From assembly GCA_013298545.1 (NCBI GenBank), contig JAAFIA010000032.1:13892-49739 (forward strand): DNA of 35,848 nucleotides. The letters run 5' to 3'. Positions 1 through 35,848 of this stretch are shown here, piece after piece; the first letter of the stretch is position 1, and each line of letters begins with the position of its first letter. The notes under the pieces are model-generated. The model was given only the letters and a program-made list of their open reading frames with translations. It had not been told where the DNA came from and made no database searches. The translations under genes and the position numbers were made by a program. The DNA is from Bacteroidota bacterium. Its GTDB lineage: Bacteria > Bacteroidota > Bacteroidia > Palsa-965.

Positions 1-2
1 TG

Positions 3-1559
3 GAAAAAATTGCGGTCAATTTGTTGGCGGGTGTTCCGTGTATTGTCAAACCGGCAACTTCTACTTCATTCTTGGCCGAAGCGATGGCGAAAGAAATTAT
101 TAAATCCAATATTTTACCCGCAGGTGCATTTCAATTTCTCGCCGGATCAGTCGGCGATTTGCTCGATCATGTCGATTGTCAAGATGTGGTTACGTTTACG
201 GGTTCTGCCGGAACGGGGCGCAAATTAAAATCCATGCCAAGTATCATCAACAACAGTGTGCGTTTCAACATGGAAGCCGATTCGCTCAACTGCTGTATTC
301 TGGGGCCTGATGCTACGCCAGAAACTGAAGAATTTAAATTATTCATCAAAGAAGTAGTGCGCGAAGTAACCGTGAAAGCAGGGCAGAAGTGTACCGCCAT
401 TCGTCGTGTCATTGTTCCCGAAAATTTAGCCGAAGCCGTGATGGCCGCAGTCAAAGGCCGCTTCGAAACCAATACAACTGGCGATCCTTCGCTCGAAGGC
501 GTGCGCATGGGGCCGCTTGCAAGTTTAGATCAAGTGGCCGATGTAAAAGATAAAGTCAGCCAGCTTATGCAAGCATGCGAATTGGTTTGCGGCAATTACG
601 ATAGCCTCGAAGTAAAAGGTGCTGACAAACAAAAAGGCGCATTTTTTCCGGCTACGCTGTTGTGGTGTGCCGATCCGTTTGGCAAAACACAACCACACGA
701 AATTGAAGCGTTTGGCCCTGTTACAACGGTGATGCCGTACAAGAATACCGACGAAGCGATTGAACTCGCCAAATTAGGAAAAGGCAGTTTGGTTGGTTCG
801 GTATTTACGGCTAACGACGATTTTGCAGCAGACATTGTTTTGGGTAGTGCGTGTATGCACGGGCGTATGCTTGTTGTCAACGCGCAATGTGCGGCAGAGA
901 GCACGGGACACGGATCGCCGCTTGGTCATTTGGTACATGGTGGGCCAGGGCGCGCGGGGGGCGGCGAGGAAATGGGCGGCATTCGTGGTGTATTTCATTA
1001 CATGCAACGTACCGCCGTGCAAGGTCATCCAACCACACTTACACGCATCACCAATCAATACATGCCAAAAGGTGCGCAGCACGAACACGATATTCATCCT
1101 TTCAAAAAACATTACGAAGATTTGCAGATCGGTGAAACACTCATCACGGCAAAACGTACAGTTACCGAAGCCGATATTGTCAATTTCTCGAATGTGAGTT
1201 GGGATCATTTTTACGCACACACCGATGCAACATCGCTCGACGGAACCATTTTTGAAGGACGCGTGGCGCACGGTTATTTTATTCTCTCGGCTGCCGCTGG
1301 TTTATTTGTTGATGCGAAGAAAGGACCCGTTTTGTTGAATTACGGTTTGGACGAATGTCGGTTTACAAAACCTGTTTATCCCGGAACAACGATCGGTGTA
1401 AAATTAACCGTCAAAGAAAAAGTAGATCAAGAAAAACGCACACCGGAAGATGTTGCGAAAGGCATTGTTAAATTTTTGGTCGATGTGTATGATCAAACAG
1501 GCGAAACCGTTGCCATTGCTACTATTTTAACCATGGTCAAAAAACGCGATCAAGCATGA
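3..1559 (+). CDS. paaZ: PaaZ: bifunctional aldehyde dehydrogenase / oxepin-CoA hydrolase (5' partial)
   Basis: The reading frame is open from base 3, so the gene starts upstream of the window. In the family, the N-terminal aldehyde dehydrogenase and C-terminal MaoC-type hydratase together open the oxepin-CoA ring in phenylacetate degradation and oxidise the resulting semialdehyde. Visible here: the ALDH general-base Glu in NMEADS (codon at 273), the nucleophile Cys in GQKCTAIRR (codon at 390), and the MaoC Asp/His pair in WDHFYAH (about 1206-1223), followed by FEGRVAHGYF. Both catalytic halves therefore look intact in the part present. The stop overlaps the start of the next gene (ATGA), suggesting co-transcription. 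No other paa gene is in the window; the rest of the pathway would lie upstream if it is present. Confidence 0.93.
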   Translation, partial: EKIAVNLLAGVPCIVKPATSTSFLAEAMAKEIIKSNILPAGAFQFLAGSVGDLLDHVDCQDVVTFTGSAGTGRKLKSMPSIINNSVRFNMEADSLNCCILGPDATPETEEFKLFIKEVVREVTVKAGQKCTAIRRVIVPENLAEAVMAAVKGRFETNTTGDPSLEGVRMGPLASLDQVADVKDKVSQLMQACELVCGNYDSLEVKGADKQKGAFFPATLLWCADPFGKTQPHEIEAFGPVTTVMPYKNTDEAIELAKLGKGSLVGSVFTANDDFAADIVLGSACMHGRMLVVNAQCAAESTGHGSPLGHLVHGGPGRAGGGEEMGGIRGVFHYMQRTAVQGHPTTLTRITNQYMPKGAQHEHDIHPFKKHYEDLQIGETLITAKRTVTEADIVNFSNVSWDHFYAHTDATSLDGTIFEGRVAHGYFILSAAAGLFVDAKKGPVLLNYGLDECRFTKPVYPGTTIGVKLTVKEKVDQEKRTPEDVAKGIVKFLVDVYDQTGETVAIATILTMVKKRDQA

Positions 1560-2059
1560 AAACAGAACTCGAAACATACCGCTTTTTAGTAGAGCAAACC
1601 CGCAACATCGCTGTTTCTGTTTTGAAACGCATGGATGAAGCGCAAATTGATCCATATAAAGAATTTGAAGTAGATGGAAAAATTTTGAACAGTGTGTATT
1701 GGCAAGTCGGACACATGGCTTGGGCGCAAAACAATTTGGTTTTGCGCTGCAGTGGTGGCCCAAATCCAGAGGTAAAATGGTTGAAACATTTTGGTATTGG
1801 CAAGCCCCGAAGCGAGTCGCAAGGAATCATTGATTTTGCAGAAGCCCGTGCCGGATTTGATAAAGTACATCAAGTAGCATTACAACATTTAGCGCAAAGC
1901 GCGCCCGAGATTGTTGATCAAGATGCGGCATTTGAATTGTTTCCCGGAACAGGCATAAAACCAATACGATTCATGTTTGCGCATCACATCCGCCACGAAG
2001 GAACACATGCGGGGCAATTGTTTTTGTTGGCGAAGATGTATGGGTTGAAAGGGATTTGA
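1556..2059 (+). CDS. DinB-superfamily protein
   Basis: A 167-residue four-helix-bundle type protein. The DinB family metal triad is visible as His53 (in QVGHMAW) and the pair His147/His151 (in RHEGTHAGQL). Members are putative metal-dependent enzymes, some of them thiol transferases such as bacillithiol S-transferase; the substrate here cannot be told from sequence. The start ATG overlaps the paaZ stop by four bases, so it is probably translationally coupled to paaZ. There is no signal peptide, so it should be cytoplasmic. Confidence 0.75.
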   Translation: MKTELETYRFLVEQTRNIAVSVLKRMDEAQIDPYKEFEVDGKILNSVYWQVGHMAWAQNNLVLRCSGGPNPEVKWLKHFGIGKPRSESQGIIDFAEARAGFDKVHQVALQHLAQSAPEIVDQDAAFELFPGTGIKPIRFMFAHHIRHEGTHAGQLFLLAKMYGLKGI

Positions 2060-2091
2060 GGGTTTAGTATGGGCCATTTTTTTTTGAACAC

Positions 2092-2469
2092 GTGAAAACA
2101 AATATTGTTGAGCAAATACTGATTGAATATCGTAATGGCAAACGCTATTTTGCTGATATTGACATTGATATTGATAGCGAGTCTTTTGATGATCAGAATC
2201 TTCAAGACATTGTTTTTGAGAAGTGTTTTTTTTATTTGAGTTTTAGAAGAGCAAATTTGAAAAACGCAAAGTTTATTAACTGTAATATCAAAACATGCGA
2301 TTTCAGGGAAGCTGATTTAACAAACGCACATTTTGAAAATTTATCCGTTGAAGGTACTCAATTTGCTAGAGCTAAAGTTGATGGAATTTTTTTTGATAAC
2401 AACTGGGCTTACGGACAAAAAGTAACACAAGCTGAATTCGATGATTGGATAAAAGATTTTGAATACTAA
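2092..2469 (+). CDS. Pentapeptide-repeat protein
   Basis: A 125-residue protein starting at GTG; no in-frame ATG fits better. From about residue 41 to 105 there are tandem pentapeptides of the A(D/N)LxX type (RANLKNAKF, READLTNAHF), with Phe recurring every ten residues (51, 61, 71, 81, 91). This predicts a short right-handed quadrilateral beta-helix. The repeat stretch is short, so it is unlikely to be a full DNA-gyrase mimic such as Qnr. Function unknown. The gene is visibly more AT-rich than paaZ upstream, which may hint at separate acquisition. Confidence 0.7.
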   Translation: MKTNIVEQILIEYRNGKRYFADIDIDIDSESFDDQNLQDIVFEKCFFYLSFRRANLKNAKFINCNIKTCDFREADLTNAHFENLSVEGTQFARAKVDGIFFDNNWAYGQKVTQAEFDDWIKDFEY

Positions 2470-2542
2470 GACATTGGTTTAAAACCAACAGATGATCTAG
2501 CCATTATCCGAATTGTAAATACCTAAATTAAATTCACGCGCG

Positions 2543-3310
2543 ATGAATTATTTTGAATTGCAATCCGCTGCCGAACGTTATGCCAAAGGTCGTCCCGATT
2601 TTCATGAAAATACCATTTCGCGAATCGCTGCCTATTTAAACATCACCGAAAAATATCCACTTGCACTTGATGTCGCTTGTGGAACAGGGCTTTCTACAAA
2701 AGCACTCTTAAAAATTGCGGATCAGGTTTATGGTACAGATAGCGCTGATGAAATGTTGCGCAATGCCAATCCTCACGTAAACATAAAATACCTCAAGGCT
2801 TCTGCTGAAAATTTGCCTTTTGAAAACGACCATTTTCAGTTGATCACTGTTTCGTCCGGCGTGCATTGGTTCAACATCGATAAGTTTCTAAGCGAAGCGC
2901 AACGCGTTTTAAAAACAAATGCGCATCTGGTTTTGTACGACAATTTTTTTATTTCGGAAATGGTAAACGTCGATGCATTTAGCAATTGGTTTCCAGATAG
3001 CTACTTGAAGAAATTTCCTTCACCCAAACGAAATGAAATTTATAATTGGACAAATGAGCATACGCGACATTTGGGATTTGAAATGCTAGAAGAGGATGAG
3101 TTTAAAAATCCCGTATGTTTTAACATCGATCAATTGATACTCTATTTCACAACGCAGAGCAATATCACGGCTCAAATCGAAACAGGGCAAACGACTTATC
3201 TCGAAGTAGAGGCATGGCTCAGAAACGAATTGCAACCCTTCTTCCAAACAAGCGATCAGCAAACGATTAATTTCGGAAATTGGATTAAATACTTGAGGAA
3301 GTTGCGATAA
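2543..3310 (+). CDS. Class I SAM-dependent methyltransferase
   Basis: 255 residues with the Methyltransf_11 pattern: motif I at about 41-50 (ALDVACGTGL), an acidic residue in the second strand (YGTDSAD), the ASAENLPF motif, then a post-motif SSGVHWF and the RVLK helix typical of small-molecule methyltransferases. The substrate is not identifiable. It is a stand-alone plus-strand gene about 70 bp after the pentapeptide gene and 40 bp before the next membrane protein. A short perfect palindrome (7-bp arms) lies upstream at 2474-2488. Confidence 0.85.
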   Translation: MNYFELQSAAERYAKGRPDFHENTISRIAAYLNITEKYPLALDVACGTGLSTKALLKIADQVYGTDSADEMLRNANPHVNIKYLKASAENLPFENDHFQLITVSSGVHWFNIDKFLSEAQRVLKTNAHLVLYDNFFISEMVNVDAFSNWFPDSYLKKFPSPKRNEIYNWTNEHTRHLGFEMLEEDEFKNPVCFNIDQLILYFTTQSNITAQIETGQTTYLEVEAWLRNELQPFFQTSDQQTINFGNWIKYLRKLR

Positions 3311-3350
3311 ACTGTCTCGAAAATGATGTCATTTTATATGATTTTTGGTC

Positions 3351-3998
3351 ATGAATAAAACCATACAACAAAAAATAAAAGAAGAATTCGCATCCTTCAT
3401 CCAAAAACTCCGAGCAGGCAATCTTACACCACTGCTCAATCTTGCTTTATACGCCTGCGTATATGTCTTCGTGTTTGCAGGGACAGGATCGTTCTTACGC
3501 TTATTCGATCGGTTTGACGGTAGTATTGGCATAACGGATGCGCTTAATAATATCCGTAGCGGAAGCAATGATGCGCTGGAGTTTGCACTCATTCTCGTGC
3601 CCATTACCCTTGTTATCCTGATTGCTTGGCTTTACTTGCTGCGTAAAAAAATGATGCAACACGCTATCGCACTCCCGCACAGCCTTCCCGCAACCATCTG
3701 GGCTTGGCTTATTCCATTCGTAAATCTCGTTTTACCCTTCCTGATTTTAAAATCTACGCAAAAAGCCATCCAACAAGTTAACGCATCAAGCACACCACAA
3801 AATTCGGCTGATTTATTGGGATGGGTGATGTTTGTAATTGGCAATGCCATACTCCTTGTTACATCATCTATGCATTACGGAAACTTCATGCACATTCTTA
3901 ATTTCGTTGGAGGTATTTTGCTCGCTGTTGCGTATCATCGCTTGCGAAAAATGATTGCTACGATGCAAATCGATTTTGTGCCAACAAAAAATGAATAA
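3351..3998 (+). CDS. DUF4328-like multi-spanning membrane protein
   Basis: 215 residues from the ATG at 3351; an in-frame TTG six bases upstream is less likely. Several hydrophobic segments are present (about residues 25-45, 72-95, 110-130, 145-165, 175-195). The central WAWLIPFVNLVLPF followed by a Q-rich helix is characteristic of the DUF4328 family of bacterial membrane proteins of unknown function. No catalytic motif was seen. The next gene begins 11 bp downstream, so the two are probably co-transcribed. Confidence 0.7.
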   Translation: MNKTIQQKIKEEFASFIQKLRAGNLTPLLNLALYACVYVFVFAGTGSFLRLFDRFDGSIGITDALNNIRSGSNDALEFALILVPITLVILIAWLYLLRKKMMQHAIALPHSLPATIWAWLIPFVNLVLPFLILKSTQKAIQQVNASSTPQNSADLLGWVMFVIGNAILLVTSSMHYGNFMHILNFVGGILLAVAYHRLRKMIATMQIDFVPTKNE

Positions 3999-4009
3999 CA
4001 AAACAACCC

Positions 4010-4465
4010 ATGCTCACCATCACCCGCACAAATTCAGCCCACCCCGATTTTCAAAAACTTGTTGTTTTACTCGATCGCGATTTAGCCATTCGCGATGGAG
4101 ACGAACACGCTTTTTTTGCTCAGTTCAATAAAATTGATGCAATTAAGCATGTTGTGCTCGCTTATGATGGCGATCAAGCTGTGGGATGTGGCGCAATTAA
4201 AGAATACGAAGCCAACGTCATGGAAGTAAAACGCATGTATGTGCTTCCAGAAAAACGTGGGCATGGAATCGCATCGCAGGTTTTGCGCGAACTGGAAAAT
4301 TGGGCCGCCGAACTCAACTATCAAAAATGTATCCTCGAAACAGGCGAAAAGCAACCCGAAGCCATTCGACTCTACCAAAAAAATAAGTACACCGTCATTC
4401 CCAATTATGGCCAATACGCAGATGTCGTCAGCAGCGTTTGTTTTGAGAAACAAATTGTAGCGTAA
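4010..4465 (+). CDS. GNAT-family N-acetyltransferase
   Basis: 151 residues with the GNAT fold: MEVKRMYVLPE (strand 4) leading to the acetyl-CoA pyrophosphate loop R83-G-H-G-I-A (the Q/RxxGxG/A motif), then LETGEKQPEAIRLYQKNKY (strand 5 and motif B). The acceptor substrate is unknown. The start ATG is 11 bp after the preceding stop. Confidence 0.88.
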   Translation: MLTITRTNSAHPDFQKLVVLLDRDLAIRDGDEHAFFAQFNKIDAIKHVVLAYDGDQAVGCGAIKEYEANVMEVKRMYVLPEKRGHGIASQVLRELENWAAELNYQKCILETGEKQPEAIRLYQKNKYTVIPNYGQYADVVSSVCFEKQIVA

Positions 4466-4513
4466 GCAATCAAAATAAATTAACTTGTACGCCTAAATCA
4501 AATCATCCAAACC

Positions 4514-4891
4514 ATGAAAAATAAAATACTTTTTGTCCTGAGCCTTTTGTTTGGCCTCATGTTTATCAATGGCGGACTAAACAAATTTTTTATGTACATG
4601 CCGATGCCTGAAAATCCACCCGCAGAAGGCATGAAAGATTTTGCAGCCATGATGGAAATCAGCTGGCTCATGCCCTTGATTGCAGTCATGGAAATTATTG
4701 GCGGTATTTTAATCATCCTTCCAAGAACACGCGCTTTCGGAGCAGTTGTCATTTTCCCAATGATGGTTGGTATTTTACTTACCCATATTTTTGTCGATAC
4801 CTCTACACTTCCCGTAGCGCTTGTTTTGGCTGCTATCCTTGGCTGGATCATGTACGAAAACCGCGCGAAGTATTTGCCCATGATTAAGTAA
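4514..4891 (+). CDS. DoxX-like membrane protein
   Basis: 125 residues with four predicted transmembrane helices (about 5-22, 50-70, 74-92, 98-115). The helix 1 signature FGLMFINGGLNKF and the later EIIGGILIILPRTR match the DoxX/DoxD-like family, whose members are often tied to redox or membrane stress but are mostly uncharacterised. It is followed by a strong hairpin at 4919-4945, so it probably ends a transcription unit. Confidence 0.75.
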   Translation: MKNKILFVLSLLFGLMFINGGLNKFFMYMPMPENPPAEGMKDFAAMMEISWLMPLIAVMEIIGGILIILPRTRAFGAVVIFPMMVGILLTHIFVDTSTLPVALVLAAILGWIMYENRAKYLPMIK

Positions 4892-4918
4892 AACATATTG
4901 AATTATAAAGCATCACCC

Positions 4919-4945
4919 AAACGCGCTCATGTATTGAGCGCGTTT
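4919..4945 (+). terminator. Hairpin terminator after DoxX-like gene
   Basis: A perfect 11-bp GC-rich stem (4919-4929 with 4935-4945) and a 5-nt loop lie 27 bp after the stop of the DoxX-like gene and 14 bp before the next start. The 3' arm ends in TTT followed by CAATT, so the U-tract is weak; attenuation or mRNA 3'-end protection is also possible. Confidence 0.65.
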
Positions 4946-4959
4946 CAATTAAATAAACC

Positions 4960-5367
4960 ATGTCAAAAGAGATCAACGATTCGGCAAGTGTAACCGCATA
5001 CATTCAAAAGCTCGATCTAGCATTTGCCCCGCTCGTTGAAGCTGTCCGCAAGTTAATTCTGACCAGTAGCAACGAAATTGGTGAACATATCAAATGGAAT
5101 GCCCCCGCATTTTTTTACACTGGAGAAATGAAACCCTTTGACCCCAAAACATACAAACGCGATTTGGTGGTCATGCACTTGCGAAAAGGATTCGTACTAC
5201 TCGTTTTTCCAACTGGTGCAACCATTCCCGATAAAACCGGATTGCTCGAAGGGGATTTTACCGATGGCCGCCGCACAGCAACATTTAAAAATTCCGACGA
5301 TCTAAAAACCAAAGGAAAAGACTTGCAAAAAGTCATTCAGCACTGGTTAAAACAAGTTGAAAAATAA
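4960..5367 (+). CDS. DUF1801 (YdhG-like) domain protein
   Basis: 135 residues covering one DUF1801 domain: the N-terminal helix with the LDLAFAPLVEAVRKLI pattern, the strongly conserved core IGEHIKWNAPAFFY, and VVMHLRKGFVLLVFP. The family is small, cytoplasmic and structurally known but has no firm biochemical role. The stop TAA shares its last base with the ATG of the following OmpA gene. Confidence 0.8.
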   Translation: MSKEINDSASVTAYIQKLDLAFAPLVEAVRKLILTSSNEIGEHIKWNAPAFFYTGEMKPFDPKTYKRDLVVMHLRKGFVLLVFPTGATIPDKTGLLEGDFTDGRRTATFKNSDDLKTKGKDLQKVIQHWLKQVEK

Positions 5368-6161
5368 TGCCTCACAAACGCGCACGCATGAGAAAAATCC
5401 TCACCTGCATTTGTTTCTTGGCGATTACCGCAACGAGTTTAGCGCAACAAATCGTTGGCCATTGGAAAACGCCCAAAACTCCCGCATCTATTCAATATCA
5501 GTTCTTCGCAGAAGGTAAAATGCAATATGATTTTTATGGCGATTTGTATTCCTTCCGTCGCAAAGGAGTTTACCACGTTACAAACGATTCTATTTTTATT
5601 CAGTACGATTCACTTACTGAGACAGAACAGAAAATTTACAACGTGAAAGGCGAAATAGTGTTGCTTGACACACTTTACCTGATCAATGCACATACGATCA
5701 AACTGGCAAGTAATTTTTATTGCCACAACATTGCCGTCCCTCAAACCTATTCGTTAAACGATTCGATTTTTTTCAAGGGACAGATTTTGCGAACACGGCA
5801 AATTTTGTTTGACTTTGCCAAAAGTACCATGCGCGCCGAATCGTTCGCTCATTTAGATAGCGTGGCTATGTTTTTAAAAACGCACACAAAACTGAAAATA
5901 GAAATTTCGGTACATACCGATACCCGTAGTGCCAAATCCTATTCCACCTGCCTCAGTTGCAACCGAGCACGCGCTATTCACGATTATTTGGTTAGCAAAG
6001 GTGTAAATCCAAGTCAACTCGTTTATAAAGGCTACGAAGGATGCAATCCGTTGATTCCAGATGCAGAAATAAAGAAAATGCAAAAAAAGGAGCAGCAAGA
6101 ACAAGCCCATCAAAAGAACCGACGGGTGGAATATAGAATACTGGAAATAGAATCTGTATAA
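5367..6161 (+). CDS. OmpA-family protein with signal peptide
   Basis: 264 residues from the overlapping ATG, or 257 from the in-frame ATG at 5388, which begins a cleaner signal peptide (MRKILTCICFLAITATSLAQ). A beta-rich N-terminal region is followed from about residue 145 by an OmpA-like peptidoglycan-binding domain: ILFDFAKSTM, the TDTRS region, NRARAIHDYLVSKG, and the terminal NRRVEYRI. Predicted periplasmic or outer-membrane associated. The basic KKMQKKEQQEQAHQK segment before the final strand replaces the usual short loop and is unusual. Confidence 0.82.
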   Translation: MPHKRARMRKILTCICFLAITATSLAQQIVGHWKTPKTPASIQYQFFAEGKMQYDFYGDLYSFRRKGVYHVTNDSIFIQYDSLTETEQKIYNVKGEIVLLDTLYLINAHTIKLASNFYCHNIAVPQTYSLNDSIFFKGQILRTRQILFDFAKSTMRAESFAHLDSVAMFLKTHTKLKIEISVHTDTRSAKSYSTCLSCNRARAIHDYLVSKGVNPSQLVYKGYEGCNPLIPDAEIKKMQKKEQQEQAHQKNRRVEYRILEIESV

Positions 6162-6235
6162 ATAAGGATATTTGGTGCTTCAAAAAGCCTATAAAATTCT
6201 TATACTTGCACCCGTATTGAAAAAACACTTTTCCA

Positions 6236-7024
6236 ATGGCTCATTCTGCTGAAAACCACGATCACCACGATCACGATCACACCGAAGGAAACCGTCAGTA
6301 TTACCCAAAAGGGTGGTGGGTTCCACTTATCGGACTTGCCGTAGTTCTCTTCGGCTTTGCATTCCTTGTTGGCTGGTTTATTAACATGACCGGCACCGAT
6401 AAATGGGGCAAAAAAGACGAATGCTGCGCTACTGAACAGCACGGCGCTGGTCATGGCCACGACGCAAAAGGCCACGATGCACACGGCAAAACTGCCGATA
6501 TGCACGGCCACGATTCACTCGCACACCCTAACGATCATGCTGCCGATAGCGCGCATGCCGGAATGGTGATGACCAAACTCGCTAGCGGTCTCGAACTCAG
6601 CGGTGCTGCTGACGGTATTGAATCGAAACTCGTTGCATTTATCGACGATAAATCAAAAGCCGTTGACAAAACAACATGGTTTGATTTCGACCGTCTTGTT
6701 TTTGAAAGCGGAAAATCGGTTCTCAACACAGCCGATCAAGGCACAAGCGAACAATTAGAAAACATCGCCAACGTGTTGAAAGCTTATCCAACCGTAACGC
6801 TCAAAATTGGTGGCTATACTGATAACACAGGCAATGCCGCAGCCAATCAAAAACTTTCTGGCGAACGCGCCAAATCAGTGCTCGACGAACTCGTCAAACG
6901 TGGAATCGATGCGAAACGCCTCGAGTCTGAAGGTTACGGCGATCAACATCCCGTTGCCGATAATGCAACCGAAGAAGGCCGTGCAGCCAACCGCCGCATT
7001 GCTGTTCGTGTAACACAGAAATAA
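6236..7024 (+). CDS. His-rich, membrane-anchored OmpA-family protein
   Basis: 262 residues. The N-terminus is histidine/aspartate rich (a HDHHDHDH run at about 8-15), followed by one transmembrane helix (about 27-50). Then comes a second His-rich, Cys-Cys-containing stretch (about 58-110, with repeated GHDAKGHDAHG-like units), and an OmpA domain at about 145-262 containing FDFDRLVFESG, GYTDNTGN, LSGERAKSVLDEL and NRRIAVRV. The architecture suggests an inner-membrane protein reaching peptidoglycan, with metal-binding tails on both sides of the membrane. The His tracts suggest binding of Ni, Zn, Co or Cu, but this is inferred. It has its own strong terminator. Confidence 0.82.
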   Translation: MAHSAENHDHHDHDHTEGNRQYYPKGWWVPLIGLAVVLFGFAFLVGWFINMTGTDKWGKKDECCATEQHGAGHGHDAKGHDAHGKTADMHGHDSLAHPNDHAADSAHAGMVMTKLASGLELSGAADGIESKLVAFIDDKSKAVDKTTWFDFDRLVFESGKSVLNTADQGTSEQLENIANVLKAYPTVTLKIGGYTDNTGNAAANQKLSGERAKSVLDELVKRGIDAKRLESEGYGDQHPVADNATEEGRAANRRIAVRVTQK

Positions 7025-7040
7025 GAATCAATCCATCATT

Positions 7041-7077
7041 AAAAATCCCCGCAAACACATTGTTTGCGGGGATTTTT
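7041..7077 (+). terminator. Strong Rho-independent terminator
   Basis: A perfect 17-bp inverted repeat (7041-7057 with 7061-7077) has a 3-nt loop, a CCCCGC core and A5/T5 flanks, 16 bp after the stop of the His-rich OmpA gene. Its symmetry makes it usable from either strand. Confidence 0.92.
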
Positions 7078-7082
7078 GTATT

Positions 7083-7394
7083 CCAACATTCCAACCTTAA
7101 GCACTCCGCCTGGGGCGGGAATCGTACAAAGCACATCAATAACATCCGCGCGAAGATGTCAACGGAAGGTGCGAAGTTGCATTTGAAAATGAGCTAACCG
7201 GCTGCCCGCCTAAGGCGGGGTCAGGCTCATTTTCATTGTAATTTGGTTTCCGTTGTGTCTTTTTTTGGTTACTTTTTTGGACAAGCAAAAAAGTAACAAC
7301 AAAACTTCCGTTTCAACATCCTAACCGTTAGCCCTCCGCCTAAGGCGGAGAATTGTACCCAGCACGTCGAGAAAATCCGAGCGAAGACATCAAC
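7083..7394. repeat. Intergenic repeat block: imperfect ~80-bp direct repeat with nested inverted repeats
   Basis: Two copies of a unit at 7083-7163 and 7313-7394 align by hand with about three quarters of bases identical and one indel; each holds a CCGCC(T)..GGCGG palindrome and the block ATCCGnGCGAAGA. Between them lie an inverted repeat with arms 7185-7194 and 7225-7234 (GAAAATGAGC) around CCCGCC-TAA-GGCGGG (7205-7219), a second hairpin with arms 7268-7278 and 7287-7297, and outer arms AACGGAAG (7161-7168) / CTTCCGTT (7305-7312). No gene was found in 7025-7457. GC-palindromic intergenic repeats of this look are common in Bacteroidota, but the origin of this one is not established. Confidence 0.75.
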
Positions 7395-7457
7395 AATCAT
7401 TAAGAAACTACATTCTTTGATTATCGTTTATCATCCATTGAGCAAAAACACCAAACT

Positions 7458-8156
7458 TCAATCCTTCCCCGCATTCAAAATAACCTCCGTTACCTTCAAC
7501 GGAACACGTTTCAAAATCGGTAAATTACTCATCACCGTTTGCTCGCCCGTAAACTGCGCCATTTCTGTTTCTGAGAAACCCGTTAGTTCCGGTACATCCA
7601 GTTGAATAAAGACATTCGTATTCGCTAACGTACCATTATTCCAGTCAATCACAGCTCCACCATAATCCCAGCCCAGTCCGCTAAAACCGAACGCATTGCC
7701 ATTTATCTTTTGCAATTCGTCTAAACCCATACCCGGTAAAACACCCGCTTTTGTTTTCCAAAACAAGGTGTCTTTCAAAGGCTTATCATAAAAATGCTTG
7801 GCAATTTTTACCGAGGCCACACGTGCATGTGCCGTATCATTATACCAAATGATCTCTACTTCGTTAGACGTTCCTTTCATCAATTTGGTGCCCATCGTAA
7901 ACGTTCCTTCTGGCCCACGAATGGTATCGTAAACAACCTGTTTAGCACCAAAAAAGGCAATGAGTTGTTTCTCGTCATTCACCTTCAATAAATCATCCAG
8001 TAACCACGATTTTGCCGGATTTACCGAGTCTGTGGTTGTATTGTGCGCCGTTGTTTCTGAATCGTCAAAAGCAACAACAGGAGCTTCAATACCTTCAGGA
8101 CCACAAGCCATGATCAGCATCGAGATACCGACCAAAGAGAACATGATTTTTTTCAT
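7458..8156 (-). CDS. Putative lipoprotein of unknown function
   Basis: 232 residues starting at the ATG whose product begins MKKIMFSLVGISMLIMAC; a longer upstream reading frame lacks a signal peptide. The lipobox IMAC-G predicts a lipidated, cell-envelope protein. The mature part is moderately acidic at first, with a core containing LPGMGLDELQKINGNAFGF and a well-conserved-looking GLGWDYGGAVIDWNNG. No known domain recognised. It is divergent from the E1 gene, with a good Bacteroidota promoter 20 bp upstream. Confidence 0.75.
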   Translation of the reverse strand: MKKIMFSLVGISMLIMACGPEGIEAPVVAFDDSETTAHNTTTDSVNPAKSWLLDDLLKVNDEKQLIAFFGAKQVVYDTIRGPEGTFTMGTKLMKGTSNEVEIIWYNDTAHARVASVKIAKHFYDKPLKDTLFWKTKAGVLPGMGLDELQKINGNAFGFSGLGWDYGGAVIDWNNGTLANTNVFIQLDVPELTGFSETEMAQFTGEQTVMSNLPILKRVPLKVTEVILNAGKD

Positions 8157-8175
8157 AACGTTTTGATAACGAAGA

Positions 8176-8204
8176 CAAAAATACCGAAACTCTAGCAATG
8201 CAAA
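8176..8204 (-). promoter_or_regulatory. Bacteroidota-type promoter for the lipoprotein gene
   Basis: On the minus strand, TTTG (8204-8201) is followed after 17 bp by TATTTTTG (8183-8176). This matches the primary sigma consensus of Bacteroidota (TTTG / TAnnTTTG). The predicted start of transcription is about 12 bp upstream of the lipoprotein ATG. Confidence 0.6.
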
Positions 8205-8268
8205 ATTTTCGGGCCGAAATGCGTATTTTTACGCAATATTCGTTTCAGTTAATTTTAAGAACAAACGT

Positions 8269-10689
8269 ATGAGTAACGTAGCCGAAAAACAAGCACAACA
8301 AACGTCAGAGAAATTGCAGGAATTTCGTGCACTCGTTCTGGCCGATTACCGTGTGGCCAACGAGAGCCGTGAAACCAGTCTTACCGGACGCAAAGAAGTG
8401 CTTACCGGAAAAGCCAAATTTGGAATTTTTGGCGATGGCAAAGAAGTAGCACAACTCGCTATGGCCCGCGCTTTTCGCCTCGGCGATTTTCGCTCCGGTT
8501 ATTACCGCGATCAAACGTTTATGCTCGCAACGGGCAATCTGACCATTCAACAATGGTTTGCTCAACTCTACGCCCATACCGATATTGAAGCAGAACCTTC
8601 GTCTGCTGGTCGCCAAATGAATGGCCACTACGGAACACGCAGCATCAATCCCGATGGCTCGTGGAATGACCTTACCCAAATCAAAAATTCTTCTTCCGAT
8701 ATTTCGCCTACCGGCGGACAAATGCCACGTTTGCTGGGGCTTGCTTTGGCATCCAAACATTTTCGACACAACGAATTGTTACACGCTGCGGCCTACGCTA
8801 AGTTTTCGTCAAAAGGAAACGAAATTGCTTTTGGTACCATTGGCGATGCTTCTACTTCGGAAGGTTTATTCTGGGAAGCGCTCAATGCTGCGGGGGTGAT
8901 GCAAGTGCCTTTGCTCATGTCGGTTTGGGATGATGGCTATGGCATTTCTGTTCCGAAAAAATACCAAACCATCAAAGAAAGCATTTCCGAAGCACTTTCC
9001 GGATTTCAACGCACACCGGAGAAAAAAGGATTTGAAATTTTCAAAACACGCGGTTGGGATTATGCCCACTTAGTTGAAACATACGAGAAAGCCTCGAAAC
9101 TTTGTCGCGAAGAACATGTTCCTGTTTTGGTACACGTCGAAGAGGTATCGCAGCCGCAAGGCCATTCTACTTCTGGTTCACACGAACGTTACAAAAGCAA
9201 AGAACGTTTGCAATGGGAACAAGATTTCGACTGCATCAAAAAAATGCGCGAATGGATTTTGGCTACCGGAATTGCTACCGAAGCCGAACTCGAAACCATC
9301 GAAAACGAATCGAAAGAAAAAGTAAAGCAGGCGCGCCGCGCTGCGTGGGAAGCCTATCTCGCGCCATTGAAAAATGAACAACGCGATGCATTGGCAATGC
9401 TCGACGAATTGGCGCAGCAAAGCGATAATAGCGCATTCATTACCAAAGTGCGCAACGATTTGGCTGGACAAACAGAACCCATTCGCCGCGATATTTTTGG
9501 CGCACTCAAAACCGCGATGCGTTATACGCGCACCGAAAATTGTGCTGCAAAAACAAAAATCTCAACATGGCTTACTGAAAATACGGCGCGTAATTTTGAA
9601 CGGTACAGCGCAAAATTATACAGCGGAACAGCATTAAACGTCAATCCGCTTGCGCCAACATACGAAGCCGAAGACAAACAATGCGATGGCCGCGAAATTT
9701 TGCGCGACAATTTCGATTCCATTCTCGCACGTCATCCCGAAGTTGCCATTTTTGGCGAAGACTCTGGATTTATTGGCGGTGTGAATCAGGGTCTCGAAGG
9801 CTTGCAAAAAAAATACGGCGAGATTCGTGTCTTTGATACCGGAATCCGCGAAGCAACGATTCTCGGACAAGCCATTGGTATGGCCATGCGTGGCTTACGA
9901 CCCATTGCCGAAATTCAATACCTCGATTATTTACTGTACGCGCTGCAAATCATGAGCGATGATTTGTCAACCTTGCAATGGCGTACGATGGGCGGACAAA
10001 AAGCTCCCGTGATCATCCGCACACGTGGCCACCGCCTCGAAGGTGTTTGGCATTCGGGATCACCGATGGGTATGATTATTCATGCCTTGCGTGGTATGTA
10101 TGTGTGTGTGCCGCGCAACATGGTACAAGCCGCAGGATTCTACAACACCTTACTCCGTGGCGATGAACCCGGAATTATTGTTGAGCCGCTCAACAGCTAC
10201 CGCCTCAAAGAACGCACTCCAACCAACTGGGGCGATTTCTGTACACCACTTGGTGTTCCTGAAACACTGCGCGAAGGAACAGATGTAACCGTTGTAAGCT
10301 ATGGCCCAACTTTGCGTTTGGCCTTGGATGCTGCCCGTCAGTTGCAAGAAGCCAATATCTCAGTAGAGGTCATCGACGTGCAAACTTTATTGCCATTCGA
10401 TTTGAATCACCACATTGTCAAATCGCTTGCAAAAACCAACCGTGTACTTTTCTTAGACGAAGATGTACCGGGTGGAGCTTCGGCTTACATGATGCAACAA
10501 GTGCTCGAAGTGCAAGGCGGCTATCAATACCTCGATGCTGCGCCACGCACACTCGCCGCACAAGAACACCGTCCGGCCTACGGATCTGATGGCGATTATT
10601 TCAGCAAACCATCAACCGAAAATATCTACGATGCGATTTATGCCATGATGCACGAATCGAATCCCGTAAAATGGCCAGCACTTTATTAA
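8269..10689 (+). CDS. 2-oxoacid (probably branched-chain) dehydrogenase E1, alpha and beta subunits fused
   Basis: 806 residues. Residues about 45-430 are an E1-alpha (thiamine diphosphate) domain: YYRDQTFMLATG, GQMPRLLGLALASK, and the ThDP/Mg motif GDASTSEGLFWEALNAAG at 192-209. Residues about 475-806 are an E1-beta domain: VAIFGEDSGFIGGVNQG, FDTGIREATILGQAIGMAMRG, EIQYLDYLLYALQ, and the C-terminal transketolase fold VSYGPTLRLALDAA. Such fused E1 proteins of about 800 residues are typical of Bacteroidota and are usually annotated as branched-chain 2-oxoacid or pyruvate-type dehydrogenase E1. E2 and E3 are not in this window. It is monocistronic, ending in a clear terminator. Confidence 0.93.
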   Translation: MSNVAEKQAQQTSEKLQEFRALVLADYRVANESRETSLTGRKEVLTGKAKFGIFGDGKEVAQLAMARAFRLGDFRSGYYRDQTFMLATGNLTIQQWFAQLYAHTDIEAEPSSAGRQMNGHYGTRSINPDGSWNDLTQIKNSSSDISPTGGQMPRLLGLALASKHFRHNELLHAAAYAKFSSKGNEIAFGTIGDASTSEGLFWEALNAAGVMQVPLLMSVWDDGYGISVPKKYQTIKESISEALSGFQRTPEKKGFEIFKTRGWDYAHLVETYEKASKLCREEHVPVLVHVEEVSQPQGHSTSGSHERYKSKERLQWEQDFDCIKKMREWILATGIATEAELETIENESKEKVKQARRAAWEAYLAPLKNEQRDALAMLDELAQQSDNSAFITKVRNDLAGQTEPIRRDIFGALKTAMRYTRTENCAAKTKISTWLTENTARNFERYSAKLYSGTALNVNPLAPTYEAEDKQCDGREILRDNFDSILARHPEVAIFGEDSGFIGGVNQGLEGLQKKYGEIRVFDTGIREATILGQAIGMAMRGLRPIAEIQYLDYLLYALQIMSDDLSTLQWRTMGGQKAPVIIRTRGHRLEGVWHSGSPMGMIIHALRGMYVCVPRNMVQAAGFYNTLLRGDEPGIIVEPLNSYRLKERTPTNWGDFCTPLGVPETLREGTDVTVVSYGPTLRLALDAARQLQEANISVEVIDVQTLLPFDLNHHIVKSLAKTNRVLFLDEDVPGGASAYMMQQVLEVQGGYQYLDAAPRTLAAQEHRPAYGSDGDYFSKPSTENIYDAIYAMMHESNPVKWPALY

Positions 10690-10704
10690 TCAGATAAACA
10701 CAAC

Positions 10705-10739
10705 GGGCCGTCTTTTCTATCAGAAGACGGCCCTTTTTT
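10705..10739 (+). terminator. Rho-independent terminator after E1 gene
   Basis: A 10-bp GC-rich stem (GGGCCGTCTT, 10705-10714, with 10724-10733) with a 9-nt loop is followed by T6 (10734-10739), 15 bp after the E1 stop and just before murQ. Confidence 0.92.
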
Positions 10740-10748
10740 CTTCACACG

Positions 10749-11567
10749 ATGCAACGCATTACCGAATCCGAATCGCATTACAATAACTTGGAAACGATGT
10801 CAACAACCGAACTGTTGACATACATCAACGCCGAGGATAAAACCGTTCCACACGCCGTCGAAAAAGCCATTCCGCAACTCGAAGCCTTGGTTGAGGTTTG
10901 TGTGGAGCGCATGCAAAAAGGTGGGCGTTTGTTTTACCTCGGTGCTGGAACGAGCGGGCGTTTAGGAATTGTTGATGCGTCGGAATGTCCGCCCACGTAT
11001 GGCGTTGCTCATGGTTTGGTCAATGGCATCATTGCTGGCGGCGATCAAGCAATACGCAAAGCCGTAGAGTTTGCCGAAGACGACCGCATGGGTGGCTGGA
11101 ACGATTTGCAAGATTTTTTAGTGAATGAAAACGATGTGGTTGTGGGCATTGCGGCATCGGGCAGTACACCTTATGTCGTGGGTGCTTTGGAACAATGCAA
11201 CGCAGCCGGAATTGCAACGGGGTGTATTGTGTGCAATCCAGAAAGTCCGGTAGCGAAGACGGCGAAGTTTCCAGTAACGGTAGTTGTAGGTCCCGAATTT
11301 GTTACAGGAAGTACGCGCATGAAATCGGGTACCGCGCAAAAATTGGTCCTCAACATGCTTTCAACGACGATTATGATTCGGTTGGGGCGTATAAAAGGAA
11401 ATCGCATGGTTGATATGCAATTGAGCAACAACAAACTGATTGATCGCGGAACAAAAATGGTGATGGATGCTACTGGGTTGGGGTACGAGGCTGCGCAGGA
11501 ATTGTTGCAGGTGTGCGGGAGTGTGCGGGGGGCTGTGGAAAAATTTAGAACGATGAACGAAAAATGA
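10749..11567 (+). CDS. murQ: N-acetylmuramic acid 6-phosphate etherase
   Basis: 272 residues of the SIS-domain etherase family, which cleaves the lactyl ether of MurNAc 6-phosphate to GlcNAc 6-phosphate and D-lactate during cell-wall recycling. The hallmark segment LGAGTSGRLGIVDASECPPT is present. The catalytic acids equivalent to E. coli Glu83 and Glu114 are Glu79 (in ASECPP) and Glu110 (in AVEFAEDD). FVTGSTRMKSGTAQKLVLNML is the second SIS signature. It is about 25 residues shorter at the C-terminus than the E. coli enzyme. No MurNAc transporter or kinase gene is nearby. Its stop overlaps the next ATG by four bases. Confidence 0.95.
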   Translation: MQRITESESHYNNLETMSTTELLTYINAEDKTVPHAVEKAIPQLEALVEVCVERMQKGGRLFYLGAGTSGRLGIVDASECPPTYGVAHGLVNGIIAGGDQAIRKAVEFAEDDRMGGWNDLQDFLVNENDVVVGIAASGSTPYVVGALEQCNAAGIATGCIVCNPESPVAKTAKFPVTVVVGPEFVTGSTRMKSGTAQKLVLNMLSTTIMIRLGRIKGNRMVDMQLSNNKLIDRGTKMVMDATGLGYEAAQELLQVCGSVRGAVEKFRTMNEK

Positions 11568-12088
11568 AAATTGCTTTTGGACTGCATGTTGCTTTTTTGA
11601 GCGTATTTATTCTTGGTTGTGATGAGCGAAATGATTGGCGCGAAAATCAAGAGAAACTTTTAGCATGTTCGCGTACAGAAAATTTTAACGAAGCATTGAC
11701 CATTGCAAAAAAAGAACAGAAACCTATTCTAATTTATTTCTACGCACAAAGCGAACATTTTGACGATGCATGTATATTGAATGAGGAGATTGTAGGACAG
11801 TTAAATTCGTTCGTTTTTTCCGCACTTGAATTAGATTCTAAAAAGGCACTTACTCAGGAAATAAGTGATTCCCTTTTGCAAAATAATGATCTACACATCA
11901 CTACCCTTGGTCGATACAATGCTTATTTACAAGTAAACTATACGCACACCAATGCATGTAGAACACTTGCGCTCTTGAATCCAAACGGACAATTGCTTAA
12001 TCTTGCACCAGCTGATGTGTTTACTTCAAGGGCACGTTTTGAAGTGTATTTGAGGCAAGCGCTAAATGCGTATCAGACTAATTTGTAG
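11564..12088 (+). CDS. Putative lipoprotein with thioredoxin-like fold, no CXXC
   Basis: 174 residues. The signal peptide ends in a lipobox (FILGC-D at about 16-20). Residues 45-90 resemble the start of a thioredoxin-like domain of the DUF255/Thioredoxin_7 sort (EALTIAKKEQKPILIYFYA, then NEEIVGQLNSFVFSALELDSK). Where CXXC would stand the sequence is SEHFDDAC, so a disulfide oxidoreductase role is doubtful. It is translationally coupled to murQ by an ATGA overlap. Envelope location predicted; function unknown. Confidence 0.65.
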   Translation: MKIAFGLHVAFLSVFILGCDERNDWRENQEKLLACSRTENFNEALTIAKKEQKPILIYFYAQSEHFDDACILNEEIVGQLNSFVFSALELDSKKALTQEISDSLLQNNDLHITTLGRYNAYLQVNYTHTNACRTLALLNPNGQLLNLAPADVFTSRARFEVYLRQALNAYQTNL

Positions 12089-12099
12089 CCTTGAAAATT

Positions 12100-12510
12100 A
12101 TGTATTCCTGCAATTTTTGTGCACCCTTTCAAAAGGAGATTGTTGATTTAGATCAACAGAATCGCCAACAAGTCCTCCAATTATTTGATGAATTTCAATG
12201 GATCAAACTGTTGAATGATATGGAACGTGCTGGCGACGATCAAGAAATCTTTTATTCTCCTTCTGTTGGTGTGGTGCATACTGATCAACAGCACGAATTT
12301 TCGGCTTCTATTGTAGGAACGGAAAACGATTCAGAATTTTTGCTGATGTTTACACGTCCGAAACTAAAAAGTAGTTTCTTTGGACTGATAAAATCGGAAG
12401 ATAAAAGATACATGAGTGAAAAAACAGTTGCTACGCGCGAAGAAGCCCGTTTGTATTGGGTGATGGTGCTTGATGGCGACTGGGAAAAATTAGAAGCAGC
12501 ATTTGCATAA
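12100..12510 (+). CDS. Hypothetical protein
   Basis: 136 residues from the ATG at 12100 (an in-frame TTG lies nine bases upstream). The N-terminus has a CNFC pair (MYSCNFCAPF) that could bind a metal, but no partner cysteines follow. The remainder is a mixed alpha/beta sequence with an acidic C-terminus ending DGDWEKLEAAFA. No family recognised. It sits 11 bp after the lipoprotein gene and 2 bp before the next gene, in the murQ transcription unit. Confidence 0.6.
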   Translation: MYSCNFCAPFQKEIVDLDQQNRQQVLQLFDEFQWIKLLNDMERAGDDQEIFYSPSVGVVHTDQQHEFSASIVGTENDSEFLLMFTRPKLKSSFFGLIKSEDKRYMSEKTVATREEARLYWVMVLDGDWEKLEAAFA

Positions 12511-12512
12511 CC

Positions 12513-13079
12513 ATGCACGAACTCGAACCGTATTTCAACTGGCGGCATTTATATACAGCAGAAGAAGATCCGCGATCGCCGTTTTATGGCCGCGAATACA
12601 GTGAATTTGAATGCACCAATACCATTTACAATTATTACCTCCATCCACAATGGGATGAGTTTGGCTCACAAACGCTTTATCTCAAACTCTTGTTTTGCGA
12701 TTACGAAGAAAAGTATGCGATCATCGAATTGATTGGCGAGTGGAACGATTTGCTTTACAACGACATCATGATCCTCAAACGCGATTTTATGGAATTGTTG
12801 ATGAGCGAAGGCATTCAGTATTTTATTTTAATTGGTGAAAATGTGCTCAATTTTCATGGCGACGATGATTCCTATTACGAAGAATGGTTTGAAGAATTAG
12901 ATGAAGGATGGATTGCGATGCTCGATTTTCGTCCGCACGTACAGGCCGAAATGAAGCGCGCGCGTGTGGACTGGTATTGTGTTTGGGGCGGCGAACTCGA
13001 TGATTTGCCTTGGCGCACATTCAGCCCGTCGCAATTGTATTTGAAAGTAGCAGGGATTCTCAACCGCCGCTTGAATTAA
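12513..13079 (+). CDS. Hypothetical acidic protein
   Basis: 188 residues, very rich in Asp, Glu, Tyr and Trp (for example GDDDSYYEEWFEELDEGW around 120-135). No signal peptide or membrane segment. No family recognised; the composition and lack of low-complexity repeats suggest a folded soluble protein. It is the last gene of the murQ unit. Its stop codon overlaps the stop codon of the convergent phosphatase gene within a TTAA. Confidence 0.65.
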   Translation: MHELEPYFNWRHLYTAEEDPRSPFYGREYSEFECTNTIYNYYLHPQWDEFGSQTLYLKLLFCDYEEKYAIIELIGEWNDLLYNDIMILKRDFMELLMSEGIQYFILIGENVLNFHGDDDSYYEEWFEELDEGWIAMLDFRPHVQAEMKRARVDWYCVWGGELDDLPWRTFSPSQLYLKVAGILNRRLN

Positions 13080-15034
13080 GGAATACGAACGCCAATGACG
13101 AGTACATCGTCTAGTTGTTCCAAACTACCTTTCCACGCATGAAACGAATTTTGCAAGACCGCTTTTAAATCAGGAAGCGAAAGCGCAGCGTATGTTCGTA
13201 GCAAATCGTGGAGTTGACTGTATTTGAATTTTTTTCCTTTCGGGCCACCAAATTGATCTGCAAAACCATCGGTATAAGCAATCAGGATATCGCCCGATTG
13301 CAAAGGTGTTGTAAAGGTTTGAAACGCCATGTGTTCTTTGGGCGATTTTCCAATAGGCATTTTATCCGTTTCTAATTCATGCAGTATTCCGTTACGGATC
13401 AGCACCGGTTTGTTGTTGGCAGCCGCATAATTTACGGAGGAGAAATTTTTATCGAACGAAAATAAAATAGCGTCCATACCATCTTGCCCTGAATCAGACG
13501 AGAGTCTTTCGATGAGGCGTTGGCGCGTGAAATTAAACACATCTGCAGGATTAATACTTTCTTTTTCTGTGATGGCTTCGTTCAAAAATGATAAGTTGAG
13601 CAAACTGACAAATGCGCCCGGAACACCATGACCGGTGCTATCGCAAACCGCCAAGCTCAACCGATCGGCATGTTGATTGATCCAGTAAAAATCGCCACTG
13701 ACAATGTCGCGTGGTTGAAAAAGAATAAAGGCATCGGCAAAAAAATCGGTCAGTAATTTTTCGTTGGGCAACAAGGCATCTTGGATGCGTTTGGCGTAGT
13801 GAATGGAGTCGAGAATTTCTTTGTTTTTTCCTTGAATAATATCGCGTTGTGTAGAAATTTCGATGTTTGCTTTTTTCTTGATGCGGTAGCTTCGCCAAAC
13901 GAAGAAGAGTAAGATGCCGAGTAAAATAAATCCGATGATGCCTGAATAGAAGATAAACTGCTGACGTTCATCTTTGACTTTTTGTGCTGCTTTGGTTTGC
14001 GCTGTTTTGTTCTCGTAATCAACGCGAAGTTTTTCTTGAATACCAATTTTTAAGGCATCTTGTGCTTGCAAACTATCTTGCATTTTGTTGAATACTTCGT
14101 ACATCGCCAAGGCCTCGGCAGAACGATTTTCCGATTTGTAAATTTGGTAGAGCAGGGAAGTGGCATCGCGTAAATTTTCTGGATAGCCCGTGATTTTAGC
14201 ATATTCCAATGCTTTCAGCGCTTTTGTTTCAGCTTCGTTGTGTGCTAGTCTTTTAAAATCAATGCGAGCAAGTTGATAATACGATTCGGAAAGTGCTTTG
14301 TAATTTTCCTCCACGCTAGCAATCGCAATGCTTTGATTGAAATATTCTTGGGCAACAGGATAGTTTTTTTCAAGGAAATAAAGCTCTCCGATTTTGTTGT
14401 AAATTTTGGATAAGCCTGAATTGTGTTTCCTTTTTTGATATAAGGCCAACGCTGCAAAGAACTGATTTTTAGCTTCGATGTTGTTTTTGCGAAGCATATA
14501 AATATTCCCAATTGCCGCATAACTATTGGCTAAGGAAATTTCGTCATTTTGAGCGCTTAATTTTTGCGATTTTTTTAGAAAGTCAAGTGCCAAATCGTAA
14601 TCGCCAAGCATACTATACAAAGAACCGAGGTTGAGGTATGCCGTTGCTTCGCCATTCTTGTTGTTGCGCGCTTTATTCATTTCAACACATTCGTTGTAGA
14701 GCAAAACGGCGTTGTACAAATCGCCTTTGCGCTGACGTATAAATGCTGCATTGTTGAGTAGAACGCTGGTGTATTCCCAATAAGCAGAATCGCGTTGTTC
14801 GGCTGGAAATTTTCGTGCTATGCTTAACCCTTTTTCAAATTCCAATATCGCCGTATCGGGCGAAAAATTGTAGTAGGCTTCACCAATATACCCATGCAAC
14901 TCAATCTTGCGCGAAAGATCCTGCGTTTTGTTTAGCTGTTGTTTTAATGAATCGACACGTGATCGTTGCGCGTATGCAATGTGCGCAAAAACTATAACGC
15001 AGAAAAGTAAGCCATAGCGAATCCGATGTAACAT
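13076..15034 (-). CDS. TPR-containing SpoIIE-type serine phosphatase, membrane anchored
   Basis: 652 residues. Signal peptide at 1-22 (ending AYAQ). Residues about 45-330 form tetratricopeptide repeats (for example ATAYLNLGSLYSMLGDYDLAL), predicted periplasmic. One transmembrane helix lies at about 360-381. A cytoplasmic coiled linker is followed by a PP2C/SpoIIE domain at about 436-650, with metal-binding Asp448 (SGDFYW) and Asp465 (VCDSTGHGVPGA) and later DILIAYTDGFADQ. This design couples an extracytoplasmic protein-binding sensor to a phosphatase, common in Bacteroidota; the target (perhaps an anti-sigma antagonist) is not in the window. The gene is convergent with the previous one. Confidence 0.9.
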   Translation of the reverse strand: MLHRIRYGLLFCVIVFAHIAYAQRSRVDSLKQQLNKTQDLSRKIELHGYIGEAYYNFSPDTAILEFEKGLSIARKFPAEQRDSAYWEYTSVLLNNAAFIRQRKGDLYNAVLLYNECVEMNKARNNKNGEATAYLNLGSLYSMLGDYDLALDFLKKSQKLSAQNDEISLANSYAAIGNIYMLRKNNIEAKNQFFAALALYQKRKHNSGLSKIYNKIGELYFLEKNYPVAQEYFNQSIAIASVEENYKALSESYYQLARIDFKRLAHNEAETKALKALEYAKITGYPENLRDATSLLYQIYKSENRSAEALAMYEVFNKMQDSLQAQDALKIGIQEKLRVDYENKTAQTKAAQKVKDERQQFIFYSGIIGFILLGILLFFVWRSYRIKKKANIEISTQRDIIQGKNKEILDSIHYAKRIQDALLPNEKLLTDFFADAFILFQPRDIVSGDFYWINQHADRLSLAVCDSTGHGVPGAFVSLLNLSFLNEAITEKESINPADVFNFTRQRLIERLSSDSGQDGMDAILFSFDKNFSSVNYAAANNKPVLIRNGILHELETDKMPIGKSPKEHMAFQTFTTPLQSGDILIAYTDGFADQFGGPKGKKFKYSQLHDLLRTYAALSLPDLKAVLQNSFHAWKGSLEQLDDVLVIGVRIP

Positions 15035-15073
15035 CTATTCAAAGAAACAAAAATTAAGTGAAAAAAGAATCCT

Positions 15074-16972
15074 TTATGCTTCCATCAAATCTGCTAATTC
15101 CAACCAACGCATCGTTTTCTGTTCCAATTCTTTTTCCAATTTCGCAAACTTTTCAGCCGCATCGCGCAATTCGGCATGGTCTGATAAATGCGTCATTTTC
15201 TCCGTCAATGCCGCTTTCTCCGATTCGAGTGTTGGAATCTCTTTTTCGAGTTGCTCAAATTCATACTTCTCTTTAAACGATACTTTGCGTTTTGCCGCTG
15301 GGGCTTCCACTACAATTTCAGGCTCTGCAACAACAGGTTGTTTTTGTTGTCCTTGCTTTCGCAAAACTTTTTCTTCTTCCGTTTGCTTGGCGCGCCATTG
15401 TGTATAATTGCCTGGGAAATCGCGAATTTTTCCAGCACCTTCAAAGACAAATAGATGATCTACTAATTTATCCATGAAGTAACGATCGTGCGAAACAATC
15501 AAGCAACACCCCGGGAAATCAAATAAGAAATCTTCCAACACACCCAATGTCAGAATATCGAGATCGTTTGTAGGCTCATCGAGAATTAAGAAATTCGGAT
15601 TCTTCATCAAGACCGTCAATAAATACAAACGTCTGCGCTCGCCGCCACTCAATGTTGATACGAAACTATAATGCGTATGCGGCATAAATAGAAAGCGTTG
15701 CAACATCTGCGAAGCAGAAAGTTTGCTGCCATCAGCGAGCGGAAATACTTCGGCAATGTCTTTAATCACCTCAATCACCCGCTTGTCTTCCTGCATGATC
15801 AAGCCTTGTTGCGAATAGTACCCAAAGACAACTGTTTCGCCTGTTTGAATTTTTCCCGCATCAAATGGTTCTAATCCGAGCAAGATATTGAGCAGCGTCG
15901 ATTTTCCGGTGCCATTTTTTCCAACGATCCCAATTTTTTCGCCGCGTTTGAATGTATAATCAAAACCATCCAGAATAATTTGCTCACCAAAATTTTTACG
16001 CAAGCGAATCAACTCTAAAATTTTGCCACCCAGCCGCGTCATTTTTACTTGAAGCTGCAATTCTTCTTCCTTCTTTTTGCCTTTCGCTTTTTCGGCTACA
16101 TCGTCAAACGCATCTACACGCGATTTAGCTTTTGTTCCACGCGCCCGCGGCATTTTGCGTACCCATTCCAATTCGCGGCGATATAGATTTTTCGCTTTTT
16201 CAAGCGAAGCCGAGTCGGCCAATTCCCGTTCCGCTTTTTTCTCTAAGTAATACTCAAAGCCTCCGGCGTAATGATATATTTTTTGATTTTCTAGTTCGAT
16301 GATTCCGGTACAAATGCTATCCAAAAAATACCGATCGTGCGTAACCAACAAGAGTGTCATGTCGCGGCCCATCAACTCATTTTCGAGCCACTCAATCATG
16401 TCAATGTCCAAATGGTTTGTAGGCTCATCGAGAATCAATAATTCAGGTTGCGCCAACAGCACTTGTGCCAAAGCCAAGCGTTTGCGTTGTCCACCCGAAA
16501 GCGTTGCCACTTCTTGCGAAAAACGGGTAAAGCCAAGACGCGCCAAGGTTTGTTTGATGTCTGATTCAAAATTCCAAGCCTGCAATTCGTCCATGCGTTC
16601 CGAAGCGCGGTGCATTTGCTCTTGAGCAGCATCCGAAAAATCTTCTTGTGCCCGCTCCAAGGCTTTTTCATACTCGCGCACAGCAACAGATGCTGGTGTT
16701 TCGGCAACCAGTACCGCTTCGAGAATGGTCAACGATTCGTCAAAAACAGGTTCTTGCTCCAGAAATGAAATGCGCAAATCGCGACGAATGGCTACGTTCC
16801 CAGAATCGGGAACATCACGTCCGTAAAGAATATTCAACAACGACGATTTTCCTGCGCCATTACGCGCTACCAAAGCAATTTTTTCGCCACGTGCCAAGCC
16901 AAAACTAATGTCCTTAAACAAGACACGTTCGCCATACGATTTTGAAACGGATTCAACTGAAAGTAAATTCAC
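15074..16972 (-). CDS. ABC-F family ATPase (Uup-like)
   Basis: 632 residues with two ABC domains and no membrane segment. Domain 1: Walker A at 36-43 (ARNGAGKS, with Ala instead of the first Gly), signature LSGGQRKRLALAQ, Walker B LLILDEPTNHLD. Domain 2: GKNGTGKST, LSGGERRRLYLL, FLILDEPTNDLD. The linker is rich in Arg/Lys (MPRARGTKAKSRVDAF), and a C-terminal coiled coil at about 570-632 matches the Uup type, which binds nucleic acid or ribosomes. Proteins of this class act on the ribosome or on DNA structure rather than in transport. Tandem 16-bp repeats lie just upstream. Confidence 0.92.
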   Translation of the reverse strand: MNLLSVESVSKSYGERVLFKDISFGLARGEKIALVARNGAGKSSLLNILYGRDVPDSGNVAIRRDLRISFLEQEPVFDESLTILEAVLVAETPASVAVREYEKALERAQEDFSDAAQEQMHRASERMDELQAWNFESDIKQTLARLGFTRFSQEVATLSGGQRKRLALAQVLLAQPELLILDEPTNHLDIDMIEWLENELMGRDMTLLLVTHDRYFLDSICTGIIELENQKIYHYAGGFEYYLEKKAERELADSASLEKAKNLYRRELEWVRKMPRARGTKAKSRVDAFDDVAEKAKGKKKEEELQLQVKMTRLGGKILELIRLRKNFGEQIILDGFDYTFKRGEKIGIVGKNGTGKSTLLNILLGLEPFDAGKIQTGETVVFGYYSQQGLIMQEDKRVIEVIKDIAEVFPLADGSKLSASQMLQRFLFMPHTHYSFVSTLSGGERRRLYLLTVLMKNPNFLILDEPTNDLDILTLGVLEDFLFDFPGCCLIVSHDRYFMDKLVDHLFVFEGAGKIRDFPGNYTQWRAKQTEEEKVLRKQGQQKQPVVAEPEIVVEAPAAKRKVSFKEKYEFEQLEKEIPTLESEKAALTEKMTHLSDHAELRDAAEKFAKLEKELEQKTMRWLELADLMEA

Positions 16973-17007
16973 GCCGCGAAGATACCGATTTCCTTGGGGA
17001 ATTTTTT

Positions 17008-17071
17008 AATTGGTGAATTACTGAATTGGTGAATGATTGAATTGGTGAATGATTGAATTGGTGAATTGAGA
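17008..17071. repeat. Four tandem copies of a 16-bp unit
   Basis: AATTGGTGAATGATTG-like units lie at 17008-17023, 17024-17039, 17040-17055 and 17056-17071. Units 2 and 3 are identical; units 1 and 4 diverge at their 3' ends. The array lies between the end of the secretion operon (17084) and the start of the ABC-F gene (16972, minus strand), so it occupies the ABC-F upstream region. Confidence 0.9.
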
Positions 17072-17083
17072 GAATCGGTATTT

Positions 17084-17581
17084 TCACTTCCGCACTACGC
17101 GCACCTGCTTATTCCAAGAAAGTTGAATTGAGTCTTTCCACAATTTCAAAACCGTTACAGCTCCTGCTTTATCGCCGGGTTTTACAAAATGACTTTGCCC
17201 GTCAACATTTAAGAATCCAACCACTTTTTCTTCACCATTTCGTTTGATTAAACCGCTGTACGAAATTTCGGGCCAATGCAGAGGCGTTTCCACAGGCGCT
17301 TTTACCGTTACTACAGGTGCTACAACTGCTTTTGGCTTGGGCATTCCCGTTTGACCCGTATTGGCATGTGTTACGGCACCATCCAAAAACGGATCGCGGT
17401 AATTGGCCACAATGGGCAAACGCGCTGCGTCCACTTGATCGATCGCTATTGGTTTTTCGATTTGTGTTGCACCAGTATGTTCGTCTTGATCTTTCAATCC
17501 GACATAAATTTTCCATCCGATTGTTCCCCAAATAGCGAGTACAACGGGCAGCAACACATACATGCTTTTTTTAGACTTCAT
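17084..17581 (-). CDS. GspC/PilP-like inner-membrane component
   Basis: 165 residues. One N-terminal transmembrane helix (about 7-27), a periplasmic linker with a YRDPFL motif (as in many PilP/GspC-type proteins) and a Pro/Val-rich stretch. A C-terminal beta-rich domain (about 105-165: YSGLIKRNGEEKVVGFLNV, HFVKPGDKAG, QLSW) resembles the HR/PilP domain that contacts the secretin N-domains. It is the last gene of the minus operon, overlapping its neighbour by one base. The assignment rests on architecture and position more than on strong motifs. Confidence 0.6.
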   Translation of the reverse strand: MKSKKSMYVLLPVVLAIWGTIGWKIYVGLKDQDEHTGATQIEKPIAIDQVDAARLPIVANYRDPFLDGAVTHANTGQTGMPKPKAVVAPVVTVKAPVETPLHWPEISYSGLIKRNGEEKVVGFLNVDGQSHFVKPGDKAGAVTVLKLWKDSIQLSWNKQVRVVRK

Positions 17582-18525
17582 CAGTTTACCGTAAAGCGAC
17601 GTCGAACAGAATAATTGCTTGTGTTTCCAGCAGCATCTTTGCTATTTACACGCCAGTAATAGGTTGTTGTGTTTTGTACACTAGGCCATGAATAAGAACC
17701 TTGCGAAGCATTCAACAATAAACTTACTTGACTGGAAGCAAACGTAGAATCGGTGCTGATGAACAAACTATCTGTCAACGCATCGCTGCTGCTTGTCCAA
17801 TCAAAATTGATGGTGCCTGGCGAAGACGCAAAAGTTTGGGCATCTGCTGGCAAAATCAATATGGGCGCAGTGGGTGCCGTTTGATCAACCGTTAAGTTTT
17901 TTACGGTCCAAGCGGTAAGCGAACTTTGGTTTTCAGCTCGAACGCTTAGCGTATAATTTCCTTCTGCAAAGGTATTGGTATAGGTTGTGCTTGTACTGGT
18001 AACGTTATCAATGGTTGTGTTATTGGAATTATCTACCACTTGAATGCGGTAAAGAGTTGCGCCGTTGATGGTGTTCCAAGTAAAACTGGTTTGGTTGTTT
18101 TGCGTAATGTAGGGATTTGCCGTTGGGCTTAGAAAGATAATCGTTTGCACACCCAAGCTCACCGAACTGTCAACCGTTAATGTGCGCGTAACCCAGTTTC
18201 CCTCGCTCGATCCGTTTTCTGGCCGCATGCGCCATTCGTATGTTAAACCGGCTTGCAATACGGGATAGAAGCGATCGCCAGCAATGGCCGAGTCGTAAAT
18301 GATTTGTTGCGGTGCTGCAAAAGATGGCCACACCAATTGCAAGCGGTATGTGGTTGCGCCGTTTAGTTCGCTCCACCAAAATAAAGGCGTTGTGGTAGAA
18401 ACGGTATCGCGGTCGGCAGGTGCGTAAAACGACATGCTTTTCCCAGACAAATCAGCCGCAATGTAATCGGGCGAACAGGCTCCGATCAAACTGGCGAGGG
18501 CAAAGAACAAGAATATTTTTTTCAT
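17581..18525 (-). CDS. Lipoprotein with Ig/FN3-like repeats inside the secretion operon
   Basis: 314 residues. Signal peptide and lipobox LIGAC at about 13-17. The mature part is three beta-sandwich-like repeats of about 90 residues, each with a TxxFxW..NxATxYRLQV.. pattern (PLFWWSELNGATTYRLQLVW; SFTWNTINGATLYRIQVV; INFDWTSSSD) ending in LTVD or FTVN. This resembles fibronectin type III-like domains. It is probably anchored in the outer or inner membrane, facing the periplasm or surface. Its neighbours are GspM-like and GspC-like genes with overlapping ends, so it is very likely part of the machine or its substrate path. No canonical T2SS or T4P component matches it. Confidence 0.75.
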   Translation of the reverse strand: MKKIFLFFALASLIGACSPDYIAADLSGKSMSFYAPADRDTVSTTTPLFWWSELNGATTYRLQLVWPSFAAPQQIIYDSAIAGDRFYPVLQAGLTYEWRMRPENGSSEGNWVTRTLTVDSSVSLGVQTIIFLSPTANPYITQNNQTSFTWNTINGATLYRIQVVDNSNNTTIDNVTSTSTTYTNTFAEGNYTLSVRAENQSSLTAWTVKNLTVDQTAPTAPILILPADAQTFASSPGTINFDWTSSSDALTDSLFISTDSTFASSQVSLLLNASQGSYSWPSVQNTTTYYWRVNSKDAAGNTSNYSVRRRFTVN

Positions 18526-19049
18526 GGAGTTTCGGTCAGAATGTTTTGCAGGTAATAGGTTGCCGTAAGGATAAGACGCTTTGTTTTTGGATCGCGTATG
18601 GTTTTAAAATCGGTAGAAACAAGACGACATGATTTCTCTTGTTCGAGGTGTTCGGCAAAGCGCAGCAAGGCTGTAAAATTTCCTTCCACCACAATGGTAT
18701 GCGTTTCGACGAGCCAGTCGCGGGTGGTGTAGCGCACGGGTGCGGGAATTTCGCGCAAGACCAGTTGTTTTGCGAGGCACCACGTACTGGTAACGCCGAG
18801 CAAATGTTCGTGCATACCGCCAACCGAATCGGTTTGTCCGAGGAGGAGATTAAATGCTTGCAATTCGCGTTCGAGTATTTTTTGGCGTTGTGGCGCACCA
18901 CTGGCACTGTCTATTTTTTTTTCAAGACGTATGCACGTGCTTCTGGTTTCGAGTGTGTTGCGTACCGAAAAGGAATAAACAATCCAAAGCAGAGCAATTG
19001 CTGTGAAGAGCAATAAACGGTTTTTAAATTTCCACGTCAGTTTTTTCAT
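18522..19049 (-). CDS. GspM/PilO-like protein
   Basis: 175 residues. A basic cytoplasmic start (MKKLTWKFKNR), one transmembrane helix at about 12-30, then a coiled-coil-prone stretch (about 35-70) and a C-terminal alpha/beta region with VVEGNFTALLRFAEHLEQ. This is the ferredoxin-like pattern of PilO/GspM (the phrase G-x-[FY]-x-x-LLRFxxxLE recurs in PilO). Predicted to form the inner-membrane alignment complex with the GspL-like protein. It overlaps both neighbours by four bases. Confidence 0.65.
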   Translation of the reverse strand: MKKLTWKFKNRLLLFTAIALLWIVYSFSVRNTLETRSTCIRLEKKIDSASGAPQRQKILERELQAFNLLLGQTDSVGGMHEHLLGVTSTWCLAKQLVLREIPAPVRYTTRDWLVETHTIVVEGNFTALLRFAEHLEQEKSCRLVSTDFKTIRDPKTKRLILTATYYLQNILTETP

Positions 19050-20245
19050 GGTGCCGTTTTTACATCAATAGAAACTGAAAATTCGCCGCGTGTTTCGCCT
19101 TTCAATTGGTTATAGGTAACGAGTGTTGCGCTCGAAATCCAAGGCATGGAATTGAGCAAGCGAATCCATTCGTTGAGGTCTGTACTTTGTTCGGTAGTTC
19201 CGTTTATGTCGATGTGGCGCGGTTGGAAGGCGATGGTATCGGTGTTGGCGGTGCGTTGGCGTGGCGCTATATTCATGCGCGTTAACCGAATGCTTTTGGG
19301 AAGCTGAAGCGCAAGTTGATCGGCGTTCCATGCTTGTTGTGGTTTTTCGATCAAACCACTTCGTTCTAAAAACACACGACGTTCGGCTGTTTTTTTTTCG
19401 AGTTGTTGTACTCGTTTCAAGGCGTCGCCATTCAAACTCAATTCTTGTTCGAGCGTTCCTTTGCGGTCCCAATAAGAGGAAAACGCAATGTAATTGACGA
19501 GCAAAATCAACAAGGTAAAACCCAGTAAAGCCAAGCCGCCAGTTCGGAAAATGCGTTGCTGTTTAAAATCATCTTGCGCCTGAACGAGCGCAGGATGCGA
19601 AGCGCTTGCTTCAAAACGCGCTCCCAAGAAATAACCAAACGCAGCCCCAAACGCAGCAACGGCATTGCCCGAAATAAAATCGTTGCCTAGGGCAATTTTT
19701 TCGGAAGGTGCCGATTCTGCATACTGCCAGTCTGAAAATTGTGCTTCCGAAAAATGCAAGGTCATTTCACCCGTTTCAATGCTTCCATCGGCTACCAAGC
19801 CAAGCGAGGCAAAACCAAATGGTCCAATAGACACACCTACAACACCTGGGATTTTGGCCATCCATTCGTCCACCACGTTACGGCGAAGCAACGAAACAAC
19901 TTCTTGTGTTTGGCCCATGATCAAATGCTGCACAACAAATTCGTTGACATTGGCATTGGGTAAAACCAATTGTAAATACTGTGCAGGTGTTGCCGCTTGT
20001 TGTTTGGGAACGGTACGGTGTAAAACACCTTTGCCTGAAAATACCAATACAATAGGAACGCCCGCTTTTAACTCGGAGAGCAAATCAGGGAGCGATGTAC
20101 ACTCCTGAATTGTTCCAATAGGTTTTACTTGATTTCCGCTGCGTTGTAAATGCATTGACCGAAATACAACGGCATCGCCACGCAGTTGTATTTCTACACC
20201 TGTACAGGTTTTTGCAGCCAGTAAGTGGTCCATGAGTTTGCGCAT
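19046..20245 (-). CDS. GspL-like (PilM-PilN fused) inner-membrane protein
   Basis: 399 residues. A cytoplasmic N-terminal region of about 230 residues fits a degenerate actin-like (PilM/GspL) fold, including VVGVSIGPFGFASLG and NAVAAFGAAFGYFLG (compare the terminal helix of PilM, which reads AYGLALR). One transmembrane helix follows at 236-256, then a coiled coil (about 262-297) and a periplasmic PilN-like domain (LPKSIRLTRMNI, INGTTEQSTDLNEWIRLLN). This is the domain order of T2SS GspL. It would recruit the ATPase on the cytoplasmic side. Confidence 0.72.
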   Translation of the reverse strand: MRKLMDHLLAAKTCTGVEIQLRGDAVVFRSMHLQRSGNQVKPIGTIQECTSLPDLLSELKAGVPIVLVFSGKGVLHRTVPKQQAATPAQYLQLVLPNANVNEFVVQHLIMGQTQEVVSLLRRNVVDEWMAKIPGVVGVSIGPFGFASLGLVADGSIETGEMTLHFSEAQFSDWQYAESAPSEKIALGNDFISGNAVAAFGAAFGYFLGARFEASASHPALVQAQDDFKQQRIFRTGGLALLGFTLLILLVNYIAFSSYWDRKGTLEQELSLNGDALKRVQQLEKKTAERRVFLERSGLIEKPQQAWNADQLALQLPKSIRLTRMNIAPRQRTANTDTIAFQPRHIDINGTTEQSTDLNEWIRLLNSMPWISSATLVTYNQLKGETRGEFSVSIDVKTAP

Positions 20246-20264
20246 CGGTATCGAAGAAACGGTG

Positions 20265-22160
20265 TTAGTAAATAACAGTAGGACGAATTAAAACAGATAG
20301 CCGACTTTTTGTTTTTGTTTTGGTGCGGCTGCTAAATAACCATTTCAGGAGCGGAATGCGTGAAAGAAAAGGTGTTCCTTTTCCACTCTCGGTGCTGATG
20401 TCTTCTTCAAGACCACCGAGCAAAATCATTTGTTCATTTTTTACACGTACCAAGGATTCAAAGGTGCGTTGTGTTGTTCCTGGAGGTGCGTCGGGCGAAA
20501 AGCGTGTGGTAAACGACGATTGTTTGACCGTAATCTCTAACGTAACTTGATCGTCGCCAGAAACCATGGGTTTGATGTTGATTGATAAATCTGCGGTAAC
20601 GGGTTTAAACGTGGTTGTAATGATGTTTTGTGGATTTTGCGCGCCAATGACGTTGTTGGATTGCTCTTTGTAGTATTCTGTTTTGCCAATACTCATTTTG
20701 GCTTCGGCACCGTTGAGCGTGGCAAGCTTGGGCGTAGAACGAATTTTTAAAATGCCTTGTTCTTCCATAGCTTGCAAATGCAGGTAAAAATTTGGACCAA
20801 CATTGCCAAGGTTGATAAAACCAAATCCATTGAGTCCGGCAATGAGGTTGTTGATGGCGTTTGCATCGAGGTTGACATCAATTCCTGGAAGAACTGTTCC
20901 GCTTGCAGGTGGCGGATTTCCAACACCTGCTTGAATGCCTGATGCGAGTGTATGCGAGTTGCTGACATCCATCAGAATGACTTCAATCAAGACCATCGGC
21001 ACAACACGGTCAATATCGCGTAGAAATGTTTCGATCTCTTGAATGCGTGGCTCTGAGCCGGATACAATCAAACTGTTTAAATCAGGAAACATTTTTACAT
21101 CGACTCCTTTTTTCAATTCGGATGGAATGTAATCCACTACTTTGTCAACGGTGCGGTATTTCAACTGAATGACTTTGGTTAAACGTAAACCCTCTTGGTT
21201 GCGGTCGCCAATAAAATAGGTTTCATTTTTTTTACGAAATGTAAATTCCGATCCGTTGAGGACGTATTTCAAAAATTCCTCATACGTTGCATTTTTGATG
21301 TGTAACGTAGCTAATCCTTTGATGTCGGTAAACAGAAAATACTGCATTTTTAAATTGGATGAAACGGCATTGATCAGTTCTCCAATAGGCGCATTCACGG
21401 CATCGAGCGTAACGAGGTTGTTATCGGTATTGAGTTGTACGCCATTGGGCAAACCCACTTTTGCAGCCGCATTGTTTTTCAATTGGCCCGCAGTATTTTT
21501 ATCGTTGCGTTCGATCATGAAAAAATCATTGTCGCTCGCTGTGATTTTCAAATCGTTTGCAAAAGCGAGTTTATCAAGTGCTTTATCGAGTGGTTGCTCT
21601 TGAATGTATGCGGTAATGAGTTTGCTTGATAAATCAGGTGCATACACGATATTCTTCCCTGTTTTTTTGGTCAACTCGCGTGCCACAGTGGATAGACTAT
21701 CGTTACGGAAATCGAACCCGATTAAGTTTTTAATTGGATCCCAATTGATGTTTAGATTTTTGGCAACGAATGTGGATGGTGGCGGTGGTGGTGTGTATTT
21801 GGTAAACACCATGATGTTGCCAATAAAGGTGATGTCTAAATTATAGCGTTGGCACAAAAACAAAAACACATCGATGACGCTTACGTTAGCGAAATTGTCG
21901 AAGATGCGTGTTTCTACACCGGGTTCAACACTTACGTTGAGGTTGTTGGAAACGGCAAGTCCGCGAATAAATTCTTGTACATTCACACCGTTTACGGAGA
22001 TGTCAACTTTGTTGTTGAGGCCGGGCACTTGCGTGGTAAGCGCTTGCAATTTTTTCTCAAGGTTGACGATGCGTTCATCGGCAGGATCGCCTGGGACGAA
22101 ACAGAGTAATGTGGGAAGCAGGAAAATAAATAAGTAGCGCAGGAGTGCTTTCATAATCAT
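20265..22160 (-). CDS. gspD: Secretin (GspD/PilQ family)
   Basis: 631 residues. Signal peptide about 1-23 (an alternative start two codons later). The N0/STN-like domain at about 45-115 is followed by a PPPPPS linker and then N-domain repeats (for example DSLSTVARELTKKTGKNIVYAPDL; VIQLKYRTVDKVVDYIP). The C-terminal secretin beta-barrel region (about 385-630) contains VPMVLIEVILMDVSNS, ILKIRSTPKLATLNGAEA, the VRVKNEQMILLGGLEE motif and the closing FLSRIPLLKWLFSS. It would form the outer-membrane gate of the machine. It overlaps the ATPase stop by one base. Confidence 0.93.
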   Translation of the reverse strand: MIMKALLRYLFIFLLPTLLCFVPGDPADERIVNLEKKLQALTTQVPGLNNKVDISVNGVNVQEFIRGLAVSNNLNVSVEPGVETRIFDNFANVSVIDVFLFLCQRYNLDITFIGNIMVFTKYTPPPPPSTFVAKNLNINWDPIKNLIGFDFRNDSLSTVARELTKKTGKNIVYAPDLSSKLITAYIQEQPLDKALDKLAFANDLKITASDNDFFMIERNDKNTAGQLKNNAAAKVGLPNGVQLNTDNNLVTLDAVNAPIGELINAVSSNLKMQYFLFTDIKGLATLHIKNATYEEFLKYVLNGSEFTFRKKNETYFIGDRNQEGLRLTKVIQLKYRTVDKVVDYIPSELKKGVDVKMFPDLNSLIVSGSEPRIQEIETFLRDIDRVVPMVLIEVILMDVSNSHTLASGIQAGVGNPPPASGTVLPGIDVNLDANAINNLIAGLNGFGFINLGNVGPNFYLHLQAMEEQGILKIRSTPKLATLNGAEAKMSIGKTEYYKEQSNNVIGAQNPQNIITTTFKPVTADLSINIKPMVSGDDQVTLEITVKQSSFTTRFSPDAPPGTTQRTFESLVRVKNEQMILLGGLEEDISTESGKGTPFLSRIPLLKWLFSSRTKTKTKSRLSVLIRPTVIY

Positions 22161-23614
22161 CAGATCGAACTGTTGAATAAAATGGGGTAAACTTCTTCGA
22201 TGGAGGTATGGCCTGTTTTCAGCAAGTTAAATGCATTGTCGGCGAGAATACCAATGTTTCGTTTTTTAAGGAGTTGTGAAACATCGGTTTCGTTGCGTTT
22301 GATGCATTCTGCCAATTCGTGATCCATGGGAATGACTTCGTAAACGGCTTTTCGTCCGCGGTAGCCCGTATGAAAACATTGTCCGCAACCTTGTGCAACG
22401 AAATGTGTTTTCAATTCAGCCGGAGCACGAAATCCGCGTGGGAAAAGTGTGGGTGAAAAGGATTCTTCTTTTTTGCAATGTGGACACAGCAAGCGAATGA
22501 GGCGTTGTGCAACACTGGTGTTTAATGTTGCCGCAATCAGAAACGGCGGTACGCCCATATCCACCAAGCGCGAAATGGTTCCCCAAGCCGAATTGGTATG
22601 GATGGTAGAAAGCACTAAATGGCCTGTCATGGCCATCCGCACCGCCATTTGTGCCGTTTCGCTATCGCGGATTTCGCCGAGCATGATGATGTTGGGATCT
22701 TGCCGCAAAAATGTTTTCAGCGCGCTGGCAAACGAGAGTCCGATGCTTTCTTTTAACTGTACTTGATTGATGCCGGGCAAGGTATATTCAATCGGGTCTT
22801 CGATGGTGAGTATATTCACTTCATCTTTATTCAATTGCTTGAGCGTGGCGTAGAGCGTGGTAGTTTTTCCAGACCCCGTAGGGCCGCTGATGAGCAAAAT
22901 GCCGTGTGGTTGTTTTACGCCTTCGAGGTAATCGCTTAGTTCGCGTTCGGAAAAACCGAGTGTTTGAATATCAATGTTGGTGGCATCGTTGTTGAGCAAA
23001 CGCAGGACTATTTTTTCGCCGTGCAAAGTGGGCAGAATCGAAACGCGGATATCAAATTTTAAATTGTCTTGCTGAAAGAAAATGCGTCCGTCTTGCGGCA
23101 AACGTTTCTCCGCAATATCGAGGTTTGCCCGAATTTTAACTTTGTTGATGAGTGCCGGATAATCGCTTTTGGCAATGGTATAACGCTCTACGAGCATGCC
23201 ATCAATACGCAAGCGTACGCGGCAACGCTCTTCATACGTTTCTACATGAATATCGCTGCTGCCGAGGCGTTTGGCTTCTGCAATGAGTAACGGCAAAAAA
23301 TCGTCGCCTTGTTTTGCAGCAAGCGATTTGCTTCCGCTCGTTTCACCACTTCGGTGCGAGGTGTTGTTTCGTAAATAATACTTGCCAAGTGTTTTCTGAA
23401 CAATGGCCGAATTGGTTTTCTCAAGCACAATGGTTTTGCCTAAAAGTAATTCCAACTCGTCTTGTAAATGCGCGGTCCAATTTTTTTCATCGACATACAA
23501 TTCGATGCGGTTTGCTTCGGCATGTTTGGGAACAACGGCATAGTGCCAAGCCTGATCGGTGGTGAGTACCTGTTGCAAATCAACAGAAAGCGGAATGTAG
23601 CTTGTTTCTGTCAT
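22160..23614 (-). CDS. gspE: GspE/PilB-type assembly ATPase
   Basis: 484 residues. A short N-terminal domain (about 1-95) is followed by the conserved motor: SSDIHVE, Walker A GPTGSGKT at 244-251, Asp box LTIEDPIEY at 269-277, Walker B IIMLGEIRD at about 309-317, and His box TGHLVLSTIHTN at 330-341. The tetracysteine zinc motif (Cys377, Cys380, Cys410, Cys413) marks the GspE/PilB extension class and argues against a PilT retraction ATPase. Cytoplasmic; it powers pseudopilus assembly with the F platform protein encoded on the plus operon. Confidence 0.95.
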   Translation of the reverse strand: MTETSYIPLSVDLQQVLTTDQAWHYAVVPKHAEANRIELYVDEKNWTAHLQDELELLLGKTIVLEKTNSAIVQKTLGKYYLRNNTSHRSGETSGSKSLAAKQGDDFLPLLIAEAKRLGSSDIHVETYEERCRVRLRIDGMLVERYTIAKSDYPALINKVKIRANLDIAEKRLPQDGRIFFQQDNLKFDIRVSILPTLHGEKIVLRLLNNDATNIDIQTLGFSERELSDYLEGVKQPHGILLISGPTGSGKTTTLYATLKQLNKDEVNILTIEDPIEYTLPGINQVQLKESIGLSFASALKTFLRQDPNIIMLGEIRDSETAQMAVRMAMTGHLVLSTIHTNSAWGTISRLVDMGVPPFLIAATLNTSVAQRLIRLLCPHCKKEESFSPTLFPRGFRAPAELKTHFVAQGCGQCFHTGYRGRKAVYEVIPMDHELAECIKRNETDVSQLLKKRNIGILADNAFNLLKTGHTSIEEVYPILFNSSI

Positions 23615-23618
23615 GGCT

Positions 23619-24149
23619 TCAGGAATATGTTGTTTCGATCCAGTTGCTCAACCAAGCATCGCTGTGAAATTGTAGTTGTGGCTGGTAAATGCGCCAGCAG
23701 CAAAGAATCATCAGCGGAATGGCAAGGGCTGCTGCAAGTGGAATGCTTGTTATCGTTTTGCGCAAGAGTAAGAGGAGTATAACTACGAGTAAGGTGCTGG
23801 CTAAACCGAGGGCATAAAAAAATATAAAATTGACAGGCGCAAAAGCGAGTGCAATGGCTACGAAGAAAAAAATATCACCAAGACCAATGTGTGTGTCGAA
23901 GATGGAAACGAATTTACGTTGCCGAACCGAAAACCAAAGTGTAAGCAAGAGAAGTTGTGTTGCAATAAAAGCCAAGTTGATCAGGAAACATGTTCCGATT
24001 TCGGTCCACGAAGCTTGCGCCGAACCGGCAAGGGCCAATGCCACACCAAGTACAAGCAGTACAAGGGGCGAGATGAGCCGTGTTCGGAAATCTTGAACAG
24101 CAAGCACAAGGGCACATACAAGTGCAACACTATCGGCAAGGCGTTCCAT
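23619..24149 (-). CDS. Prepilin peptidase, A24 family, peptidase domain only
   Basis: 176 residues, highly hydrophobic with about six transmembrane helices. The two catalytic aspartates of A24 peptidases are visible: Asp20 (AVQDFRTRLIS) and Asp92 (in GLGD). The N-terminal methyltransferase domain and zinc cysteines of classical PilD/GspO are absent, so it would cut prepilins but may not methylate them. It lies directly between the pseudopilin and ATPase genes (gaps of 1 and 4 bp). Confidence 0.85.
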   Translation of the reverse strand: MERLADSVALVCALVLAVQDFRTRLISPLVLLVLGVALALAGSAQASWTEIGTCFLINLAFIATQLLLLTLWFSVRQRKFVSIFDTHIGLGDIFFFVAIALAFAPVNFIFFYALGLASTLLVVILLLLLRKTITSIPLAAALAIPLMILCCWRIYQPQLQFHSDAWLSNWIETTYS

Positions 24150-24150
24150 G

Positions 24151-24549
24151 TTAGTCGGGGGTTACTTCTTTTAAATTTTTCTGCTGATCGATTTCCCAAA
24201 CATTGATGGCGCCATCGTTATCAAAATCTGTTTTTGCGGTAGCACGGATGATGAAATTGGTTGTGCCCGCTTCAACAATTTCAAATGTGTATTGTATGTT
24301 TTCAGAATTATCGAGTTCGAAACCTAATTCCCGTAAGTCATTGCTATATTTTGAATGTTCGTAGTAATATGTTTTTTCTAGACTGTGTAAGTAGCTGAGT
24401 GTATTTTTGGCTTCGGTGCTGCGTGTGCGGCTAATGAGGGGCATGAGATTTGGTAACGCAATCAATACTAAAATTCCGATAATGGCGAGTACCACCAATA
24501 ACTCTGTTAAAGTAAATGCTTTAAGTCGATAAATGGAAACGCGAGGCAT
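24151..24549 (-). CDS. Major (GspG-like) pseudopilin
   Basis: 132 residues. A short basic leader and class III cleavage site KA/FTLTELLVVLAIIGILVL, with Glu at mature +5 and a hydrophobic helix of about 20 residues. The residue before the cut is Ala, not the usual Gly. The C-terminal region carries a perfect EF-hand-like loop pattern, DFDNDGAINVWE (108-119), comparable to the calcium-binding C-terminus of GspG and the DxDG..xxW motif of some pilins. It heads the minus operon, consistent with the need for high expression. Confidence 0.85.
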   Translation of the reverse strand: MPRVSIYRLKAFTLTELLVVLAIIGILVLIALPNLMPLISRTRSTEAKNTLSYLHSLEKTYYYEHSKYSNDLRELGFELDNSENIQYTFEIVEAGTTNFIIRATAKTDFDNDGAINVWEIDQQKNLKEVTPD

Positions 24550-24604
24550 GGGGTTTGACGGGTTAGAGAAAAAAGATTACTAGGCTAATTAGTTTGATAA
24601 GTAA

Positions 24605-24612
24605 CAAAAATA
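24605..24612 (-). promoter_or_regulatory. -7 promoter element for the minus secretion operon
   Basis: TATTTTTG on the minus strand matches the Bacteroidota -7 consensus TAnnTTTG, about 56 bp upstream of the pseudopilin ATG. No convincing -33 TTTG at the usual 17-23 bp distance, so the promoter may be weak or activator-dependent. Confidence 0.4.
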
Positions 24613-24708
24613 CGTGTAGAAGTGCCTATTGGTGCGTAAGTTGATAAGTTGTGAATAAGTCTGCCCCAATTGTTAATTAGTTGCTTTTTATTCCGCCGTC
24701 GAAGCATG

Positions 24709-24716
24709 TATTTTTG
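24709..24716 (+). promoter_or_regulatory. -7 promoter element for the plus secretion operon
   Basis: TATTTTTG on the plus strand matches TAnnTTTG. Transcription would begin near 24723, leaving a leader of about 27 nt before the ATG at 24750, which supports that start. The nearest TTG upstream is 25 bp away, longer than usual. Confidence 0.4.
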
Positions 24717-24749
24717 AAAACGTTATTTTCCATTAAACCCCAACGCTTC

Positions 24750-25523
24750 ATGCCGTTTCGTTTATTCCTCTTTTTGCTGTTGTTTTCCGTTACTGCTTGG
24801 GCGAAACCATCGCCTGAAAAATCAAAGACGTATTTGGTGTATGTCAATTACGAATTGTACTCTGTTCGGGCGTATGTTTTGCGCGATAATGGACGAACCG
24901 TGGCGAATAATGCGTTGACGTATTTTTGGTATGGGGCCAATGCGATTCAGCAAACTAGGGGCGGTTTTGACGGAAAGCTTTTGCATGGTGATTACAAGGC
25001 TTTTTATTTGGACAATAATTTGAAAGAGGCGGGAAAATTTGCGAAGGGATTAAAGACAGGGGAATGGAAAACATGGCATGCAGGAGGAAAACTCGCAGAG
25101 ATCATCCATTACCGTAAGGGCTTACGCCATGGCATGTATGAATCGTTTGATGAGCAGGGGAAACCTGTTTTGGTGGCGCATTACCGCAACGGGCAACTGC
25201 ATGGCGAAATGATGACTTACCGCGATGGGAAAGTGGTGAACAAACGACTGTATAAACATGGGGAGGATGTTGTGCCGGAGGAGAAAAAAAGCAAAGAACC
25301 AAAATCAGAGAAAAAAGAGAAGCGTTTGAAAAAATCAAACGAAGAGCAAGTTGCACCTACGCAAACTGCAGATACAGCCTCGCAACCCCAAAAGATTTCG
25401 TTGAGAGAAAAAATAAAAACGCGCATGCACAAAAAAAAGCCAGAAGTAGGGGCATCGGAACAACCGCAGCCGAAAAAAGCGCGTAAGAAAAAAACGGTTT
25501 CTTCTACTTCATCTTTTCGCTAA
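24750..25523 (+). CDS. MORN/YwqK-type repeat protein with signal peptide
   Basis: 257 residues from the ATG at 24750, giving a clean signal peptide (FLFLLLFSVTAWA). From about residue 65 to 180 there are MORN_2/YwqK-like repeats (LHGDYKAFYLDNNLKEAG, KTGEWKTWHAGGKLAE, RHGMYESFDEQGKPV, LHGEMMTYRDGKVV). The last 80 residues are low-complexity and Lys-rich (KEPKSEKKEKRLKK...). An in-frame TTG at 24681 would lengthen it but hides the signal peptide. It leads the plus operon; its stop overlaps the next start by one base. Role in the secretion machine unknown; it may be envelope-associated. Confidence 0.75.
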   Translation: MPFRLFLFLLLFSVTAWAKPSPEKSKTYLVYVNYELYSVRAYVLRDNGRTVANNALTYFWYGANAIQQTRGGFDGKLLHGDYKAFYLDNNLKEAGKFAKGLKTGEWKTWHAGGKLAEIIHYRKGLRHGMYESFDEQGKPVLVAHYRNGQLHGEMMTYRDGKVVNKRLYKHGEDVVPEEKKSKEPKSEKKEKRLKKSNEEQVAPTQTADTASQPQKISLREKIKTRMHKKKPEVGASEQPQPKKARKKKTVSSTSSFR

Positions 25524-26791
25524 TGATGCTGCGCGGCAGTGCTTTATTTTATGCGCTAGGCATTGCCGTTTTGATCGGTTTGCTGAGTACTTCGCTCATT
25601 ATTTATGCCTATACCGAACGTTTGCTGATTCGCAAAGAAACACGCGCACAAGATTTGCAGCGCAATGTAACATCGGCGATGGAATGGTTACTTGCCGCAC
25701 CAGACGATTTTGCAGAAGGAGAAACGAAAACAGTTGATTTATATGGGCGCGGCAAAGATTCGGTGTCAATGATGCGGCGGACGTGGGGGGCTTATTTGCT
25801 TTTTAATGTGCGTTCGTTTTCGGGAAAGCAGGTGGAAGAACAAACCGTACTTGCGGGCTGGTTACCAGACTCATCAACCGCATACACTTTGTATTTAGCC
25901 GATTTGGATCAAGCGCTTTTATTATCGGGAAAAACAAGCATTACAGGAACATGCTACTTACCTGCTGCGGGAGTGCAACGGGCATATATAGAAGGACAAA
26001 GTTTTGAGGGTTTTGATCTGATTCGTGGGCCTGTGCGCAACAGTGCGCGGCGGCTAGAGCCGATCAATACAAATTTGGTTAAGCAGTTGGATGAGGTGCT
26101 GGGTGGGAAATTTTCGCCTACGGATAGTGTTGTTGCGTTTGGCGGGTTTACAGATGGCGATTCGCTTTATCACTCGTATCGTTCCAATCGGTTGGTGTTG
26201 CGCTCGGCATCGGCACTAACGTTGCGCGGTGGATTTTGCGGGGGGCAGGTCTGTATTTTTTCGTCGAAAAGTATTCGTGTAAAAAAAGAAATGCGTTTGG
26301 ATGGTGTGCTTTTGTTTGCACCTAAAATTTTTATTGAAGACGATGTTGTGGGTTCGTTTCAAGCGTTTGCTCGGGATAGTTTGCTGGTGGGCGAAAATGT
26401 GGAGGTGCGGTATCCGGGCGTATTGGGTATTGTAGCTTCGCAGCAATCGCCAGATTTGGCTTACCTCATTTTGGGCAAAAAATCGGTATGCGCGGGTTTG
26501 GTGTTTGGTAGTTCTGTGGTAGCTGATTATCGTAAGCATGTTACGGTACGACTTGCGCAAGAAACCCATGTTACAGGACAAGTGTGGTGTTTTGATTTGC
26601 TAGATGTGCAGGGGCGTGTGTGGGGCGATGTAACGACTTCGAAATTTGAATTAAAAACACCTTCAGCAACATATCTGAATCACTTGCTTGGCGCAACGAT
26701 TGATCGTAGTCGCTTGCCTATTGGTTTTTCGTATGCGGCATTGACAGCGCGTAAAGAACAACGTTTATCCATTTTACAACAGATGCGATGA
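25523..26791 (+). CDS. Large GspK/PilX-like minor pseudopilin
   Basis: 422 residues. A five-residue leader ends in Gly (MMLRG/SALFYALGIAVLIGLLSTSLI), followed by a long hydrophobic helix: a class III prepilin-like N-terminus. Mature +5 is Tyr, not Glu, as in GspK-type tip pseudopilins that lack Glu5. The large ectodomain (about 30-422) is rich in beta-strand periodicity (RLVLRSASALTLRGGFCGGQVCIFSSKSIRVKKEM), suggesting a beta-helix-like section. Its position directly before I-like and J-like pseudopilins supports a tip-complex role. Confidence 0.7.
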   Translation: MMLRGSALFYALGIAVLIGLLSTSLIIYAYTERLLIRKETRAQDLQRNVTSAMEWLLAAPDDFAEGETKTVDLYGRGKDSVSMMRRTWGAYLLFNVRSFSGKQVEEQTVLAGWLPDSSTAYTLYLADLDQALLLSGKTSITGTCYLPAAGVQRAYIEGQSFEGFDLIRGPVRNSARRLEPINTNLVKQLDEVLGGKFSPTDSVVAFGGFTDGDSLYHSYRSNRLVLRSASALTLRGGFCGGQVCIFSSKSIRVKKEMRLDGVLLFAPKIFIEDDVVGSFQAFARDSLLVGENVEVRYPGVLGIVASQQSPDLAYLILGKKSVCAGLVFGSSVVADYRKHVTVRLAQETHVTGQVWCFDLLDVQGRVWGDVTTSKFELKTPSATYLNHLLGATIDRSRLPIGFSYAALTARKEQRLSILQQMR

Positions 26792-27126
26792 GAAAAAAGA
26801 TGCCTGCATTTGCTTTGTTGGAATCGTTGTTGGCCTTGTTGGTGATCTCAACATGTTTTGCCATTGGCCTTACTGTTTATACAAATGTGAGTGCTGGAAA
26901 CCGATCTGCATTGCGGCTTAAAGCAGATTTGTTGCTTGCTGATTGGGCTTATGCGACTAAACTTGAAAAGCGTTTTCTGGACGAAGCGGTGGAGCGGGAG
27001 GGATTGCAATTGGAACGTCGCGTTCGTTTGTACAACAATACTGAAAATGTGCAGCAGCTCGATCTTTATGCTTATGTGGATGGACAAAAAATTGCGGAGT
27101 ATCATGAACTAATTCGCAAACCATGA
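26788..27126 (+). CDS. GspI-like minor pseudopilin
   Basis: 112 residues. Leader MRKKMPA/FALLESLLALLVISTCFAIGL, with Glu at +5 and a hydrophobic helix; the residue before the cut is Ala. A small C-terminal beta domain ends DLYAYVDGQKIAEYHEL. Size and position between K-like and J-like genes fit GspI. Four-base overlaps with both neighbours. Confidence 0.75.
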   Translation: MRKKMPAFALLESLLALLVISTCFAIGLTVYTNVSAGNRSALRLKADLLLADWAYATKLEKRFLDEAVEREGLQLERRVRLYNNTENVQQLDLYAYVDGQKIAEYHELIRKP

Positions 27127-27620
27127 AACGACTGGCGGCTTTTACGTTATTGGAAATGCTGATTGGGATGTTGATTAGTGGGTTGGTTGTTGCGGCGGCT
27201 TTTTCGGCTTTTCGTATGGTTTCGATGCAGCATAAACGCTATTCAGAACGGAGTGCTGCGCTTCATCAGCTAATTCATTTTCGGCATGCGTTGGGGTACG
27301 ATTTCTTTCATGCAGATAGTGTTTTGACCAGCGATGAGCAAACGATTCGTGTCTTTGGAAAGCGTGAGGTGGCGTATCATTTTACGGAACAGTTTGTGGT
27401 TAGAAACGATGGACAGGCAACGGATACTTTTTTAATAAAAAATACGGTTCTTCATATTGATGAACATCGTTCGGATTGGTTTGCGTCGAATTATTTGATT
27501 CGAGATTTACGAATCGACTTTGATTTTGGTTCGGGTCGCTTACCTTTCCGTCTTGAAAAAAAATACCCAGCAGCCATTTATTTGAAACACAATTTTGTAC
27601 AAAACGATGAGCGGAATTGA
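27123..27620 (+). CDS. GspJ/PilW-like minor pseudopilin
   Basis: 165 residues. Leader MKRLAA/FTLLEMLIGMLISGLVVAAAF with Glu at +5 and again Ala before the cut. The helix continues into an amphipathic segment and then a beta-rich domain, as in GspJ. It overlaps the I-like gene by four bases and the platform gene by 14 bases. Confidence 0.78.
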   Translation: MKRLAAFTLLEMLIGMLISGLVVAAAFSAFRMVSMQHKRYSERSAALHQLIHFRHALGYDFFHADSVLTSDEQTIRVFGKREVAYHFTEQFVVRNDGQATDTFLIKNTVLHIDEHRSDWFASNYLIRDLRIDFDFGSGRLPFRLEKKYPAAIYLKHNFVQNDERN

Positions 27621-28761
27621 TTTACGCCAAGTAAGGCGCGACACAGCGAGTAGTTCAGTTGAGCAAACCGAAAAAGGAGAATCGGGTTTGATGGCTTTGC
27701 TCAATCGCGATATTACGTTAGGGAAGAGCAAATTTGGCGATCGGCAGAAGGAACGTTTTTACGGTGAATTACAAACCTTATTGGGCGCAGGGATCGATAT
27801 TCGTACGGCTTTGGAATTGTTGGAGAGCGAGGCGGTAAAAAAAGAGGAACAGAAAATTTTTAAAGCGGTGGCAACAGCAGTGGTCAATGGCAGCACTTTG
27901 CCCGAAGCCTTGAAAGCAACAGGATATTTTTCGGAATATGAATATTATAGTATGCGCATTGGGGAAGAGACCGGACGGATGCAGGAAGTCTTAACGGATT
28001 TGGCTTCGTTTTATACCAAAAAAATTAAGCAACGGCGTAAAGTAACGAGTGCTTTATCGTACCCGTTGTTGGTGATGGGCGTTGCTTTTGGTGCGGTTTG
28101 GTTTATGTTACGTTTTGTTGTGCCGATGTTTGCGGAGATGTTGGCGCGTTTTGGAACGGAGTTGCCGGCTTTGACGAAAATGATTATTGCCTTATCGGAT
28201 GGGTTTGGGAAATATGGCCCATGGATTTTTATCGTGCTTGCAGGAACTGTATTTTTTATGATGACACAGCGCAAACAAGTCTGGTACCGTGCAGCTTCAT
28301 CGGCCTTGGTGATGCGCATACCCTACTTGGGAAAAATTGTACAGGATGTTTATTTGGAACGATTTTGTCAGGCCATGCATTTGCTCATGAGTGCGCGCAC
28401 GCCTTTGGTACAAGCCTTGGAATTGGTAGAAAAGATGATTGGTTTTTACCCGATTGAGCAAGCCGTTGTTGCGATTAAAGCCGATATCTTAAAGGGCGAA
28501 TCGTTGCAGGTGAGTATGGGGCGTTTCCCGATTTTTCCGCGCCGTTTGGTATCGTTGATTCGCGTTGCAGAAGAAGTAAATCAACTGGATATGATGTTTG
28601 GAAAATTATCGAAACAATTGACCGAAGATATTGAGCACAAAACTTCGATTTTAGGAAGTGTGATTGAGCCGGTGATGATTGTTTTCTTAGGGGTTTTGGT
28701 AGCGGTTATTTTGGTCGCTATGTATTTACCCATGTTTCAATTGAGTACATCGTTTCAGTGA
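27607..28761 (+). CDS. gspF: GspF/PilC-type inner-membrane platform protein
   Basis: 384 residues from the ATG at 27607, inside the end of the J-like gene; an in-frame TTG lies four codons upstream. Two T2SSF domains: about 45-170 (LQTLLGAGIDIRTALELLE, MRIGEETGRMQEVL) and about 250-370 (FCQAMHLLMSARTPLVQALEL, LIRVAEEVNQLDMMFGKLS). Transmembrane helices lie near 155-185, 205-225 and 350-375. It would be the rotary platform worked by the GspE ATPase from the divergent operon. Last gene of the plus operon; no clear terminator follows. Confidence 0.92.
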   Translation: MSGIDLRQVRRDTASSSVEQTEKGESGLMALLNRDITLGKSKFGDRQKERFYGELQTLLGAGIDIRTALELLESEAVKKEEQKIFKAVATAVVNGSTLPEALKATGYFSEYEYYSMRIGEETGRMQEVLTDLASFYTKKIKQRRKVTSALSYPLLVMGVAFGAVWFMLRFVVPMFAEMLARFGTELPALTKMIIALSDGFGKYGPWIFIVLAGTVFFMMTQRKQVWYRAASSALVMRIPYLGKIVQDVYLERFCQAMHLLMSARTPLVQALELVEKMIGFYPIEQAVVAIKADILKGESLQVSMGRFPIFPRRLVSLIRVAEEVNQLDMMFGKLSKQLTEDIEHKTSILGSVIEPVMIVFLGVLVAVILVAMYLPMFQLSTSFQ

Positions 28762-28824
28762 GTAAACCACGAACGTACAAGAAAACAACTCAAATTCGCC
28801 TTGTCATTTGCTAAGTAACAAAAT

Positions 28825-29670
28825 CTAAAGCACCTCAATTTTGCGTGTCTGCATTCCCGTTGGAGTTTCCACTTCAAGGAAATAAATACCTGCGGCCATT
28901 TGTGCGAGGTCAAGCACCAAGAAATTTTCGCCCGTAGCAGTTGAATATTGTTGCGATAAAACCGTTTCGCCAAGTATGTTGGTTAAACGAACCTGGCCGC
29001 GAAATGATTTTTCAGTCGTTAAACGAATGGTTAATTGCTCATCTGCCGGATTCGGAAATGCCTCGATTTGTGTTTGCTGCGTCAACGCAAGCAGATCCGT
29101 CATAACCGGAATTAAACAACAATTTCCGCCCGAACTGATGTTTTGTGTGCCTTGCCAACACGCATATTGTGTGCGGTGAAAACGAACTGTTGTCCCATTG
29201 AATTTGGTCATGAAAAAATGCGCAACTTGCTGCGGCGTATTGCATCCACCTTGGTTGCCATTGGTACATTGATAAGCACATATCATTTGTCCGTAACCAT
29301 TTGCATCGTTGAGTGTAACGGTTGGGTATTGCTGAATCGTGTCCACATTTGCCGGAACACCGTTGATGGTGGTTGTTGTGATCCCCAAATTGCAATTGTC
29401 GTTTGTGCCGATAAATCCGGCATACCAAACCTGCGTAACATTGGCCGCATACGTTCCAGCAATATTGATCTGAACGGCTTCGTACGAACAAATACCAATT
29501 TTTAGGTTTGGAATATTTTGATCGACATTGATGTTTAAAATTCCACCATCGTAATTCGAATAAATCACAATATTGCTCGATGAGTCGCATACCGTACTTT
29601 GCGCCTGCACAGCAACACTCAGGAGCATAATGGTGAATACAGATGTAAAATAACGTAGTGCTTTTTTCAT
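28825..29670 (-). CDS. Secreted nine-cysteine protein with T9SS type A sorting domain
   Basis: 281 residues from the ATG beginning MKKALRYFTSVFTIMLLSVAVQAQ (signal peptide). Residues about 25-190 are a cysteine-rich module (CD, GICSYE, CNLG, CAYQC, GGCNT, ACWQG, GNCC), almost colinear with one in the larger protein encoded upstream (29829-31634). The C-terminus (about 205-281: EAFPNPADEQLTIRL, GETVLSQQY, GIYFLEVETPTGMQTRKIEVL) is a classical T9SS type A sorting domain. It should be exported by Sec, then moved to the surface or medium by the T9SS. Function of the module unknown. Third gene of a tight minus operon. Confidence 0.85.
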   Translation of the reverse strand: MKKALRYFTSVFTIMLLSVAVQAQSTVCDSSSNIVIYSNYDGGILNINVDQNIPNLKIGICSYEAVQINIAGTYAANVTQVWYAGFIGTNDNCNLGITTTTINGVPANVDTIQQYPTVTLNDANGYGQMICAYQCTNGNQGGCNTPQQVAHFFMTKFNGTTVRFHRTQYACWQGTQNISSGGNCCLIPVMTDLLALTQQTQIEAFPNPADEQLTIRLTTEKSFRGQVRLTNILGETVLSQQYSTATGENFLVLDLAQMAAGIYFLEVETPTGMQTRKIEVL

Positions 29671-29694
29671 GGCGGTGGTTTTAGTTTGGTGCAA

Positions 29695-29826
29695 TTAACT
29701 TTTCATAAAGAGGAGCAACAATAAAGGAATGGAAATTCCCAATGAAATCCAAAATGCAAAAGCATGAAACTTACTTACGGGGTTGCGCAGTGAGTTTGAG
29801 AAGAAGATACGCGAAATTTTTTCCAT
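29695..29826 (-). CDS. Small (43-residue) predicted membrane protein
   Basis: An uninterrupted frame begins MEKISRIFFSNSLRNP and ends in a single hydrophobic helix (FWISLGISIPLLLLLF) then MKS. The start is 2 bp after the stop of the upstream T9SS gene, and the stop is 24 bp before the start of the next T9SS gene, so it fills the gap in operon fashion. No homologue recognised. The evidence is coding continuity, spacing and a plausible N-in/C-out single-pass topology; chance is not excluded because it is so short. Confidence 0.5.
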   Translation of the reverse strand: MEKISRIFFSNSLRNPVSKFHAFAFWISLGISIPLLLLLFMKS

Positions 29827-29828
29827 GA

Positions 29829-31634
29829 CTATTCTTTGATGAGGAGTAAATGATTTTGTTCGAGCGGAATGAAACCATCGAAATTCAGCGTATAACTTCC
29901 GGCGGGTAATTCCGAAACATCAAAAGCAAATGAGTTCCATCCTTTGACCGCAAAAACGCGTTCGGTTCGAATAATTTTTCCATGAAGATCGGACCAATAA
30001 ATCTGCATCTCGCCTTCTTCTTTTGCGGATAGTTGAACGACAAAACGATCCTTTGTAGGATTGGGAAACCCAATGAGTTGTGTCGATGATTCGGTACACG
30101 CACTGCGTTCCAAAACGCGTACCGGAAAGGTTTCCGATTGGCCGTTGTAATCGGTTTGACGTAGGCGATAATAACTCGTTTCCGTAAGTTGTTCGGTGTC
30201 GGTATAACGATATAAGGATGGTTGCGAACTTGTTCCTGCTCCAGGAACGACTGCAATTTCTTCAAATACAATGCCGTCGGTAGAACGCTCCAAGGTGAAA
30301 TAATGGTTGTTGATTTCAGATGCCGTTTCCCACGAAATCACCGCTTGGTTGTTTGTGGTGCAGTGTGCAGAAAAATAACTCAGCTCAACGGGTAATGCTT
30401 GGGCTACAAGACAACAATTGCCGCCAGTAGAAACCAATTGCGTTCCTGACCAGCAACCATATTGCGCCATCTGATACCGCAAGGTTCCGCCCAAATGAGT
30501 CAAAAAATAATGCGCCACTTGTCCTGTTGTATTGCAACCACCGTTATTGCCCAAATTGCATTGATATGCACAAACAATATTCGAACTTCCGTTAGGAACA
30601 ATGATGGTTGAGGGGGGATAAATATTGATGGAGGTAATCCCCGCAGGAACACCGTTGATTGTTGTGTTGATGGCACTCATACTGCAATGTGCATTGGCAC
30701 CATTGTAACCTGCATACCTTACTGCTGTAACATTGCCAACATAGGTTCCAGCGATATTGATGGTAACACCCTCGTACGAACAAATACCAATTTTTAGATT
30801 GGGAATATTTTGATCCACATTGATGTTCAACACACCGCCATCGTAATTGGAATAAATAATCAGGTTGCCATTCGGATCGCACGAATTGGTGAAAAGCGCA
30901 GGTGTCCAGATAAAGGTGCGGCCTGATGGCGGAAGTGCCGTATTGCGACTGAGTACCGTTTGCGAATTGATGATGTTGGCATTGGTTGAATTGGCCCACG
31001 ACGTCGCAGAATTTAAATAGCGCGCGTTCCAGTCAGCATTATTCGCACCGCGCAGACCAATTTGAGCAACAACCGTATTGGTGGCATTGGTTGCCGCACA
31101 GGCACCGTAAATTACTTGGATCACATTGGATGTTTCAAGCAAACGAATCTGGAAATTCCAATCGGCACCCGCCGCATTATTCGCCGATCGGCGGCAGTTA
31201 TTCCATTGTACAACAAACACACGGTTGGGCGAAACACCTGTTGTCGTGTATTCTATGGTTGAAGCATTGCTCACCAAATCGAGTCCAAGGGCCGAAATCG
31301 CTCCTGCATACCCTGTTGCGCCAGAAATGGGTTGATAACCATTGGCCAAGGAAGCTGTTGCTCCAAATGTAATGTAGCCGTTGCCGTTTACAGAACAAGC
31401 ATTATAAGCAACACTATTAAACGTAAACGAAAATGGAATGGGCACACTCACTGGCGCAGGATCGGTCCAACCGGCAGCATGAACTGTTGTGCCAACTATT
31501 GGCGAATACGTTCCGGCGGTTTCCGAAAACGCATATCCAGAAACTTGTGCTGTCGCAACTTTGGGGGCAAGAAACAAAGTCAATACAACAAGCAGGGTGA
31601 ACTGTGTTTTGATTTTGTTGATTTTTTTCATCAC
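29829..31634 (-). CDS. Large secreted multidomain protein with T9SS type A sorting domain
   Basis: 601 residues. Signal peptide 1-29 (LLVVLTLFLAPKVATAQ). Residues about 30-250 are a beta-rich domain common in Bacteroidota secreted proteins (YAFSETAGTYSPIVGT, CSVNGNGYITFG, VFVVQWNN). Residues about 250-410 are the nine-cysteine module shared with the downstream protein (GICSYEG, CAYQC, GGCNT, GCWSG, GNCC). Residues 415-510 resemble the LPVELSYFSA...SWETASEINN...FTLERSTDG module often found before T9SS tails, and about 520-601 is a type A sorting domain (GFPNPTKDRFVVQL). A start two codons later is equally possible for MKK. Confidence 0.87.
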   Translation of the reverse strand: MMKKINKIKTQFTLLVVLTLFLAPKVATAQVSGYAFSETAGTYSPIVGTTVHAAGWTDPAPVSVPIPFSFTFNSVAYNACSVNGNGYITFGATASLANGYQPISGATGYAGAISALGLDLVSNASTIEYTTTGVSPNRVFVVQWNNCRRSANNAAGADWNFQIRLLETSNVIQVIYGACAATNATNTVVAQIGLRGANNADWNARYLNSATSWANSTNANIINSQTVLSRNTALPPSGRTFIWTPALFTNSCDPNGNLIIYSNYDGGVLNINVDQNIPNLKIGICSYEGVTINIAGTYVGNVTAVRYAGYNGANAHCSMSAINTTINGVPAGITSINIYPPSTIIVPNGSSNIVCAYQCNLGNNGGCNTTGQVAHYFLTHLGGTLRYQMAQYGCWSGTQLVSTGGNCCLVAQALPVELSYFSAHCTTNNQAVISWETASEINNHYFTLERSTDGIVFEEIAVVPGAGTSSQPSLYRYTDTEQLTETSYYRLRQTDYNGQSETFPVRVLERSACTESSTQLIGFPNPTKDRFVVQLSAKEEGEMQIYWSDLHGKIIRTERVFAVKGWNSFAFDVSELPAGSYTLNFDGFIPLEQNHLLLIKE

Positions 31635-31780
31635 TCAAACATAGTTTACACGAAGCAAATTGATCTGCCATGTTTGTTTTATTATTCTATTAGCAAATGC
31701 ATCTTTTAATTTTATATTAACTCGAAATGCTTGTTTATAATCACTTTTTAAATATATTGCTATGTTATTATTCGTTTAGC

Positions 31781-33301
31781 ATGATTCCATCTACTGATTT
31801 ACATCAGTTAATTCGCTCGCTCGATAAGAAAGAGAAAGCGTATTTCAAATTGGTTTCCGACCCGCATGCCGATTATGTACGTTTGTTTGATGCCATTGTG
31901 CGCCAGCGTGTGTATGATGAAGCCGCCATCAAACTGCAATTTGCCGGAGACGCTTTTTTGCGTCGGTTTGCACCCGTAAAAAATTACCTTTTTCATCAAG
32001 TGTTGGAGAGTTTGGTCAGGCAATACAGCGGCACAACGGTTGATGTGATGATTCGGGAACAATTGCGTAAAGCAGAATTGCTACTTGCGAAAGGCTTGCG
32101 TAAAACGGCGCACAAGCTATTGATTAAAGCGCGTAAGCTGGCCTTGTTGCACGATTTGTATTTGTTAGCCTTACAGGCCATTGCGTTGGAGAAAATGATT
32201 GTTCGCGGAATTGAAACAATAAATTTTCGCGATGCCATGAAACGGTTGCAGGACGAAGAAGCGATGGCCATGCAACGGCATCAGAACCTCAGTGCCTACA
32301 TCGATTTGGATAGCCGAATTTTTTATTTGCGCAAAATGATTGTGGTGCAACGGTCAGCAAAAGATTTAGTCCCGTTTCGCGACATCTTGCATGATCCGCT
32401 ACTCAGTCATGAAAATAAAGCGTTGAGTAGGGAGGCTAAATTTTTCTTTCACCGCATTAAAGGGATTTGTTTGAGTTTATTGCAAGAAGATAAAAAAGCC
32501 ATGCTACACCGCAAGCATTTGGTTGAATTGTTTGCAACATTGCCGGCACCCGACGCGGAGCAAGTATTGAAACAATCGTCGGCGCTCTACGATTTGGCCG
32601 TGAGTCAACGGGCATTTCAAGGTGCTACGGAAGCATTGCAAACAGTAGGACGCATAACGCGATTAGCAGAGACCTTCCCGCAGTTTATGACGGAGAAAAA
32701 CTTATCGGTTTTATTTAAACGTGCTACGGTTTTAGAAACCGATTTTCTGCAATACTTTGGTCTGTTTGAAGAAGGGCTACTGCGGTTGCCGATGCTAGAG
32801 AAAAATTTGAAGCGTTTTGCGCCTTATATGGAGAGCGATTTGTTACGCATTACCCATTTCAACATCGCGTTGATCTTTTATGGAGCAGAGCAGCCGCGCA
32901 AAGCCTTACGTTGGCTCAATGGCATTATTCATGAAAGTGCGCAAGAAGTGGCAGAAGATGTGGTTTGTTTTTCCTTGTTGTTGCGCATCATGATTCATAT
33001 CGACTTGGGGCGCGACGAATTGATTCCTTCGCTTACACGTGCAGCGGTTAACTATTTGCAAAAACGCAAACGCCTCTACAAAGCCGAAACCTTATTTCTC
33101 GATTTCGCCAATCAATACCCATCCATTCATTCGGATAAAATGTTTCGCGAAATATGTATGCAACAGAAAATTAAATTTGAAAAATTATTCCGCAACACCT
33201 TAGAGCGCAAGGCAGAAGAATACTTCGATTTTATTGCTTGGTTTGAAAGCAAAACACTTGGGAAAAAATTTGCGGAGGTTTACCGGGGGAGGCGGGGATA
33301 G
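31781..33301 (+). CDS. Bacteroidota-specific helical-repeat protein of unknown function
   Basis: 506 residues from the ATG at 31781 (product begins MIPSTDLHQLIRSLDKKEKAYFKLV); a longer frame from 31727 adds an implausible hydrophobic leader. The N-terminal phrase LIRSLDKKEKAYFKL is the hallmark of a family found in multiple copies in Bacteroidota. The rest is almost entirely alpha-helical with TPR-like spacing (LRKTAHKLLIKARKLALLHDLY; AEQPRKALRWLNGIIHES). No signal peptide. Function unknown. Divergent from the T9SS operon. Confidence 0.75.
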   Translation: MIPSTDLHQLIRSLDKKEKAYFKLVSDPHADYVRLFDAIVRQRVYDEAAIKLQFAGDAFLRRFAPVKNYLFHQVLESLVRQYSGTTVDVMIREQLRKAELLLAKGLRKTAHKLLIKARKLALLHDLYLLALQAIALEKMIVRGIETINFRDAMKRLQDEEAMAMQRHQNLSAYIDLDSRIFYLRKMIVVQRSAKDLVPFRDILHDPLLSHENKALSREAKFFFHRIKGICLSLLQEDKKAMLHRKHLVELFATLPAPDAEQVLKQSSALYDLAVSQRAFQGATEALQTVGRITRLAETFPQFMTEKNLSVLFKRATVLETDFLQYFGLFEEGLLRLPMLEKNLKRFAPYMESDLLRITHFNIALIFYGAEQPRKALRWLNGIIHESAQEVAEDVVCFSLLLRIMIHIDLGRDELIPSLTRAAVNYLQKRKRLYKAETLFLDFANQYPSIHSDKMFREICMQQKIKFEKLFRNTLERKAEEYFDFIAWFESKTLGKKFAEVYRGRRG

Positions 33302-33320
33302 TGTTATTGCTTATCGGTGA

Positions 33321-33447
33321 TAACGGTTTTGCCGTTTGACGAAGGTGGTGATTTTCACCACACATGTTGCTGCGAAGAACCAATGTTTGATTCACCACAA
33401 ATGTGTTTGCGTAGTACGAAGCCGACACTTTTGCCAAAACCGTGTTA
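33321..33447 (-). other. Structured intergenic element, attC-like (tentative)
   Basis: Read on the minus strand, the ends pair as TAAC-(AC)-GGTTTTG with CAAAACC-GTTA, that is, with a two-base bulge. Inside lie a 7-bp hairpin GTGGTGA-TTT-TCACCAC (33345-33361) and ACACAT/ATGTGT arms. It sits 24 bp after the stop of the minus-strand nuclease pseudogene, where an integron cassette carries attC. The R'' and R' core boxes (RYYYAAC / GTTRRRY) are only partly matched, so this is a resemblance, not an identification. No integrase is in the window. Confidence 0.3.
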
Positions 33448-33471
33448 GCGGCTAGTTGTTTATTATTCAGT

Positions 33472-34185
33472 CTATTCAATTTCGCAAATTATAGGCATAT
33501 GGTCACTAAGTTCTAACCATTTGTCAGCCTGTCCTACTTCAATACTTTTTGTTCGTTCCACAAATTTTTTAGCTCCGAAAATATAGTCAATATGATAAGG
33601 TTTTGATAGATTCCGTTGAAAGTACAAAGTCGGTTTAGATTCATTTCCTTGTTGTTCCCCAGTCAACTTGTGGTAAATACTTTCAATGTCAAGTTCCTTT
33701 AATTCACTTACTACGTCCGAATGATTCCACCATCTATCCCATTTGTCCCAAATTGTATTACTATTAAAATCTCCAGCGATTATCGTTCCGTTTAACTTGT
33801 CTTTGTTAACCTGTATATATTTCCAAAGTTGTCCGATGTAACCAAAATTTGGTTAATTATTTCTGTGCGTCCAAACAGCAAGAAGGTCAAAATCGTTATT
33901 TATTTTGCAAGGCAAGAAATGTTTTATAGTATGATTTTTGAATTGGTTCGTCCAGTTTAATTTTTCAAGTTTTAAATCAGGCCTTACAAAAATTCCGAGT
34001 CCTTTATTTTTAGTGTCGCCAGTCCAAAGATAATTACCCGCCCATTTGATGTAGTCCTTGTGTCCAGATTCACTTGGATTTTCACATTCTTGAATAATAT
34101 AAATGTCTGCATTGAAGTCCAAAATATTTTCGAACTTCTTTCTAAATGCCCCATTACAATTCCAAGTTACAATTCTCAATGTCAT
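33472..34185 (-). pseudogene. Endonuclease/exonuclease/phosphatase (EEP) family gene with one in-frame stop
   Basis: The frame runs 238 codons but has a TAA at 33855-33853 after codon 110. Upstream: RIVTWNCNGAF and the catalytic Glu in IIQECEN. Downstream in the same frame: FGYIGQLW, the AGDFNSN metal/phosphate motif, HIDYIF and the catalytic SDHMPI. Together these make a complete EEP (exonuclease III-like) domain, so this is one gene broken by a single base change (for example TCA to TAA), or read through. It is distinctly AT-rich compared with neighbours, suggesting horizontal acquisition. An 11-bp sequence ACACTTTTGCC flanks it on both sides (33425-33435 and 34278-34288). Confidence 0.75.
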
Positions 34186-34349
34186 GGCGTTTTACAATAC
34201 CCACTAACTCATAAATTACCCACACAATTTACAAACAATCCTCCAAGATCTTCTGTATCGGCGCATAAAAACAAAGAACACTTTTGCCCTTTGCGGTTAA
34301 ATTAAGCACCACAAGTACAAAACACCAATTTCCGTTATCTTTACAGCCT

Positions 34350-35848
34350 GTGCTCAAACTCTCAGAAGGTTATACGCCGCGTTGGATCGTTCTCTTGATC
34401 GATCTTTTTATTGTACTTGGTGCAATTGCGGTAGCGTATTTGTTGCGTTTCGATTTTCGTATTCCGCAAGTCGAGATTGATGGGTTTCCCTTGGTTATTC
34501 CCATCATCATCGGTTTTCGCCTTTTGAGTTTTCTTGTTGCCCGTATTCCTTGGGCCATTGTGCGTTACATGAGCCAGAAAGATGCACAACGCATTTTGTT
34601 TACCCTTGCCCTCGTTACACTTTCGTTTTTTGCCCTCAATCAAATTACGTTTCACTTCATTTCGGGCAAATACATCATTCCGCATACCATTATTTTTATC
34701 GAATTTTTGGCTACTACCTTTGGCATGATTGGCGCGCGCCTCATCTACAAAGCGCTCTGGCTCGAAATTAAAAACCCCAACCGCGAAAAACGTAGCGTCA
34801 TTATTTTTGGTGCTGGCGAATCGGGCATCATCACCAAACGTACCCTCGATCGCGATGCGGGAACAAAATACCGCGTGCTCGCTTTTATCGACGACGATCA
34901 GGCAAAAGTTGGTCGCAAGCTCGAAGGTGTTACCATTGTTGGCCCAGAAAAATTAGCCGAATTGCTTCAGAAAAACGATGTGGCCCAGGTGATTTTGTCC
35001 ATTCAAAACATTGCGCCCTTACGCAAGCAAGAAATTGTGGATTTGTGCTTGACAAACAATGCACGCGTCTTGACTGTTCCGCCCGTCAAAACATGGATCA
35101 ATGGCGAATTGAGTTTCCGGCAAATTCGGAAAGTACAAATCGAAGAATTGCTGGAGCGCGATCCGATTCAACTCGACGAAGAAAATCTGCGCAAGCAACT
35201 CAAAGGAAAAGTAATTCTCATTACCGGTGCAGCAGGTTCGATCGGAAGTGAACTTGTACGTCAACTTGCCCGTTTTGAGCCGAAGCAATTGATCTTGCTC
35301 GATCAAGCCGAATCGCCGTTGCATGATTTGAGTTTGGAAATGGCCGAACAATTTCCGACGTCTGTTTGCGAAGTGGTGATGGGCGATGTGCGCAATCAAG
35401 AACGCATGAAGAATGTGTTTAAGACCTTCAATCCGCAACTGGTTTACCATGCGGCAGCATACAAACATGTGCCCATGATGGAAAACAACCCATCGGAGTC
35501 GGTGTTGACGAATGTGTTGGGAACAAAAATCTGTGCCGATTTAGCGGTTCAGTATGGCGTAGAAAAATTTGTGTTTGTTTCAACCGATAAAGCCGTCAAT
35601 CCAACCAATGTGATGGGCGCATCCAAACGCATTGCCGAAATTTATACGCAAGCCCTGAATAAGCAAAATTCGGCTACACGTTTCATCACAACACGTTTTG
35701 GCAATGTACTTGGCTCACAAGGTTCTGTCATTCCTCGTTTTCGGCAACAGATCGAAAATGGTGGCCCAGTAACCATAACCGATCCAGAAATTACGCGTTA
35801 TTTCATGACCATTCCAGAAGCGTGTCGCTTGGTGCTCGAAGCTGGATG
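34350..35848 (+). CDS. FlaA1/CapD/WbpM-type nucleotide-sugar dehydratase, 3' partial
   Basis: Open from a GTG at 34350 (no in-frame ATG upstream) to the window end; about 500 residues seen of a family usually near 620-650. Four N-terminal membrane helices (LLIDLFIVLGAIAVAYLLRF and following) come first. Then a first Rossmann domain (IIFGAGESG, about 150) and a second with TGAAGSIGSE (about 292). The short-chain dehydrogenase signature has Met in place of Tyr (STDKAVNPTNVMGASK, about 412-427), as in FlaA1/WbpM UDP-GlcNAc 4,6-dehydratases. It works at the membrane in O-antigen, capsule or glycan synthesis and may mark the edge of a polysaccharide locus outside the window. Confidence 0.92.
   Translation, partial: MLKLSEGYTPRWIVLLIDLFIVLGAIAVAYLLRFDFRIPQVEIDGFPLVIPIIIGFRLLSFLVARIPWAIVRYMSQKDAQRILFTLALVTLSFFALNQITFHFISGKYIIPHTIIFIEFLATTFGMIGARLIYKALWLEIKNPNREKRSVIIFGAGESGIITKRTLDRDAGTKYRVLAFIDDDQAKVGRKLEGVTIVGPEKLAELLQKNDVAQVILSIQNIAPLRKQEIVDLCLTNNARVLTVPPVKTWINGELSFRQIRKVQIEELLERDPIQLDEENLRKQLKGKVILITGAAGSIGSELVRQLARFEPKQLILLDQAESPLHDLSLEMAEQFPTSVCEVVMGDVRNQERMKNVFKTFNPQLVYHAAAYKHVPMMENNPSESVLTNVLGTKICADLAVQYGVEKFVFVSTDKAVNPTNVMGASKRIAEIYTQALNKQNSATRFITTRFGNVLGSQGSVIPRFRQQIENGGPVTITDPEITRYFMTIPEACRLVLEAG

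What the first reader, a model, noticed from the sequence alone, without database searches (positions are those of the whole stretch)
17084..28761. Complete T2SS/T4P-like machine in a Bacteroidota genome, split into two divergent operons
Thirteen consecutive genes encode pseudopilins G, K, I and J, a prepilin peptidase, ATPase E, secretin D, GspL-like, GspM-like and GspC-like proteins, platform F, plus two non-canonical members. Sequence shows Walker and tetracysteine motifs, the secretin C-terminal motif and four class III prepilin-like N-termini. Bacteroidota normally secrete by T9SS; T2SS-like sets are rare there (as I recall, reported in Cytophaga hutchinsonii). The G-K-I-J set and absence of PilT point to secretion; no H-like pseudopilin was found.
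Basis: partly seen in the sequence, partly recalled or inferred. Interest (0 to 1): 0.82.

Follow-up and report, generated by a model that had tools for sequence, protein, structure and literature searches.

The report
Bacteroidota T2SS-like pseudopilus secretion machine
This is a complete 13-gene copy of a pilus-like export machine that many Bacteroidota carry beside their usual T9SS; it is already known in outline from Cytophaga hutchinsonii, but its predicted filament tip (a beta-solenoid resembling the DNA-uptake pilin ComZ) and two regularly associated extra proteins had not been described, so it is useful rather than startling.

Summary
Thirteen contiguous genes (17084-28761) encode a complete type IV filament (TFF) machine: secretin, one assembly ATPase, platform F, a GspL-like fusion, M-like and C-like proteins, a minimal prepilin peptidase, a major pilin, three minor-pilin-like proteins, a MORN protein and an Ig-like lipoprotein. 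The genome has no PilT, second secretin or other canonical prepilin.

It is not a canonical T2SS. It belongs to the 'Bacteroidota T2SS' of C. hutchinsonii/Pedobacter, which Denise et al. 2019 placed apart from T2SS. That kind is patchy, not rare (16% of sampled Bacteroidia genomes, 23% of genera). The divergent layout is local to this family; two modules (G-O-E-D-L-M-Ig-C and MORN-K-I-J-F) are conserved and change places.

New here: the two 'non-canonical' genes are regular members; the tip pilin is not GspK by sequence but is predicted to carry a ComZ-like beta-solenoid; PilT is absent in 48/48 genomes tested; other classes carry the machine beside a separate PilT-bearing pilus; the major pilin ends in a near-invariant DxDxDG motif.

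Best reading: a non-retracting pseudopilus that exports or presents surface proteins. An adhesive tip filament is the main rival. Function is untested in this organism.

The parts
17084..17581 (-). C-like inner-membrane protein: one TM helix, conserved NYRDPF motif and a PilP/GspC-HR-like C-terminal domain (assignment by position and pattern)
   Evidence: No Pfam hit; conserved in 37 of 41 loci; alignment
17581..18525 (-). Lipoprotein (lipobox LIGAC) with Ig/FnIII-like repeats, conserved member between M and C
   Evidence: Weak Ig-family hits; in 36 of 41 loci and 42 of 50 full named loci
18522..19049 (-). GspM/PilO-like bitopic protein (by position)
   Evidence: No family hit; conserved neighbour of L
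19046..20245 (-). GspL-like fusion: actin-like cytoplasmic domain, long helix with TM segment, PilN/GspL periplasmic domain
   Evidence: PilN 1.7e-6; AF2 pLDDT 85.5; Foldseek top 4PHT GspL E 6e-8; VIA Z 10-12 to PilM, GspL and XcpY
20265..22160 (-). Secretin D with two STN-like N-terminal parts and a single Secretin_N (N1) domain
   Evidence: only secretin of the genome
22160..23614 (-). Assembly ATPase E (GspE/PilB type), Walker A/B and tetracysteine
   Evidence: only T2SSE of the genome
23619..24149 (-). Minimal A24 prepilin peptidase O without the N-terminal methylase/zinc part; D20 and D92 (GxGD)
   Evidence: PF01478 0.009; both Asp invariant in 36/36
24151..24549 (-). Major pilin G; cleavage after Ala (KA|FTLTE); C-terminal DFDNDG motif
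   Evidence: N_methyl 2e-6; best NCBIfam match PilA_Myxo; motif near-invariant in 37 rows
24550..24749 (.). Divergent intergenic region between the two modules (promoters not identified)
   Evidence: Sequence; promoter scan not above shuffles
24750..25523 (+). Exported MORN-repeat protein with Lys-rich C-terminal tail, conserved member
   Evidence: MORN_2 2.2e-10; found in 27 loci, conserved cationic tail
25523..26791 (+). Putative tip pilin K: pilin-like N-helix and sheet with an inserted beta-solenoid, ComZ-like in predicted fold
   Evidence: AF2 pLDDT 91.8; Foldseek top hit ComZ 6QVI E 2e-4; VIA Z 11.6, tied with other beta-solenoids
26788..27126 (+). Minor pilin I-like (MPA|FALLE N-terminus)
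   Evidence: Weak Com-pilin hits only; position conserved
27123..27620 (+). Minor pilin J-like (LAA|FTLLE N-terminus)
   Evidence: N_methyl 2.8e-5
27595..28761 (+). Platform protein F (GspF/PilC type); the start may lie slightly downstream of TTG 27595
   Evidence: T2SSF 2.6e-43, two stretches; TIGR02120 238 bits, cut-off 424; only one in the genome

Best explanation
The locus is a complete, intact-looking copy of the Bacteroidota 'T2SS-like' TFF machine, separate from the sampled proteobacterial T2SS and from the PilT-bearing pili of the same phylum. Inferred working: Sec exports the substrates; O cleaves the prepilins; K, I and J form a tip on which E, with F and the L-M-C inner-membrane platform, polymerises G into a pseudopilus; with no PilT it is not actively retracted. 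The filament works against secretin D to push folded, mostly surface-associated proteins through the outer membrane, the beta-solenoid of K acting as cap or as substrate- or surface-engaging head. The Ig lipoprotein and the MORN protein are dedicated envelope parts (anchor, pilotin or wall-side adaptor: guessed). Shown: gene content, motifs, conservation, clade, no PilT found. Predicted: folds of K and L. Inferred: assembly order, secretion, role of the tip.
For: All parts present and conserved in the same two modules across Bacteroidia. One clade with Pedobacter-type loci in E, D and F trees. L is GspL-like by predicted fold. No PilT in the own genome or in 48/48 genomes with the system. In C. 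hutchinsonii, D, F and G mutants grow poorly on cellobiose and cellulose, have lower cell-bound beta-glucosidase, altered outer-membrane proteins and weaker cellulose adhesion, with normal gliding (PMC5553014). Growth loss on soluble cellobiose is better explained by surface-protein export or presentation than by adhesion alone.
Against: Extracellular soluble proteins were hardly changed in the C. hutchinsonii mutants, and the two affected outer-membrane proteins were judged unlikely to be direct substrates. No substrate is known. Secretin architecture and major pilin are T4aP-like. Nothing was measured in this organism, an uncultured-type assembly in 154 contigs.
Confidence: 0.55

Rival explanations
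1. A non-retracting adhesive filament: the same machine extrudes a thin pilus whose K tip is a beta-solenoid adhesin that binds polysaccharide or surfaces; there are no dedicated secreted substrates.
For: Tip pilin with a large beta-solenoid, a fold common in glycan-binding and lyase proteins; T4aP-like secretin and major pilin; C. hutchinsonii mutants adhere less to cellulose (92% against 67-75%) with unchanged supernatant; Denise et al. place the system with T4aP.
Against: Mutants are also impaired on soluble cellobiose and in beta-glucosidase; no difference in cell morphology was seen by electron microscopy of the chu_3195 mutant; a GspL-type platform protein.
Confidence: 0.27
2. A DNA-uptake (competence) pilus: K is a ComZ-type DNA receptor and the filament brings DNA to ComEC.
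For: Predicted fold of K resembles Thermus ComZ, a tip-associated DNA-binding pilin; ComEC is present in the genome.
Against: ComEC is in 80/80 Bacteroidia genomes tested, with or without the system; net charge of the K ectodomain ranges from -20 to +10 among relatives (weak evidence, since ComZ too lacks a positive patch); F. johnsoniae, which carries Fjoh_0611-0622, was not transformable in the one condition set tested (PMC7965970).
Confidence: 0.1
3. A canonical proteobacterial-type T2SS acquired by horizontal transfer.
For: Best TIGR model for D, E and F is the T2SS one, for E only by about one bit over PilB; L is GspL-like by fold; a T2SS sister position for E is not rejected (p-AU 0.476).
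Against: All scores lie far below the T2SS equivalog cut-offs; no T2SSG, T2SSK, T2SSC or T2SSL match and one Secretin_N instead of three; own clade in E, D and F trees; Denise et al. find the Bacteroidetes system away from T2SS.
Confidence: 0.04

Closest known systems
Putative T2SS of Cytophaga hutchinsonii CHU_3191-CHU_3202, with Fjoh_0611-0622 and Phep_1100-1112 (Wang et al. 2017, PMC5553014); the 'so-called T2SS of Bacteroidetes' of Denise et al. 2019 (PMC6668835)
   Same: Same gene order G-O-E-D-L-M-x-C as numbered in the paper, with F and minor pilins adjoining; Pedobacter and Sporocytophaga loci fall in the same family here
   Different: Here the MORN-K-I-J-F module is divergent; the paper did not assign roles to the Ig lipoprotein or a MORN protein, nor identify the K-like beta-solenoid pilin. 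CHU sequences themselves were not compared here
Canonical T2SS (Gsp/Pul/Xcp)
   Same: Secretin, E, F, prepilin peptidase, GspL-type fusion by fold, pseudopilin set, no PilT
   Different: One Secretin_N, no T2SSG/T2SSK/T2SSC/T2SSL sequence match, no H found, beta-solenoid tip, separate clade
Type IVa pilus
   Same: Secretin N-domain layout as HofQ; PilA-like major pilin; PilB-like ATPase score equal to GspE
   Different: No PilT in 49 genomes counting the own one; PilM and PilN fused; the same phylum has its own separate T4aP loci
Thermus thermophilus competence pilin ComZ (6QVI)
   Same: Predicted fold of K: pilin-like helix and sheet with a large beta-solenoid placed before the last strand
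   Different: About 10% identity; DNA binding untested; Z tied with unrelated beta-solenoids, so kinship is not shown

Membership tests
Bacteroidota T2SS-like TFF machine (C. hutchinsonii/Pedobacter kind) | D, E, F, G, O with L/M/C-like genes in the order G-O-E-D-L-M-x-C | tested here: met
   order as listed in PMC5553014
Bacteroidota T2SS-like TFF machine (C. hutchinsonii/Pedobacter kind) | E, D and F group with homologues from Pedobacter-type and other Bacteroidota loci, apart from T2SS | tested here: met
   E 99*, D 99*, F 95* (quick trees, SH-aLRT only, small reference sets)
Bacteroidota T2SS-like TFF machine (C. hutchinsonii/Pedobacter kind) | Loss causes surface-protein, cellulose-use or adhesion defects | not testable with these tools
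   Known only for C. hutchinsonii
Canonical T2SS | GspD with three Secretin_N (N1-N3) domains | tested here: not met
   K-12 GspD 3 stretches, window D 1
Canonical T2SS | GspG with T2SSG domain (PF08334) | tested here: not met
   K-12 GspG 6.1e-38; window G no hit
Canonical T2SS | GspK tip with T2SSK signature | tested here: not met
   K-12 GspK hits; window K no hit
Canonical T2SS | GspC with T2SSC domain | tested here: not met
   K-12 GspC 1.1e-7; window C no hit
Canonical T2SS | GspL: actin-like cytoplasmic domain fused to a ferredoxin-like periplasmic domain | tested here: met
   By predicted fold only; the T2SSL sequence model does not match
Canonical T2SS | GspH pseudopilin | tested here: inconclusive
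   No further N_methyl protein in the genome, but divergent pilins such as I and K escape that model
Canonical T2SS | Secretes folded proteins | not testable with these tools
   No experiment in this organism
T4aP | PilT retraction ATPase | tested here: not met
   One T2SSE in the genome, of E type; genome 97.35% complete
T4aP | Separate PilM and PilN | tested here: not met
   Fused in one 399-aa protein by fold
T4aP | PilQ-type secretin with one N1 domain | tested here: met
   Same Pfam layout as HofQ plus extra N-terminal parts
T4aP | E, D and F inside a T4aP clade | tested here: inconclusive
   Outside the in-phylum T4aP clade, but other T4aP references are few; Denise et al. report grouping with T4aP
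ComZ-type tip pilin | Pilin fold with inserted beta-solenoid | tested here: met
   AF2 model and Foldseek only; homology not shown
ComZ-type tip pilin | DNA binding and role in transformation | not testable with these tools
   A charge survey gives no support

The most novel reading that the evidence does not exclude
The Bacteroidota machine is a distinct class of type IV filament, neither T2SS nor T4aP: a PilT-less filament tipped by a ComZ-like beta-solenoid pilin, with dedicated MORN and Ig-lipoprotein parts, which works mainly as a tip-adhesin or surface-presentation device and co-exists with T9SS.
Probability: 0.35. Interest if true: 0.65.

Novelty: new member of a known kind. Interest (0 to 1): 0.42.

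Why it matters
The 'Bacteroidota T2SS' is widespread beside T9SS, yet its function and class are open; Denise et al. flagged it as a possible independent invention of secretion. This locus and its relatives give a full parts list (13 recurrent members, two not counted before), a structural prediction for the tip, and a separation from the pili of the same phylum, so deletions in cultivable Pedobacter or Cytophaga relatives could decide between secretion, adhesion and DNA uptake.

Tried and rejected
Rarity: rejected (one search covers the phylum but counts all secretins). Hidden pilT or second pilus in the genome: searched and not found (genome 97.35% complete in 154 contigs). ComEC co-occurrence: uninformative, 80/80. 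T9SS co-occurrence: uninformative, SprA in 79/80. Sigma-70 promoter scan: no excess over shuffles, and Bacteroidota promoters differ. K as GspK: no T2SSK match. PDB profile search with K: only weak hits. Literature searches for later work on this machine found nothing beyond Wang 2017 and Denise 2019 in the open-licence library; subscription papers were not searched. AU tests of BAC+T4aP and of BAC+T2SS without the second loci did not finish. One T2SS yardstick region (L251) turned out to lie on an E. coli plasmid that also carries stcE; its Etp D/E/F/G/K proteins were used only as search seeds, were left out of the trees, and no more of that kind was fetched.
Full report
Observation. The 13 genes are present and contiguous at 17084-28761. 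On the minus strand, read from the divergent region: G 24151-24549, O 23619-24149, E 22160-23614, D 20265-22160, L 19046-20245, M 18522-19049, Ig lipoprotein 17581-18525, C 17084-17581. On the plus strand: MORN about 24750-25523, K 25523-26791, I 26788-27126, J 27123-27620, F 27595-28761. Pfam and NCBIfam give strong matches for secretin, ATPase and platform, moderate ones for pilin N-termini and PilN, a weak one for the peptidase, and none of weight for C, M and K. E, D and F score best with T2SS models (E only by a bit over PilB) but below their equivalog cut-offs. Walker and tetracysteine motifs are intact, and the two catalytic aspartates of O are invariant in 36 aligned relatives.

Genome context. 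The window lies in a 4.53 Mb assembly, 97% complete, 154 contigs. It has one T2SSF-type protein (two repeats), one T2SSE ATPase and one secretin, all in this locus, and only two N_methyl matches, G and J. No PilT was found. T9SS (SprA) and ComEC are present; two genes next to F encode proteins with T9SS sorting domains.

Distribution. The window's GspD finds 62 of 395 Bacteroidia genomes and 46 of 197 genera. In the own genus it is present in some genomes and absent from two others that are 99-100% complete, so it is patchy. A scan of named genomes confirmed 564 stretches; the best 80 include Pedobacter, Hymenobacter, Sporocytophaga, Mucilaginibacter, Flavobacteriales and Bacteroidales. A 40 kb Persicobacter plasmid carries the set.

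Recurrent parts and layout. Iterated profiles over 40 relatives show two recurrent modules, G-O-E-D-L-M-Ig-C and MORN-K-I-J-F. Their mutual order varies: of 28 loci that hold both D and K, 13 have K downstream on the same strand, 7 upstream on the same strand, 5 convergent and 3 divergent; the three are the window, a congener and a family member. In 50 near-full-length named loci Ig and C are found in 42, MORN in 30 and K in 29; where the second module is missing it may lie outside the stretch fetched. So the two 'non-canonical' genes are regular members. The MORN protein has an export signal, MORN_2 repeats and, in most relatives, a Lys-rich tail.

Retraction. In 48 Bacteroidia genomes with the system every above-cut-off T2SSE match is an E-type ATPase (one genome has two) and none is PilT. 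Other classes of the phylum carry PilB-PilT-PilC-PilQ loci and, separately, a locus homologous to this one without PilT, with D, E, G and in some cases C, K and F matching our profiles.

Phylogeny. Quick maximum-likelihood trees (SH-aLRT only) put the window with the Bacteroidia loci and the second loci of other classes in one clade: E 99* after three long branches were removed, D 99*, F 95*. In-phylum T4aP lies apart on starred branches. The sampled T2SS secretins form their own group (97*), and a sister relation of the clade to T2SS is not rejected for E (p-AU 0.476). Reference sets are small. Denise et al. 2019, with a broad sample, found the Bacteroidetes system with T4aP and away from T2SS. 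Both agree that it is not inside T2SS; whether it is inside T4aP I cannot decide.

Domain tests. K-12 GspD has three Secretin_N stretches, window D one, as in HofQ. K-12 GspG, GspK, GspC and GspL hit their T2SS families and the window proteins do not. The major pilin is closest to the Myxococcus PilA model and ends in DFDGDGxxNxWEIDQ...D, near-invariant in 37 rows; a role in Ca2+ binding, as in GspG, is inference. The residue before the expected cleavage is Ala in 32 of 36 G proteins.

Structures. L (pLDDT 85.5) matches cytoplasmic GspL (4PHT, E 6e-8) and GspL/PilN-type periplasmic domains, so the GspL-like reading holds by fold. K (pLDDT 91.8) is a long N-helix, a pilin-like sheet and a large beta-solenoid followed by a last strand; the top Foldseek hit is Thermus ComZ, E 2e-4. 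In the second look Z is 11.6 over 221 residues, tied with other beta-solenoids such as ice-binding proteins, so the solenoid is well supported but kinship with ComZ is not shown. ComZ itself was judged GspK-like in its pilin part and tip-located (PMC6561018).

Mechanism. Shown: parts, motifs, clade, no PilT found. Predicted: folds. Inferred: a K-I-J tip primes G polymerisation by E on F/L/M/C; the pseudopilus works through D and is not actively retracted. In C. hutchinsonii, D, F and G mutants are impaired on cellulose and cellobiose, have less beta-glucosidase activity and cellulose adhesion and altered outer-membrane proteins, but normal gliding and hardly changed extracellular proteins (PMC5553014). 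That fits export or presentation of surface proteins best, a tip adhesin nearly as well, and DNA uptake poorly.

Verdict. A real, complete machine; a new member of the known but little-understood Bacteroidota T2SS-like kind. The new content concerns the kind: recurrent MORN and Ig members, a ComZ-like predicted tip, general lack of PilT, and separation from the phylum's own pili.

Noticed in passing
28825-29694 and 29829-31634 (- strand): Two neighbouring genes encode proteins with T9SS type A sorting domains and a shared Cys-rich middle part; they look like paralogues lying next to the TFF locus.
   Followed up: no
L185 (Persicobacter sp. JZB09 plasmid CP012857.1, 40 kb): A plasmid record holds the whole set (K, MORN, G, O, E, D, L, M, Ig, C, minor pilins, F), so the machine may move horizontally.
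   Followed up: partly
24151-24549, C-terminus of G: Near-invariant DFDGDGxxNxWEIDQ motif to the very C-terminus of the major pilin, resembling an EF-hand-like Ca2+ loop.
   Followed up: partly
24750-25523 and relatives: The Lys-rich tail of the MORN protein is kept in charge (about +6 to +19 in the last 80 residues in most relatives) but not in sequence; no explanation.
   Followed up: no
prepilins in the window and relatives: The residue before the expected cleavage is usually Ala, not the canonical Gly (32/36 G proteins; also I and J of the window), and the peptidase is a minimal form.
   Followed up: partly
L104 and genome G654: One Bacteroidia genome has two copies of E and D, apparently two such systems.
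   Followed up: no
L227 12832-16161, L228 3757-7074, L230 (5' end): In other classes of the phylum very large (over 1100 aa) proteins matching the Ig-lipoprotein profile lie in the homologous loci.
   Followed up: no
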